Below are positions 1-64,000 of a stretch of 64,000 nt of DNA, one piece after another (positions within the stretch are counted from its first letter, which is position 1; the number at the start of each line of letters is the position of its first letter). This DNA is from Chromatium okenii. Lineage in GTDB: Bacteria; Pseudomonadota; Gammaproteobacteria; Chromatiales; Chromatiaceae. Made by a program: the position numbers and the translations under genes. The DNA lies in assembly GCF_002958735.1 (NCBI RefSeq), contig NZ_PPGH01000037.1, positions 186,001 through 250,000 on the forward strand, given 5' to 3'. The notes below the pieces were generated by a model. That model was not told the DNA's origin and made no database searches. It saw only the letters and a list, made by a program, of their open reading frames with translations.

Positions 1-728
1 TTATCTCGGCGGCGAGGTGTTTATCAGTTTGGTGGATGCTGACGCCGCGCCGTATCACCACGATCTGCGCCAGCTCGCCATGCAGGTGCTGTGTACCAAT
101 CGGGATTTACCGCTGCAACTGCCGCTCGGCAAAGGTGAAACCGATTTCGTGTTTGATATTGGCGCACCGGTGCAGTCAGTGCGCTGCGTGGCGGGGCCGA
201 CCAAACCGCGTCCGTCGTTTCCGCGTGGCGATAACGCATGGCGGCTGATTAGTCATTTATCGCTCAATTATTTATCGCTGTGCGATCAAGACGTTGCGCA
301 AGGTGCGACTGCGTTGCGCGAGCTGCTGGCGCTGTACGGCGATCAAAGTGATGCCGCAACTCAGGCGCAAATTGAGGGCGTGCGCTCCATTCGGACGACG
401 CCAATCACGCGGCGGTTGCCTAAATCCACCCAACTGCCTATTGACCAATCCCCCAACCCCCCTTTTCCAAAGGGGGGCTTTCTGATTCTCCCCCCTTAGA
501 AAAAGGGGGGGCGGGGGGATTTGCTTTGCGCGAGGTCTGCAAATCACGTTACTGCTTGATCCAGCGGCATTTGAAGGCAGCGGCGTCTTTCTGCTCGGCG
601 CAGTGCTGGAGCAATTTTTCGCCAAATATGTCTCGGTCAACTCGTTCACCGAGACCATCATCACAACCCCAGATCACGGCGAGGTGATGCGATGGCCAGC
701 GCGGATCGGACGCCGTCACACCTGCTAA
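1..728 (+). CDS. tssF: Type VI secretion baseplate protein TssF, C-terminal part, interrupted by a repeat and frameshifted as read
   Basis: This is the 3' end of TssF (ImpG/VasA), a subunit of the type VI secretion baseplate wedge that partners TssG; the 5' part lies outside the window. The first segment reads from base 2 (GGEVFISLVDAD) to a stop at 497-499. Typical TssF C-terminal sequence (RGLQITLLLD, then GSGVFLLGAVLEQFF and YVSVNSFTETI) resumes one frame over from about 525 and ends at 726-728, overlapping tssG by 37 bases. The break coincides with the palindromic repeat at 447-522. Removing one C from the six-C run at 490-495 would join both frames, giving a TssF with an extra repeat-encoded peptide. 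It is therefore either a truly split gene or an intact one with a homopolymer error. The family call is strong; functional status is open. Confidence 0.85.
447..522. repeat. Palindromic C-run/G-run repeat, copy 1 (inside tssF)
   Basis: The segment starts with AATCCCCC, has an inner CTTTTCCAAAGGGGGG hairpin, then a second C-run/G-run hairpin, and ends in GGGGGGATTT, so its outer ends are complementary. The same architecture recurs at 39962-40061, 52411-52487, 53867-53905 (half copy) and 55609-55716. Here it sits inside the tssF coding region between conserved TssF segments, which shows it was inserted into a gene. Confidence 0.8.
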
Positions 729-1723
729 CCCTGCTGCGGGCGCTGCACGACGAGCCGCATCGGTTTGATTTTTTGCAGGCGCTGCGGCAATTGGAATGTG
801 CATATCGCCAACAGCCTCGGCTCGGACAAACCACGCGCCCGGCGCAAGAAGCGCTGCGGCTAACGCAGCAACCCTCATTGAGTTTTGCGCCCTCCACGCT
901 GGCATCTTTTCAATTAGAAAATGACACACATCCCGCTCGGATGGCGGTTTATTTTCTCGGTTTATTCGGCCCCAATGGCCCATTGCCGCTGCATTTAAGT
1001 GAATACGCCCGCGACCGCCAACGCAATTCAAATGATGCCACTTTTGTTCATTTTGCGGATGTGTTTCATCATCGCATTTTAACTTTATTTTATCGCGCTT
1101 GGGCGAATTCGCGCCCAACTGTCAATTTTGATCGACCCGAAACTGACCGCTTTAGTATTTATCTTGGCGCATTATTCGGGCAAGGAATGCCGACGTATTG
1201 CGAGCGCGACGCGCTGCCGGATTTAGCCAAACGTCATTACGCTGGACGTTTCGCTGCCCAAACCCGTCATCCCGAAGGATTGGTTGCAATTTTAACTGAC
1301 TTTTTTCAATTGCCAATTCGCATTGAAGAATTCGTTGGACATTGGCTGCCATTGCCACGCGAATCACAATGGCAACTCGGCGCTTCACCCGATACTGGCA
1401 GCTTGGGATGCAGCACCATTGTTGGCTCGCGCATTTGGGATCGCCAATATAAATTTCGCATTCATATCGGCCCGATCAGTTTAATTGATTACCAGCGGTT
1501 ATTGCCCGGCGGCGATAGTTTGCCGCGAGTGATTGCCATCGTGCGCAATTATTTAGGCGATGAATTGGATTGGGATATTCAACTGATTTTACAACGAAAA
1601 GAAACGCCGTTGCTGCAACTGGGAATTAAAAGTCAATTAGGCTGGACAACTTGGCTCACCAGTCGCACTCCTGCACATGATCCAGCAGATTTGCAATTGC
1701 AACCGCTGCGTTTTATTCAATAG
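692..1723 (+). CDS. tssG: Type VI secretion baseplate protein TssG
   Basis: TssG (ImpH/VasB) forms the baseplate wedge of the type VI secretion system together with TssF, TssE and TssK. The 343-residue product has the usual length and family features: an N-terminal FDFLQALRQLE segment, the FLGLFGPNGPLPLHL block near residue 90, and a WDRQYKFRIHIGPI segment in the C-terminal half. The ATG at 692 overlaps the end of tssF, as is usual in this operon, which implies translational coupling. The frame is intact. The next gene begins 15 bases downstream on the same strand. Confidence 0.93.
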   Translation: MASADRTPSHLLTLLRALHDEPHRFDFLQALRQLECAYRQQPRLGQTTRPAQEALRLTQQPSLSFAPSTLASFQLENDTHPARMAVYFLGLFGPNGPLPLHLSEYARDRQRNSNDATFVHFADVFHHRILTLFYRAWANSRPTVNFDRPETDRFSIYLGALFGQGMPTYCERDALPDLAKRHYAGRFAAQTRHPEGLVAILTDFFQLPIRIEEFVGHWLPLPRESQWQLGASPDTGSLGCSTIVGSRIWDRQYKFRIHIGPISLIDYQRLLPGGDSLPRVIAIVRNYLGDELDWDIQLILQRKETPLLQLGIKSQLGWTTWLTSRTPAHDPADLQLQPLRFIQ

Positions 1724-1738
1724 GAGTTATGTTTTATC

Positions 1739-2560
1739 ATGTTGATTATTCGCGCTGAACAACTGGCTGCATTTCAACAAGCAGCAATCACTTCACTTGA
1801 AAACCAATTGCTTACACATATTCAAGCAGTAACCCCGATGTTGAATTCAACCTTGGGTAAAAAAGCACTGCGTTTAGAAGTAAAACAAGCAATGAACAGC
1901 GCAGCGGAATACGAATTGACTGAACGTGCTGCCATTCGGTTATTTGTGGAATTGCGATTTTTGCTGGGCAGTGGATTTGATAGCGATCCACAATACCACT
2001 GGATCGTGCCGATTCTGCGCGATAAAGAAACACCGCAAATGATGCGAGCACTACAGCTTTATGAAAAAATTGCGGATTATCAAACGCAGGTATTGGGTGA
2101 AGGCGGAATAAATACTCAGGTTGCATTACGGCATTTTATGCTGTTTATGCAGCAACCTTTTTTGTTATCAATGCGTGATTTTGGGCAGGGAATGCTGCGA
2201 GTGTTAACCGACATTTTCCCATTAAAAGCAGCTTATTTAGGCGAAGAAGCGTTGCAAGGAATTATTCGCAGTGGATATGCACAAGCGAAAGCGTTGGGTT
2301 TTCCAACGCTGCGTAGTTATGGTGTATTAACAGGATTAATGTTTGTATGCGGCCATGGCTGCATCGCTGATCCGTTGTATTCGTGGATCGCGCAAATACT
2401 TCAAGAGACACAGACACCTGATGTCGTTGCCGAACAATTAAATCAACAAACATTATTATGGTTAGAACAAATGCTGGCAGCAGCGCCGGAAGGAATTGCA
2501 ACGGTCGGAATCACGCCAATTGCTGTTGATTCAGATTCAATTAAGGAATCATCTCAGTGA
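1739..2560 (+). CDS. Uncharacterised protein of a T6SS/VgrG-neighbourhood family
   Basis: I cannot assign a function to this 273-residue protein. Its N-terminus (MLIIRAEQLAAFQQAA) and the later GSGFDSDPQYHW block resemble, from memory, a family of uncharacterised proteins often found beside vgrG and DUF4123 genes. It follows tssG by 15 bases with a GGAG ribosome-binding site at 1723-1726, so it is likely co-transcribed with the baseplate genes. Its 3' end overlaps the convergent PAAR-like gene by 20 bases. There is no signal peptide, and I see only one modestly hydrophobic stretch (about residues 190-205, GVLTGLMFVCGHGC). It could be an adaptor, an effector or an immunity-type protein; the sequence does not decide. 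Confidence 0.6.
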   Translation: MLIIRAEQLAAFQQAAITSLENQLLTHIQAVTPMLNSTLGKKALRLEVKQAMNSAAEYELTERAAIRLFVELRFLLGSGFDSDPQYHWIVPILRDKETPQMMRALQLYEKIADYQTQVLGEGGINTQVALRHFMLFMQQPFLLSMRDFGQGMLRVLTDIFPLKAAYLGEEALQGIIRSGYAQAKALGFPTLRSYGVLTGLMFVCGHGCIADPLYSWIAQILQETQTPDVVAEQLNQQTLLWLEQMLAAAPEGIATVGITPIAVDSDSIKESSQ

Positions 2561-2930
2561 ATTGACCAGGTACAATCACTGAAATCACACCACCATAAGA
2601 ACAAATCAATTTAGAAGTGTCATTAAGTGCTGGCATATTGGCGAGTAATACGGTTGGCGCACCAATAACCCAAGGTGTCGCTGTTGCTGGAATACAGGGC
2701 ATTGGCGTTAATACACCAAGTGCTGCCGCAGTTGCCGAGGCCACAGTAGGATTCGCAGGGCTGGTGCACATACCGAAAGGCAGGATATTCACCATCGGTT
2801 TATTATCCATGATATTAGCGGCTGGCATGTAGCTCGTCATTACCTTGTTGGTTGGTAATACGACGAGCGAGCTGGGCGCAATGCCGAATGAACATTGCAG
2901 CATTGCTCCGCAACACACGTGCATTGACAT
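2541..2930 (-). CDS. PAAR-like protein of the DUF4280 family (T6SS spike tip)
   Basis: The 129-residue protein has the DUF4280/PAAR-like pattern: an N-terminal VCCGAMLQCSFG, then PAANIMDNKPMVNI, PFGMC and TPMPCIP, with glycine, proline and cysteine residues spaced as in these spike-tip folds. PAAR-like proteins cap the VgrG trimer and sharpen the injected spike or carry a toxin. Here the protein ends straight after the fold, so no C-terminal toxin is attached. It is the last gene of the leftward vgrG-DUF4123-PAAR unit and begins 25 bases after the DUF4123 gene. Confidence 0.8.
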   Translation of the reverse strand: MSMHVCCGAMLQCSFGIAPSSLVVLPTNKVMTSYMPAANIMDNKPMVNILPFGMCTSPANPTVASATAAALGVLTPMPCIPATATPWVIGAPTVLLANMPALNDTSKLICSYGGVISVIVPGQFTEMIP

Positions 2931-2954
2931 TAGGTTGTCCTCAATTAAAATTAA

Positions 2955-3485
2955 TTATGCCAATAACAATTTACTTTGTATTAAACCCTGCTCGCCACGC
3001 ATAAAGCATTGCAATGATGCTGGCACTTCTCCTTCGATATAATAAGCACTAATCGGATTAAATAAAATATCCAATTCTTCTGCATTACACGTTGGCAAAT
3101 AAACTCGTAATACGCGAGGATCATAATAGCGAAAATAATGTGGATTTCCTTCAAAATCCCAAACAGAAAGTAGATTACGAAAGTGAATACGCAGGGTGCG
3201 TAAATGCGCATTAGATGCCGCAAGAATACCCCAATGGTTGCCTAATCCTTCCGCTAATAGTAACGTTAAAAATTCAGAATCTGCTTGAAATTGAACAAGA
3301 TAAGGTGCTACTCGCGCCAGCTCTTCATCCAAATCACCGGGCAATAAACACACATTTGGCAATCCGTATACGCTCAATAGTGTTGGCAAATTCGCTAACG
3401 ATGCGCCGTCGAGTACTGCGCAAAGTGCTTGTTTAGGATTGCCCAAACGACGTTGAAAAACCTGTTGTTGTGTGTCATCGCTCAT
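2955..3485 (-). CDS. DUF4123 protein, T6SS effector adaptor/chaperone
   Basis: DUF4123 proteins (Tap/TEC family) load effectors onto VgrG. The 176-residue product has the expected features: an N-terminal AVLDGASL segment, a GNHWGIL block near the middle and the RYYDPRVLRVYLP segment characteristic of the family. The start at 3485 overlaps the end of vgrG by four bases (ATGA), so translation is coupled. It sits between vgrG and the PAAR-like gene. DUF4123 adaptors normally act on an effector encoded next door, but no recognisable toxin gene is present here. Confidence 0.82.
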   Translation of the reverse strand: MSDDTQQQVFQRRLGNPKQALCAVLDGASLANLPTLLSVYGLPNVCLLPGDLDEELARVAPYLVQFQADSEFLTLLLAEGLGNHWGILAASNAHLRTLRIHFRNLLSVWDFEGNPHYFRYYDPRVLRVYLPTCNAEELDILFNPISAYYIEGEVPASLQCFMRGEQGLIQSKLLLA

Positions 3486-5587
3486 AAAAAAGCATCACCA
3501 TTTTCTGCCGCTGCTTCCAACGCCTTAACCATTGTTTTGCTTTCTACTGTCGGCGCAGGCGGAGGCGTTTGCGCCGTGACGGTGGAAACTCCGCCAGCTG
3601 TGGCCTCACCTGCTTCTCTCGGTTTCGTCGGTGCCGTCGCGCTGGCTGGCGAACAACCCGAACCCGCACCTGCAGCACCACCACTATTAATCAGCACCAT
3701 CGGCCCAGAAATAGTCACTCCCGTGGGTCCCACGGTAACGAAACTGCCGGAGGCTTTCAGCGTCACCATCATTCCCGCTTCAATCACCACGTTCATTCCG
3801 CCTTTCAAATGAATTTCCTGACCGGCATCTGCCGCGTATTTCATGCCAGCTTTTTGCAAAATATTCATCGTTGCATTTAATGATGCACTGCTAACCTTTT
3901 GATTATAATCCGCTGTCACCGTTAAATGCTTATCGCCGCCAACTTTTTCTAATTGATCGCTGGCGATCGTCAAATGCTGTTTTCCATCAATCTGTTCAAG
4001 CTGATCTTTGGTGACGATTAAATGCTGCTCGTTCCCAATCCAAGTGACTGCATCATGTTTAACTCGCGTTTCATAATCCTTTTCGGCATGAATAAAAATT
4101 TGCTCGGAATCTTTTTTATCTTCTAAACGAATCTCATTAAAGCCAGCGCCACCTTTACTGCTGCTGGTTTTAATCGTGGTCTTGGTTGCTTCATCCGGTA
4201 AAGTATAGGGTGGCGTACAATCACCGTTATAAACTCTGCCGGTAATAATCGGTTGATCGGGATCGCCTTCTAAAAAATCAACAATAACTTCCTGACCAAT
4301 ACGCGGCGTCATTATTCCGCCCCAACCTTTTCCCGCCCAGATTTGCGCTACACGAATCCAACAAGAACTCATTTCATTCGATTCACCATAACGATCCCAA
4401 TGAAATTGAACCTTGACGCGTCCGTGTACATCAGTCCAGATTTCTTCACCAGATTTGCCGACAACAATTGCCGTTTGTGAACCCTGAACCACGGGTTTTG
4501 GTGTTATACGCGGTGGTCGATAAGATGTTTGTGCATCAATTGCCGTGAGCGTTATACAAAATAACTCACTTTCGTTCACTGTTGCTGTCGATTCAAAATC
4601 ATTAGACTGTAAAACATAACTCGCACCAATAATAAGATATTTACGGTTTTGATCGTCGCGTGGATAATCAGTTAGGGTAAACAATGCACCGCAGGTTAAA
4701 TCACGCGCATTCCCAGTTGCTTGCACTGTTTCGTATTCAGTTTGTAATTCTTCCAAACGGATTTTTGCGTAGCTTTGACCTTCTGCTGCCTTGGTATAAT
4801 CATTTGGAAAATCGAACACTTCCATGCTGGCAAGCGCATGTTCTTTTGGCACATTACTTGTTTTCAATAAACTTGTTTTTGGTACAGTAAAATCAAAGGC
4901 TTTATGTACAAAAGCGCCTGAACAAACCTCTTTATTCACAATCCAATGATCAATATGGTCAAGCTCACGCAGCCAAGATGCACTTTCACGGTAAAAAGGA
5001 ATTGTAAATTCTGTTGAATGGGCGCTGCTGTCATTTGCAAATACCAACGTATGTTTACCATCTACATGTTCAAAAAAATAGTAAATGCCTTCATGTTCGA
5101 GCAAGCGATTGATAAAATTTAAATCGGTTTCACGGTATTGAACACAGTATTCCCATTGGCGAAAACTTCCTGAGCAGCGATCAGCAATATCTGTCAGTCC
5201 ATACTTTTCAAAAATCTCTTTTACGATGTTTGGAACTGTTTTACTTTGAAAAATACGGCAGTCTGCTGACCGCGATAAAAACCACAGCAACGGCACTAAT
5301 ACTGCTTGATAACACGCATAGCGACCTTGAAATCCTGTAAACGAGAAACGACTCACGTAGCCATGATAAAAGCGGCGGCTATTATCAGATAGAGTTAGCG
5401 CGACTGTCATTGCTGTACCCAATAACGTATCGGGTGCAACAGTCATATCGGTACTTAATAGTGCCAATTCATATTCAAATGGGCTACTGAGGCGTTCTTT
5501 TCCCGTCATACTGCGCAATAACAATTTCTCTGAACCGAGAATGGTATTGACGGATAAAAAGCGATTTTTTTGCGTTGGCTCTGTCAT
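3482..5587 (-). CDS. vgrG: Type VI secretion spike protein VgrG (TssI)
   Basis: VgrG trimers form the needle tip pushed by the Hcp tube. The 701-residue protein shows the gp27-like N-terminal half (SPFEYELALLS; the RETDLNFINRLLEHEGIYYFF segment near residue 160), the gp5-like OB-fold block (DVHGRVKVQFHWDR, then a GWGGIMTPRIGQEVIVDF stretch) and a repetitive beta-helix region (KQHLTIASDQLEKVGG). A short Ala/Pro/Thr-rich tail follows. No enzymatic C-terminal domain is visible, so it is not an evolved VgrG. It heads a leftward unit with DUF4123 and PAAR-like genes, convergent to the tssG strand. The frame is intact. Confidence 0.95.
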   Translation of the reverse strand: MTEPTQKNRFLSVNTILGSEKLLLRSMTGKERLSSPFEYELALLSTDMTVAPDTLLGTAMTVALTLSDNSRRFYHGYVSRFSFTGFQGRYACYQAVLVPLLWFLSRSADCRIFQSKTVPNIVKEIFEKYGLTDIADRCSGSFRQWEYCVQYRETDLNFINRLLEHEGIYYFFEHVDGKHTLVFANDSSAHSTEFTIPFYRESASWLRELDHIDHWIVNKEVCSGAFVHKAFDFTVPKTSLLKTSNVPKEHALASMEVFDFPNDYTKAAEGQSYAKIRLEELQTEYETVQATGNARDLTCGALFTLTDYPRDDQNRKYLIIGASYVLQSNDFESTATVNESELFCITLTAIDAQTSYRPPRITPKPVVQGSQTAIVVGKSGEEIWTDVHGRVKVQFHWDRYGESNEMSSCWIRVAQIWAGKGWGGIMTPRIGQEVIVDFLEGDPDQPIITGRVYNGDCTPPYTLPDEATKTTIKTSSSKGGAGFNEIRLEDKKDSEQIFIHAEKDYETRVKHDAVTWIGNEQHLIVTKDQLEQIDGKQHLTIASDQLEKVGGDKHLTVTADYNQKVSSASLNATMNILQKAGMKYAADAGQEIHLKGGMNVVIEAGMMVTLKASGSFVTVGPTGVTISGPMVLINSGGAAGAGSGCSPASATAPTKPREAGEATAGGVSTVTAQTPPPAPTVESKTMVKALEAAAENGDAFL

Positions 5588-5734
5588 GTTAATTGCTACT
5601 GCTGTTGATCATTGCAGCGTTGATGGCGATTGGCTGTCAACAAATTATAGACAGATTTCGCGTCTTTAATTTAGCGACAGGTCATGTTTGAGAATATCAT
5701 CGTCTTGATGGTGATAACGTGCAGATTTTAGACA

Positions 5735-5771
5735 TAAAAAAAGCAGTGCCGAAAGATCGACGCTGCTTTTT
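5735..5771 (-). terminator. Rho-independent terminator downstream of tRNA-Cys
   Basis: On the minus strand, just after the tRNA-Cys gene, AAAAAGCAG and CTGCTTTTT form a 9-bp stem around a 16-base loop, followed by further T residues. Position and structure fit termination of the tRNA transcript. Confidence 0.65.
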
Positions 5772-5774
5772 GTT

Positions 5775-5848
5775 TGGAGGCTGAACCCGGAATCGAACCG
5801 AGGTACACGGCTTTGCAGGCCGGTGCATGACCACTCTGCCATTCAGCC
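5775..5848 (-). tRNA. tRNA-Cys (GCA)
   Basis: The minus strand folds as a standard tRNA of 74 bases: acceptor stem GGCTGAA pairing with TTCAGCC, anticodon GCA in the context CTGCAAA, the TΨC arm GGTTCGATTCC, and an encoded CCA end (TGG at 5775-5777 on the plus strand). A terminator follows immediately. Confidence 0.95.
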
Positions 5849-5962
5849 ATGAGCGAACAATTGTAAGCAGTTTCCGCTGCCTTGTCACGCGCTACAACCA
5901 AACCAGTCGCATTTACAGATAAAATGCTGCACGATTTCCTCAATATATGAGCATCCGCATTC

Positions 5963-6811
5963 ATGTCACCACCCGATTTTGACCACGCACCAATTCATTG
6001 GCAAACTGACAAAGCATCTGATTATCAAGATATTTATTATCACTCTGCCGAGCATATCGCTAAAATTACCATCAATCGCCCAGAAGTGCGCAACGCGTTT
6101 CGTCCGCAAACCGTGCGTGAGCTGATTGATGCCTTTCATCGGGCGCATCTCGATCCTGACATTGGTGTCATCATTTTGACTGGTGCGGGCGAACTGGCGT
6201 TTTGCTCTGGCGGTGATCAGCGCATTCGTGGCGAAGCAGGTTATCAAGATGATATCGGCGTGGAACATTTGAACGTGCTTGAATTGCAACGGCAAATTCG
6301 CACCTTGCCTAAGCCAGTCGTGGCAATGGTCGCCGGTTATGCGATTGGTGGCGGTCATGTGTTGCATCTGATTTGTGATCTGACGATTGCTGCCGACAAC
6401 GCTCGTTTTGGTCAAACTGGGCCGAAAGTTGGCAGTTTTGATGGCGGTTTTGGCGCTGGATTAATGGCGCGAACGGTCGGATTAAAAAAGGCCAAAGAGA
6501 TTTGGTTTTTATGTCGTCAATACGATGCAGCAGAAGCATTGGCAATGGGATTAGTGAATACGGTTGTGCCGCTGGCTGAATTGGAAACTGAAACGGTGGC
6601 ATGGTGTCGGCAAATGAATCGATTATCACCAACGGCATTGCGAGTGCTTAAATCATCATTTAATGCGGATACTGATGGATTGGCGGGTATTCAGGAATTG
6701 GCGGGCAATGCAACCGCGCTATTTTATACGACGGCAGAAGGTCAAGAAGGACGCAATGCTTTTCTCGAAAAACGCGCTCCTGATTTTCAGCAATTTCCGC
6801 GTCGCCCTTGA
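5963..6811 (+). CDS. menB: 1,4-dihydroxy-2-naphthoyl-CoA synthase MenB
   Basis: MenB closes the second ring of the naphthoquinone nucleus, turning o-succinylbenzoyl-CoA into 1,4-dihydroxy-2-naphthoyl-CoA in menaquinone synthesis. The 282-residue crotonase-fold protein carries MenB hallmarks rather than generic enoyl-CoA hydratase ones: [11 protein letters not shown], the [11 protein letters not shown] oxyanion segment, [13 protein letters not shown], and the [15 protein letters not shown] segment of the C-terminal half. The frame is intact. It stands alone here, without other men genes, between tRNA-Cys and yebC. Its presence suggests menaquinone is made, perhaps for anaerobic respiration. 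A 2-ketocyclohexane-type ring-cleavage hydratase is a less likely alternative. Confidence 0.88.
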
Positions 6812-6885
6812 TCGCGTGATAAAACGCATCATTTCACCTTCAATAGATCAATTCTAAACGCAGTTATAAAAAGAGAGCGTAATTC

Positions 6886-7635
6886 ATGGCAGGTCATAGT
6901 AAATGGGCAAATATCAAACATCGTAAAGCTGCGCAGGATAAACAGCGCGGCAAGATGTGGACGAAGTTAATTCGTGAAGTGACGGTTGCAGCGCGAGAAA
7001 GTGGCGGTGATCCGGGTGCGAATCCGCGTCTACGGCTGGCGATGGACAAGGCATTTGGTGCCAATATGCCGCGTGATACGGTAGAGCGGGCGATCAAGCG
7101 CGGCGCTGGCGGTATGGATGGCGAGAATTACGAGGAGATTCGTTATGAAGGTTACGGTCCCGGCGGCGTTGCCGTGATGGTCGAGTGCATGACCGATAAT
7201 CGTAATCGCACTGCGTCTGATGTGCGCCACGCCTTCACCAAGCGCGGCGGCAATCTCGGCACGGATGGATCGGTCAATTATCTATTTACAAAACAGGGTG
7301 TTATTAGCTTTCAGCCGGGCACTGATGAAGATGCCGTGATTGAAGTCGCACTGGACGCTGGCGCGGAAGATGTGACCACCAACGATGATGGTTCGGTCGA
7401 TGTGACGACCACGCCGGAAACCTTCGCTGCGGTGAAAGATGCTTTGAGCAAAGCCGGTTTTGATACCGATGCAGCGGAAATCACCTACAACGCGGCGACG
7501 TTGGTCGCACTTGAGCAGGATGCAGCGGAAAAGCTGTTGAAAATGATCGAAATGTTGGAAGACCTCGACGACGTGCAGGACGTGTATCACAACGCCGACA
7601 TCTCCGATGACATCCTCGCTGCGCTCGATGGCTGA
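6886..7635 (+). CDS. yebC: YebC/PmpR family protein (TACO1 homologue)
   Basis: The 249-residue protein begins [14 protein letters not shown], the signature start of the YebC/TACO1 family, and continues with the conserved [10 protein letters not shown] and [13 protein letters not shown] blocks. Members act as transcription regulators or relieve ribosome stalling at proline stretches. The ATG at 6886 is preceded by a purine-rich GAGAG. The gene overlaps ruvC by eight bases, keeping the widespread yebC-ruvC pair. Confidence 0.95.
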
Positions 7636-8167
7636 ACTAAATCCCGTCCTGCGCCAGCGCATTCTCGGGATTGATCCCGGTTCGCGGATCACCGGTTTTG
7701 CCATCATCGATTCCGATGGTCAACACAGCGTTTGGATCGCCAGCGGCTGCATTCGCGTCGGCGAACAGCCGTGGCCAGATCGACTCGGCACTCTGTTTGA
7801 TCGCGTCGCGGCGCTCGTCGCCGAATATCAGCCGCAGATGCTGGCGGTGGAACAATTGATTTTCGCCCGCGATCCCAGCGCGGCGCTCAAATTAGGACAG
7901 GCGCGAGGCGCGATTCTCTGCGCCGGAATTAAAGGCGGATTGCCGGTGCAGGAATACGGACCGAAAGCCGTCAAATTAGCAGTGGTTGGTAACGGCAATG
8001 CGGAAAAATCGCAAGTGCAACAGATGGTTAAAATCCTGCTGGCGCTGCCTAAGCTCCCGTCTGAAGATGAAGCCGATGCGCTGGCGATTGCCCTCTGTCA
8101 CGCGCATTCCATGCGGATTCCTGCTCGCCAGCGCGTCACCGCCTCGTGGCGCGATTGGCGACCCTAG
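7628..8167 (+). CDS. ruvC: Holliday junction endonuclease RuvC
   Basis: RuvC cuts Holliday junctions during recombinational repair. I choose the ATG at 7628 ([10 protein letters not shown]), which overlaps the yebC stop by eight bases and gives the usual 179 residues. The four acidic catalytic positions are visible: Asp in ILGIDPGSR, Glu in VEQLIF, and two Asp in [11 protein letters not shown]. The partner genes ruvA and ruvB, which commonly follow, are absent here; cbpA comes next after 93 bases. Confidence 0.95.
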
Positions 8168-8260
8168 CGAGAAATCAACCGCCAGCGCCCCCATTTGAAC
8201 GGAAACTCAATTATCAATTCAATTGAGATTTCGTTGATTTCATTTCATTGAGATGCCGCA

Positions 8261-9205
8261 ATGCAATACAAGGATTATTACAAAACCCTCGGCGTGGCGC
8301 GTACCGCCACTGCAGATGAGATTAAACGCGCTTATCGTCGTTTAGCCCGCAAGTTTCATCCCGATGTCAGTAAAGAACCGGATGCTGAAAATCGCTTTAA
8401 AGAAATCAATGAAGCGAATGAAGTGCTGCATGATCCTAAAAAACGTGCGGCCTATGACGCGCTCGGCAGCAATTGGCGAGCGGGTCAAGAATTTCGTCCA
8501 CCACCGGGCGCAGCGGGCAATGCAGATTTCAACTTTAATGCGGGCGATACGTCTGATTTCAGTGATTTTATTGCCAATATGTTTGGTCGCGCTTTTCGTT
8601 CCGAAAGTCGAGAACCATTGCGGCGACGGCGCGGTCAAGATCAAACCTTAAAAGTAACAATTACGTTGGAAGATGCGTATCGTGGCACCACGCGCCAAAT
8701 CCGGCTTGATGTCCAGAATACCAATAGTAATCAAACGGTTAAATCACGCACGTTAAATGTACGTATTCCTGAAGGCGTGGTGCAGGGGCAACAGATTCGG
8801 TTGGCGGGTCAGGGTGCAGCAGGCGTAAATAATGGAGCGGCGGGCGATTTATATCTGGAAATTGAGATTGCGCCGCATCCGTATTTCACAGTGGAAGGGA
8901 AAGATATGCAGTTACGGCTGCCGATTACGCCGTGGGAAGCGGCGCTCGGCGCAGCAGTCACCGTACCCACACTCGGCGGCGCAGTGACGTTGAAGATTCC
9001 TGCCGGTTCACAAACTGGGCGCAAAATGCGGTTAAAAGGACGCGGTTTGCCCGGTCAACCGCCCGGTGATGTGTTGATATTGTTAGAAATTGTCACGCCA
9101 CCCGCAACGACTGCGACCGCGCAGGATTTTTATCGGCAGATGGCCGAGCGCCTACCATTTAATCCTCGTGCCGAATTGGATCAACGCGGAGCGGATGGGT
9201 GTTAA
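8261..9205 (+). CDS. cbpA: CbpA-type DnaJ co-chaperone
   Basis: This 314-residue protein has an N-terminal J domain (DYYKTLGV, with the HPD motif in KFHPDVS near residue 33), a short Gly/Phe linker and two DnaJ C-terminal substrate-binding domains (VTITLEDAYRGTTRQI, then LRLPITPWEAALGA). It lacks the Cys-rich zinc domain of DnaJ, so it is CbpA-like. CbpA stimulates DnaK and can bind curved DNA. The frame is intact and the gene is apparently a single transcription unit. Confidence 0.9.
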   Translation: MQYKDYYKTLGVARTATADEIKRAYRRLARKFHPDVSKEPDAENRFKEINEANEVLHDPKKRAAYDALGSNWRAGQEFRPPPGAAGNADFNFNAGDTSDFSDFIANMFGRAFRSESREPLRRRRGQDQTLKVTITLEDAYRGTTRQIRLDVQNTNSNQTVKSRTLNVRIPEGVVQGQQIRLAGQGAAGVNNGAAGDLYLEIEIAPHPYFTVEGKDMQLRLPITPWEAALGAAVTVPTLGGAVTLKIPAGSQTGRKMRLKGRGLPGQPPGDVLILLEIVTPPATTATAQDFYRQMAERLPFNPRAELDQRGADGC

Positions 9206-9275
9206 TTCTAAGGTGAGCGGTTAAAATGCTTGCTGCTGTTTCCCCGTCATTTTGAAGTTTTGGATTGAATTTTCT

Positions 9276-10430
9276 ATGAAATCTTTTTCAGCAATCTCAT
9301 TCTTATGGATGCTCTTATACGCGTTTCCATCATTCACTTTCGCTGCATCGCAACCATCAATTCCTGCACCACCTGAATTGCCAGCAAAAGGCTATTTGCT
9401 CATGGATTTCAGCAGTGGAAAACCATTGGTTGAACAAAACGCTGATGAACGCTTAGAACCCGCCAGTTTAACTAAAATCGTCACGGCTTATGTCGTCTTT
9501 CGTGAAATCGCCAGCGGCAAAATTCAATTGACTGATCAAGTATTAGTGAGTGAACGTGCATGGCGCACTGGCGGCTCTAAAATGTTTATTCAAGTCGGTT
9601 CACGGGTGTCAGTCGAAGATTTATTAAAAGGAATGATGATTCAATCGGGTAATGACGCAGCAATTGCGCTGGCGGAACATGTTGCTGGTAGTGTTGAAGC
9701 ATTCGCAAATCTAATGAATGATCACGCAAAACGCTTGGGTATGACTGCAAGTCATTACACCAATCCTAATGGCTTGCCCGACCCAGAACTCTATACCACT
9801 GCCCGCGATATGGCGCGAGTGACGCTGGCACTGATTCGAGAGTTTCCTGATTATTATGCGTGGTATCGCAATCTCGATTTCACTTATAACAAAATCACAC
9901 AACAGAATCGCAATCCACTATTAAAACGTGATCCTACTGCGGATGGCGTTAAAACCGGTCATACTAAAGCGGCTGGTTATTGTTTAATTGGTTCAGCGAA
10001 ACGTGGCGATATGCGCTTGATTTCAGTGGTGATGGGTTCAACAACGCAAAAAGCCCGCGCTGATGCGAGTTTAGCATTATTGAATTACGGGTTTCGCTTT
10101 TATGAAAGTTATCGGTTATATCCAGCGAATCAACCCATCATGTCATTTCGGACGTGGTATGGAAATATCGCTGAATTACCCGTTGGTTCAAATGCTGATG
10201 TTGTAGCGACTATTCCGCGTGGGTTATACGATAAATTGAGTGCGCATTTAGAAAAGAATCCAGAGTTTATGACGCCGCTTGCACCAATTGCGAAAGGCAC
10301 GCAAGTCGGCGACATCGTCGTAAACTTTGGTGATGAAGAATTGGTAAGGATGCCATTAGTCGCACTAGAAGAAGTGATAGAAGGCAATTTACTGCGTAAA
10401 GCCGTTGATACTGTGTTAAAGCAGTTTTAG
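9276..10430 (+). CDS. dacA: D-alanyl-D-alanine carboxypeptidase (PBP5/6 type)
   Basis: A low-molecular-weight penicillin-binding protein that removes the terminal D-Ala from peptidoglycan stem peptides. From the ATG at 9276 the protein has a signal peptide (MKSFSAISFLWMLLYAFPSF, cleaved near TFA-AS), the SxxK active site (SLTK, Ser64), the SGN motif (IQSGNDAAIAL) and KTG (VKTGHTKAAG), followed by a C-terminal PBP5_C domain and an amphipathic tail (RKAVDTVLKQF) for membrane attachment. An upstream TTG at 9252 is in frame but adds an atypical N-terminus. The order dacA-ybeD-lipB is conserved in gammaproteobacteria. Confidence 0.93.
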   Translation: MKSFSAISFLWMLLYAFPSFTFAASQPSIPAPPELPAKGYLLMDFSSGKPLVEQNADERLEPASLTKIVTAYVVFREIASGKIQLTDQVLVSERAWRTGGSKMFIQVGSRVSVEDLLKGMMIQSGNDAAIALAEHVAGSVEAFANLMNDHAKRLGMTASHYTNPNGLPDPELYTTARDMARVTLALIREFPDYYAWYRNLDFTYNKITQQNRNPLLKRDPTADGVKTGHTKAAGYCLIGSAKRGDMRLISVVMGSTTQKARADASLALLNYGFRFYESYRLYPANQPIMSFRTWYGNIAELPVGSNADVVATIPRGLYDKLSAHLEKNPEFMTPLAPIAKGTQVGDIVVNFGDEELVRMPLVALEEVIEGNLLRKAVDTVLKQF

Positions 10431-10440
10431 GTTGAGTATT

Positions 10441-10725
10441 ATGAATGACAGCAATCATTCTGACGCGCAAGAATTTGGATTTGTATTTCCATGCAGTTTC
10501 CCAATTAAAGCAATGGGGCCAGCGAATTGCGGATTAGAAGCAGCAGTGCTGGAAATTATTTACCGTCATGCACCTGAGACAATTGACCCTGCGGTTTCAA
10601 TTCGCCCCAGTCGTGGTGGTAAGTGGATTTCTATCACCGTGACATTTAATGCAGAAAACCGCGTTCAATTGGATGCAATCTATCAAGATTTGACTGCGCA
10701 TGAACTGGTGTTATGGGCATTGTAA
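10441..10725 (+). CDS. ybeD: YbeD/DUF493 family protein
   Basis: A small protein of 94 residues from the ATG at 10441. It has the DUF493 pattern FPCSFPIKAMG near the start, a RPSRGGKWISITVTF block in the middle and a terminal TAHELVLWAL. The fold is ferredoxin-like and ACT-like. The molecular role is unproven; it is suggested to be regulatory and linked to lipoate genes by conserved position. It overlaps lipB by 13 bases. Confidence 0.9.
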   Translation: MNDSNHSDAQEFGFVFPCSFPIKAMGPANCGLEAAVLEIIYRHAPETIDPAVSIRPSRGGKWISITVTFNAENRVQLDAIYQDLTAHELVLWAL

Positions 10726-11408
10726 ACGATGGTCAATTACCATTAGAAGTACGTGTTTTTAATGGTTTGCAGGATTATGCAACAACGCTTGCAGCAATGC
10801 GTGAATGGACTGCGGCGCGGCAGCCGGACACTACTGATCAAATCTGGTTATTAGAGCATTTTCCAGTATTAACGCTGGGTCAAGCCGGACGTCCTGAACA
10901 CATTCTTGTGCCAAGCACTATTCCAATTATTCAATCAGATCGCGGCGGTCAGGTGACTTATCACGCGCCTGGTCAATTGGTGGCGTATGTGCTATTGGAT
11001 TTGCAACGGCGCGGCATTGGTATTAAACGACTAGTGGAATTGCTAGAGCAGAGTGTGATTGATTTGCTGGCATTAAAGGGTGTCATTGCCGAGCGGCGAA
11101 TAAGTGCGCCCGGCGTTTATGTTGCTAATGCCAAAATTGCGGCGCTGGGGCTGCGGGTGCGGCGCGGTTGCACTTATCACGGTTTGGCGCTCAATGTGGC
11201 GATGAATCTCGCGCCTTTTGCGCAGATCAATCCTTGTGGTTATGCCGGTCTGCGGATCACACAACTGGCTGATTTGGTGACGCCGCAGCCCGAAGTTGCT
11301 GACGTTGGTCAAACTTGGGTGACAGTGTTTAGTCGTCTACTCGCTGCGCATCAGCAGCATTCTTCTTCAACTTGTTCAAGCAGTTGTAATGCGCCAGTGT
11401 CGTTATAA
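10713..11408 (+). CDS. lipB: Octanoyl-(acyl carrier protein) transferase LipB
   Basis: LipB moves octanoate from acyl carrier protein to lipoyl domains of 2-oxoacid dehydrogenases and GcvH, the first step of lipoate synthesis. The 231-residue product carries the family signature SDRGGQVTYHAPGQL, the catalytic Lys in NAKIAALGLRVRRG and the catalytic Cys in INPCGYAGL. The start overlaps ybeD. The last 58 bases overlap cowN on the other strand, and the Ser/Cys-rich tail is read through that overlap. lipA is not in the window. Confidence 0.93.
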   Translation: MGIVNDGQLPLEVRVFNGLQDYATTLAAMREWTAARQPDTTDQIWLLEHFPVLTLGQAGRPEHILVPSTIPIIQSDRGGQVTYHAPGQLVAYVLLDLQRRGIGIKRLVELLEQSVIDLLALKGVIAERRISAPGVYVANAKIAALGLRVRRGCTYHGLALNVAMNLAPFAQINPCGYAGLRITQLADLVTPQPEVADVGQTWVTVFSRLLAAHQQHSSSTCSSSCNAPVSL

Positions 11409-11638
11409 TGGATGAACAATTCGCGGATCGCATTGACCTGACTGCCGACGAAATACAGCTCATCCTGACCACGCCGGGCGGTTTCCTCTAGCTTAGTTAC
11501 AAAATAGGTTTGCCACGGCGCTGGACAGGCTGGGTTGTCAATATGAATGCGCAGCGCAGAAACGATGTGCTGCGCGTGATCATCACAAGCGATGCCGTTA
11601 AAGCTGATATAGCGATCGGTCGTTGCTGTATTTTGCAC
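11351..11638 (-). CDS. cowN: CowN, nitrogenase-protecting protein
   Basis: CowN sustains nitrogen fixation in the presence of carbon monoxide by protecting molybdenum nitrogenase. The 95-residue product matches the family from end to end: RYISFNGIACDDHA near the start, HIDNPACPAPWQTYF, DELYFVGSQVNAIRELF and the terminal EQVEEECC. The start appears to be GTG at 11638. The gene overlaps the 3' end of lipB by 58 bases and diverges from tRNA-Arg. I saw no convincing sigma-54 -24/-12 promoter upstream. No nif genes are in the window, so diazotrophy is inferred from this gene alone. Confidence 0.88.
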   Translation of the reverse strand: MQNTATTDRYISFNGIACDDHAQHIVSALRIHIDNPACPAPWQTYFVTKLEETARRGQDELYFVGSQVNAIRELFIHYNDTGALQLLEQVEEECC

Positions 11639-11689
11639 GTTGTATTTCTCAGTAAAATTTGAACGATTGCAAAAAACATTATCAAATTC

Positions 11690-11718
11690 TTGACAACCTT
11701 GCCCGTCATCTGAATAAT
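11690..11718 (+). promoter_or_regulatory. Sigma-70 promoter of tRNA-Arg
   Basis: A perfect -35 box TTGACA at 11690-11695 is followed after 17 bases by AATAAT (five of six matches to TATAAT) at 11713-11718. The tRNA-Arg gene begins at 11733, so transcription would start a few bases upstream of the mature end. Confidence 0.75.
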
Positions 11719-11732
11719 TAGCGGCTCACCAA

Positions 11733-11809
11733 GCGCCCGTAGCTCAGTTGGATAGAGTACCTGGCTACGAACCAGGTGGTCGGGAGTTCGAATCTCTCCG
11801 GGCGCGCCA
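11733..11809 (+). tRNA. tRNA-Arg (ACG)
   Basis: A 77-base tRNA: acceptor GCGCCCG pairing with CGGGCGC, D-arm AGCTCAGTTGGATAGAGT, anticodon ACG in CTACGAA, TΨC arm GAGTTCGAATCTC and an encoded CCA. It resembles the E. coli tRNA-Arg(ACG) closely. A strong promoter precedes it and a perfect hairpin terminator follows. Confidence 0.97.
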
Positions 11810-11817
11810 ATTACATC

Positions 11818-11851
11818 ACGGCCTAGACGATCATCGTCTAGGCCGTTTTTG
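11818..11851 (+). terminator. Rho-independent terminator of tRNA-Arg
   Basis: ACGGCCTAGACGA and TCGTCTAGGCCGT form a perfect 13-bp stem with a TCA loop, followed by a T-run, eight bases after the tRNA. Confidence 0.88.
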
Positions 11852-11866
11852 TTTGCGTTGCAATTA

Positions 11867-11935
11867 TGTCAGGTGAGCGTGGATACAATAATGGCAATTG
11901 CTCAACTGGAACAATTGCCGCGGAGTGGTGATTGA
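11867..11935 (+). pseudogene. Relic of the 3' end of a restriction-modification gene (direct repeat copy A)
   Basis: Bases 11867-11933 match 14994-15060, the 3' end of the downstream restriction-modification gene, at 61 of 67 positions. Translated, this copy reads QVSVDTIMAIAQLEQLPRSGD and then a stop, against QVSVETMTAIAQLEQLPWSGD in the intact copy. The differences are partly synonymous, so this is a coding remnant. It lies right after the tRNA-Arg terminator with no upstream coding part. It suggests that an earlier copy of the gene occupied this site and was lost or replaced. Confidence 0.75.
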
Positions 11936-12007
11936 ATTGCGGTTATAATTCAAGCGGCTATTAAGTTTTACAATTTATTTGTTGCGTCAATTTTAGAGAT
12001 AAATGAC

Positions 12008-15000
12008 ATGATTGAAATTCAAAACTATTGGCGCGAACTTGATGAATTGCGGCGCATCGCGGGCGCAGAGAATGAAAGCATGTTACGCGCTGCGTTTCAA
12101 AATTTACTCCGTGATCTTGGTGAACAACAGCACTTAATTGTCGTGGCTGAATATCCATTCAAAGCGCCCAACGGAGCCAATTTACGCGCCGATGGTGTGT
12201 TATTAGATCGGTTGCGTTTAGTGCATGGCTGGTGGGAAGCAAAAGATGAAAAAGATGATTTAGAGAAAGAAATCGCCGCCAAATTAGCCAAAGGTTATCC
12301 CAACGATAACATCATTTTTGAAGATACCCGCACTGCCGTTTTATTACAGCAGGGCGCAGAAGTGATGCGTTGTGAAGTGACAGATGGCAAAGCATTGAAG
12401 CGGTTGCTAGATTGCTTTTTTAATTATGAATTGCCAGCAGTGCAGGATTTCCGCGTTGCTCGCAGTCAATTCATGGTTGAATTGCCGGGTGTGGCGCGGG
12501 CATTGAAAGAGTTGTTAGTTGCTGCGCACCGCAATCATGCCGCTTTTCAAGCGCAAGCAACTCAATTTTTTACATTGTGTCAACGGCAATTGGCGAACGC
12601 GTCACCAACAATCATGTGGATGAAATGCTGATTCAGCATATTCTCACCGATCAAATTTTTCGTGCCGTTTTCCCCAATATCAATTTTCATCAAGAAAATC
12701 ATTTAGCAGAAGCAATTGGGCAACTAGAAAAAACGTTTTTGCGCGGTGAAATGCGGATGGCGTTATTAAAACGCTTGGAACCCTATTTTGCTGCAATTCG
12801 CCGCACGGCTGCAAATACAATTACTTCCGCAGAAAAGCAGGATTTTCTCAAGCAAGTTTATGAAGATTTTTATACTGCTTATAATCCCAAAGATGCAGAT
12901 CGTTTAGGCGTTGTCTATACGCCCAGCGAGGCTGTGCGCTTCATTATTGCGGGTTGCGATTGGCTGGCGCAGCAGCATTTTAACAAGCGATTGGCGGATT
13001 CTGGTTTAGATATTCTTGATCCTTGCACGGGAACCGGCACCTTTATCGTCGATTTGATTGATTATCTGCGCGGTGATAAGCAGGCGTTAATCCGTAAATT
13101 TGACGGTGAAATCCACGCTAATGAGATTTCAATTCTACCGTATTACATTTCGTGCTTAAACATTGAGCAAGCCTATTATGAAGCAACTGAACAATGGCGC
13201 GAATTTAGCGGAGCCTGTTTTGTCAATACTTTAGAAAACTGGGGATTTCAGTTAAAACACAAAGGTTCAGTAAGTGATCTATTTGGCAGTATTACCAACG
13301 AAAACCAACTGCGCATTTTGAATCAAAATCAATGCACTATTCCGGTAATTTTAGGTAATCCACCCTATAACGCTAATCAGAAAAATGCGAACGACAATAA
13401 TCAAAATTATTTAGCTGAGTTGGTGGATAAACGCATTAAAGACACTTACATCGCTGAAAGCACGGCACAAAAAACCAAACTTTATGATCCTTATGTGCGA
13501 TTTTTGCGTTGGGCATCAGATCGAATTGGTGAACAGGGAATTATTGGCTTTATCACCAATCGCTCTTATCTTGATTCTCGTCAAGCGGATGGTTTGCGTA
13601 AAACTTTAGCAACTGAATTTCACGAATTTGGATTATTGATTTAATGAGTGATGTGCGTAAAAACCCAAAATATCTGGAACTCAACACAACATTTTTGGCA
13701 TTCAAACCGGTGTTGCCATCATGTTTTTAGTACGAAAACCAGCAGCAGTTGAGGACTGCGCTATTCGCTATATTGCACTGGATGATTTTCTCCCTGCAAC
13801 TGAAAAACGCCGCTGGTTACTCCGAAATCAACTGCGTGTTTTAGCAAGAGCTGGAGAATTTAATCGTATTACGCCAAATGAATGCGGCGAATGGTTAAAT
13901 CAACCGCACGAGGATTGGAGCAATTGGTTGGCAGTTGCTAGCAAAGAAGGAAAGGCGAAAAAAACGGATGAAGTTATTTTTCGGCTGTATTCGTTAGGCG
14001 TGGTAACAAGTCGGGATGAATGGGTGTATAGCCACACGCAAGCAAGTGTTAATGCGCGTTGTAAATACTTCGTTAATATCTACCGGCAAGAACAAGCACG
14101 ATGGAAGCGACTTGAGCACTCAGAAAACATTGAAAATTTTGTTACTCGTGATATTAAATGGACAACTGAATTAACCGCGTATCTCGTTAAAGGCACGACG
14201 CTAAAATATCAAAAAAAACGAGTTGTTCTCAGTCTGTATCGCCCTTTTGTCGAACTTTTTTTGTACTACGACAAAGTGATTGTGCATCGAACATATCAGC
14301 AAAATAATATCTTTCCAATTGGGTTAAAACCTGAAAATTTAGCGATTGGCATTTCAGGTACACCGCAGGCAAAACCGTTTCAAACGTTGGCAGTGTCAAT
14401 GCTGCCCTGTCTTGATTTACTGGAGAAAACCCAGTTTTTACCACTCTGGGTTTATGCCGTTGATGGCTCCAAACATGACAACATCACGAATTGGGCATTA
14501 ACGCAATTCCAACAGCATTATGCGAATACAGAAATCACCAAGCGCGATTTTTTAATTACGTTTACGCCGTGCTGCATGATCCGCGCTATCGGCACAAATT
14601 CGCTTTGAATCTCCAAGCCGAATTTCCGCGCATTCCGTTTCATCCTGAATTCACACAATGGGCGGCGATTGGCGCAACGTTAATTCAAGCTCATGCGTAT
14701 TTTGAGCAAGTCAAACCGTTTGCATTCAAGCGCATAGATCAAAAAACGGGAACGCCTAAATGCCGATTGAAAGCCGATAAAACAGCGGGATTAATTGAGA
14801 TTGATGGCGTGACGACTTTGGAAAATATCCCGCCAGCAGCATGGCAGTATCAACTCGGCAATCGCTCGGCATTGGAATGGGTGTTGGATCAATACAAAGA
14901 GAAAACGCCGAAGGATTTAACCATTCGTGAGCAATTCAATACCTATCGTTTGCTGACCATAAAGAGCAGGTGATTGAATTATTAGCGCGGGTGTGTCAGG

Positions 15001-15062
15001 TGAGCGTGGAGACAATGACGGCAATTGCCCAATTGGAACAATTGCCGTGGAGTGGTGATTAA
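12008..15062 (+). CDS. Single-chain restriction-modification enzyme (nuclease plus N6-adenine methylase), frameshifted as read
   Basis: One polypeptide of about 1,000 residues appears to combine cutting and methylation, as in type IIG and type ISP enzymes. The N-terminal 200 residues carry a PD-(D/E)XK-like site (RADGVLLDR, then WWEAKDEKDD). The middle holds the gamma-class N6-adenine methylase: GVVYTPSEAVRF, motif I DPCTGTGTF and motif IV NPPY. The C-terminal half (from about 13665) resembles ISP-type target-recognition regions. No helicase domain is seen, unlike LlaBIII. As read, the frame breaks near 12590, 13630, 13665, 14560 and 14955, while conserved protein continues in another frame each time. 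The stop used is at 15060-15062. It lies between a tRNA-Arg/relic and a convergent operon, consistent with horizontal arrival. Confidence 0.8.
14994..15060 (+). repeat. Direct repeat copy B at the 3' end of the restriction-modification gene
   Basis: These 67 bases encode the last residues of the restriction-modification enzyme and repeat, with six mismatches, at 11867-11933. The pair brackets the whole gene in direct orientation, so recombination between them would delete it. Confidence 0.8.
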
Positions 15063-15075
15063 ATGGCAATGCAGT

Positions 15076-16171
15076 TTAACGCTCAATTTCGGGCGGACAA
15101 ATTCCCAACGACACCATAATTAACGCGACATCCGACAATTGCGCACCAATTAACAGCGGTTCCAATAGCGTGAAAGCGTGAACTAATGACGGGCCGCGCA
15201 CTTGCACTCGGCGTAAGAATTCACTGCCATCGCCCGCCATGTAATAACTGTATGCACCCCGCGCTGATTCGGTTTGCACAAAGGTCTCACCTTTAGGAAT
15301 GATAAATTTACGATGTTTGGGCAATTTGCATTGAATCTCACCCGTTGGCGGCATTTGTTCAATCACTTGCCGCAGAATACGAATGCTTTGATACATCTCG
15401 GCGCGGCGTACTAATGCGCGAGCGTAAGCGTCGCCATCGGTTTGAACTGGAATCTCAAATTCTAATTGGTCATACGCCAAATAAGGCATATCACGGCGCA
15501 CGTCGCGGGCAATACCGCAGCCACGAATTACCGGTCCGCTATAACCATTCGCTAATGGCTTCAGCGCGATTGACGACGCCACATTTGCAGCCGTTTTTTC
15601 ACACCGTATTATCAAAAAATACGCGGTCGTATTCGGGCAACCGCTTGTCTAATTCATCCACAAGTCACTCAATCGCGTTAATAAACCGTCCGGTAAATCG
15701 CGCTTGACGCCGCCCGGATAGATGTACATGTGATACACCCGTCCGCCGGTGATTTCCTCAAATAAATCGAGAATATAATCGCGCTCACCAACCGCCCACT
15801 GCGGCACAATTCCATGTCCAATAGAACCGCCTTGACCGCCAACCATAAATAATGCGCTTGCAGTCGCGCCAGTTCTAAAATCAAACCGACGAATTCGCGC
15901 GTTCGCTAATTTCTAAACCGGCGAGCGTTTCAATTCCCCGCGCAAAATTTTCTTCATTCGGATCAGGTTCAGGAACGCAAATACGACACACAATAGTGAA
16001 TGCTTGAATAACGGTGCGCCGTTCAATGAGTTTTTCAAAACCGCGATGTAAATAACCGACATGCGTGGTCGCTTTAACGATGGTTTCGCCATCAAGATCA
16101 AGCTCCAAACTCATATTGCCGGTAACGCCGGGATGCTGCGGACCGTGAAAAATTTTGATCGTTTCGTTCAT
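15076..16171 (-). CDS. NuoD/[NiFe]-hydrogenase-like large subunit of an Mbx/Ehr-type complex, frameshifted as read
   Basis: Homologue of the 49-kDa NuoD subunit and of the catalytic subunit of group 4 membrane hydrogenases. The N-terminus (IFHGPQHPGVTGNMSLEL, then TTHVGYLHRGFEKLIE) is shared with both. At the position of the first [NiFe] motif it reads IVCRICVPEPDP, a CxxC. The C-terminus reads SLGICPPEIER, where hydrogenases have DPCxxC, so one of those two cysteines is kept and the other is Glu. Complex I NuoD has none of these. At least four single-base frameshifts (about 15915, 15850, 15655 and 15610) interrupt the frame as read, although conserved sequence continues. The four-base overlap with the NuoC-like gene at 16168-16171 supports the start. 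It is the last gene of the operon. Confidence 0.82.
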
Positions 16172-16725
16172 GCCGCATCTCCATTTGCTGCTGCCGCCGC
16201 TTTTTTGGCCTCTTTGCGGCGACGAATCGCCTCGCGGACATCCTGATTATCCTCACGCCCGCCGCGCATTTCGTAGGTGTCCTGCACGAATTTCAGCGTG
16301 TCAAACTCGCGGCGCATCGGCGGCGTGTGCGCCCAACCTTCCAACATGAAATCGCCGAGGCTGGGATGACCGCTGATCGGAATTCCAAACATTTCATGCA
16401 GTTCGCGCTCGAAAATCTCCGCCTGCGGCCATAGCGGGATCGCCGTTTCCAGCGCCGCGCCGTCGCGTCCGAGGTGCGTTTGCACGCCCAACACGCGGTC
16501 GCGCTTGGCAGTTTCGAGCACATACGTCAGACCAAACACGCCGTCTTCCATCCAATCGGCGCAGGCAATCGTGGTCAGGGTGACAAAACCGTGACTCTGT
16601 TTGAGCAGCCCGAGCAGCGAAAACAGTTGCGCCGGCGGCACACGCACGAACGCTTGCCGCTCGCCGCGCTGCATTTGTTCAATGATTTCAAAGCCATGAA
16701 GCTGTGGCAGCAGTGCATCCAACAT
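16168..16725 (-). CDS. NuoC-like 30-kDa subunit
   Basis: The 185-residue protein belongs to the NuoC/MbhK family, which bridges the small and large redox subunits. The family hallmark is AEIFERELHEMFGIPISGHP around residues 100-120, followed by the LEGWAHTPPMRREF segment. The C-terminus is a charged, Ala/Lys-rich tail. It overlaps the neighbouring genes by one and four bases, so it is translated as part of the operon. It is a separate polypeptide, not fused to NuoD as in some bacteria. Confidence 0.88.
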   Translation of the reverse strand: MLDALLPQLHGFEIIEQMQRGERQAFVRVPPAQLFSLLGLLKQSHGFVTLTTIACADWMEDGVFGLTYVLETAKRDRVLGVQTHLGRDGAALETAIPLWPQAEIFERELHEMFGIPISGHPSLGDFMLEGWAHTPPMRREFDTLKFVQDTYEMRGGREDNQDVREAIRRRKEAKKAAAAANGDAA

Positions 16726-17357
16726 CAGGCGACGCCTCCGGCGTGATACCAGTCATAGGTGTAATCCGGCGGCATGTTGTCGCCCAAAACGCGGCGCTGA
16801 TTGGCTTTGTACCAGTCGATATTTGCGCGGTAACGCTCAAAACCGCTGGGTGTACCCGCCGCGATACGTTGTTGCAGCGCCACAAAACCCTCAATCAACG
16901 CCTCGGGGCGCGGCATACAGCCGTTGACGTACATATCAACCGGAATGTAATGATCTAACTGTTTGATTGTGTTGTAAGAATCCCAATACATGCCGCCGTT
17001 AATCGTGCAACTGCCCAGCCCAATCACATATTTCGGCGCCTGCATTTGCTCATAACTGCGAATGACACGTTTGAGCGTTTTAATCGCAAGATAGCCGCTG
17101 ATGACCAGCACATCCGCCTGTCGGGGCGTCGCTGCGCCGATAATGCCGAAGCGTTCGGCGTCAAAGCGGCTCGTCATCAACGGGCGCATTTCAATCGCGC
17201 CGCAGCCGGTGCCATACGCCAGCACAAACAGGCTGCGCTGGCGAAACCACGCGATCAGCCGATCTAACGCGCCCAGCTCGTTGCCGGATTGCGCGAGCGA
17301 CGCTTCCAATTGTTGTTGTTCACATTGGAATCCTTCGCAATGTTCGTGGTGATACAT
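16725..17357 (-). CDS. NuoB-like small subunit with altered cluster ligands
   Basis: Homologue of NuoB and hydrogenase small subunits, which carry the proximal [4Fe-4S] cluster. The start at 17357 (MYHHEHCEGFQCEQQQ) has a GGAG site on the minus strand. The ligand region reads YGTGCGAIEM: one Cys where complex I has a tandem pair (CC) and hydrogenases have CxxC. The other two positions are normal (GLGSCTINGGMY and VNGCMPRPEA). An extra CEGFQC pair lies at the N-terminus. The cluster may therefore have an unusual fourth ligand. The frame is intact (210 residues). Confidence 0.85.
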   Translation of the reverse strand: MYHHEHCEGFQCEQQQLEASLAQSGNELGALDRLIAWFRQRSLFVLAYGTGCGAIEMRPLMTSRFDAERFGIIGAATPRQADVLVISGYLAIKTLKRVIRSYEQMQAPKYVIGLGSCTINGGMYWDSYNTIKQLDHYIPVDMYVNGCMPRPEALIEGFVALQQRIAAGTPSGFERYRANIDWYKANQRRVLGDNMPPDYTYDWYHAGGVA

Positions 17358-17358
17358 A

Positions 17359-18270
17359 TTAACTCCAAGGAAACCAAACGGTTGCAATCACGCCAATGAC
17401 GCCGAGACCGAGCGGAATTTTCCAAAAAAAGTCCACCGTCTGCTCAGTTCTGAGGCGTGGAAAGCTGGTGCTCACGGCCGCCGTCAATAGAAATAACGCA
17501 AACGTTTTGGCAATCAATGCCCAAATCGTCGTCGCTCCACCCAGAAATAAATCGGCAATTAACACCAGTTTTGCCACCGTCATCATCATGTTTTGCGTCA
17601 TCAATACGCCCAATAACCGTCCGCTGAATTCAACTCGCGGTCCGGCATATACCTCGACTGGCGCACCGACGACATCAAATGGTGACGCATGTTGGCTGGC
17701 CATAAACGGCAAAATCATGACAATAAACGCAATTGGATTAGTAATTAAATTCCAATGCGCAAAATCAGTTTGCGCCGCCATGATTGCGTGAACTGATGCG
17801 GTTTCATGCTGCACCATCACCAGTGCCAGCCCTAATAAAAACGGCACTTCTAAACCCATTAACCGCGTCAAGCCGCGAGTGACACCCATCACGCCGAATG
17901 GATTACCACTCGAACCAACTGCCAGCGCATTGCCGAGCGGGCCGACCACCAACAAATAGATAATTAGAATGAGATTGCCGGAATGGGAAAAGCCTTGCAG
18001 CCAATTGGAATCTTTCAAATAGGGCACGAATAACACCGTCGTCACTGCGCCCGCAAAAATAATCATCGGTCCGAAAAAAAACATCGGCCCATGAATAATG
18101 GTCTCGGTTTTGAATAAAAACTTCATATTGTCAAAGAAGTTTTGAAAAATGCTCGGTCCCCAACGCCGTTGCACTCGTGCATTGAATTGGCGATAAAAAC
18201 CGTAAAATAAAAAGCCCATGACATAGCTCATGCCGAGCATAGCGAAGGCGTCAATAATATAATGCGCCAT
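17359..18270 (-). CDS. NuoH-like membrane subunit
   Basis: A 303-residue polytopic membrane protein of the NuoH/MbhM/HycD family, which anchors the redox arm to the membrane and joins it to the ion-pumping arm. Family features include NARVQRRWGPSIFQNFFDNMKF near the N-terminus, the LGNALAVGSSGNPFGVMG segment, and the acidic loop GAPVEVYAGPRVEFSG, comparable with the quinone-cavity loop of NuoH. The ATG at 18270 lies five bases after the upstream stop. The LRTEQTVDFFWKIPL end is typical. The frame is intact. Confidence 0.9.
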   Translation of the reverse strand: MAHYIIDAFAMLGMSYVMGFLFYGFYRQFNARVQRRWGPSIFQNFFDNMKFLFKTETIIHGPMFFFGPMIIFAGAVTTVLFVPYLKDSNWLQGFSHSGNLILIIYLLVVGPLGNALAVGSSGNPFGVMGVTRGLTRLMGLEVPFLLGLALVMVQHETASVHAIMAAQTDFAHWNLITNPIAFIVMILPFMASQHASPFDVVGAPVEVYAGPRVEFSGRLLGVLMTQNMMMTVAKLVLIADLFLGGATTIWALIAKTFALFLLTAAVSTSFPRLRTEQTVDFFWKIPLGLGVIGVIATVWFPWS

Positions 18271-18275
18271 AGAAT

Positions 18276-20048
18276 TCACGCTCCGGTGACGGATTGAATA
18301 GTCAAGGTCACGGCGAAAATAAGCACCGCCAATAACAACCACGTTTGCGGATTGCTGCCGTATAGCGTCCCGATCACACCTGCTGCGGCCTGCGTTTGGC
18401 GCGTCAAACCGGCGTAAAACCCAGTCGTGGTATGGCGCAAAATCCAGCCAATCAGCGGCACTCGGCGCAATTCACGTCCCATTCCCGCGCCATAATGCAG
18501 CGGCGTGTCTGCCGTCGGCACCTCACCGCAGAAACTCAAATCATACGGACTGGCAGCGCGGTGCATGTTCCCGCGAATTAACAGGAATAACGCCGTTATT
18601 AAAACAAATACGGTTGCGAATACGCTCATTAGCACTACGCCGTCATAGCCACCATAATTGGTGCTCAATTGCGCCCACGTTGGCGCACCAATTGGCGTCA
18701 TATTCAAACCAATCAATACCGGATCAATTAACACGTCAATTGCCCAACCGGGGAAAATGCCCAGCGCCACCAGCATTCCCATTAAAACAATTTGCGGAAT
18801 CAGGTATTGCCAAGGCGCTTCGGTCGCAGTTTTTGCTTCCGGTGAATTGGCGTGACCCAGAAATGGACCATAAATCAGTTTATAGCAATACACAAAAGAC
18901 GCAGTGCTGGCGAGAATCATCGCCGCTAATAGCAACAACCAATGCGCTTCAATTAAACCAACGTACATTAAATACTTCGCTGCAAATCCCGGCAGCGGCG
19001 GCATTCCCGCCAGCCCGATAATGCCAATTAACACGCCAAAAAAGGAGATCGGCATTCGGCTGATGAGTTGACCAAGATCAATAAAACGGCGATGTCCGGT
19101 TTGCAGAATAATTCCGGCAATCGTAATAAATAACAGCAGTTTCACTAACGTATGCACCAGCGCCTGAAATAGCGCTCCACCAATTGCCAGTGAACTGCCG
19201 ACGCCCAACGCAGTGACGATATAACCGACTTGCGCGATGGATGAATACGCCAATAGCCGCTTCATATCTTCTTGGGAAATCGCTTTGAAAGTCGCAATGG
19301 TTGCCGTAATCACGCCAATCCACGCTAATACATAACCCGCCACCGGACCGTTGAGAAAGCGCCCGCTGATTTCACTAAAACCATCGGGAAATAACAGCGG
19401 CAATATCATTAAACCGTAAATGCCCATCTTTGACATTAATGCCGATAAAAAGGCGCTAAACAAATCGGGTGCTTGGTCGTAGCTGCGCGGCACCCATAAA
19501 TGCAAAGGTAACGCGCCGACTTTAATCAGGAATGCCAAACCGAATAAAACAAAGAGCACCAGCTTATCTGCTGTCAACAATCCATCAACGGCTTGAATAC
19601 GAAAATCATCGGTGATGCTGTATAAAAACAGCATTCCAGCCAGCAATAGAAATGCGGAGGCAAGGTTAAATAAAATATAGGACTGCGCACCTTCCAAATC
19701 AGTGCGCGGTGAACGCAGCAATAAGAGATAACTGCTCCATGTCATCATTTCCCAGCCGATGAAAAAGCCGATGAAATCGCCCGCCAATAACAGCAACTGC
19801 ATTCCTAATAACAGCAGTGCATAAAGCGCATACGCCGATTCATCGCTCTTCTCACGCAGCATTGGCACGGCAATTAAAGGCGCACCAATTGCCAGCAATA
19901 ACATGAAAAAAGCGGACAACGGCGTGAGATCAAATGACAGCGTGATGCCGTTAAATAACGACCACGCGACCGCGCCATCCCAGCTAAAAAGCGTGGCTGC
20001 TGGCGTTAGTGCGAGACCGAGAAAAAGAAGTTTGAACACTAAATTCAT
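18276..20048 (-). CDS. Antiporter-like proton-conducting membrane subunit (NuoL/M/MrpD family)
   Basis: A 590-residue polytopic protein of the proton-conducting transporter family (PF00361). The conserved Glu in FIGWEMMTWSSYLLLL (TM5) and Lys in FLIKVGALPLHLWVPRSYDQAP (TM7) are both present, followed by KRLLAYSSIAQVGYI and the HTLVKLLLFI region, as expected for a working channel. It is the second such subunit in the operon besides MnhD, as in Mbx complexes, which have two. The ATG at 20048 is preferred, although an in-frame TTG six bases upstream is possible. The frame is intact. Confidence 0.88.
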   Translation of the reverse strand: MNLVFKLLFLGLALTPAATLFSWDGAVAWSLFNGITLSFDLTPLSAFFMLLLAIGAPLIAVPMLREKSDESAYALYALLLLGMQLLLLAGDFIGFFIGWEMMTWSSYLLLLRSPRTDLEGAQSYILFNLASAFLLLAGMLFLYSITDDFRIQAVDGLLTADKLVLFVLFGLAFLIKVGALPLHLWVPRSYDQAPDLFSAFLSALMSKMGIYGLMILPLLFPDGFSEISGRFLNGPVAGYVLAWIGVITATIATFKAISQEDMKRLLAYSSIAQVGYIVTALGVGSSLAIGGALFQALVHTLVKLLLFITIAGIILQTGHRRFIDLGQLISRMPISFFGVLIGIIGLAGMPPLPGFAAKYLMYVGLIEAHWLLLLAAMILASTASFVYCYKLIYGPFLGHANSPEAKTATEAPWQYLIPQIVLMGMLVALGIFPGWAIDVLIDPVLIGLNMTPIGAPTWAQLSTNYGGYDGVVLMSVFATVFVLITALFLLIRGNMHRAASPYDLSFCGEVPTADTPLHYGAGMGRELRRVPLIGWILRHTTTGFYAGLTRQTQAAAGVIGTLYGSNPQTWLLLAVLIFAVTLTIQSVTGA

Positions 20049-20113
20049 CCTCAAAAAACCTGCCAGCCTGAATTAGAAATTGATAATCGCGGAATGAAAA
20101 CGCTTGCCCCGTA

Positions 20114-21439
20114 TTAACTCACTTGCCGATCTTTAACCCGACCAGCGAGAAAGCCTTTATTTCGGCGTTTTTCAAAAAACCGCAACACTAGATATGTGAT
20201 CCAACCAATCATCACCATGCTGATGCTGAATGCTCCGTATGCCATTGGCCAATTGATGCCTTGCGTCATCATCGAAAATTCAGACATACCGCCCATTCCT
20301 GCAATTACGTTAATAGGCATAAAAACAACGGTGATCGTCGTTAGTACCGAAACCCGCTGATTTTGATTGATGTTAATAAAACCCACTGTAGCAGCCATCA
20401 AAAAATTGATTTTTTCAAATAAAAATGCAGTATGACTATTCAGTGATTCGATGTCGCGTAATAACTCCTTCGCATCACTGATTTGATCTGATGAAATAAA
20501 ACGACCTCGCATTAAAAAAGACACCATGCGTTGGGTATCCAAGATATTACGCCGAATGCGTCCATTGAGGTCTTCTTGCTCTGCAATCTCTGCCAAAATG
20601 CCAGCAGCTTCTGCATCCGTCATGGCTTCACTTAATACTTGACGCCCCACTTCACCAAGCGCCGTATAAATGTCTTCTAAAGCATCGGCAGAGTATTCAA
20701 TATCTGCTCCATAAAGATCGAGTAAAACATCTTTACAATCGGAGACATAACCGGGTTGGTTGTGTGCTCTTAAACGCTGCAAGCGAAAAACTGGCAATTC
20801 TTCATCACGAACAGTAAACAAAATATCTTTATGTAAAATAAATGCGACCGGAACACTGCGCGAATCATCTTCACGGTCTAATAAAAAATTGGAATGAAGG
20901 TGTACTTCATCATTTTCTTCAACATAAAAACGCGCACTCACTTCTAAATCAGTCGCATCGTCAGCGGTGGGCAATTCCAAACCGTAATACTGTCCGATGC
21001 TTCGCCGTTCGCCTTTTGATGCGCCAAGTAGATCAATCCAAATCGGATGAATTGCAGTAAGGTCTTGGCGGCAAGTAATAGGAACTCGTTGCAAGCGCCC
21101 ATTAATAAGCTCGAAAGCATTCATTTGACCCTTACTATCACGCGGCTCACGCAGTCCCACTAATGATTCACGCAGTGCATCGGAAAGTTCCCACAGAATA
21201 TCGTCTTGTCGATCTTCATCCACCTGACGCCATAAACCCTTGGCATCATCAATTGACATGGCAGAAAGAATCTCACCGATTTCAGTTGCTGATAACCGCC
21301 CTAAAAGACGCTGTAATTCAACCAAATGTTGTTTATGAACCAGCGTCTCAATAAGATCATTGCGTGGTGTTGCTTGGTTATACAGCATACTTTCAACGAG
21401 TTTCTGCTTATTTAATAGATCAAGTATCTTTTGCATCAT
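20114..21439 (-). CDS. CorA-like transporter with MgtE-type N-domain and altered GMN motif
   Basis: The 441-residue protein starts with an MgtE intracellular N-domain-like region (LVELQRLLGRLSATEIGEIL), has the CorA-like cytoplasmic beta/alpha domain, and ends with two membrane helices in the CorA layout. Where CorA has its GMN selectivity signature it reads INVIAGMGGMSEF. CorA members move Mg2+, Ni2+, Co2+ or Zn2+; the changed signature makes the substrate uncertain. It sits inside the Mrp/Nuo-like operon between mnhD and the second antiporter subunit, in the same direction, so it may supply or sense an ion needed by the complex. The start at 21439 is chosen for family length; a longer frame opens upstream. 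Confidence 0.78.
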   Translation of the reverse strand: MMQKILDLLNKQKLVESMLYNQATPRNDLIETLVHKQHLVELQRLLGRLSATEIGEILSAMSIDDAKGLWRQVDEDRQDDILWELSDALRESLVGLREPRDSKGQMNAFELINGRLQRVPITCRQDLTAIHPIWIDLLGASKGERRSIGQYYGLELPTADDATDLEVSARFYVEENDEVHLHSNFLLDREDDSRSVPVAFILHKDILFTVRDEELPVFRLQRLRAHNQPGYVSDCKDVLLDLYGADIEYSADALEDIYTALGEVGRQVLSEAMTDAEAAGILAEIAEQEDLNGRIRRNILDTQRMVSFLMRGRFISSDQISDAKELLRDIESLNSHTAFLFEKINFLMAATVGFININQNQRVSVLTTITVVFMPINVIAGMGGMSEFSMMTQGINWPMAYGAFSISMVMIGWITYLVLRFFEKRRNKGFLAGRVKDRQVS

Positions 21440-21486
21440 TAGGATATGCGCGTGAATTGGTGTCGATTGTCGAGCTGGTTCTGGTG

Positions 21487-22961
21487 CTATCGCCCCAACA
21501 CTGCATTTAATAACGCCTCGCGTCCCAATAGCGCCTGCGCTGCTTGTTGCAACCAATCTTCCAATAAGAACGGCGCGACACCCAATACAATCAGCAACCC
21601 AGCAATGACTAGCAATGGCGCATAATTTAAGGTTTTTTCACCTTCTATTTTAGCCATTGGCAGCGCATCAGTCGGCGCGTAAAAAACCCGAATCCAGCGG
21701 AAATAATATCCCGCTTCAATTAAAGCAGCAGTCAGAATAAGCGCCACTGGCCAGAACGTTTGCACGTCAGCAAAGCCTTTCAGAATCCACAATTTGCTGA
21801 TAAAGCCACTGAATGGCGGCAAGCCTAAAACTGCCAATGCGCCCAGCACAAATAATCCCGCTGCCAGCGGCATCGTGCGACTTAAACCTGTAAATCTGCC
21901 AATTTGAGTGATGCGTATTGCCGCAACATCAGCGCCGCCAGTAGGAATAGCAGCACTTTAATTAACGTGTGATTGATCATGTGAAATAACGCGCCTGCTG
22001 TCGTTGCTTCAGAAGCAAATGCCAGCGCCAACGTGATGAGTCCCACTTGACCAAGTGATGAATACGCCAACATGCGCCGTAAATCATTCTGGCGCAGCGC
22101 AACTAATTCGGCAACGATCATTGTGATTGCGCCCAGCGCCATTAACCAATTCCGCGCTACAGTGGGATCGGCGAGCAGAATAAAGGTTAAATGGAAGAGC
22201 ACGAATAAAAAGGCTTTGACTAATACGCCAGAATACAGAGCGGTGATTTCAGGATCGCTGCCGCGATAAATATCTGGGCACCCAGAAATTAAATGGGAAC
22301 AGCTCGGCTTTAATGCCTAAACCAATCAGCATTAACAGCCCAATCAATAATTGCATCTGCGCTGGCATGTTGCCGAAAGCCTGAGCAAGGCAGCGATATT
22401 TAGTTGACCCAGTTTGCAAATACAGCAGCACGATGGCGAATAAAATAAAGATTGCGGCGACCGAGCCACAATCATATTTTAAGCCTGCTTCCAGTGCAGT
22501 TTTATCGCGGCGAATGGCTGCCAGTGCATACGCGCTCACGCCGACAATTTCAATGAAAACGTACAGATTGAAGATGTCACCGGTCAATACCATGCCGTTG
22601 CTGCCGGCAATGAGCAGCAAGATTAAAATGAATGCGGGACGTTCGCGTAAATGCGCTGCGCTGTTATCCAACCAAATAAATGCTGCGACGATTGCACCCG
22701 CGAAACTGAATAGCGCCACTAATAATAACGCGACTGCATCTAAATGCAGATGAATACCCAGCGGCGGGGCAATGACAATGGTTTCTAAAATCGGGCAATG
22801 CGGACTGTCGGCAGCCATGACAGCGCGAGCGCGAATAATGCGACTTGGGCGCTAAATAATACCGGCATTAACAATCGCCACCGTACCCACAGCGGCGCTA
22901 AAAATGCCAGCAATAAGGGGACGGCGATGAACCAAACGGGAGTGAAATGCAGTGTCATCAT
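21487..22961 (-). CDS. MrpD/MnhD-like antiporter subunit, frameshifted as read
   Basis: Homologue of MrpD/MbhH, the cation/proton antiporter subunit. The start at 22961 overlaps the mnhC stop by one base. Family sequence is found in successive pieces: FTPVWFIAVPLLLAFLAP; then GIHLHLDAVALLLVALFSFAG and FNLYVFIEIVGVSAY; then NDLRRMLAYSSLGQVGLI; then GLPPFSGFISKLWILKGF. Frameshifts occur near 22808 (a C is missing), 22272 (CCC where CC would restore WVPDIYRG) and 21883. Each is a one-base change in a short C run with conserved sequence on both sides, which favours sequence error over decay. Confidence 0.82.
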
Positions 22962-23338
22962 CAATCCTTTAATTCAGTCATCTCAGCGACGCTAACCTTG
23001 CCGGTTAAACGGTGATATTGAATTGCCATTGAAGTGCCCAGCGCAGTCACGGCGACGCCAATCACAATCGCGGTGAGCGTTAATGCTTGCGGAATGGGAT
23101 CGCTCATGCCAGTGAATGCAATTAAACCATCAGAAAGAATTGGCGCAGTTTCACCGGGCGTGGTGGCGATGGCGATTAAAATGAGATACACCGCCAATTC
23201 CATGATTTCAATGCTGACGAAAATTTTCAATAAATGCCGTTTCGCCAGCAGTCCGTAAAGTCCAATGAAAAATAGAATGAGGCTGCCAATTAAATAAATG
23301 CTATGCAGCACCGCTGGGCTATCGAGAAATTCCAACAT
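22961..23338 (-). CDS. mnhC: MrpC/MnhC-like (NuoK-family) subunit
   Basis: A 125-residue membrane protein with three predicted helices, like NuoK/MrpC/MbhG. It shows FIGLYGLLAKRHLLKIFVSIEIM in the first half and QALTLTAIVIGVAVTALG in the third helix, both typical. The ATG at 23338 lies two bases after the mnhB stop. It is part of the membrane antiporter arm. The frame is intact. Confidence 0.9.
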   Translation of the reverse strand: MLEFLDSPAVLHSIYLIGSLILFFIGLYGLLAKRHLLKIFVSIEIMELAVYLILIAIATTPGETAPILSDGLIAFTGMSDPIPQALTLTAIVIGVAVTALGTSMAIQYHRLTGKVSVAEMTELKD

Positions 23339-23340
23339 GA

Positions 23341-23777
23341 TTACAGTTCCTCGGCAGCGCGGGCGGAAACCGGCGTGTCGTGATCGGCTTCGAGCATGTC
23401 TTGAAAAATTGCGCCCACTTCTGCGCCAACTTTGATCCCAACTAACAGATAAATCAGCGGAATCACGCCGGCGCTGACCAGTTGCCCATCGCTGCGACCG
23501 GATGCGGCAGGAAGTTGCCGAGAAAGCTGGCGGTGGTCACGAAGACCAATCCCAGCATTCCAAACAGGACGAAGCCGCTGCCGGCGAAGGATTCCGTCCA
23601 GCCGAGTGGCGCGTGATCGAGGTTGAATTTGGGATCGGCGATCATCCGCAAAAAGAACGCGGTGGCGACGATGACGCCGCCTTGAAAGCCGCCGCCGGGT
23701 GAGAGATGGCCGTGCAGCACGATGTAGACGCCGAGCAGCAGGAGCGCCGGAAATAGCAGGCGCGTTCCCGTCACCAT
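23341..23777 (-). CDS. mnhB: MrpB/MnhB-like subunit, one frameshift as read
   Basis: MnhB/MbhF-family membrane subunit of the antiporter arm. The first part carries the signature LHGHLSPGGGFQGGVI. As read, the frame ends at 23463, but the second half of the family (SAGVIPLIYLLVGIKVGAE) continues in the next frame to a stop at 23341-23343. Restoring one C near 23488 (GGGCCAACTGG instead of GGGCAACTGG) joins them. The start overlaps the upstream stop. Confidence 0.85.
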
Positions 23778-24112
23778 TACTTCATTGGATGGTTGTGGCG
23801 GTCGCGGGATGCTGGCGTGGCACCGAGTCCGCCCGCAAACAACATGCCGACGCCAGTCGCGGCGAGAAAGAGCACCGTGACTTCGCCGAGCGTGTCAAAG
23901 CCGCGATAACTCACGACCACCGTCGTGACGGCATTGGCGGACGCAGTTTCGCTGTTGCGTGCCAGATACAGATCGCCGACGCCGTTGCTCGGCGCATCCA
24001 AGCCGTGATTGAGCAGCAGCGTCAAATGCAGCATCAGCAGCCAGCCGCACAGCGCGATCAGCAGCAGCGTGTGAACGCGGAAACGTTTCCGCAGCGGGAG
24101 ACGACGGCTCAT
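23777..24112 (-). CDS. MbhE/MrpA-C-terminal-like membrane subunit
   Basis: A 111-residue protein with an N-terminal membrane helix (HTLLLIALCGWLLMLHLTLL), the NAVTTVVVSYRGFDTLGEV segment and a second helix. This segment corresponds to the extreme C-terminal part of MrpA and to MbhE in archaeal complexes. Starts and stops overlap the neighbours by one to four bases, so it belongs to a tightly coupled operon. Here it is a separate gene, as in Mbh/Mbx, not fused into a large MrpA. Confidence 0.8.
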   Translation of the reverse strand: MSRRLPLRKRFRVHTLLLIALCGWLLMLHLTLLLNHGLDAPSNGVGDLYLARNSETASANAVTTVVVSYRGFDTLGEVTVLFLAATGVGMLFAGGLGATPASRDRHNHPMK

Positions 24113-24363
24113 TGCAAGTCCTTCCGTTCAGTGCGACCGAGCTGGCGCACGCCCATCAGCATCACAAAACTGCTGGCTGCCGCGCCAATTGCCGCTTCCG
24201 TCAGCGCCACGTCGGGCGCGTGTAATAAGAAAAATTGCCCGACTGCGCCCAAACTCAGCAGCGATAACCCGAGTGCGGATTGCAGCAAATCGGGCTGGCG
24301 AATGGCGAGCAGGGCTGCGCCGATCATCCACGCGAAAAATAAAATGGCGAGTAATCCGGTCAT
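24109..24363 (-). CDS. MbhD-like (DUF4040) membrane subunit
   Basis: An 84-residue protein with three hydrophobic stretches and the DUF4040 pattern LLSLGAVGQFFLLHAPDVALTEAAIGA, which corresponds to the C-terminal part of MrpA and to MbhD, and resembles NuoJ. The ATG at 24363 overlaps the mnhG stop (ATGA). Together with the next gene it replaces the C-terminal domain of MrpA as separate polypeptides. Confidence 0.82.
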   Translation of the reverse strand: MTGLLAILFFAWMIGAALLAIRQPDLLQSALGLSLLSLGAVGQFFLLHAPDVALTEAAIGAAASSFVMLMGVRQLGRTERKDLQ

Positions 24364-24713
24364 GCTGCGACCTCTTTGGGATCCGTTTCTGCTGCGAGTG
24401 CGGCTTGGCGTTCGGCGCAGGCATCGCAGGCGAGTGGCACCATCTGCGCTCCGCTGCGATATGCCGCCCGCGCCAGCACTGAGGAACTCAGCGGATTGGT
24501 CAATAAAATGAAGATGGCGATGATGAGCAGTTTCGGTGCCCAAGCTGGCGCGAGGCAGGCAACGCCGAGCAGTGTGAGTAACGAACCGAGGGAGGTTGCT
24601 TTCGCGCCTGCGTGCATTCGCGTGAATACATCGGGCATCCGAATTAAACCCAAGCCGCTGACCCAAAAGAAAAATAATCCGCCGGACATCAGGATATAGC
24701 CGAGCGTTTCCAC
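24360..24713 (-). CDS. mnhG: MrpG/MnhG-like subunit
   Basis: A 117-residue membrane protein of the MnhG/MbhC family. The first helix and loop read LGYILMSGGLFFFWVSGLGL, followed by the family block RMPDVFTRMHAGAKATSLG. Two further helices lead to a Cys-containing hydrophilic tail (LACDACAERQ). It begins directly after the mnhF stop. The frame is intact. Confidence 0.9.
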   Translation of the reverse strand: METLGYILMSGGLFFFWVSGLGLIRMPDVFTRMHAGAKATSLGSLLTLLGVACLAPAWAPKLLIIAIFILLTNPLSSSVLARAAYRSGAQMVPLACDACAERQAALAAETDPKEVAA

Positions 24714-24962
24714 TTAAACCCCCTTTTCTAAAAAGCGGCTGAATAAGATCACGCCCGCAAAGCCGACGACTGCGAAAATGAGCGCCACATCCAAATAAAT
24801 GCTGCGTTGAAACCACAGTGATAACAGCGCCAGCAGTGCAATGACGAGAATGGACAGCGTATCGAGCGCGAGGATGCGATTAGCGGCATCAGGGCCTTGA
24901 AAAAACCGCCATAAAATCATCAGGATCGGCGGCAACAGCAGGAGGATCATCACAGCAAGCAT
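24714..24962 (-). CDS. mnhF: MrpF/MnhF-like subunit, first gene of the operon
   Basis: An 82-residue protein with three helices and the MrpF/MbhB signature GPDAANRILALDTLS. It is the first clear gene of the leftward operon ending at 15076. MrpE (MbhA), which normally precedes MrpF, is absent: the 239 bases up to tRNA-Ser hold no plausible gene. Confidence 0.9.
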   Translation of the reverse strand: MLAVMILLLLPPILMILWRFFQGPDAANRILALDTLSILVIALLALLSLWFQRSIYLDVALIFAVVGFAGVILFSRFLEKGV

Positions 24963-25201
24963 GAGCGATACCTAAAAGAAGGAGTGAATAGCGGTGTGGT
25001 GCGAGATACGCTTATTTGCGCCAGTCTGACAGCAATTGATGTCAATACGTTGAAGCATAGAAATCGTGCCACGAGCAGGATGCAGCAACGAATGAAAGGC
25101 GGTGATATTCGAGTGATGCAAAAAGAAGAATTACGCATAACAAACAGAGTCTTAATGACAATAGCGGGGCGTTTGCTATGAGGACTTTTAAAAGAATATG
25201 G

Positions 25202-25291
25202 TGGCGGAGAGAGAGGGATTCGAACCCTCGATAGGGATTAACCTATACACACTTTCCAGGCGTGCTCCTTAAGCCTCTCGGACATCTCTCC
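25202..25291 (-). tRNA. tRNA-Ser (GGA)
   Basis: The minus strand gives a 90-base type II tRNA with a long variable arm: acceptor GGAGAGA, anticodon GGA in CTGGAAA, TΨC arm GGGTTCGAATCCC and an encoded CCA end. Confidence 0.95.
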
Positions 25292-25426
25292 AGATCGTGC
25301 TGGCAGACATTAGATGTCTATCCAGCGAGGCGTCTAAGATACATGAACTGCTGGTTGCTTTCAAACAAAGCTGCTTTAGTAAATCAGGTTTGGCACATAT
25401 TTTGTTGATTTAATTGATTATTACAT

Positions 25427-25522
25427 TTAAGCCATTCTGCCAAAAAGCCGCATTTCAACATCCGCAATTTGCGCTAACATCGCATCTTCTAAAGCTGTAG
25501 ACACGACAACCTCACGCTCCAT
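25427..25522 (-). CDS. Possible 31-residue peptide (doubtful)
   Basis: An ATG frame (MEREVVVSTALEDAM at the start, ending LFGRMA) of 31 residues lies in the gap between tRNA-Ser and the Aer-like gene. I do not recognise it and there is no clear ribosome-binding site. It may be a real small gene, the remnant of a larger one, or chance. Otherwise the 270-base gap shows nothing recognisable. Confidence 0.2.
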   Translation of the reverse strand: MEREVVVSTALEDAMLAQIADVEMRLFGRMA

Positions 25523-25561
25523 TTAGATTATTTCTCGCTCACAGAGGCGACTGATTAACAC

Positions 25562-27139
25562 ATGAAGAAAAATCTACCTGTTACCAATCGGGAAAATAAT
25601 TACCCGGAGTCAATGGTTCTCGTTTCGACTACCAATCCGAAGGGAATTATTACCTATTGCAATAAACCCTTTATTCAGATTAGCGGTTTTACCGAAGCTG
25701 AATTGATCGGTGCCAACCATAACATCGTGCGTCATCCTGATATGCCCACTGCAGCATTTAAAGACCTGTGGGATACGTTAAAACGCGGCAAATCTTGGCG
25801 CAAATTGGTGAAAAACCGCTGCAAGAATGGTGATTATTATTGGGTTGATGCGTATGTCACTCCGGTTTATGAAGGTGAAACTTTGATTGGTTATCAATCA
25901 GTACGCACCAAACCCACTCGCGCTCAAATCAATCAAGCAGAACGGCTTTATACCAGTATTCGCAACCGAAACCTGAGCAATTTACCGCGTCCTTGGCTGC
26001 CAACAGTTGGCTGCGGAGTGCGTATTAACGCCTCTTATCTTTTCATTGGATTGGGAGCAGTTGCTGCCGGTTGGTTTGAAAATGTGTGGATTGGAGTAAT
26101 CACGCTGATTGCCAGCATTATTTTAGCGCAACTGAATACACGTTCTATTCTCATGCCAATTCGGCAATGTATCGTTACCGCAAAAAAAATCGCTGCGGGT
26201 GATCTTTATTTTCCAATTCATGTCAAAAGTAATAATGAAGTTGCCGAGATTCTCCAATCAATCAAGATGTTGCAATCACGTTTGGCAACGGTAATCGGCA
26301 AAATTCAGGACTCCGCCACCAGCGTCACTAATTCCGCGCAACAATTGGCAACGGCGAGCAATTCCACGCATCATTTAATGGAGCAGCAGTATCAAGAAAC
26401 CGACATGGTGGCGACGGCAATGAATGAAATGTCCGCCACTGTTGCCGAGGTTGCGAATAACACCAGCGCTGCTGCGGATGCCGCACAACGCGCCAACGAC
26501 GAAGTACAAACCGGACGCAGCATCGTTCGCCAAAGTGTGACCGGAATTCAACATCTTGCAGATGGCGTCACCGAAGCAGCCGATTCTATCGGGCGGCTCG
26601 GTGAGGAATCGGAAAATATCGGCAAAATCCTTGATGTGATTCGCAGCATCGCTGGGCAAACCAATTTGCTGGCGCTCAACGCGGCAATTGAAGCGGCACG
26701 AGCCGGTGAAGCTGGACGCGGATTTGCCGTCGTTGCTGATGAAGTGCGTACATTGGCGCAACGTACTCAGGATGCGACTCAAGAAATTCAGACGTTAATT
26801 CAACGTTTACAGGAAGGTTCGCGCAGTGCCGTGGTCGTGATGCAGCGGGGACGCCAGCAAGCGGAACAAAGTGTGCAATCCGCTGCAAAAACCGATCAAT
26901 CGCTTAATTCAATTACGCAAGCAGTGGAAAGAATTAGCGATATGAATACGCAAATTGCGACTGCCGCTGAAGAGCAAAGCGAAGTGGTGGAAGAAATGAA
27001 TCGTAATGTAGAAAGTATTCGTCATCTTTCTATGAAAACGCTTGATAGCACTGATGGCGTTGTGTCTGCAACTGGTAATCTAAAACAGCTTGCCGATCAA
27101 TTAAAACAGTTGACGCATCAATATCGCATCGGCAGTTAA
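25562..27139 (+). CDS. aer: Aer-like energy-taxis receptor (PAS-HAMP-MCP)
   Basis: A 525-residue methyl-accepting chemotaxis protein with an N-terminal PAS domain ([21 protein letters not shown], with the NIVRHPDMP and [15 protein letters not shown] segments) as in the FAD-binding redox sensor Aer. A short hydrophobic hairpin follows (about residues 160-195), then HAMP and a long signalling coiled coil with the tip [21 protein letters not shown] near residue 370. There is no periplasmic domain, so it senses internal redox or energy state. The frame is intact. It appears monocistronic. Confidence 0.9.
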
Positions 27140-27191
27140 ACAATGCGCACATTATTACACTGCATGATGTAGTGATGTGCGAACTTTATGC

Positions 27192-28127
27192 TTAATTCAA
27201 ATGGATATGGTTAATCACACTTTGATAGACGCGATTACGACCATTCCATTTCGCTTGATACAGTGCTAAATCAGCGGTTTTTAAGAGTTCTTCTGGTGCA
27301 TCCGCTACGGCAGGAATACAGGCAGCTACGCCGGCGCTAATGGTGACATGATTCGCCACAGATGATCGCAAATGTGGAATCCCTCGATTGATCACGAGAG
27401 CACGAAACTGCTCGGCAACATATTGCGCCCCAGTACTATCACAATCAGGAAGAATAACCGCAAATTCCTCACCACCATAACGCGCTGCCAAATCACCGGG
27501 GCGACGCACTGCTTCTACTAAACAGGTGGCTACATCCCGCAAACAATCATCGCCAGCACCGTGACCATAGAAATCATTGTAATTTTTAAATTGATCCACA
27601 TCCGCCATAATAAGTGCTAGCGGTACTTGCTCACGAATTGCCCGCCGCCATTCAATACACAGCGTTTCATCAAACCGTCGCCGATTAGGAATACCGGTTA
27701 AACCATCCAACGCCACCAGCGTTTCTAATAAATCTGATTTACGTTTTAATGTAATATGTGTGCGTACTCGCGCCCGCAATAACGAAATTTCATAGGGTTT
27801 TGTAATGTAATCGACTGCACCGAGATTAAACCCGTGTTCTTGATCACGTATTGCATCACGGGCAGTCACAAAAATTATTGGGATATTCTGCGTTGCCGGA
27901 GTATCTTTTAAGCGGCGACACACTTCATAACCGTCCATGCCTGGCATCATCACATCTAACAAAATTAAATCTGGCAACTCACTTTTTATAAGTTCTAACG
28001 CCTCTGCGCCAGAGGTCGCAAATTGCGTATCATAATCGCGTTCTAATGCCCCAAGTAGGATTTCAATGTTATTAGGCACATCATCGACAATTAGAATCGT
28101 TGATCGGTGATTATTTAACTCATTCAT
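27192..28127 (-). CDS. Response regulator diguanylate cyclase (REC-GGDEF)
   Basis: A 311-residue protein with an N-terminal receiver domain ([15 protein letters not shown], phospho-acceptor Asp in [16 protein letters not shown], Lys in VDYITKPYE) and a C-terminal GGDEF domain with an active GGEEF site ([14 protein letters not shown]). It should make cyclic di-GMP on phosphorylation. The layout resembles PleD/WspR-type regulators with one receiver. It overlaps the upstream hybrid kinase by four bases, so the kinase is its likely partner. Confidence 0.92.
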
Positions 28128-31100
28128 GGTGCTATTTTCTTATTATCAGGCGGACAAATTGACGCCATCAATGCTCGCAAGCTAATGATAGCTTCATTAA
28201 ACCGCAATTGTTGAATTTGGTGATTAATAGTGTTAAAAGTTGGCGCAAGTGCTGTGGTTTCTAATTCGCAGCATAATTCATTTGCAATTCGCCGTGCTTG
28301 TCCCTGTTTGCGGTTCAGCATTTCTTCAAGTTCACGCAACTGCTGCATCACTTTAGCCACATCATCTGGACAGTATGCCAATTGATTTGTCGATTGAGTC
28401 ACCGGACAAAATTGCGCAAGTGGCTGTTCAATAGTAGCAATACCACGAATAGGAATCCACTGGCGCAGCATTTCCGCTAGTGTAATTGCATCAATTGGTT
28501 TTGATAAATGGTCACTCATTCCTGCCAATTGAGCAGCTTTGCGATCAGTATCCAGTGTATTGGCGGTCAACGCAATAATGGGTAAATGTTGACCTCGATC
28601 CATAGCACGAATTGCCCGCGTTGCATCAAGACCATCAAGCGTGGGCATCTGCAAATCCATTAAAACAGCATCAAAATTTTGATGAATAACGCAATTGATC
28701 GCTTCTTCACCGTTACGGGCAGTTGTGACAATAAAACCCATTTTAATCAGTAACTCACGCGCCACCAATAAATTAGTGACATTATCTTCAACCACCAATA
28801 CTCGCGCTCCACGAATAGGTTGCGTTAATGCCATTATTATTTCAGTAACTCGATTTACTGGCACAACACAAATTTGTTGTCCCTGTAATGCCAATAGCGC
28901 ATCAAATAACGCGGTTGGTTTAATTGGCTTCTCTAAAATCCCGTTAATATGTGTGAAACGTTCGATGTTTTGTAATTGTTCCCGCCCAAAGGTCGTTGCC
29001 ATAATAAACACCTGCACATGAGTCAATGCACCTTTGCTTACCAATTGCGCAATTTGCGCCGCCATCGCCACGCCATCAGTTTTCGGCATTTTCCAATCAA
29101 TTAACGCGCATTCAAAAGGCTTATTGATACGCTGTGCTGCCATCAATTCGGCGATTCCCGATTCTGCGGATTCGGCTAACGTGATTGGAAATTGCCAAGC
29201 ATGTAATTGTTCTTCCAGTACCAGACGAGAAGTCAATTGGTCATCAACGACCAGTGTTTTCATTTTTCGCAATTGCGCTGGATCACGAGACATTTTAGCG
29301 AGTTCATGCGCTGGTGCAACGCGCACATGAAAAGAAAAAATACTTCCGCGACCAAATTCACTGACAACAAAAATTTTTCCGCCCATCAATTCAACTAAAC
29401 GCTTACTAATTGTCAATCCCAAACCCGTGCCGCCATAGCGCCGCGTAGTAGAAGCATCAGCTTGTTGAAAAGGTTGAAATAAGCGTTCACATTGTTCTGC
29501 GGTTAAACCAATTCCAGTATCGCGTACTGAAACTTGTAATTGCAGTAGATTTTCGTTAAGTGGTTGGCATTCAATTTTAAGATGTACTTCACCAGTCGTT
29601 GTAAATTTAACGGCGTTACCGACAAGATTATTGATAATTTGTCCCAATCGCAAGGGATCGCCGCGCAATAAAGGTGGCACTTCTGGCGCGATTTGGAAAT
29701 AAAGTTCTATGCCTTTTTTATCTGCTTCTAATGCAAATAACCCTTCGATATTATTTAATATGTCATCAATAGCAAAGTCGATGTCATCAAAATCGAGTCT
29801 TCCGGCGTCAATTTTAGAATAATCGAGAATGTCGTTAAGAATTCCCAGCAATGCCCGTGACGAGGAATCAATTTTATTTAAATAATCGCGTTGGTGCGGG
29901 TTTAATTCGGTATCTAATAACAACTGCGATAAGCCAATGACTGCGTTCATTGGTGTGCGAATTTCATGGCTCATATTGGCAAGGAATTCACTTTTGGCGC
30001 GATTTGCTGCATCCGCAGTTTCTTTTGCTTGGCGCAACACTGTTTCGGTTTCATGCTGCGCAGTGATGTCACGGTTAATTCCAACCAGTCGTATCATTTG
30101 GCCATTGTAATCGCGTTCGTATAGCGCCACTGCGTGAAGATAACGAACGCTACCGTTTGGCCAAATAATCCGAAATTCTTGGTCAAAAGTTTCATTGTTA
30201 TCCATTGCAATTTTTAATGCTTTTTCCACTCCATCAACATCATCAGGATGACAGCGCGAGCGCCAAAATTGGTGATCCAATTGCGTGCAATCCACGCCAA
30301 CGGGAACGCCGTGAATTTCGCACATGCGTCGATCCCAAATCAGGCGATTATTGAGATGTTCCCAGCTCCAAATGCCAATTTGCGAGGCTCGCGTTGCCAG
30401 CAATAAACGATCTCGTGTCATTCTAATATCGTCTTCTACTTGCTTTTGTTCGGTGACATCGTCATAAACAGCCACCACTTTTCCCGAAGATAATCGGTAT
30501 ACGTAATTCTCGCGCCAGCCCACAATACGGTGATCTTGATAGAGTCGCAGCGGTAATTCTTCAGCAATTCCGGTTGTCCATACTCGCCGCAATACATCGA
30601 GAAAGCCAAATGATTTCACTTCAGGAAAAACTGTGGTCAGACGCTGACCAATCACTGCACCGTGTGGCAATTTTTCAATGCGTTCGGAAGCGGGATTGAT
30701 ATTTTCAAAAATAAAATCTTTGCCATTATCCACTGCGGAATACACGATGACACCGCTGCTCATGCGCTCAAAAATCTGTCGGAAATGCTCTTCCGCACGA
30801 TGATGTTCGCGCATTGATTCTGCCAATTTTGCCAGTAGGTAGTAACTCGAACCAACGAAAGCGCCCCAGCGCAGCAGATGCCACCACCACCAATGTGCAT
30901 TCCAGATGGTGGAACTGGAGAACAGGATGCCGGAAATGCCCAGCAGAGCACATAGCACTGCGAATTGACGATAATGACTGTCCTCGATACGGCGATACAG
31001 CACACAAAAGCGCAGCGATGAGACTAAAAGTAATACTCCGCCAACCGTGTTGATCGCGATGGCCAGTGCTGAAAATTTGTCGTTTTCAAACATCACTGGA

Positions 31101-31585
31101 ATCCACTGCGGAAACGCCAGCACGACACTCACGCCGATGATGATCAATAGCGTAATCCACAAAATCCGCCCACGATGTGTTCCCACGGTTGCCTGACCAA
31201 ATGGCAGATAAATGGTGGCAAAGAGCAATCCGCCGATAAAAATTGATAACACGTTGGTAAACACAAATTCTTGACCAAGCTCAAGCACGGCATGACACGC
31301 ATTGATCAAGCCACTGCCGAGTAATCCCAACGGGATCGCTACCGGCAACCGCGATAATTCATCTTGCTTGCCGAAAAAAATAATCAGCGTTGCCACCATG
31401 AGCGCAATGGTCGCACCTGCGGATTCCAGTACTGCGTGAAGGGTCAAGCTCTGCCACACCACATTGAGCGGCAGCGCCAGCGCGATCAACGCTGCGACCA
31501 GCGGCACGATGATGGGAATTGCTCCCTGTTTCAGGCAGGAAAGAAATAGCGTTTTGAAGTCAATGCCGTTATTTGACGGATACAT
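28124..31585 (-). CDS. Membrane hybrid histidine kinase with two receivers
   Basis: A 1,153-residue sensor kinase. The order is: about seven or eight membrane helices (residues 20-260, MASE-like), PAS (about 285-395), PAS/PAC (about 400-520), HisKA with the phosphorylated His in [20 protein letters not shown], HATPase with [13 protein letters not shown], receiver 1 (LVVDDQ, Asp in [13 protein letters not shown]) and receiver 2 (VLVVEDN, Asp in [13 protein letters not shown]). I see no clear Hpt motif in the C-terminal tail. It is coupled to the diguanylate cyclase gene by a four-base overlap, suggesting a cyclic di-GMP control pair. The signal is unknown. The frame is intact. Confidence 0.88.
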
Positions 31586-31634
31586 ACAGAGGCGCTCAGA
31601 AAATGTTATTAGTTTAGCGGCACTGGGTTGGTGT

Positions 31635-31664
31635 TTGAGGGTCGTTGATCAAGTCACCTATACT
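31635..31664 (+). promoter_or_regulatory. Possible sigma-70 promoter of tolC
   Basis: TTGAGG at 31635-31640 and TATACT at 31659-31664 are separated by 18 bases and lie 56 bases upstream of the tolC start. It is a plausible match by sequence only. Confidence 0.4.
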
Positions 31665-31719
31665 TACGCCTATTCTATGTGCTTCATTTGGCGCACCGTA
31701 CACAAGGAAACCTAGACCG

Positions 31720-33069
31720 ATGTGGAACCGTTTTTTCACCTTAAGCCTGTTGCTTTTTAGCAGCGTCATCACTGTCAGCCACGGGGAAGACCTCGTGCAA
31801 ATCTATGATATTGCGATTGAAAATGACCCAACGCTGCGCGAGGCCGAACAGACATTATTTGCAACACGAGAAATGAAACCGCAGGCGCAGGCGTTGTTAT
31901 TGCCGAACGTGAGTATGAGCGGTGATCTGATGTATCGGGATGCAGAAAGCACGGGCAATAACGTTTATGGTCATTTTCACAGCAATGATCGTTATAGCAC
32001 TCAGAATGCGCAAATCGTGGCGAAACAAGCGGTATTTAATCGCAGCAGTTGGATGACGCTGCAACAATCTGATCATGTGATTGCACAAGCAGAAGCGGAA
32101 TACCGTAATAGCCAAATTGATTTAATGGTGAAAACCACTGTCGCGTATTTTAATGTGCTCCGCGCAGCAGATGCAGTGACCGTACAGGAAGCATTATTGC
32201 GTGCCAATGAGCGCCAGCTTGAGCAATCGAAACAACGCTTTGATGTTGGTTTAGTCGCAATTACGGATGTGAATGAAAGTCAGGCTGCGTATGACCGTTC
32301 CAGCGCAGATGTGATTACCAGTAAAAATCTATTGAATAATGCGTGGGAAGCACTCCGCGCCATTGTCGGGCCGATTAAAATGCCGCTGGCACGACTCGGT
32401 GAACAATTGCCATTATCTCCGCCCGAACCGAATGACATTGAGGTGTGGGCGAATACCGCAGTGCGCAGCAATTTCGGCATTATTGCGGCGAGTGAAGCAG
32501 CAAATGCAGCGAATCGGAAAATTGAAATTGAACGTTCTGGTCATTATCCAACGGTCAGTGTTGAAGCCGGTTACGACTTGTCGCGTTCTGATACGACATA
32601 CAATACCGATTCAAATACCAGTTTTGTTGGGTTATCGGTGAATGTGCCTATTTTTCAAGGCGGCACCGTGACTTCACGCACCCGCCAAGCCGGTTTTCAA
32701 TACCGCGCAGCGCAGGATCGCCTTGATCAAGAACGCCGTCTGGTGGATCAACAGGTGAAAAACGCTTTTCGCGGCATTTTGACCAGCATCGAAGATGTGC
32801 GGGCGCGGCAGGCAGCGATTGTGTCAGCACGCTCGGCGCTGGAATCCACGCAAGCCGGTTTGGAAGTTGGCACACGGACGCAGGTTGACGTGCTCAATGC
32901 CCAGCGCAATCTGTTTCAAGCCGAATTCGATTATCTCGATGCGCGTTACAACTACATCATCAATGGCGTGAAGCTCCATCAGGCGACCAGCACCTTGACC
33001 CGCGACGTGTTGGAAAAGGGCAATGCGTGGCTCAATCCTGCCGATGTCGTTCCTCCGCCAGCGAGCTAA
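31720..33069 (+). CDS. tolC: TolC-family outer membrane channel
   Basis: A 449-residue outer membrane factor of type I secretion and drug efflux systems. I choose the ATG at 31720 (MWNRFFTLSLLLF), preceded by AAGGAA, because it starts a clean signal peptide ending near VSHG-ED. The mature part shows the two-repeat TolC pattern: IYDIAIENDPTLREAE, RFDVGLVAITDVNESQAAYD in repeat one, and GLEVGTRTQVDVLNAQRNLF in repeat two. No adjacent membrane-fusion or ABC genes are present, so it probably serves several inner-membrane partners. The frame is intact. Confidence 0.92.
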   Translation: MWNRFFTLSLLLFSSVITVSHGEDLVQIYDIAIENDPTLREAEQTLFATREMKPQAQALLLPNVSMSGDLMYRDAESTGNNVYGHFHSNDRYSTQNAQIVAKQAVFNRSSWMTLQQSDHVIAQAEAEYRNSQIDLMVKTTVAYFNVLRAADAVTVQEALLRANERQLEQSKQRFDVGLVAITDVNESQAAYDRSSADVITSKNLLNNAWEALRAIVGPIKMPLARLGEQLPLSPPEPNDIEVWANTAVRSNFGIIAASEAANAANRKIEIERSGHYPTVSVEAGYDLSRSDTTYNTDSNTSFVGLSVNVPIFQGGTVTSRTRQAGFQYRAAQDRLDQERRLVDQQVKNAFRGILTSIEDVRARQAAIVSARSALESTQAGLEVGTRTQVDVLNAQRNLFQAEFDYLDARYNYIINGVKLHQATSTLTRDVLEKGNAWLNPADVVPPPAS

Positions 33070-33072
33070 ATC

Positions 33073-34170
33073 ATGTCTGGAAATAGCTTCGGCAAACTTT
33101 TCGTCATCACCAGCTTTGGTGAAAGTCATGGCGCAGCAATTGGCGGCATCGTCGATGGTTGTCCGCCCGGTTTAGAACTAAACGCCGCTGATTTGCAAGG
33201 TGATTTGGATCGCCGCAAACCGGGGCAATCGCGCCACACCACGCAGCGCCGCGAATCCGACACGGTGGAAATTCTGTCTGGCGTATTTGCAGGACGCACC
33301 ACCGGCGCACCGATTGGGCTGTTGATTCGCAACGAAGATCAACGGTCAAAGGATTATTCCGAAATCGCTGATCGTTATCGTCCCGGTCACGCCGATTACA
33401 CCTACGAGCAAAAATATGGTGTGCGCGATTATCGCGGTGGCGGGCGTTCATCAGCGCGAGAAACGGCAGTGCGCGTTGCGGCGGGCGCAATTGCCAAGAA
33501 ATATCTCGCCGAGCAGTGCGGAATTACGGTGCGCGGTTATTTGTCGCAACTGGGCGCAATTCATCCGCAAGCCTTTGATTGGGATGAAGTAGCGCGGAAT
33601 CCGTTTTTTTGGCCGTGCGCAGCGACGGTCGCCGATTTAGAAACATTCATGGATGGACTGCGCAAAGCCGGCAACTCCATCGGCGCAGCAGTGACGGTGG
33701 TTGCCAGCGGAATGCCGACCGGACTCGGCGAACCGATTTTTGACCGGCTGGATGCCGACATCGCCCACGCGCTGATGAGTATTAACGCAGTCAAAGGCGT
33801 TGAAATCGGCGCAGGTTTTCGCTGCATCGAACAGCGCGGCACGGAACACCGCGATGAAATGACGCCGGACGGATTTTTGAGCAATCACGCTGGCGGCATT
33901 CTCGGCGGCATTTCGTCGGGTCAAGATGTGATTGCTCGCCTCGCGCTGAAACCGACCTCCAGCATTCGGCTGCCCGGACGCACGATCAATAATCAGGGCG
34001 CAGCGACCGAAGTTGTGACGCTGGGTCGCCATGATCCGTGCGTCGGCATTCGCGCCACGCCCATTGCCGAAGCAATGCTGGCGCTGGTGTTAATGGATCA
34101 TCTGCTGCGCCAACGCGCTCAAAATGCCGACGTGACGCCGCCTATCGCTGCGATTCCGCCGTCAATCTAA
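33073..34170 (+). CDS. aroC: Chorismate synthase AroC
   Basis: AroC converts 5-enolpyruvylshikimate 3-phosphate to chorismate with reduced FMN, the last common step to aromatic amino acids. The 365-residue protein has all three family signatures: [18 protein letters not shown] near the N-terminus, the [20 protein letters not shown] block near residue 120, and [17 protein letters not shown] near the C-terminus. It starts three bases after tolC, so the two may be co-transcribed. The frame is intact. Confidence 0.97.
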
Positions 34171-34201
34171 ATCACCGTTTCACCGTACAGCGCCAGCAAT
34201 T

Positions 34202-34219
34202 ACCATTGGAAACAATGGT
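34202..34219. repeat. Small perfect hairpin with GAAA loop after aroC
   Basis: ACCATTG and CAATGGT pair perfectly around a GAAA tetraloop, 32 bases after the aroC stop and before the MFS gene. No T-run follows, so it is not a classical terminator; it may stabilise the 3' end of the mRNA. Confidence 0.45.
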
Positions 34220-34264
34220 GTGTATGGTGCTGACGATTGAAAACTGCTAACTGAAACCAAATCA

Positions 34265-35401
34265 ATGCCGTATTGGCGTCTGTCCGCTTATTACCTGTGT
34301 TATTTCGCCTCACTCGGTGCGCTCGTGCCGTATTGGGCGCTGTACCTTCAAGCTGAAGGTTTTGATGCGCTCGCCATTGGGCAATTGCTGGCGCTGCTCT
34401 CAATCACCAAAATCATCGCGCCAATCGTTTGGGGTCATCTCGTGGATCGCAGCGGACAGCGAATGCCATTGGTGCGACTTGGCGCGTTATTGGCGGCGCT
34501 GACATTTCTCACCGTCTTTATTGCGCACAGCTTTTGGTCAATGGCAGCAGCAATGCTGTTATTTAGCTTTTTCTGGAATAGTTCACTACCGCAAGTTGAA
34601 GCCGTCACATTTAATCATTTACAAGCTAAATCCTCACGTTACGCGCTGGTGCGTTTATGGGGATCAGTCGGTTTTATTGTGATTGTCACACTGCTGGGCT
34701 GGCGCTTAACACACGATGCAGTCACCACGCTGCCAATTTGGTTACTGGTTCTCTTTATTAGTGTGTGGTTGAGTTCACTATTGATTCCCGACAGTGCGCC
34801 AGTGCACAGCGAACACGCGACATTGTCTTTGCGTCATATCTTGCAGCAGCGAACGATGATTGCATTCTTTGCTGCCTGTTTTTTAATGCAGTTGAGTCAC
34901 GGCATTTATTACGCTTTTTATTCACTACATTTGAAAGCAGCAGGTTATTCAAGCGTTGCTGTTGGTAATTTATGGGCGATTGGCGTATTTGCGGAAGTAC
35001 TGATTTTTTTGGTCACACCGCGTTTGCTTGATCATTTCGGAGCGCGACGAGTGTTGCTATGGAGTTTGGCATTCGCTGTAGTACGCTGGCTCTTGATCGG
35101 CAATTTCGTTGCATTATTACCAGTGCAAATCATTGCGCAATTACTTCACGCCGTGACTTTTGGCACTTTTCATGCCGCCGCAATTCACTTTGTTCATCAT
35201 GCGTTTTCAGGACGTACTCAAGGACGCGGTCAAGCGTTGTATAACAGCCTGAGTTTTGGTGCAGGCGGCGCAGCAGGAAGTTTACTCGGCGGTTTTTTAT
35301 GGGCAGATACTGGCGCATTGATGAGTTTTGGTGTTGGCGCAGCAGCAACAGCAATTGGTTTTGTCATTGTCTGGCGTGGTATGAAATTAGACGCAGCATA
35401 A
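34265..35401 (+). CDS. MFS transporter of the HcaT/nucleoside-symporter-like group
   Basis: A 378-residue major facilitator with about twelve helices. The start (YWRLSAYYLCYFASLGALVPYWALYLQ) and the WGHLVDRSGQRMPL loop between TM2 and TM3 match the MFS_1_like/HcaT group (3-phenylpropionate and nucleoside symporter relatives). A second-half GRTQGRGQALYNSLSFGAGGA segment is typical as well. The substrate cannot be read from the sequence and no linked catabolic genes are present. The frame is intact. Confidence 0.82.
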   Translation: MPYWRLSAYYLCYFASLGALVPYWALYLQAEGFDALAIGQLLALLSITKIIAPIVWGHLVDRSGQRMPLVRLGALLAALTFLTVFIAHSFWSMAAAMLLFSFFWNSSLPQVEAVTFNHLQAKSSRYALVRLWGSVGFIVIVTLLGWRLTHDAVTTLPIWLLVLFISVWLSSLLIPDSAPVHSEHATLSLRHILQQRTMIAFFAACFLMQLSHGIYYAFYSLHLKAAGYSSVAVGNLWAIGVFAEVLIFLVTPRLLDHFGARRVLLWSLAFAVVRWLLIGNFVALLPVQIIAQLLHAVTFGTFHAAAIHFVHHAFSGRTQGRGQALYNSLSFGAGGAAGSLLGGFLWADTGALMSFGVGAAATAIGFVIVWRGMKLDAA

Positions 35402-35480
35402 AAAGTTGTCAGTGACCACGTTTCTTATTAACAACCGCATAACGTTTAGGTGAATTGATTTTCTATTGATGGAGAAGTCG

Positions 35481-35924
35481 ATGTCCCAAGACCCGAATAC
35501 GCGCCCTATTCTATTGGTAGAAGACAATCCAATGGATGTTGATCTCACGCTGCGGGCGTTTCGGCGGCGGCGTTTGCTTAATCCAGTAGAAGTTGCCCGC
35601 GACGGTGAAGAGGCGTTGGCGTGGATTCCGCGTTGGGAAGCAGGCGAGCCGTTACCGCTGGTGATTTTGCTTGATCTTAAACTGCCGCGAGTGAGCGGAT
35701 TGGAAGTGTTGCAGCAATTGCGAGCGCATTCTGTCAGTCAAGATTTGCCAATCGTGGTGCTTACTTCATCCCGCGAAGATCAAGATGTTGCTGCTGCGTA
35801 TCGGCTCCATGTCAATTCTTATATCGTTAAACCTGTGAATTTTGAAACCTTTATGGAAGTTGCCGCACACATCGAATTATATTGGTGTTTAGTCAATCAT
35901 CCGCCATCGAGGTTAACGCCGTGA
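35481..35924 (+). CDS. Single-domain response regulator (Rcp1-like)
   Basis: A 147-residue receiver domain without an output domain. Conserved sites are ILLVEDNPMDVDLTLRAF, the phospho-acceptor Asp in VILLDLKLPRVSG, Thr/Ser in VVLTSS and Lys in YIVKPVNF. The long loop before the Asp is typical of Rcp1-type regulators that pair with bacteriophytochrome-like kinases. The start at 35481 is preceded by GGAGA. Its stop overlaps the start of the next gene (TGATG), so the two are translationally coupled and probably work in one pathway. Confidence 0.88.
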   Translation: MSQDPNTRPILLVEDNPMDVDLTLRAFRRRRLLNPVEVARDGEEALAWIPRWEAGEPLPLVILLDLKLPRVSGLEVLQQLRAHSVSQDLPIVVLTSSREDQDVAAAYRLHVNSYIVKPVNFETFMEVAAHIELYWCLVNHPPSRLTP

Positions 35925-38900
35925 TGCGTGTTCTGCATGTTGAAGATAATCCCGTCGATGCTGATTTGACGCGGCGCGTTTTGGAGCGTCGCGCCCCTGA
36001 GATTCAGCTTGAAACCACGCCATCATTAACCGCAGCGGTCATCTGTCTGCAAGGCGACGCAGCGACAAATTACGATTTGGCATTGATTGATCTTAAACTG
36101 CCGGACGGCTCGGGATTGGAATTGCTGGCGCACATCCGCGAGCGCCAATTGCCGCTGGCGGTAGTGATGCTGACGGGTTCCGGCGATCAAGATGCGGCGA
36201 TTGCTGCCTTGCAAGCTGGCGCGGATGACTATCTCACCAAGGGCGACAGATCATTGGATCGTTTGCCCGCCACCTTGCACGACGCTTATCAACGTTTTCA
36301 CGAAGCCAGCGTGCGCCGCGCCCAGCCGCTGCGCGTAATTTATGCCGAACACAATGCTGCCGACATTGATTTAACGCTGCGCCATTTCGCCCGTTATGCG
36401 CCGCACATTCGCGTGATGACAGTGCTGGATGTGATGCAGGTTTTATCCTGTTTGCCGCACAACAACCACACTCCTGCCGATTACGACGTGGTGCTGCTGG
36501 ATTACCGTTTGCCGGGCTTGGATGCGCTGGAAGCAGTCAAAATTCTCCGCGCCGAACGCGGACTGGATATTCCGATCGTCATGGTGTCTGGGCAGGGCAA
36601 TGAAGAAGTCGCTGCTCGCGCCATTCATCTCGGCGTGAACGACTACGTTTCTAAATATAACGGCTACTTACACAAACTGCCGGCGACGTTGAAAAGGTGT
36701 CGGGCAGCGCAATCTGCTCCGCGAACGCGCCAATCTGCATGAAACACCGCGCTTGGAGCAGGTGCTGGCGACCAGTCCAGTGATTTTGTACACGCGCCAG
36801 CGCATCAACGCAGATGCCGCTGACTTGGGTCAGTGAAAATATCGCTCGGCTGCTGGGTTATTCCGCTGCGGAAGCGTTGCAGCCTAATTGGTGGGAAGCG
36901 CAGTTGCATCCCGATGATCGAGCGGAAACGCTGGCGCGTCTGGCAGAACTGCGTGACACCGCACCAATCAGCCACGATTACCGTTTTTTGATCGCCAGCA
37001 TCAGGTGCGCTGGCTTCGTGATGAACTCTGCGTGATTGATGCGGCAAGTCCAGTGGCAACCGGCGTGTGGCATGACATCACCGAAGCGAAACTGGCCGAG
37101 CAGATGCAGGAAACCCGTTTAGCCGTACTTGATGGGCTGGTGGATAATCAAGCATTGCCGGAAATCATGAAGAAAATCATCACTCGGCTGGAAGAAATTC
37201 ACCCTGAAATGTGCGTGAAGATTGAAATTTGTGATGAAGCATTTAATGGAAATCTTTTCAGATTATCTTTGGCGGCAGCGGATTTAAACGTTTTCTCTGA
37301 AAAAAGCGCGTCGAATGGAAGCAATTCTCCCGTCAGTTGGTCGATTCCGTTTTGCGGCAGCGCCGGAGAAATTCTGGGCTATTTTCATCTCACTTATCTT
37401 CGACCGCGCCAACCTTCCGCAAGCGAATTGAAACTCATTAACGAATTCGCCTGCATCGCCGGACTCGCAGTGACGCGCATTCATGCCGATACCACGCTGC
37501 GCCAAGCCGCAACCGTGTTTGAGAGCACCCGCGAGGGCGTCATCATCACCGACCTTGAAGCGCGGATTCTTACCGTCAACCGCGCTTATACCGACATCAG
37601 CGGCTACACCGAAACCGAAGTGCGCGGGCAAAATCCCCGTTTGCTCCAATCCGGGCGGCAGGAACCATTGTTTTATCAAGAGCTGTGGGCCAGTCTCCGC
37701 GAGAACGGACACTGGCAAGGCGAAATCTGTAACCGCCGCAAAAATGGAGAAATTTATCCGCAACTGTTGAGCATCAGCGTCGTTTACGACAGTCAAGGCG
37801 AGCCGAGCCATTACGTCGGCGTGATGACTGACATCAGCCAGCTCAAACAGTCGGAAGCGCAACTGGAACATCTCGTGCACTACGATCCGTTAACCCATTT
37901 GCCCAATCGCCGCTTGGTGCAATCGCGGCTGCAACACGCGATTGAACGCGCCGAGCGACAAGGGCAACGCGTCGCCGTGCTGTTTTTGGATTTGGATCGC
38001 TTCAAAAACGTCAACGACAGTTTGGGACATCCGGCTGGCGATGAATTACTCACCACGCTGGCACAACGTTTGAGTGAACGGTTGCGCGAAGAGGACACCG
38101 TTGGACGACTCGGCGGCGATGAGTTCCTGATTGTGCTCGAAAATATCACAGAACCAGAAGATGCAGCGGGCGTCGCGCAAACCCTGCTAAAACTATTAGA
38201 AAAGCCATTCTCTCTCACCACTTCGCGGGCGCATGTGACCGACGAATTACTTGAGGCAGGAATTAAGTGCCGTCACGAGGTTTATATTGGCGTCAGTATT
38301 GGCATTAGTTTATTTCCTGATGATGGGCGCACAGTCACTGAATTAGTTAAACATGCAGATGTCGCGCTATATCAATCAAAAGAACAGGGACGCAACACTT
38401 ATCGGTTTTATACGCCAACCTTAACTGCGGCAGCGAATGAACGACTGGCATTAGAAGCGCGACTGCATCGGGCGCTAGCGAATGAAGAATTTGTGCTGCA
38501 TTATCAACCGCAATTCGATACAAAAAATAATGCGTTAATTGGTTGTGAGGCGCTGGTGCGCTGGCAATCACCAGAAGAAGGAATGATTTCACCGCTGCGT
38601 TTTATTCCCATTGCCGAAGAAACTGGGCAAATTGTCGTGCTGGGTGAATGGGTATTGCGCACTGCATGTATTCAAGGAAAACGCTGGTTAGATGCCGGAT
38701 TATCACCATTGACAATTGCGGTTAATTTATCCGGTCGGCAATTGCAGCAGCGCGATTTAGTGCAGCGCATCGCCTTGATTCTCAAAGAAACCCAGTTTCC
38801 AGCACATTATCTGAAACTCGAATTGACCGAAAGCATGATTATGGGTGGCGGTGAGCAAGCGGTTGAGTTACTTCACGCGCTTAAAGCACTTGGGCCGCGT

Positions 38901-39212
38901 CTTTCAATTGACGACTTTGGTACGGGTTATTCCTCGCTGGCATATCTCAAACGCTTTCCCATTGATGAATTAAAAATTGATCAGGGTTTTGTCCGTGATA
39001 TTCCCGGCGATCAAAATGACATGGAAATTGCGGCAACCATTATTGCAATGGCGCGTAATCTTCATTTGAAAGTCATTGCTGAAGGCGTGGAAACGCAGGC
39101 GCAATTAGATTTTCTGATTCGTCAAGATTGCTATGCTTGCCAAGGCTATTTATTTTCACGTCCGCTTTCCGCAACTGAATTCGCTCGAGCCATACTCAAA
39201 AAGCCGCATTAA
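35924..39212 (+). CDS. REC-REC-PAS-GAF-PAS-GGDEF-EAL cyclic di-GMP protein, frameshifted as read
   Basis: The span encodes a large cyclic di-GMP turnover protein. Two receiver domains come first (VLHVEDNPVDADLTRR, Asp in LALIDLKLPDGSG; then Asp in VVLLDYRLPGLDA). A PAS domain follows (WVSENIARLLGYSAAEAL), then a GAF-like region, a second PAS (GVIITDLEARILTVNRAY), GGDEF with an intact site (RLGGDEFLIVLE) and EAL (CEALVRWQ, then LKLELTES and IDDFGTGYSSL). Both enzymatic sites look active. Frameshifts lie near 36705, 36810 and 36995, all before the second PAS; the segment from 37005 to the stop is unbroken. It is coupled to the upstream single-domain regulator. Confidence 0.82.
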
Positions 39213-39934
39213 CTGCGCCAGCGATGACGTTTTTCCGCTGTAATACGCGGTATTTCATCGCCTATATCCAGCGTTATATTCATCTTAAATTCCGGTTCCG
39301 CTGCATCGTGCTGAATAGACAGTACCGGTTCGCAGCGTTCAATCAGTGGTCGATCATCCCAATCATCGTGATTCGTCACTACCGCCGGTGTTGGTTTGAT
39401 TGCATTCATCGTTTTTTCATTCGGCATCACACCCAGCCAGCGCGTTTGCAGCAATGTAAAAATCTGCGCCGCAAGATCAGCAATAACATAATCATCGCGC
39501 TCTTCAATACACAGCAACGGCAATGCTGCTGCGGTGCAAATCTGGCGCAAACGCCGCTGCCGCAATAGGTCGTTTGGCCAATGCGAATTCGGCAGCAGCG
39601 CAATTGCTCCAACCAACGCAGTGCTTTCCGGCGTACACAGCAAAAAATCAAAACTCAGTCCATCTAATCGCGCCAGTGCTTGCTCCTGTTCGCGGCGTGT
39701 CAATCGCCCGCGCAATCCAATCACATCCGCCACGCGAATTCGTCCGTAAAGCCGATAATCGCACCCAACTGCTTGTTCCAACGCAGTTTTCAACCGGCGC
39801 TGCGCTGGATTAAATAACAGGTTATCGGCGCGATAAGGCGGATATAACCAATTGAGCGCCATGCGCCATATTTGCCGCAGCAGCGCCAGTAACACGATTA
39901 AACCCAATCCCAGCAAAAAGTAGAAATGCGCCAT
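39209..39934 (-). CDS. Membrane-anchored DUF2726 protein
   Basis: The 241-residue protein has one N-terminal membrane helix (FYFLLGLGLIVLLALL) followed by a cytoplasmic DUF2726 domain (NLLFNPAQRRLKTALEQAV, then a FDFLLCTPESTALVGAIAL segment). Such domains resemble nuclease-like folds, but no function is established. The C-terminal 70 residues are hydrophilic and acidic. It overlaps the end of the convergent GGDEF-EAL gene by four bases. Confidence 0.75.
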   Translation of the reverse strand: MAHFYFLLGLGLIVLLALLRQIWRMALNWLYPPYRADNLLFNPAQRRLKTALEQAVGCDYRLYGRIRVADVIGLRGRLTRREQEQALARLDGLSFDFLLCTPESTALVGAIALLPNSHWPNDLLRQRRLRQICTAAALPLLCIEERDDYVIADLAAQIFTLLQTRWLGVMPNEKTMNAIKPTPAVVTNHDDWDDRPLIERCEPVLSIQHDAAEPEFKMNITLDIGDEIPRITAEKRHRWRS

Positions 39935-39961
39935 GTTTGAATAATCAGTTTTGTTTTTAAC

Positions 39962-40061
39962 AAATCCTCCAACCCCCTTTGCTAAAGGGGGCTTTTATTT
40001 CCCTTTGGAGTGAGTGTTTTTCTTTTCCCCCCTTTGGAAAAGGGGGGCAGGGGGGATTTTT
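39962..40061. repeat. Palindromic C-run/G-run repeat, copy 2 (intergenic)
   Basis: A 100-base element with the same plan as copy 1: AAATCCTCC at the left end, two internal C-run/G-run hairpins (CCCCCTTTGCTAAAGGGGG; CCCCCCTTTGGAAAAGGGGGG) and GGGGGGATTTTT at the right end. It fills most of the space between the DUF2726 gene and the 3' end of hemH and may also act as a transcription terminator. Confidence 0.78.
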
Positions 40062-40065
40062 CAAT

Positions 40066-41165
40066 TTAATGCGCAGCACCCATTGCGCGGGCGCGTTCGC
40101 AGCGTTGCGCCAATTCATTCGCATCCATTGCTGCATCCGTGATTTCTGGCCAACCGCTGCAATGCCGCGTGATTAAATTCGCCAGCATTTCAATATGCGC
40201 CGGGCTGTCATTTAAACACGGAATATAGCTGTAAGTTTCACCACCAGCGGCTAAAAAGCGGTGGCGGTTTTCCTCACTAATTTCTTCAATCGTTTCCAAA
40301 CAATCTGCGGAAAAGCCCGGTGATAAGACCTGCACCGATTTAATTCCTGCTGCGCCCCATTCGTTTAACGTGTGATCGGTATACGGACGCAGCCATTCTT
40401 GTTTTCCCAACCGCGATTGAAATGATAAAAACCAGCGTTCCGGCGGCAATTCCAATTGTTCCGTAACCAATCGCGCTGTCTTTTGGCATTGGCAATGGTA
40501 CGGATCGCCGAGATCAAAATACTTGCGCGGAATACCGTGAAATGAAAATAACAGCCGTTCTGCTGCGCCATGTTCTGCCCAATGTGCGCGAATGCTGGCA
40601 GCAAGTGCGGCAATGTAATGCGGATCGTCGTGATATTGGTTAATAAACCGCAATTCCGGCAGCCAGCGCCAGCGTTGCAATTCGGTCGTCACAGCATCGA
40701 ATACGGCAGCGGTCGTGGAACTGGAATACTGCGGATAAAGCGGCAATACCAAAATGCGTCGCGCATTGGCTTCGCGCAATTCATTTAACGCGCTGGCAAT
40801 AGAGGGATTGCCATAACGCATTCCCAACGCCACTTTAATTGGTGCGGCGCTGCGTTGTTTGAACAATTGTTGCAGTGCGTTCGCTTGCCGCCGCGCAATT
40901 GCCAGCAATGGCGAACCGTCCGCTGTCCATACGATTGATACGCCTTGGCGGAATGTTTGGGGCGAGTGCGCAAAATCACGCCGTGCAAAATGAACCACCA
41001 CGGCAGCCGCGCCATTTCCACTACGCGCTGATCCCACAGAAATTCCGCCAGATAGCGGCGCACATCAGCAACTTTCGGTGTGTCTGGTGTGCCCAAATTG
41101 GCCAGTAAGATGCCGAGGCATTCCGGTTGGTCGTGACGATAATCAGGGGTATTAATAAAGGACAT
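40066..41165 (-). CDS. hemH: Ferrochelatase HemH, one frameshift as read
   Basis: HemH inserts Fe2+ into protoporphyrin IX, the last step of protoheme synthesis. From the ATG at 41165 the first part reads [21 protein letters not shown]. One frameshift near 40945 separates SAKAYQS from the continuation [11 protein letters not shown]. The rest holds the family core: [20 protein letters not shown], the catalytic His in [23 protein letters not shown], and the second active-site block [15 protein letters not shown]. Since HemH is normally essential for heme, a sequence error is more likely than inactivation. Confidence 0.9.
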
Positions 41166-41294
41166 AGCGAAATCTCGATGAGGTTCTGGCAGCGGGGCAT
41201 TGTCGCGGGTTGTCAGCAAAAGGCAACGGCGCAGCGCCGTTTAACGATGCCGTTCAGGTTATCATTAACTGTTAATAAAACAATTGAGTACATT

Positions 41295-41593
41295 ATGTTG
41301 CAAACAACTGAATTGATAAAACTTTCTGAATTGCCACACGGTGCTTCAGCGCATCTTGCTGATATTCGCGGCGGTCGCCAATTGACCCGACGTTTATTGG
41401 CGCTGGGACTGCGTCAAGGCAGTGTGTTGCAGATCGTGCAGCGGCGGGTCAAGGGTTGGTGCTGGCGATTGGCGAAGTGCGCATTGCGGTAGGCGCGGGC
41501 ATTGCAGACAAACTCTGGGTCACGCCCAATGCGCCAGCCGTGATGGAATCATCTGATCCGCCCACACCGTTACTCGAAACCAATTCGTTGTAG
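41295..41593 (+). CDS. feoA: FeoA ferrous iron transport accessory protein, one frameshift as read
   Basis: FeoA is the small SH3-like partner of FeoB. The 98-residue reading starts at 41295 (MLQTTELIKLSELP) and contains TRRLLALGLRQGSVLQIVQRR. As read, the frame is lost just after this; adding one G to the GGG run near 41447 restores GQGLVLAIGEVRIAVG and an end at 41591-41593, 13 bases before feoB. The gene thus appears complete apart from one probable homopolymer deletion. Confidence 0.85.
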
Positions 41594-41606
41594 GACGCTT
41601 GACATC

Positions 41607-43928
41607 ATGACCACGTCTTCTTCACTGCCGCCTGTTCACACCTCGCGCCCGCTCACCATCGCGCTTGGCGGCAATCCCAATTGCGGAAAATCTGCGTTAT
41701 TCAATGCGTTAACTGGAATTCGCCAAACCACCGGTAATTGGCCCGGCGTCACGGTGGAGCGTAAAGAGGGCGCGTTGGAACTCGACGGGCGCACGGTGCG
41801 GGTGATTGATTTGCCGGGGATTTATTCGCTCGATGCCAGCTCGCTCGACGAAATGGTGACGCGAGATTATTTGCTCAGTCGTGACGCGGATGTGATCGTC
41901 AATGTGCTCGACGCCAACAGTTTGGAGCGCAATCTGTATTTGACCGTGCAATTGCTGGAAATGGGCGTTCCGATTGTCATCGCGCTCAACATGATGGACA
42001 TCGCCCGCAAACGCGGCATTCAAATTGACACGGAACAACTCGCAGCGGCGCTGGGTTGTCCGGTTGTGCCAGTGGTTGCCGTCACCAAAGAAGGTTTGAC
42101 CGAGTTGCAGGCGCGACTGCTCGCCGTTGCCGAAGGGCGCGAGCCAGCAGGTACTGCGCTGGAGCACGGCGATTGTGTGGAAGCAGTCATTGCCGAGTTG
42201 CTGCCGCTGCTGGTGGATGTGCCAGAACGAGCAACGGCGCGGTGGCTGGCGCTGAAATTGTTGGAAGCCGATCCCGTCGCCGAGGAAGTAGTGAGTGCCG
42301 CCGCGCTGGCTCGCGCCGTTCTCGGTCGCCATCAAATCGCCGAACGCACTGGCGAAGATGCAGATTTGCACATCGCCGACACGCGCTTTGGTCACGCGCA
42401 CACGCTGTTTCAGCGCGTGGTGCGGCAATCGCATCGCGTCGGACGCACAATGTCGGATCGGATTGACCGCGTGGTGTTGAGCCGAATTTTCGGCATTCCG
42501 CTGTTTTTACTGATGATTTATTTGATGTTTATGTTCACGATGAACATCGGCGGCGCGTTTATCGACTTTTTCGATCTCACCGGACAAGCGTTGTTTGTGG
42601 ATGGACTCAGCGCCCTGCTCGCAGCATGGAATGCGCCAGCGTGGTTAATTCTGCTGCTCGCCGAGGGCATCGGACGCGGACTGCAAGTTGTCGGCACGTT
42701 CATTCCGATTATTGCCAGTCTTTACATCGTGTTATCCATTTTGGAAGACAGCGGCTACATGGCGCGAGCGGCGTTCGTGATGGATCGATTCATGCGCTCC
42801 ATCGGACTGCCGGGCAAGGCGTTTGTGCCGCTGATTGTCGGGTTTGGCTGCAACGTCCCAGCGGTAATGGCGACGCGCACCCTCGAAAGTGAGCGCGAGC
42901 GCAAACTCACAATTTTGATGAATCCGTTCATGTCATGCGGAGCGCGGCTGCCGGTTTACGCGCTATTTGCTGCGGCGTTCTTTCCGCACTCTGGGCAAAA
43001 TTTGGTGTTCGCGCTGTATCTCACTGGAATTGCCGTGGCGATTCTGTCCGGGCTGGCGATGAAACACACGCTGTTAAAAGGCGACAGTTCTGGGCTGCTG
43101 ATGGAATTGCCGCCGTACCATTTGCCGACCGTGAAAGGTGTGCTGCTGCGGACTTGGGATCGGGTCAAATTATTTCTGCGCGAAGCGGGCAAGGTGATCG
43201 TGCTGATGGTGCTGGCGCTGAATGTGCTGGCAACGGTCGGCAGCGACGGCAGTTTGAATAATCAGGACAGCGATCGTTCTATTCTTGCTGCGGTCAGTCG
43301 CGCTGCCACGCCGTTATTTGCGCCGCTGGGAATTCGTGACGACAACTGGCCAGCGGTGCTCGGCGTGTTTTCTGGCGTGTTGGCAAAAGAGGTGATTGTT
43401 GGAACGCTCGATTCGCTGTACGGTCATCTCGCCGCTGATTCTGCGCCAGCCACCGAGCCAGAACCCTTTGATTTATGGCGTGATCTGGGACAAGCTGGCG
43501 CGTCAGTGGCGAACAATTTAGCGGAACTGGGAGCGCGGCTGCTCGATCCGCTGGGGCTGAATGTCGGTGATTTGAGCGATGCAGAAACTGCTGCGGCGAC
43601 GCAGGGCGTGCAAACTGGCACTTTTGGCGCGATGGCGGCGCGATTTGACGGGCAAGCTGGCGCATTCGCTTACCTGTTGTTTGTATTGTTATATTTTCCG
43701 TGCGTGGCGACGATTGGCGCGATTGTGCGCGAGGCGGGAATGACTTGGGCAATTTTTGTCGGCTGTTGGACGACGGGAATTGCCTTTTTAACTGCGACAA
43801 TTTTTTATCAGACTGCGATTTTTGAACGCAATCCGCTGGTGGCGAGCTGGTGGATTGGTGGTGGAGTAGCGTTGTTTGTCAGCGTTTTAATTGGGTTGCG
43901 CTGGTGGGCGCAGCAAACGCCTAAATAA
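41607..43928 (+). CDS. feoB: Ferrous iron transporter FeoB
   Basis: The 773-residue inner-membrane Fe2+ transporter. The N-terminal G domain has G1 GGNPNCGKSALFNALTG, G3 DLPGIYSL and G4 NMMD; a linker domain follows. The membrane part contains two Gate motifs (the first near FVPLIVGFGCNVPAVMATRT, the second near YFPCVATIGAIVREAG). The length is normal and the frame intact. It follows feoA by 13 bases; no feoC is evident. A strong hairpin terminator lies just downstream. Confidence 0.96.
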   Translation: MTTSSSLPPVHTSRPLTIALGGNPNCGKSALFNALTGIRQTTGNWPGVTVERKEGALELDGRTVRVIDLPGIYSLDASSLDEMVTRDYLLSRDADVIVNVLDANSLERNLYLTVQLLEMGVPIVIALNMMDIARKRGIQIDTEQLAAALGCPVVPVVAVTKEGLTELQARLLAVAEGREPAGTALEHGDCVEAVIAELLPLLVDVPERATARWLALKLLEADPVAEEVVSAAALARAVLGRHQIAERTGEDADLHIADTRFGHAHTLFQRVVRQSHRVGRTMSDRIDRVVLSRIFGIPLFLLMIYLMFMFTMNIGGAFIDFFDLTGQALFVDGLSALLAAWNAPAWLILLLAEGIGRGLQVVGTFIPIIASLYIVLSILEDSGYMARAAFVMDRFMRSIGLPGKAFVPLIVGFGCNVPAVMATRTLESERERKLTILMNPFMSCGARLPVYALFAAAFFPHSGQNLVFALYLTGIAVAILSGLAMKHTLLKGDSSGLLMELPPYHLPTVKGVLLRTWDRVKLFLREAGKVIVLMVLALNVLATVGSDGSLNNQDSDRSILAAVSRAATPLFAPLGIRDDNWPAVLGVFSGVLAKEVIVGTLDSLYGHLAADSAPATEPEPFDLWRDLGQAGASVANNLAELGARLLDPLGLNVGDLSDAETAAATQGVQTGTFGAMAARFDGQAGAFAYLLFVLLYFPCVATIGAIVREAGMTWAIFVGCWTTGIAFLTATIFYQTAIFERNPLVASWWIGGGVALFVSVLIGLRWWAQQTPK

Positions 43929-43941
43929 GTTGGCAGTTTTC

Positions 43942-43988
43942 AGTTGTCAGTGACAACGTTGTTTTTATAGACAACTGACAACTTTTTT
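43942..43988 (+). terminator. Terminator after feoB, member of a short repeat family
   Basis: AGTTGTCAGT (43942-43951) and ACTGACAACT (43974-43983) form a perfect 10-bp stem followed by six T residues, ending the feoAB transcript. The GTTGTCAGTG core also occurs after the MFS gene (about 35403) and, as ACTGACAACT, between rodZ and pilW (about 60042). Confidence 0.7.
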
Positions 43989-44096
43989 CAACTGCGTCCT
44001 GCTTAATAATTTCGTATTGCTTGCAAATTTTCGCTTTCAACCGCAGGCTTTTCATATAAAAACAACGCTTTGTAATAAATACTCAGAAGGTCAATC

Positions 44097-46731
44097 ATGA
44101 CGACACAATCCGTCACCAGATCGCTCGCGTTCAAGCTCGGTGCAACTGTTTTTGGCGTTACTGCCGTGCTATTGCTGGCGCTCACTTGGGGATTAACCAT
44201 TTACGCCCGCGATATTTTGGAGCGCAAAGGCATCGAGCAGCTCCAGCAGCAAACGCAGCTCATGGTGCGAATGATTGAAAGTTATGACGGCGCATTGCAG
44301 CAAGAAGCAAATCGGTTGATGCAGATTTTTGCCGCGCAGTTCCCCGCGTCATTCACGCTTGATTCCAGTCAAACCATTCAAGTTGGCGAACAAAACACGC
44401 CCACGCTGCGTAATGGCGCACAGGTGCTTAATTTGAATGTAAACACTATTGACACATTCACTGCGCAAACCGACGCAGTCGCCACCGTATTTGCGCGTCA
44501 AGGTGATGATTTTGTACGCATTGCGACCTCGCTGAAAAACGATCAAGGGCAGCGTGTGATGGGCACATTGCTTGGCACAACGCATCCCGGTTACGCCAAA
44601 TTGATCGCAGGCGAGCCGTATATTGGCAAGGCAACGCTATTCGGACGCGATTACACGACCAAATATCTACCATTGTTAACCGATGGCGGGTGATTGGTGT
44701 GTTATTTATTGGCGTTGATTTCACGGAAGGATTGGCGGCACTCAAACAACAACTCCGCACATTTAAAATTGGTGAAACGGGTTATTTTTATGTGTTGGAT
44801 GCTAAACCCGGTAAGAATTACGGGACATTAATCGTGCATCCAGCAAAAGAAGGTCAAAACATTGCGGCTGCGAAAGATGCTGATGGACGCGAATTCATCC
44901 GCGAAATACTCGAACACAAGGACGGTGTTATTCAATATCCATGGTCGAATAAAGAATTAAATGAAACTGTACCACGCTTAAAAATTGCCGCTTACAATCA
45001 GTATTCAAATTGGGGTTGGGTGATTGGCGGTGGCGCTTATTTAGAAGAATTTTCTCGTGATGCCACCACGCTGCGCAATACGACGCTGGCAGTATCAGGA
45101 TTATTGCTGCTGGCAATTGGCGGATTATTGTTTTTTGTTTCGCGGCAAATGGTGGCACGACCACTATTGCGGGTGGTGCAGGTATTTACGCAAATCGGCA
45201 ATGGCGACTACAGCCAGCGCATTGATAGTAATCGCGGCGATGAAATCGGTATTTTACTGCGCGGTTTAGATACGATGCAGCACCATCTCGCCGAGCGCAC
45301 TATTGCGGAACAAACTGCGTCTAATGCCATGCGCCGTATTACCAGCGCCCTCGATAAAGCCTCGACTAGCATGATGGTTGCTGATCAAAATGGCGCATTG
45401 ATTTACGTTAATGCAGCATTCACGCAGATGATGCAGCTCGCCGAAAATGATTTGCGCCGCGAATTACCCAATTTCAATGCGACTGATTTAATTGGGCGCG
45501 ACTCAATGATTTTCATCGCAATCCAGAACATCAGCGCCGTTTGTTGGCAAATCTGCGCCAAACCTACAGCGCACCCATGACCGCTGGCGGACACAATTTT
45601 CAACTCGTTGCTAATCCCGTATTTAATAGCGATGGCGAACGACTGGGCACGGTTGTTGAATGGCTAGATCGCACCGCCGAAGTTGCAGCCGAACGTGAAT
45701 TAGATGCGCTATTAATGCGGTCGCGCAGGGCGATTTCAGTCAGCGCTGAAAATGGACGGCAAACAGGGATTTTTCCGTGATCTCGCCATCAGCATGAACA
45801 AATTGACTGAAATCGTCGCGCAAATGCTCGATGATCTCGCTAAAGTATTGAAAGCATTGGCACAAGCGATTTGACGCAGACGATTGAATCTGAATATCAG
45901 GGACAGTTTGCTACGCTCAAAACGGACACCAACGCCACCGTTGAGCGACTGCGCAGCTTGGTCAGCCAGATCAGCCAGATCAGTACAACGGACGCGATTA
46001 ACACTGCTGCCAGCGAAATCGCTGCCGGTAATGCGGATTTATCCCAGCGCACTGAAGAGCAAGCCAGCAGCTTGGAAAAAACTGCGGGCGCTATCGAAAG
46101 TTTTAACCTTTCGATTCAACACACTGCGACCAATGCCAAACGCGCCAGCGCCCTCGCGCACGACGCCAATCATCAGGCGCAAGCGGGCGGTCAACTCGTC
46201 GCTCGCGTGGTAGAGACGATGGCCGCAATCCAAACCGCCAGCAAAAACATTGCCGATATTATTGGCGTGATTGATGGAATCGCTTTTCAAACCAACATCT
46301 TGGCACTCAACGCCGCAGTTGAAGCAGCGCGTGCTGGCGAACAGGGACGCGGTTTTGCCGTCGTCGCGGCTGAAGTGCGCAATTTAGCGCAACGTTCTGC
46401 GAATGCTGCCAAAGAAATCAAAGCGTTAATTGGTGATTCCGTCACGCGAGTGGATGCTGGAGTGCAGCTCGTAGAAAACACCGGACAAACGATGCACACC
46501 ATCGTTGACTCCTTTCAGCAGGTGGTCAGTCTGGTTGCCGAGATCGCCGAAGCCAGCCGTGAACAAAGTGCCGATGTAGCGCAAGTGAAGCATTCTATTG
46601 GACAAATGGACGAAACCACGCAGCGCAACGCCGCGCTGGTGGAACAGGCTGCGGCGGCGGCGGAAAGTTTGGAAGATCAAGCGCGAGAATTACACAAAAC
46701 GGTTGCGGTATTTCAAATGGAATCCGCTTAA
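44097..46731 (+). CDS. Methyl-accepting chemotaxis protein with Cache-type sensor, frameshifted as read
   Basis: First of two tandem chemoreceptors. It has an N-terminal helix ([20 protein letters not shown]), a periplasmic Cache-like region ([39 protein letters not shown]), a second helix, HAMP, a PAS-like segment ([20 protein letters not shown]) and a signalling domain ([20 protein letters not shown]). Frameshifts occur near 44692, 45500, 45720, 45772 and 45873. From its HAMP onward it is closely similar to the intact neighbour at 46784-49009. The number of breaks could mean real decay of a redundant copy, but patchy sequence error is equally possible. Confidence 0.8.
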
Positions 46732-46783
46732 TTAATGCGCGTTGAATAGCAACGCACATTGATAACTTGAGTTTTAACCCATA

Positions 46784-49009
46784 ATGAACACGTTGCGTTG
46801 TTATCACCGACTGGGATTATCATCAAAACTATTATTAGCCATGATGATAATGAGTTTTATCATCCTAACAGTGTTCTTGATGTATACCTATCAAGAACAA
46901 AAGCGCACCATTCTTGAAGGTATTGATGCCAAGCTGTTAGCCAGTGCTGAAGGAGTACGCTTAGTTGGTGATGCGTATCACAATCAAGTGGCGCATCCTG
47001 ACGCTATTACGTCGGAAGTTTATCAAGCGTTTATTGGTCGGTTATCAGTATTTGCCGAGCAAGCAAAAGTAGTTTATGTCTATACAATTATAGAACAAGA
47101 ACAAAACATCTTATTCACTGCATCAAGCTATACCAAAGAAGAAAAAGAAAGCGGAGAAATAACCAATTTTCTTGATCCTTATGATGATGCCAGCGCTGGC
47201 TTAAAAGCCACTTTTACTGATGAGCAAATACACTACGATCAATATAGCGATCAATGGGGTGATTTTCGCTCCATCTTTGTTCCTGCTCAATCAAGTGATG
47301 GCATTGAATATGTCATTGGCGTTGATATATCGTTAGCGGGAATCGACGAAATTTTATTTGAGACGTTGCTGAATCGATTATTGATTGCTGGTATATCGTT
47401 TGTTATTGGAACGATGGTGTTATTAGTCATCACGCGGCGCATGGTAGCGCAACCGCTATTAAATGTGGTACAGATATTTGAACGCATTGGTGAAGGCGAT
47501 TATACCAATCGCATCGACAGTTTTCGCTGCGACGAAATCGGTACACTGCTGCGGGCGCTGGATATGATGCAGCACAATCTCAGTGAACGCACCATTGCCG
47601 AGCAAGCCGCATCCGATGCAATGCGGCGTATTACCAGTGCGCTGGATAAAGCATCCACTAGTATCATGGTCACTGATGGCGATAACAGTATTATTTATAT
47701 TAATACTGCATTCACGCACATGATGCAGATTGCGCAAAACGATTTACGTCAAGAAGTGCCTGATTTTGATGCCAATACTGTGCTGGGACGGCGTTTAAAC
47801 GATATCTATAATCAGCTACATCACGAACATTTATTAACAGATGTAAGCGATACCTATACTGCATCAATAGTGACCGGTGGACGGCATTTTAATTTGATTG
47901 CTAATCCCGTATTCAATCGCATCGGCGCACGCTTGGGCACAGTTGTAGAATGGTCAGATCGCACCGCCGAAGTTGCTGCCGAGCGCGAATTAGATGCACT
48001 GTTAACTGCGGTCGCGCAGGGTGATTTTAATCAACGTTTAAGTTTGGATGGCAAGCACGGATTTTTCTGTGATATTGCTGTGGGTATGAATAAACTCACC
48101 GAAATCGTCGCCCAAATGTTTGATGATCTTGCTCATGTATTAAAAGCACTGGCGCAAGCTGATTTAACTTGTACTATTGAATCTGTATATCAGGGACGGT
48201 TTGCTGATCTCAAAACTGATACCAATGCCACCATAGAACGATTGCGCGGTGTGGTTGGGCAAATCAGCGCAGTGACGAATACGATTAATATCGTTGCCAG
48301 AGAGATTGCGGCTGGGAATACAGATTTGTCGCAGCGCACTGAAGAACAGGTCAATAGTTTAAAAAATACAGCGCGGGTGCTGAATGAATTTAAATTATCC
48401 ATTGAATACACGGCCGACAATGCTAAACGTGCCAGCACTTTTGCCCGCAATGCTAATGATCAAGCAATGGTTGGCGGTCAACTCGTGACTCGCGTTGTAG
48501 ATACGATGGGTGCAATTCAAACTGCCAGTAAAAACATCGCTGATATTATTAGCGTGATTGATAGTATTGCATTTCAAACTAATATCTTGGCGCTTAATGC
48601 GGCAGTTGAGGCGGCACGCGCTGGCGAGCAGGGACGCGGTTTCGCCGTCGTCGCTGCTGAAGTGCGCAATTTGGCGCAACGTTCCGCGAATTCTGCTAAG
48701 GAAATCAAGGAGTTAATTGCTGATTCGGTGATGCAAGTGGATGCGGGAGTGCAGTTGGTTAAAGATACCGGACAGACGATGCGAGCGATTGTTGACTCCT
48801 TCCAACAGGTACTCGGTCTCGTGGTTGAAATTGCTGAAGCGAGTCGCAATCAGGGCATAAGTATCACGCAAGTAACCAATTCTATTGAACAAATGGACGA
48901 AACTACGCAGCGCAATGCTGCGCTGGTCGAACAGGGCGCGGCTGCGGCAGAAAGTTTGGAAGATCAAGCGCGAGAATTGCGTAAAACTGTTGCGGTATTT
49001 CGCAGTTAG
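46784..49009 (+). CDS. Methyl-accepting chemotaxis protein, tandem paralogue
   Basis: A 741-residue intact chemoreceptor. Helix 1 ([21 protein letters not shown]) is followed by a periplasmic domain of about 150 residues unlike that of its neighbour, helix 2 ([18 protein letters not shown]), HAMP, a PAS-like segment ([18 protein letters not shown]), a second HAMP-like linker and the signalling domain with tip [20 protein letters not shown]. From HAMP onward it nearly copies the upstream gene, so the pair arose by duplication with replacement or divergence of the sensor half. The ligand is unknown. Confidence 0.9.
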
Positions 49010-49124
49010 ATTAAATTTAAAAACGGATTAAAACGCGCGGTGCAATCATCATAAGCGATTGCATTTTTGTTATGCTAATTCGGAATTGACTCAATCACTT
49101 TTAATTCGCAAGGAATTTTTTGCT

Positions 49125-50498
49125 ATGCCGTTTATTCCCCACACCGCCGATGACATTAGCGCAATGCTCGCAACCATCGGTGTTAATTCTATTGACGATT
49201 TGTTTGATGAAATTCCGGCGGAGTTGCGCAGCGGCGACTGCGCGGCAATTCCGCCCGCGCTCGCAGAAATGGAGATTGCACGGCTGATGTCCGCTCGCGC
49301 CAGCGCCGACGGCCAGCCGCTGTGTTTTATCGGCGCGGGTGCGTATGACCATCACATTCCCGCTGCCGTGTGGCAGCTCGTCGGACGCGGCGAATTTTAT
49401 AGCGCCTACACGCCGTATCAGGCCGAAGCCAGTCAGGGCACGTTGCAGGTGCTGTACGAATTCCAGTCGATGATGACGGCGCTGACTGCGTTGGATGTTT
49501 CAAATGCCTCGTTGTATGACGGCGCATCGGGGCTGGCGGAAGCGGTGTTGATGGCGGTACGCGCCAATCGCAAAACCAAGTCGATGCGCGTGTTAATTCC
49601 GGCGGCGCTGCATCCGGCGTATCGGCGCACGGTGCAAACGATTGTTGCAGCGCAAGGCATTAAATTGGTGACGGTTCCGTTTGACCGGACTGGCGGAAAT
49701 ACGCCGGTTGCGCAATTGGAAGCAGCTGCGAACGGTCAAGACATCGCTGCGGTGGTCATCAATCAGCCCAACTTTTTCGGCGTCATGGAAGATGTCGCAG
49801 CTCTGACCGATTGGGCACACGCACATCGCGCACTGGTGATTGGCGTGGTTAATCCGATTGCGCTGGCGTTGTTATCACCGCCCGGCGAATGGGGCGTAGC
49901 GGGCGCAGATATTGCCTGCGGCGAAGCGCAGCCGCTGGGAATGCCGCTGTCTTCCGGTGGTCCGTATGCCGGATTTCTGTGTTGTAAACAGGAATTAGTG
50001 CGCCAGCTGCCCGGGCGCATCGTCGGAAAAACGCTGGATGCCGATGGCAAACCGGGATTTACGTTGACGCTGCAAGCCCGCGAGCAACACATTCGGCGAG
50101 GCAAGGCAACTTCCAACATCTGCACCAATCAGGGTTTGCTGGTGACGGCAGCGACTATTCATCTGGCACTGTTGGGCGCGGAAGGTTTGGAGCGGGTCGC
50201 CGCTGCCTGTCACGCCAACACGCAGAAATTGACTGCGCTGCTGTGCACAATTCCCGGCATTGCGCCGCTGTTTGATCGCCCAACATTTCACGAACAGGCG
50301 TTGCAACTGCCTGCGCCAGCGGCTGAAATTCTGCACCAATTGGCGGAGCACGGCATTCTCGGCGGCGTTGATCTCAGCGCGGATTATCCTGAATTGCCTT
50401 CGGCGCTGTTAACCTGCGCGACCGAATTGCGCACCGCAGACGAGATGCAGCATTACGCCACGACGCTGGCGCAGTTGCTCACCGCCAATGCGCAATAA
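49125..50498 (+). CDS. gcvPA: Glycine dehydrogenase (decarboxylating) subunit 1
   Basis: N-terminal half of the two-subunit glycine cleavage P-protein. The 457-residue product begins [15 protein letters not shown] at 49125, with AAGGAA upstream, and contains the family blocks [29 protein letters not shown] and [13 protein letters not shown], and the [13 protein letters not shown] segment near the end. The PLP lysine resides in the other subunit (GcvPB), which is not in the window, nor are gcvT and gcvH. The split P-protein is less common in gammaproteobacteria than the fused GcvP. No glycine riboswitch is recognisable in the short upstream gap. Confidence 0.93.
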
Positions 50499-50524
50499 AT
50501 CGCTCATTTTCATCGGAAGCTACC

Positions 50525-51034
50525 GTGCAACTGTTAATTCGCTTTTTTATTGAACTCTGCGCCTTGCGCCGTGCGCCGCAAGATTTACCGGCATCGTTGT
50601 TTTTGCTGGGGATCACCGCAGCAGCAGATTGGCTGGTCGGCATGTTGGTCGGCATCACGGCGGGCGCGGCGTGGTGGATGAGTCTGTTGCAAGGCGGCAT
50701 TGAAATTGCCGCGACGCTATTGGCGCTGTACGTCGCGCTGGCGCTGTTCAAGCGTTCCGCCCGATTTCAGCAATCCGCCACTGCGTTATTTGGCAGCAGT
50801 GCGTTGCTCGGATTGGCGGCACTGTTGCCGCTAAGTTTCAGCGTAGGTCAGGGGACGTTCACCGATTTGGCACTGATTGGCGCGTTGCTACTGCTGGGTT
50901 TGGTGATTTGGGGCATCGTCGTCACTGGGCACATTTTGCGCCACACCTTCGACATCAGCCTTGGTCAAGGCATTCTGATTGGCATTGCGCTGGAAGTTGT
51001 CAGCGTGATTGTGGTCACTGGCATCTTCGGTTGA
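50525..51034 (+). CDS. Uncharacterised polytopic membrane protein
   Basis: A 169-residue hydrophobic protein with about four or five membrane helices (for example LQGGIEIAATLLALYVALAL and LALIGALLLLGLVIWGIVV) and no catalytic motif I recognise. The start is GTG at 50525. It lies 26 bases after gcvPA and 34 before mpl, so it may be co-transcribed with mpl. The pattern loosely resembles Yip1-like small membrane proteins, but I do not assign a family. Confidence 0.65.
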   Translation: MQLLIRFFIELCALRRAPQDLPASLFLLGITAAADWLVGMLVGITAGAAWWMSLLQGGIEIAATLLALYVALALFKRSARFQQSATALFGSSALLGLAALLPLSFSVGQGTFTDLALIGALLLLGLVIWGIVVTGHILRHTFDISLGQGILIGIALEVVSVIVVTGIFG

Positions 51035-51068
51035 TCTCTATTTCATCGCGGTTTTTTTGAGTCCATTC

Positions 51069-52572
51069 ATGCACCTTCATATCCTCGGCATCTGCGGCAC
51101 CTTCATGGGCGGCATCGCGCTGCTCGCGCGTGCGCTCGGTCATCGCGTCACTGGCTCAGATGCCAACGTTTATCCACCGATGAGCACCCAACTGGAAGCA
51201 GCGGGCATTGACCTGACCGAAGGCTACGCTGCCGCGCAACTCGATTCCGCGCCAGATGTGGTGGTGGTTGGAAATGCGATGCGGCGCGGCATTCCGGCAG
51301 TGGAATTCATGTTGGATCGCGGGCTGCGTTACTGCTCCGGCCCGCAGTGGTTGCACGACAATTTGCTGCACGATCGCTGGGTGTTAGCGGTCGCCGGCAC
51401 GCACGGCAAAACCACGACCGCGAGCATGTTGGCGTGGGTGTTAGAAGATGCCGGATTGAATCCCGGGTTTTTAATCGGCGGAATTCCCATTAATTTCGGC
51501 GTTTCAGCGCGGCTGGGTTCGACGCCGTTTTTCGTGGTCGAGGCCGACGAATACGACACCGCCTTTTTTGATAAACGTTCCAAATTCGTGCATTACGCGC
51601 CGCGCACCTTGATTTTGAACAATTTGGAATTCGATCACGCCGACATTTTCGACGATCTCGCGCAGATTCAACGGCAATTTCATCATCTGGTGCGCACCGT
51701 TCCCGGCAGCGGGTTGATCGTGCATCCGGGCGCGGATGCAGCACTGGACACGGTGCTAAAGATGGGTTGTTGGACGCCGTGCGAGCGATTCGGCGCTGGC
51801 GGCGAATGGAGAACGGAATTGCTCGCGGCGGATGGTTCAGCGTTTAACGTGTTGATTAACGGCGCAATTGTCGGAACGGTGCGCTGGAATCACACTGGGC
51901 TGCATAACATCAACAATGCGCTGGCAGTGCTCGCGGCAGCGCGCATGTCGGCGTGCCGGTTGCGGTGGGGATTGCGGCGCTGGCGCGGTTTCAAGGCGTG
52001 AAGCGACGGATGGAATTGTGTGGCGAAATCAACGGTGTGCGCGTGTTCGACGATTTCGCACACCATCCCACGGCAATTGCGACCACGTTGCACGGGCTGC
52101 GCCAGCAAGTCGGAACCCAGCGCATCGTGGCGGTGTTGGAACCGCGTCAAATACGATGCGGCTCGGTGTGCATAACGCGGAATTGGCAGCTGCGCTGGCG
52201 GATGCAGATCGCGTTTTCGTATTCGCGCCAGCGGATTTGGGCTGGGATGCTGGCGCAGTGTTTGCCGGACTGGGCGAGCGCGTGACGATTTTGCCGGCAA
52301 TTGACGCCATCGTCGCCAACATTACCGCCGAAACGTGCTCCGGCGATCAAATTTTAGTGATGAGCAACGGCGGTTTTGGCGGCATTCATCAGAAATTATT
52401 GGCGGCGCTGAAATCCCCCCCTGCCCCCCTTTTACAAAGGGGGGAGAAAGAAAAGCCCTCCTTGGAAAAAGGGGGGTTGGGGGATTTCAATGATGCGCAC
52501 CATCACGTCGCACTCACCGGCGCATCCGGCTTGCTACGGTTTGCGTTTGATCGAATGCCTGCTTCGCGCTGA
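51069..52572 (+). CDS. mpl: Murein peptide ligase Mpl, frameshifted as read, with a repeat at its 3' end
   Basis: Mpl joins recycled L-Ala-gamma-D-Glu-meso-DAP tripeptide to UDP-MurNAc. From the ATG at 51069 it shows [17 protein letters not shown], the P-loop [46 protein letters not shown] and, after two frameshifts (about 51945 and 52150), [11 protein letters not shown] and the terminal [18 protein letters not shown]. The normal family end is near 52410. Here the frame then runs through a palindromic repeat (52411-52487) and on into the 5' part of ubiX, to a stop at 52572. The extra tail therefore comes from the repeat insertion. Confidence 0.85.
52411..52487. repeat. Palindromic C-run/G-run repeat, copy 3 (mpl-ubiX junction)
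   Basis: A 77-base copy: AAATCCCCCCC at the left, CCCCCCTTTTACAAAGGGGGG in the middle, CCCTCCTTGGAAAAAGGGGGG next, and GGGGGATTTC at the right. It is placed exactly between the conserved end of Mpl and the start of UbiX, and encodes [20 protein letters not shown] in the mpl frame. Confidence 0.8.
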
Positions 52573-53103
52573 GATTCGCGTTTACCTGTTGATTTCACAG
52601 GCAGCGCAGGTCGTGTTGAAATTGGAAGCTGGGCTGGAAATTCCCGCTCGTCCCAGCGAGGCGGAACGTTTTTGCACACGCATTTCGGCGCATCACCGGA
52701 GCAATTGCGCGTGTTTGGGCGGCAAGAATGGACTGCGCCGGTCGCCAGCGGCAGCAATCCGGTGGATGCGATGGTGATTTGCCCATGCACGGCGGGAACG
52801 CTGGGACGCATTGCCGCCGGGCTTTCTGGTTCGCTGATTGAACGGGCAGCGGATGTGACCTTGAAAGAACGCCGTCCGCTGATTGTGGTGCTGCGCGAAA
52901 CGCCATTAACCACGATTCATTTGGAAAACATGTTGCGGCTGGCGCAAGCCGGAGCACTGCTGCTGCCCGCGATGCCGGGGTTTTATCACCAGCCGACCAG
53001 CATCGACGATCTCGTTGATTTCATGGTGGCGCGGATTTTGGATCAGCTCCGCGTCCCGCATGAATTGATGACGCGCTGGGGCAAATCACTGCCGACCGAA
53101 TGA
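52490..53103 (+). CDS. ubiX: Flavin prenyltransferase UbiX, frameshifted as read
   Basis: UbiX makes prenylated FMN, the cofactor of the UbiD decarboxylase in ubiquinone synthesis. Pieces of the family appear in successive frames: [12 protein letters not shown], then [20 protein letters not shown], then THFGASPEQLRVFG, SGSNPVDAMVICPCTAGTLG, LKERRPLIVVLRETPL and LLPAMPGFYHQP. At least two or three one-base shifts (about 52500, 52545 and 52670) are needed. The ATG at 52490 lies directly after the repeat element. The stop overlaps the start of the next gene (TGATG). Confidence 0.85.
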
Positions 53104-54196
53104 TGAATATTACCGCAAAATTTGCTATTCCCACGCCCATCAGCGCCATCGCGCCGCTGGGTAACGGTTTGATTAACGAGACGTTTAGCCTCAAAGCGGG
53201 CAACCAGCGATTTGTGTTGCAGCGCATCAACGCGACGGTGTTCCCCGCACCAGAACGCATCATGGCGAATTGGCGCGTGCTCGCTGGTCATCTTGCGAAA
53301 AACAATGATTGTCGGCTGCGAATTCCGGCGCTGATTCCAACCCACGACGGCAGCGATTTTGTGCGCGATGCAGCGGGAAATTATTGGCGAATGCTTGAAT
53401 GGATTGAAGATTCCGTCACGCTGCCGCAACTGACCACGACGGCGCAAGCGCGAGAAGTTGGCGCACTGCTCGGACGTTTTCATCGTGCGACGGCGACGCT
53501 GCCGTTGGAACAGCTCGCCGTCACGCTGCCCGACTTTCACGCGACGCCGTTGTATTTGCAGCGATTATTAACCGTTGCTGCGAAAAATGATCAAGCGAAT
53601 CAATGCGATAAAATTCACGCCTGTCTCGAATTTGTCACCGCTCGCCGCAAATTGGCTGCGGTACTCGACACTGCCCAGCGCACTGGACACATTACGCAGC
53701 GCGTGACACACGGCGACCCGAAACTCGATAACATCCTGTTTCAACAGAATAAGCAGCAGGCGCTGGCGTTGATTGATTTGGACACTGTGCAACCCGGTCT
53801 GCTGCAACACGATCTCGGCGACTGTGTGCGCTCGTGCTGCAACCAAAGTGGCGAAAATGCGGAGGTTTCTCCCCACTTTGAAAAAGGGGGGCTGGGGGGG
53901 ATTTTCAATTTGGCGATCTGCGCCGACATTCTCGCTGGCTATGCCGAGGAAACCCGCGCTGTGCTCACTGCTGCGACATCGCGTTGATTTACGAAGCAAT
54001 TCGGCTGCTGCCGTTTGAATTGGGAATGCGGTTTTTAACCGATCATTTGGAAGGCGACCGTTATTTTCGCGTCACGCACACTGGGCAAAATCTCCACCGC
54101 GCCCAGCGCCAATTTGCGCTCGTTGCCGACATCGAGCGCCAGCGCCAGCCATTGCAGGCGCTGATTGCCGAACGCTTTATTTCTTGCGCGTCGTGA
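53100..54196 (+). CDS. APH-family small-molecule kinase, with repeat insertion and one frameshift
   Basis: A phosphotransferase of the aminoglycoside/choline/homoserine kinase fold. Visible sites are [12 protein letters not shown] near the N-terminus, the catalytic loop [13 protein letters not shown] and the metal-binding ALIDLDTV. It looks nearest to N-acetylhexosamine kinase-like proteins, but the substrate is not established. A half copy of the palindromic repeat (53867-53905) is inserted in frame and encodes [13 protein letters not shown] between GENAEV and [12 protein letters not shown]. Near 53985 one base shift joins this part to the C-terminal segment [20 protein letters not shown], ending at 54196. 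It is coupled to ubiX and convergent with der (20-base overlap). Confidence 0.75.
53867..53905. repeat. Palindromic C-run/G-run repeat, half copy 4 (inside kinase gene)
   Basis: A 39-base segment with TTCTCCCC, ACTTTGAAAAAGGGGGG and GGGGGGGATTTT equals the right half of the other copies. The reading frame of the kinase passes through it without a stop. Confidence 0.7.
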
Positions 54197-55574
54197 AATC
54201 TTTGAGGCGCTGGCGCTTCTTGATTTGGTGCGGCGTGAGCTTGTTTTTCCGCCCTTCAAACGGATTGGAACTGGTTTTGAATTCCAAGCGCAGCGGCGTT
54301 CCTAACAGATTGAGTTCCTTGCGAAACCGATTAATAAGATAACGCCGATAAGTTTCTGGAACCAATTCAGTTTGATTGCCGTGAATAACGATGATCGGCG
54401 GATTGCGCCCGCCCTGATGCGCATAACGCAGTTTGATGCGGCGACCGTGCACCAGCGGCGGTTGATGTTCCTGCACCGCACTTTCCAACAACCGCGTTAA
54501 TACCGGCGTTCCGAGATCGCGGGTCGCGCTGGCAAAAGCGCGTTCCACCTCATCCAGCAGCAGCCCAACGCCGCTGCCATGCAGCGCCGAAATCAAATGC
54601 AGTTTGGCAAAATCGAGAAACGCCAACTTCCGCGCAAATTCGCTCTTGATCCGCTCGCGCTCTTCAACCGTCATGCCGTCCCATTTATTGATCGCCACCA
54701 CCAGCGCCCGTCCGCTTTCGATGATGTGACCCGCCAGCGTTGCATCCTGCTCGCCGATGCCCTGATGCGCGTCAATCACCAAAATCACCACATTCGCAGC
54801 CGCTAGCGCCTGCAACGTTTTGATGACACTGAATTTTTCAATTACATCCTGCACTCGCGCTCGCCGCCGCAGGCCCGCCGTGTCAATCAGGGTGTAATGG
54901 CGACCGAGCCGTTCAAACGGAATGAAAATGCTGTCGCGGGTCGTGCCCGGCAGATCGCAAGTGACGAGCCGCTCTTCACCCAGCAACCGATTGATTAACG
55001 TGGATTTTCCGGCGTTAGGACGACCAATTACCGCCACGCGAATCCCTTCTTCGGGCGCATCAGTCGCGTCGTCATCTTCAGTATCCGGCAATTGCGCAAA
55101 CACCAGTTCCAGCAGCTCGCGGACGCCGTGTCCCTGCGTCGATGACACCGGATGCGGATCGCCGAGACCGAGCCGATGAAATTCGGCAGTCACCAGCGTG
55201 GAGTTAGTGGAATCACTTTTATTGACCACCAGCGTGATGGGTTTGCCCAGCCGCCGCAGCCGTTGAGCAATTTCGAGGTCTTCCGGCGTGCAACCGTCGC
55301 GGGCATCGACCAAAAACAGCAGATGATCGGCATCTTCGATGGCGCGTAAAACTTGCCGCTCCATCAGTGCCTCAATACCTTCAGGCGCAGTCCCAATGCC
55401 GCCGGTATCGACGATGACGTAGGGTGCGGGGCCGCCTTGACCGACGCCGTATTGCCGATCACGGGTCAAGCCCGGAAAGTCGGCGACCAGCGCGTCACGA
55501 GTGCGGGTTAAGCGATTGAATAGCGTTGATTTGCCGACATTCGGACGGCCAATCAGAGTAATCACGGGAAGCAT
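54177..55574 (-). CDS. der: Ribosome assembly GTPase Der (EngA)
   Basis: Der is an essential double GTPase needed for 50S subunit maturation. The 465-residue protein has two G domains, each with its own P-loop: [15 protein letters not shown] and DFPGLTRD in the first, [20 protein letters not shown] and DLPGTTRDS in the second. A KH-like C-terminal domain follows, with [19 protein letters not shown] and [13 protein letters not shown]. The frame is intact. It is the last gene of the ndk-to-der block. Confidence 0.97.
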
Positions 55575-55608
55575 GGGCGTGTGGCTCGGTGGCGAATTAA
55601 GAAAAGAT

Positions 55609-55716
55609 AAATCCCCCCAACCCCCCTTTTTCTAAGGGGGGCTTTTCATCTCCCCTTTTTGCAAAGCGGAGCTTTTCGTCTCCCCCCTTTGCAAAAGGGG
55701 GGGCGGGGGGGATTTT
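55609..55716. repeat. Palindromic C-run/G-run repeat, copy 5 (bamB-der junction)
   Basis: A 108-base copy with AAATCCCCCC at the left, three internal C-run/G-run hairpins and GGGGGGGATTTT at the right. It overlaps the 3' end of bamB, whose last 28 or so codons lie within it, and ends 35 bases before the der start on the minus strand. Confidence 0.8.
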
Positions 55717-56894
55717 GGCGACGACATTGCGCCAACGGTCAACGCCGTGAGCGTGCCGTCTTTCGCGTAAACATACAGACGACCATCCACCAGCAGCGGG
55801 CGGGCGGTGATGCCATCTTTTTTGGTGATCTGAATCCGCCCGACCAGACGACCGTCGGCTTGATTGAGTACATGCACATAACCTTCTAAATCACCAACTA
55901 ACAGCCATTGACCCAGCACGGTCGGCGCAGTCAGTTGGCGATAACGCAGCGCATCTTGCTTCCAGCGCCCCGCGCCGGTGTTCAAATCCGCACTCCAGAC
56001 TTGATCCTGCGAATCGGTGATAAACAAACTGTCATCCGCAGTAGCCAGCCCAGCGTATGCCGACAACTCGCGCCGCCAGCGCACTTCGCCGGTCGCTACA
56101 TCCACGGCAGCCAAATCGCCATGATAAGAACCAACGTAAATTTGGTGATCGACCAGCAGCGGATCCGCGTCGATGTCAGCGATTCGCGCCAGCTCGGAAC
56201 GTCCGCTGGGGCGCGAAATCACCACTTCCCACAGCGGCGCTCCGTCGTGGGTATCCAGTTTGACTAGTTTGCCGCCGGAGAGTCCGACCACCACGCCGCT
56301 GGGCGTCAAGGTCGGCGTACTGCTGCCGCGCAGCGTCAACACCGGCGCGGGATACGCGACATGCCAGCGTTCTTTACCGGTCGCAGCGTCAATGCCGGTT
56401 AGCGTGTCGTCGAGCGTGTGCACCACGATCAAACCATCGCCGGTGAAACGCGGCACGGATAACACTTCGCTGCCGAGCCGACTGCGCCATTGTTCGCGTC
56501 CATCTGCTGCGGCAAGCGCCACCAGTTCGCCCTGACTGGTGCCGAGCACGAGGCGATCCGTTTCCAACGCGGGTCCACCGCTGAAACTCAATCCAGTGTC
56601 GCGTTGCCACAGGGTTTTGCCGCTGTCGGCGTCCACTGCAACCACGCGCCCAGTGGCATCTGCGACATAAATTCGCCCAGCAGCAAATGCCGGAACCAAA
56701 TACAGATGTCGTCCTTCAGCGCCTTGCGTCGGACGCACCGACCAGCGCGGCGTGATGGTCACTTCGGCGACGAGTTTGGTCAGTTCGGTGGGCGGCGTCG
56801 GATTTTTATCCTGACCGAACCACGGCATTGATTCACAGCCGGTTAACAGCCCGATCAATCCCAGCATTCCGATTCGCATCAGCACCGCGCCCAT
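55632..56894 (-). CDS. bamB: Outer membrane assembly lipoprotein BamB, with a repeat-encoded tail
   Basis: BamB is the beta-propeller lipoprotein of the BAM complex that inserts outer membrane proteins. From the ATG at 56894 (MGAVLMRIGMLGLIGLLTG) it has a lipobox ending in LLTGC. PQQ-like propeller repeats follow (VVAVDADSGKTLWQRD, LTGIDAATGKERWH, LAAVDVATGEVRWRRE). The normal propeller end (DGTLTALTVG) is followed by about 28 residues that include SPPPPLLQRGETKSSALQKG, encoded by the palindromic repeat. The tail is probably tolerated because it is C-terminal. It begins four bases after yfgM. Confidence 0.92.
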   Translation of the reverse strand: MGAVLMRIGMLGLIGLLTGCESMPWFGQDKNPTPPTELTKLVAEVTITPRWSVRPTQGAEGRHLYLVPAFAAGRIYVADATGRVVAVDADSGKTLWQRDTGLSFSGGPALETDRLVLGTSQGELVALAAADGREQWRSRLGSEVLSVPRFTGDGLIVVHTLDDTLTGIDAATGKERWHVAYPAPVLTLRGSSTPTLTPSGVVVGLSGGKLVKLDTHDGAPLWEVVISRPSGRSELARIADIDADPLLVDHQIYVGSYHGDLAAVDVATGEVRWRRELSAYAGLATADDSLFITDSQDQVWSADLNTGAGRWKQDALRYRQLTAPTVLGQWLLVGDLEGYVHVLNQADGRLVGRIQITKKDGITARPLLVDGRLYVYAKDGTLTALTVGAMSSPKSPPPPLLQRGETKSSALQKGEMKSPP

Positions 56895-56898
56895 TTGC

Positions 56899-57528
56899 CT
56901 AACTCCGCGCTGGCGGCAAGTTATCGCGTTTGAGCCGCACCAATGGCGCGAGTCCGCAATCCTGCGCCAGCGCCTGCTCATACGCTGCCCGCGCAGCGGC
57001 GAAATCACCGCGCCCGGCAGCGAGATCGCCGCGCACTGCCGCAAATTCACCGGCAAATGCTGGGCTATGATCGTGGGCAGCGATGGTCGCTGCTGCTGCA
57101 TCGAATTGATTTTCCGCCACTTGAATCCGCGCTAGCCGCAACGCCGCAATGCTGGCAAATGCTGGGTCTGGCGCGTCGGCAATCACTGCCTGCAACGCAG
57201 TCATGGCAGCCGCTGCATCGCCCGCTTGATACAGCGCCTTTGCCGTCACCAAGCCGCTTAATTTGGCATAAGTGGTTGATCCGAAATCATCTGTTAATGC
57301 TGCTGCCTGCTTGACGATGACCTCGGATTTTTCGGTCGGGGCGCTGCTTAACAGTTGCTCAAATGCGCTCGACGCTTCGCCAGCAACGCGCTGTTGATAA
57401 TCAATCCATGCTTGCCAGCCGGAAATCGCACCTAAACCCAGCACCGTACCAGCAACGACCGATAAACCATTCTCTTTCCACCATTTTTTAATGGCTTCAA
57501 CTTTTTCTTCGTCGGTTTCGTAACTCAC
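56899..57528 (-). CDS. yfgM: YfgM, membrane-anchored TPR protein (ancillary SecYEG chaperone)
   Basis: The 209-residue protein begins [20 protein letters not shown], the standard YfgM start, followed by one membrane helix (about residues 22-40) and a periplasmic tetratricopeptide-like domain. YfgM associates with SecYEG and PpiD and helps periplasmic folding. It overlaps hisS by four bases and is followed by bamB, the conserved order. Confidence 0.92.
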
Positions 57529-58787
57529 AACTGCTCTCCCAAAAACGTCGCCAGCGCCTCAAACGTCAATAACTGCTGCTCGCCTTCGTCGCGCAACGGT
57601 TTGAGGCTAAACAAGCCCTGTTCCAGTTCTGATTCGCCGAGCACCAGCGCAAACCGCGCTCCACTTTTGTCCGCTTTTTTGAATTGATTCTTGAAATTGC
57701 CGCCGCCGCAATGCGTGAGCACGCGCAATCGTGGCACTGCATCGCGCAGCCGTTCCGCCACGATTGGCGCGACCTGCTGCGCTGCTTCGCCGACTGCGAC
57801 GAGATAAACATCGACCGGCGGCGCGGCGACGTGACCGGCAAGTTCCAGCAATTCCACCAGCCGCTCCAAGCCCATGGCGAAACCCACGGCGGGAACTGAT
57901 TTGCCACCCAGTTGCTCCACCAGACCGTCATAACGCCCGCCTGCGCACACCGTGCCCTGAGCGCCGAGATTGTCCGTGATCCATTCAAACACCGTGCGGT
58001 TGTAATAATCCAACCCGCGCACCAGACGCGGATTGATGCGATAAGTCACGCCCGCTGCATCCAGCCCGTGACAAACGCGCTCGAAATGGCGGCGCGTGTC
58101 GTCGCCCAAATAATCCATCAGCGCCGGTGCGCCAGCGACAATCTGCTGGGTGTGCGGATGTTTGGAATCCAGCACCCGCAGCGGATTGGTGGTCAACCGG
58201 CGCTGGCTGTCGGCGTCCAGTTGCGCGGCGTGGGCGCTGAGATAGGCGACCAGTTGCGTTCGATACGCTGCGCGTTCGTCTGGATCGCCGAGCGAATTGA
58301 TTTCTAACCGAAAATCGTTGAGACCGAGCAGCCGCCACAGTCGCGCCGTGAGCAAAATCAATTCCAGATCAATCTCTGGATCAGCCAGCCCGAAAGTCTC
58401 CACGCCGATCTGATGAAACTGCCGATAACGTCCGCGCTGCGGGCGTTCGTACCGGAACATCGCGCCGCGATACCACAGCCGCTGCGGTTGCGCCAGCAGC
58501 CCGTGTTCAATGGCAGCGCGGACGCAGCTCGCCGTTCCTTCCGGGCGCAAACTCAGACTGTCGCCGTTGCGGTCGTCAAAGCTGTACATCTCTTTTTCAA
58601 CGATGTCAGTGACTTCGCCGATGGAACGTTTGAACAGCTCGGTCACTTCGACGAGCGGAGTGCGAATTTCAGTGTAGCCGTAGCTGTCGAGCACTCCGCG
58701 CACGGTGTCTTCCAATCGCTGCCATAACGCGATTTGCGTCGGCAGGATGTCGTGCATTCCACGAATTGCTTGCAATTGTTTACTCAT
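57525..58787 (-). CDS. hisS: Histidyl-tRNA synthetase HisS
   Basis: Class II synthetase charging tRNA-His. The 420-residue protein shows [20 protein letters not shown] at the start, motif 2 [21 protein letters not shown], the histidine-specific [29 protein letters not shown], and motif 3 [12 protein letters not shown]. The frame is intact. It overlaps rodZ by eight bases; the ispG gene that usually lies between rodZ and hisS is missing. Confidence 0.97.
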
Positions 58788-59904
58788 CGTCGGGAGCTGC
58801 CGCTGCGTCAGTAGGCGCTGAAGTGGTGGATAAAAACGTCGCTGGGTCTAACGAAAACCGCGTTGCATTGCCCTGCGCATGTGTCATCACATCAAAAGGT
58901 TGACCGCCGACCGTGACTTTAATCGCGTTGGCTTTGCTAATGACGAATTTATACGGCGGCGTTCCGCTTAACACGCGCCGTTCACCCGCTTGTAGTCTGA
59001 CTCTCAACACTTTTTGTCCATCTGCGCCCGTGACCCGAATTCGTGCTGAACGTACAGCTTCCACCACTACCTCTGGTGGCGCAGTCGTTGCGGCGGCAGT
59101 GCTATCAGATGTGGCTGCGACTGGTTCAGCGATGGCGGGCGGTGTGGCAATGCTCGCAGGAATGGCTGCTGGCGTTTCTGCTGGTGGCAACACCGGTGGT
59201 GTCGTTGCTGGAACGTTTTCCGGTTCTACTTCAAATGATGGCGCTGAAGTGTCAGTGATGGGCGGTTCCGTTTCTGCGGTTGATGCGCTGAGATTTAACG
59301 CAGCAGACTCTTCTATCGTCGGTGCTGGTGGCACAAAGAACACAGTTAAATCAGCACGATAAATCCAACCCAGCGCCAGCGCAGTACCAAGCACACCAGC
59401 GCTAATCAGCCACCTTACGAGATGACGTTGATGCGCAAGCGCCGCCGCAGATTTAGGAAATGGCGTTAATTCTGATGATGATAGCGTTGCCGCAGTCGGT
59501 TCAGTGGCTGGCGCAGGCGCAATCACCTTTTCCGTAGCAACAGATTCAAACGAGATGGAATTCGCTGGCGCAACCGCAGGCGTCACTTCCGGTGCAGCCG
59601 CAATTGTAACAGCGGCGCTGTGTGGCAACGCAGCGTGATAAGCCTGAATAAATGGAACAGAATCAAGATCAAGCAATCGCGCATAGTTACGCAAATAACC
59701 GACGACATAGACCGTCGCAGGCAGCACCTCATAACGATCCTGCTCCAGCGCCTCTATCACATCCTTGCGCAGATGTAGCTGGCTGGCGATGCGTTCGATC
59801 TCGATGCCACGGGCTTGACGCTGCGCCCGCAACTGCTGGCCGGGACTTCCGACAAGATCGACGCCGGCTGGCGTATCAGCATCGATCATCTGTGATTGAT
59901 TCAT
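58780..59904 (-). CDS. rodZ: Cell-shape protein RodZ
   Basis: RodZ links cytoplasmic MreB filaments to the cell wall elongation machinery. The 374-residue protein has a cytoplasmic helix-turn-helix domain ([40 protein letters not shown]), a single membrane helix ([17 protein letters not shown], about residue 170), a long Pro/Ala/Thr-rich periplasmic linker and a C-terminal DUF4115 domain ([20 protein letters not shown]). The frame is intact. Confidence 0.93.
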
Positions 59905-60074
59905 TGATTCCTCTGGAACAAGCTGTTGACAGCTTAATTTTATGGGTGATGCGCATGACTTAATTCACGGTCATGCTTTGACAAAATGATGTGAGATAAA
60001 CGAAAACGATTGATTTAGCTGGCAGTTGACGGCAGGAAACACTGACAACTTATTTCAATCGTTAACGCCTAATC

Positions 60075-60872
60075 TTAAGAATTTGGTTTTAATAAAGTGG
60101 CGTTAGTTTTATTGGGTTCAGAAAAATTCTTTTGCAGCATTTTTTCATAATCGCTGGCGCGTTTGCGATTGCCTAGCTGACGCTCTACAGTAACACCCAG
60201 CGTTAATGCGCTATACGCCGTTGCTGAAGTGCGAATCGTACTTGGCTCGAAATAGCGATCCAGATAGCTTTTTGCCGTTGCGGTATCACCGCGTTTATGC
60301 GCAAGTTCGGCTAATTTAACGAGTGCTGGACCGAATGCTGCATTGGCAGTGAGCGCATCACGGTAATAGGTCGTGGCTTTGGTGACATCATTCGCTTGTT
60401 CGGCGCATTGACCAGCATTCACCATTGCCACCCAAGGCGTCGTATACATTGGATTTTCAAGTGCTTTTTTGAATTGCGTATCGGCTTCAGCGTAATGCTT
60501 CTGGCGGCATTCATAAGCACCATAAGCGTGACGCACATCAGAATTATTAGGCGCAAGTTTAATTGCCCGTTCGTAATGTTTCTGCGCTTCCGCTGCCTGA
60601 CCAATTTGTTCATATAAAAACGCTGCCCAAACGTGGGCACGCGGATATTTATTATCTGCTTCTAATGCTTGTTGTGCACGGCGAAATGCAACATCAGTTT
60701 GACCTCGATTGTAATACTCTTCAGCCATACGGACATAAAGTTCTGCTGGGCTATCTTCCGGGTCTAATCCCAGTGCTTCATCCGTTTTTTGGATATTGTG
60801 TTTACTGCCACAAGCGGCGAGCACAACACAGAATCCGCTGATCACAAGATGGCGTTGTAACTGTTTATTCAT
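60075..60872 (-). CDS. pilW: Type IV pilus biogenesis lipoprotein PilW/PilF
   Basis: This TPR lipoprotein pilots the PilQ secretin to the outer membrane. The 265-residue protein has a lipobox (FCVVLAACGSK) and at least four TPR units, including AEEYYNRGQTDVAFRRAQQA and AQKHYERAIKLAPNNSDVRH. The family segment PWVAMVNAGQCAEQAND is present. It overlaps rlmN by four bases, the usual coupling. It implies that the organism has type IV pili, although other pil genes lie elsewhere. Confidence 0.92.
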   Translation of the reverse strand: MNKQLQRHLVISGFCVVLAACGSKHNIQKTDEALGLDPEDSPAELYVRMAEEYYNRGQTDVAFRRAQQALEADNKYPRAHVWAAFLYEQIGQAAEAQKHYERAIKLAPNNSDVRHAYGAYECRQKHYAEADTQFKKALENPMYTTPWVAMVNAGQCAEQANDVTKATTYYRDALTANAAFGPALVKLAELAHKRGDTATAKSYLDRYFEPSTIRTSATAYSALTLGVTVERQLGNRKRASDYEKMLQKNFSEPNKTNATLLKPNS

Positions 60873-61954
60873 GATTGCGTCACCGGTAGACCAATACGGC
60901 GCGTGCGGTCTTCAACGCGCCCAACCAATTGCCCGCAAGCAGCAGCGATTTCATCGCCTCGAGTTTTACGGGTCATCGCAAAAATTCCCGCGCCAGTCAA
61001 TCGTAATCGAAAAGCCTCAATGCGTTCCATTGGTGAAGTGCAAAAATCGCTACCTGTAAATGGATTAAACGGAATTAAATTGAGTTTAGACGGTACGCCT
61101 TCTAATAAACGAATGAGTTGTTTTGCATGAATTAGGCTGTCATTCACGCCATCAAGCATGACGTATTCCCAAGTAATTTTACGGCGCTTGTCATGGCCAA
61201 TATAGGCTTTACACGCTGGAATCAATTCAGCCAGCGGGTATTTTTGATTGATCGGAACCAATTGATCACGCAGCGCATCATTCGGTGCGTGGAGCGACAC
61301 CGCCAGCGAGACATCACTGACTGCGCGGAGCCGGTAAATGTTTGGGACAATGCCGGAAGTGCTGAGGGTAACGCGCTGTTTAGCAAGCATATATGCCAAA
61401 TCATCCTGCATGATATCCATCGCTTTCACCACTGCATCAAAGTTCGCCAGTGGTTCGCCCATGCCCATCATCACAACATTGGTCGGCGGTTGCGCCAGCT
61501 CGCGGGCGGCGTGCCAAACCTGTCCGATGATTTCGCTGACGGTCAAATTGCGGTTAAAACCCTGCCGCGCTGTCGCACAAAACGCACATTCCAACGCGCA
61601 GCCGACCTGCGAGGACACGCAAATCGTGCGGCGTTTTCCTTCAGGAATGCACACGGTTTCAATGCGTTGCCCGTCATGCAGCGCCATCACCCATTTAATG
61701 GTGCCATCGGCAGACGGATGCGTGGCGACAATGCGCGGCAATTCCACGCGCACCGTGTCGCGCAGTCGGTCGCGCAAGGCTTTGGGCAGGTCGGTCATGG
61801 CATCGAAATCAGTGATGCCATGTTTGTGCAACCATTTGAAAAGATTGCGTCCATGAAACGTTTTGACGCCCATTTCCACAGCCAGCGCCTCGCACTCGGC
61901 AAGGCTGAGATCAAACAAATTGGCGCGGGTATCGCTCATGGATGGCTGGAGCAT
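60869..61954 (-). CDS. rlmN: Dual-specificity rRNA/tRNA methyltransferase RlmN
   Basis: A radical SAM enzyme that methylates C2 of A2503 in 23S rRNA and A37 in some tRNAs. It shows the radical SAM motif CALECAFC, SSQVGCALE, MMGMGEPLANFDAVV, VTLSTSGIVP, and the C-terminal SGSxFCTSP-like region; the catalytic Cys of the C-terminal domain lies in AAACGQLVG. I prefer the ATG at 61954, which overlaps the ndk stop (ATGA); an in-frame ATG at 61939 gives an equally plausible start. The frame is intact. Confidence 0.95.
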   Translation of the reverse strand: MLQPSMSDTRANLFDLSLAECEALAVEMGVKTFHGRNLFKWLHKHGITDFDAMTDLPKALRDRLRDTVRVELPRIVATHPSADGTIKWVMALHDGQRIETVCIPEGKRRTICVSSQVGCALECAFCATARQGFNRNLTVSEIIGQVWHAARELAQPPTNVVMMGMGEPLANFDAVVKAMDIMQDDLAYMLAKQRVTLSTSGIVPNIYRLRAVSDVSLAVSLHAPNDALRDQLVPINQKYPLAELIPACKAYIGHDKRRKITWEYVMLDGVNDSLIHAKQLIRLLEGVPSKLNLIPFNPFTGSDFCTSPMERIEAFRLRLTGAGIFAMTRKTRGDEIAAACGQLVGRVEDRTRRIGLPVTQS

Positions 61955-62382
61955 CAGCGGGTGCGTGGGCACACGCCTTCCGGGAAAAAGAAGGCGATTT
62001 CGATTTCCGCAGTTTCGGGAGCGTCGGAACCATGCGCCGCATTTTCGGTGAAAGAATCAGCAAAATCAGCGCGAATCGTGCCGGGCGCAGCGTTGGCGGG
62101 ATTGGTTGCACCCATGATGTCACGGTTTTTGGCAACAGCATCATCGCCTTCTAATACCTGCACCATGACTGGGCCCGAAGTCATAAAACCAACCAATTCT
62201 TCAAAAAATGGCTTGCCTTGATGAATAGCATAAAACGCTGACGCCTGTTCACGGCTCAGATGCAGCATCCGCGCTGCCACGACGTGCAATCCAGCGGCTT
62301 CAAAGCGACCGAGAATGGCACCGATAGCATTTTTAGCGACGGCATTGGGTTTGATAATTGATAGGGTGCGTTCGGTGGTCAT
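61954..62382 (-). CDS. ndk: Nucleoside diphosphate kinase Ndk
   Basis: Ndk transfers the terminal phosphate between nucleoside triphosphates and diphosphates. The 142-residue protein starts [17 protein letters not shown] at 62382 and has [32 protein letters not shown], and the phosphorylated His in [11 protein letters not shown] longer frame opens upstream but adds non-family residues. It heads the rlmN-pilW-rodZ block and overlaps rlmN. Confidence 0.96.
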
Positions 62383-62755
62383 TTCGATAAATTCCGCGAT
62401 GAGACGTTGAAATAGCGTGGAAGTGTCGGGATTCGACAGGGATTTACTCAAGCTGGTGCATTGTGTTTACCAGTCAAGCGAGCCGCTAAGTTTAGCGGTA
62501 TCGGTTGATCTGAGGCAATGCTGATGCGTGGAGCTAAACAGAGAACGGGGTGAAATGTGCGCAGAATAAGACTTTATTTCCTTATTTATAAGCAGCAATC
62601 GTAGGTTAGGTTGACGCAGTCAACCCAACTGCAAAGCATGAAAACCTGCGCTTGTGCGATAACGATGCAATTCAATTGCAGTGATGTTGGCGTAAGTTGT
62701 TGGGTTGCCAACAGCGGCAACCAAATCGACTATTTTATTCCAGAGTATTATATTA
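62383..62755. other. Non-coding gap between divergent ndk and the MmeI-like gene
   Basis: These 373 bases hold no convincing gene. They should include the promoter of the ndk operon (minus strand) and of the restriction-modification gene (plus strand), but I see no clear consensus boxes. The only structured element is the short palindrome at 62601-62630. A weak frame at 62611-62835 overlaps the next gene and has no family resemblance. Confidence 0.6.
62601..62630. repeat. Short palindromic repeat of the GTAGGTTGGGTT type
   Basis: GGTTGAC and GTCAACC form a 7-bp stem around GCA, within a GTAGGTTAGG...CAACCCAACT context. Repeats of this look are common intergenic elements in many bacteria. Only one copy is seen in this window. 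Confidence 0.45.
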
Positions 62756-64000
62756 ATGACACCCGAACAATTTATTGCCAAATGGCAAATCTCCACCTTG
62801 AAAGAAAGCTCTGGATCGCAGGAGCATTTTATTGATTTGTGTCGATTATTAAATGAGCCAACGCCAGCGGAAATTGATCCAGTTGGCGCGTGTTATTGCT
62901 TTGAACGCGGAGCGAAAAAAACCACGGGCAGCGATGGCTGGGCGGATGTGTGGAAACGCAATTGCTTTGGCTGGGAATACAAAGGCAAACGCAAAAACTT
63001 GAATGAAGCCTTTGTCCAACTGCATCGCTACGCTCCCGCATTAGAAAATCCGCCGTTGTTAATTGTTTCCGATATGGAACGGATTATTATTCATACCGCA
63101 TTTAATGGGACGGTTTCTAAAGAACATGTGTTGCAGTTGGATGATTTACGCATTCCCGCCAGATTGCAATTATTAAAATGGGCATTTTCTGAACCGGAGC
63201 GTTTGCGCCCCACGCTCACCACAGCGGCATTAACGGAAGATGCAGCGCGACAATTTGGTCAATTGGCACAAACATTATGTGAACGTGGTCACGATACCCA
63301 ACAGGTCGCGCATTTTTGCCAGCAAATGCTGTTTTGTTTTTTCGCTGAAGATATTGGTTTATTGCCAAATAAACTGTTTAGTGAATTATTGAAAAACGGG
63401 CAGAAGCGTTTGGAACATTTGCCGCAAACGCTCACCAATTTATTTAATACAATGGCAACTGGTGGATTCTTTGGGAATGATCCGGTTGATTGGTTTAATA
63501 GCGGGTTATTTGATGCTGCTGCGCCGTTGCCATTAACCGGAACTGATGTGCAAAAATTGCGGAAATTGGCGGAGTTGAATTGGTCAGCGATTGAACCCAG
63601 TATTTTCGGCACGTTATTTGAGCGCGGATTGGATCCAAATCAACGTGAACAACTCGGTGCGCATTACACTGATCCGGCATCCATTATGCGGCTGGTCAAT
63701 CCGGTGGTGCTTGATCCATTGCGCGAAGAATGGGCTGCTGCAAAATTAACCATTCATCAATTGCTTGAAAAAAGCACTCAGCAGCAGCAGGAAGCCGATG
63801 AATTAAGCAAAAGTCAGGTCACAACAAAAGCAAAAAAGGCAGCAGAAAAGGCTTTGAAAGCGGCACTGTCTTTTAACACTAAAACACAAAATCAAATTGA
63901 AAACATTTTTCGGGATTTTTTCAATCGGCTGCAAAATTTCCGCGTCCTTGATCCTGCTTGCGGTTCGGGAAACTTTTTATTATTGGCATTGCGCGGATTG
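62756..64000 (+). CDS. MmeI-like (type IIL) restriction-modification enzyme, 5' part
   Basis: The reading frame is open from the ATG at 62756 to the window edge (415 residues, incomplete). The N-terminus carries the MmeI-family nuclease: Asp in GWADVWKRN and the EYK of FGWEYKGKRKNLNEAF. A helical spacer follows (CFFAEDIGLLP; FGTLFERGLDPNQREQLGAHYT), a Lys/Ala-rich stretch, and methylase motif I DPACGSGNFLLLALRG at the edge. MmeI-type enzymes methylate one strand and cut about 20 bases away using a single chain. Relatives include defence methylases such as PglX, so the rest of the gene is needed to settle specificity. Confidence 0.87.
   Translation, partial: MTPEQFIAKWQISTLKESSGSQEHFIDLCRLLNEPTPAEIDPVGACYCFERGAKKTTGSDGWADVWKRNCFGWEYKGKRKNLNEAFVQLHRYAPALENPPLLIVSDMERIIIHTAFNGTVSKEHVLQLDDLRIPARLQLLKWAFSEPERLRPTLTTAALTEDAARQFGQLAQTLCERGHDTQQVAHFCQQMLFCFFAEDIGLLPNKLFSELLKNGQKRLEHLPQTLTNLFNTMATGGFFGNDPVDWFNSGLFDAAAPLPLTGTDVQKLRKLAELNWSAIEPSIFGTLFERGLDPNQREQLGAHYTDPASIMRLVNPVVLDPLREEWAAAKLTIHQLLEKSTQQQQEADELSKSQVTTKAKKAAEKALKAALSFNTKTQNQIENIFRDFFNRLQNFRVLDPACGSGNFLLLALRGL

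Follow-up and report, generated by a model that had tools for sequence, protein, structure and literature searches.

A predicted two-locus MBS-type complex in Chromatium okenii, a candidate ferredoxin/polysulfide oxidoreductase

The phototrophic purple sulfur bacterium Chromatium okenii LaCa carries, in the 64,000-nucleotide stretch of contig NZ_PPGH01000037.1 analysed here (the window), an operon that, together with the gene pair mbsN-mrpE encoded elsewhere in the genome, is predicted to specify a bacterial complex of the MBS type, neither complex I nor a hydrogenase. We think it probable that the 13 subunits of this two-locus system transfer electrons from ferredoxin to polysulfide, coupled to Na+/H+ transport, and are used in the dark. 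The redox reaction that a preliminary description had left unnamed would thus narrow to a likely candidate, the ferredoxin/polysulfide couple. If this is true, ion-pumping sulfane-sulfur respiration, known from hyperthermophilic archaea, extends to phototrophs and Campylobacterota. The operon would also be a concrete candidate enzyme for the possible use of stored sulfur as a dark electron sink by C. okenii, for which none is named in the available sections of PMC6374484.

The operon and its second locus

The preliminary description listed mrpF, mrpG, mbhD, mbhE, mrpB, mrpC, mrpD, a second antiporter gene, and nuoH, B, C, and D; our analysis confirmed the operon, with all genes reading leftward at the positions first given (Table 1). 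Omitted from that list was a CorA-family transporter gene, which also lies within the operon in the C. weissei locus and is absent from the locus of C. okenii DSM 169. Since an intra-operon CorA occurs only in C. weissei among the best 80 of 470 loci, we rejected it as a subunit. In all of these 80 loci that reach far enough, nuoH, B, C, and D continue one conserved operon. The presence of these redox-arm genes in the same operon rules out a stand-alone Mrp antiporter. The surroundings speak rather against a ferredoxin/polysulfide reaction: sulfur genes were not recognised next to the operon, and POR genes lie close to it in only 1 of the 80 best loci, a weak neighbourhood sign of a ferredoxin donor.

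Table 1. Genes of the operon in the C. okenii LaCa window (the low end of the mbhE + mrpB region and the start of mrpD were placed from DSM 169)
Feature	Position	Strand	Evidence or remark
mrpF, MbsB counterpart	24714..24962	-	PF04066, 67 bits
mrpG, MbsC counterpart	24360..24713	-	PF03334, 85 bits
mbhD-like, MbsD counterpart	24109..24363	-	PF13244, 61 bits
mbhE + mrpB region, MbsE counterpart, interrupted in LaCa assembly	23340..24112	-	PF20501, PF04039 in DSM 169 copy
mrpC, MbsG counterpart	22961..23338	-	PF00420 in DSM 169 copy
mrpD, MbsH counterpart, interrupted in LaCa assembly	21487..22961	-	three frames
CorA-family transporter gene, inside operon, not a subunit	20114..21442	-	PF01544, 132 bits
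Second antiporter-like subunit, MbsH' counterpart	18276..20054	-	top PDB match 6u8y_X, 204.5 bits
nuoH-like, MbsM counterpart	17359..18342	-	top PDB match 6u8y_M, 131.7 bits
nuoB-like, MbsJ counterpart	16725..17387	-	top PDB match 6u8y_J, 210.4 bits
nuoC-like, MbsK counterpart	16168..16725	-	PF00329, 80 bits
nuoD-like, MbsL counterpart, interrupted in LaCa assembly	15076..16171	-	profile: top PDB match 6u8y_L, 384.9 bits

The operon in the window accounts for 11 of the MBS counterparts. The remaining two, the NuoI-like mbsN and the MbsA counterpart mrpE, complete the set of 13 and are located outside the window at C17:110859-111734, directly behind nuoN, an arrangement found in three genomes (LaCa, DSM 169, and C. 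weissei). The earlier remark that no NuoI or MrpE gene is adjacent therefore holds locally, but both are encoded in trans, and the idea of a complex devoid of any ferredoxin-like subunit was dropped once mbsN was found at this separate locus. The complex I nuo operon forms a locus of its own on contig C17. The window therefore does not carry the only nuo locus of the genome; had it done so, with nuoEFGI encoded elsewhere, the preliminary description would have regarded its assignment as refuted.

MbsN of Chromatium is a stand-alone protein with two 4Fe-4S motifs, and its top PDB match is the N chain of MBS (6u8y). Among the matches listed, MbsN lacks any GltD-like domain in Chromatiaceae and Campylobacterota and is fused to such a domain, presumably NAD(P)H binding, in other phyla. 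The fused and stand-alone forms provide a ready-made contrast between NAD(P)H and ferredoxin as partners. Because the genes are divided over two operons and the entry subunit is encoded behind nuoN, the question arises of coexpression or of subunit sharing with complex I.

Sequence signatures of the MBS type

For all six subunits tested (L, J, H', M, N, and H), the top PDB match is the corresponding MBS chain; for the 495-aa DSM 169 copy of mrpD, this is 6u8y_H, with 243.5 bits. In a 35-row tree, in which complex I is represented by one row and for which the program flagged long branches coming together in the hydrogenase and HyfG-like part, Chromatium MbsL falls within a 30-row clade with the archaeal MBS proteins (support, 98/99), the deeper forks inside this clade being supported at 90/89 and 92/89. 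Both NuoD, by tree and PDB match, and NuoB, by PDB match, lie outside complex I, the position that would have contradicted the preliminary description. Its reading of an Mbh/Mbx plan, distinct from complex I and from a plain Mrp antiporter, was correct and is sharpened to MBS by the six PDB matches and the NuoD clade. The separation of MbhD and MbhE, which it had taken as a mark of the archaeal plan, is a weak argument, since in DSM 169 mbhE and mrpB form a single fused gene, as in archaeal MbsE.

Individual residues point in the same direction. In the alignment, two of the four NiFe cysteines are preserved in MbsL, namely the counterparts of MBS C85 and C385, and one cysteine per pair is retained in 81/81 and 80/81 rows. 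With only one cysteine per Ni pair, a group 4 [NiFe] hydrogenase is ruled out; the organism's own hydrogenase on contig C36 has all four. The proximal-cluster motif of MbsJ, GTGCG, is present in 72 of 72 rows and is three residues shorter than in that hydrogenase. The aligned cluster cysteines C62, C127, and C157 indicate that MbsJ would carry a proximal [4Fe-4S] cluster with three cysteine ligands. The position of C25 is occupied by glycine in Chromatium; this cysteine is dispensable in the MBS of P. furiosus, according to sections of PMC7684303. A His and a Tyr of the organism's own complex I, which we read as quinone ligands equal to Nqo4 H38 and Y87, are replaced by Thr and Val in MbsL. 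The absence of this quinone-site pair, together with the grouping of NuoD and NuoB elsewhere, rules out complex I. In the antiporter subunits, 8 of the 10 listed charged residues, read by eye, are identical to those of MBS, the exceptions being Lys for E219 in MbsH and Gln for H336 in MbsH'.

Integrity, distribution, and exchange of the operon

In the window, mrpB, mrpD, and nuoD are interrupted, and mbhE/mrpB appears split. These interruptions, together with the detachment of mbsN-mrpE from the operon, might be taken as signs of decay or loss of function, a reading that we regard as very improbable. Indeed, the same genes are open in DSM 169, where mbhE-mrpB is a single 257-aa gene; the window differs from DSM 169 in this region by many small indels. 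The operon genes have intact frames in both DSM 169 and C. weissei, with low dN/dS values of 0.03 to 0.13. Moreover, a second contig of the LaCa assembly (C9), 98% identical to the window over 4.3 kb, contains a nuoD broken at a different place, and a restriction-modification gene adjoining the operon and a PFOR-like gene are also broken in this assembly. Errors of the PacBio draft assembly are thus the most likely cause of the interrupted mrpB, mrpD, and nuoD frames.

Within the order, the close forms of MbsL and MbsN are confined to the same 18 of 210 genomes. All 18 possess pufM. The close form is missing from 60 of the 78 genomes with a pufM match; therefore, purple sulfur bacteria do not generally require the complex. 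The nearest relatives of the Chromatium complex, among the matches listed, are found in Campylobacterota such as Sulfurovum. The phyla are named from the best 80 of the 470 stretches confirmed in a profile scan of contigs. Between LaCa and DSM 169, the core operon is 96% identical and its upstream flank is 72% identical, which suggests that the core was recently exchanged, with mbsN-mrpE left behind. A search of the open-licence literature brought up no description of MBS from either Chromatiaceae or Campylobacterota.

Proposed function and relation to known systems

The likely function is that of a ferredoxin:polysulfide oxidoreductase pumping Na+/H+. C. okenii may oxidise its glycogen to PHB while stored sulfur is converted to H2S, as outlined in parts of PMC6374484. 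Under dark conditions, MbsN would receive electrons from reduced ferredoxin, which might be supplied, for instance, by a PFOR-like enzyme (whose gene in LaCa is in broken pieces, with a match under the family cut-off). The three-cysteine cluster of MbsJ would then cleave polysulfide derived from the stored sulfur, and the energy released would drive ions through MbsH/H' and the Mrp module, so that, during glycogen fermentation, the cell would have an outlet for electrons and would build up an ion gradient. In P. furiosus, MBS performs sulfane-sulfur reduction, acting as a reductase (PMC7684303, in part). A broader scenario, which we put forward tentatively, is that MBS respires stored sulfur in the dark in some purple sulfur bacteria, the energy being kept as an ion gradient, and that its ancestor was a bacterial form linked to NAD(P)H, which lost the flavoprotein domain. 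Its entry subunit in Chromatium would be provided from the complex I operon, allowing the exchanged core to work with the resident MbsN and MbsA.

The same structural evidence would fit a complex whose main direction is reversed when light is available: the ion gradient would push electrons from sulfide or short polysulfides onto ferredoxin, which would then supply nitrogenase and other reductive reactions. Its carriers oxidise sulfide and are phototrophs, as reflected by pufM in all 18, and the relationship to Sulfurovum and other Campylobacterota is compatible with such a mode. We nonetheless consider it unlikely, since rnfB, with two matches above the cut-off in the genome, makes another route to reduced ferredoxin likely, and the P. 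furiosus enzyme runs in the reductive direction. Somewhat less probable again is an MBS-like frame serving another acceptor, as a ferredoxin:NAD(P) or ferredoxin:quinone oxidoreductase or with an organic disulfide. Sequence by itself does not specify the substrate; Mbx was formerly regarded as a ferredoxin:NADP oxidoreductase (sections of PMC6349859), and the MBS mechanism could extend to organic disulfides (sections of PMC7684303). The Thr and Val in place of the presumed quinone ligands in MbsL argue against a quinone, however, as does the stand-alone MbsN, without the GltD-like domain of other phyla, against NAD(P). Polysulfide reduction by ferredoxin remains our preferred reading.

Among known systems, MBS (formerly Mbx), the sulfane-sulfur reductase of P. 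furiosus (PDB 6u8y), is the closest, all 13 of its subunits having Chromatium counterparts. The two share a pair of antiporter subunits, one cysteine per NiFe pair, the short proximal-cluster loop, and a stand-alone MbsN, and MbsE is fused in archaea (PMC8415708, in part) as in DSM 169. The Chromatium complex differs in being bacterial, in its division between two loci with mbsN-mrpE behind nuoN, and at the positions of MbsJ C25, MbsH E219, and MbsH' H336. It is also reminiscent of Ehr, defined, in parts of PMC6349859, by an L subunit that resembles that of hydrogenases but has an incomplete Ni site and by Mrp-type subunits, both of which it possesses; Ehr is an umbrella term, however, under which the tree and the residues place the Chromatium complex beside MBS. 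MBH and other group 4 [NiFe] hydrogenases have a similar subunit plan, but the Chromatium L subunit is without two of the four Ni cysteines and scores 184 bits against them versus 385 bits for MBS L. Finally, the organism's own complex I has homologous B, C, D, H, I, and antiporter subunits, but it is set apart by its separate locus, its separate branch in the tree, and its different cluster and quinone-site residues.

Relation to the archaeal sulfane-sulfur reductase

The membrane-bound sulfane-sulfur reductase MBS of Pyrococcus furiosus (PDB 6u8y) is the top PDB match for six subunits: L, J, H', M, H and N. The nuoD-like profile (A1, MbsL) scores 385 bits against MBS, with the top complex I chain at 276 and the group 4 hydrogenase MBH at 184; the corresponding scores of MbsJ are 210, 137 and 97 bits. 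MBS likewise exceeds MBH for MbsH' (204 versus 139 bits), MbsM (132 versus 75) and MbsH of the DSM 169 copy (243 versus 188), and the LaCa MbsN on contig C17 scores 68 bits, versus 43 for the next chain. The remaining seven MBS counterparts were assigned by Pfam. In a 35-row maximum-likelihood tree with complex I represented by one row, Chromatium MbsL falls inside a 30-row clade with archaeal MBS (support 98/99), and the organism's own complex I, its own hydrogenase, MBH, FHL and a HyfG-like protein fall outside. The Chromatiaceae rows pair with Campylobacterota (98/97), then with a Spirochaetales row (100/99) and an Acidobacteria row (96/95), support being lower at the deepest forks of the MBS clade (90/89 and 92/89). 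This branching order suggests transfer between phyla.

The genome of this strain, C. okenii LaCa, also encodes a [NiFe] hydrogenase of group 4 type, in an operon whose top PDB match is MBH and with all four Ni cysteines in place (RICGIC and DPCVSCNER); according to an excerpt of PMC6374484, no hydrogenase is predicted in this genome. The HyfG-like protein (558 aa) lacks the Ni cysteines.

State and probable exchange of the core operon

Leftward, the genes run mrpF, mrpG, mbhD, mbhE/mrpB, mrpC, mrpD, corA, the second antiporter gene, nuoH, nuoB, nuoC and nuoD. The corA gene occupies the same spot in C. weissei (L015) and was not found there at the DSM 169 locus (L014). In the window copy, the frames of mrpB, mrpD and nuoD are broken up; all three are intact in C. 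okenii DSM 169, where mbhE-mrpB is a single 257-aa gene. The adjoining restriction-modification (R-M)-like gene is also broken in the window, and two tandem copies of it follow nuoD in DSM 169. The operon's right part is duplicated on LaCa contig C9 (98% identity across 4.3 kb), with nuoD broken at a different site. The assembly, a PacBio draft according to an excerpt of PMC6374484, comprises 45 contigs (3,784,749 bases), and the broken frames are most likely assembly errors.

Features and their coordinates (LaCa unless stated)
Feature	Location	Remark
R-M-like gene	window 12008-14973	named by eye; adjoins nuoD
CorA-family gene	window 20114-21442	
mbsN	C17:110859-111245	74% identical to Thiocystis violacea MbsN
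mrpE	C17:111267-111734	63% identical to T. violacea MrpE
[NiFe] hydrogenase operon	C36 (fetched as L009:5391-11096)	
HyfG-like gene	C14 (fetched as L011:8880-10556)	named by eye
Pyruvate:ferredoxin-oxidoreductase-like genes	L037:13121-16363, Sulfurovum	named by eye

Searching the LaCa genome with MbsN and MrpE of T. violacea (L022) located both genes on C17, immediately after a gene identified as nuoN from its position and by eye. The order nuoN-mbsN-mrpE is common to DSM 169 and C. weissei; in Allochromatium warmingii the pair lies elsewhere, upstream of a malic-enzyme-like gene (named by eye).

Between LaCa and DSM 169, two long blocks of operon DNA are 96.4% and 95.9% identical, against 72% just upstream of the operon in this pair of contigs and 75-80% in the nuoN-mbsN-mrpE region. 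The two strains therefore appear to be separate species that share an exchanged operon, and a recent exchange of the core operon among Chromatium lineages is probable, mbsN-mrpE not having moved along. LaCa and C. weissei share 80-88% per kilobase in the operon, and 79% and 80%, respectively, in the flank and the nuoN-mbsN-mrpE region. Both parts look constrained, given dN/dS of 0.045-0.131 across six subunits (DSM 169 versus C. weissei) and 0.03 for MbsN, where dS is close to saturation.

Two forms of MbsN, distribution and predicted function

By hand count among the best 80 of 470 confirmed loci, a stand-alone MbsN follows NuoD in 36 (with frames over-extended or broken in L019, L024, L025 and L050), and another 36 encode MbsN as a fusion with a GltD-like domain (589-742 aa in total); in five a contig end truncates or removes MbsN, and in three the locus does not include it (L014, L015 and L018). 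Among these same 80, mrpE comes next after MbsN in 36/36 stand-alone loci, and 23 of the 36 fused loci have it upstream of mrpF, the other 13 not including mrpF. The match of LaCa MbsN to model PRK13984 (611 positions) spans positions 6-130 and scores under the model's cut-off, as expected for a part; the best matches to the fused flavoprotein-like domain in the LaCa genome reach 31-33% identity only. Because the tree rows with stand-alone bacterial MbsN form one clade (Spirochaetales, Campylobacterota, Chromatiaceae) nested among fused-form rows, the simplest reading is that this form lost the domain. By homology to GltD-type proteins this domain would bind NAD(P)H, and the fused form is probably an NAD(P)H-linked MBS. 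Fused MbsN occurs in Acidobacteria, Bacteroidota, Ignavibacteriota, Calditrichota and other gammaproteobacteria (L055-L093, L126-L129).

With LaCa scored through its broken copies, MbsL (at least 76% identity) and MbsN (at least 68%) mark a close form found in an identical set of 18/210 genomes of the order, in one place in 14 and separated in LaCa, DSM 169, C. weissei and A. warmingii. All 18 carry pufM, versus 78/210 genomes overall (75 above cut-off; hypergeometric 5e-9, relatedness ignored). The close form is missing from 60 genomes with a pufM match, including G114, which is probably the model strain A. vinosum DSM 180. More distant matches (46-54% identity) occur in another 84/210 genomes; MbsN is fused in all four of their fetched loci.

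We predict a ferredoxin:polysulfide oxidoreductase coupled to Na+/H+ transport. According to an excerpt of PMC6374484, C. okenii possibly reduces stored sulfur to H2S while oxidising glycogen to PHB. The main rival reading, which the sequence would fit as well, is that the complex runs in reverse in the light. Besides the predicted oxidoreductase, the genome holds a PFOR-like gene in pieces, under its family cut-off, and two rnfB matches above theirs. At one Sulfurovum locus (L037), pyruvate:ferredoxin-oxidoreductase-like genes lie about 2 kb past nuoD.

Diagnostic residues

With three outgroup rows set aside, MbsL keeps one cysteine per NiFe pair, the first in 81/81 rows and the second in 80/81; the sole exception is the C9 copy, which the frame break cuts off. 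P. furiosus MbsL has the same pattern (C85 and C385). Where the organism's complex I has His and Tyr, which we read as quinone ligands, the MbsL family has Thr and Val. The MbsJ motif GTGCG, three residues shorter than in the organism's hydrogenase, occurs in 72/72 rows (two outgroup rows set aside), and C62, C127 and C157 are conserved without exception in 14 aligned rows. An excerpt of PMC7684303 reports that this cysteine arrangement in P. furiosus MbsJ leaves one cluster iron without a cysteine, where polysulfide is proposed to bind, and that C25, near the cluster, is dispensable. Chromatium has glycine instead of C25; L126, a more distant bacterial form, keeps the cysteine. Of ten antiporter residues listed in the excerpt, eight are identical by eye in the DSM 169 copies (MbsH E138, K250, H330 and K393; MbsH' E128, K217, K248 and K399), whereas relative to P. 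furiosus MBS Lys replaces MbsH E219 and Gln replaces MbsH' H336.
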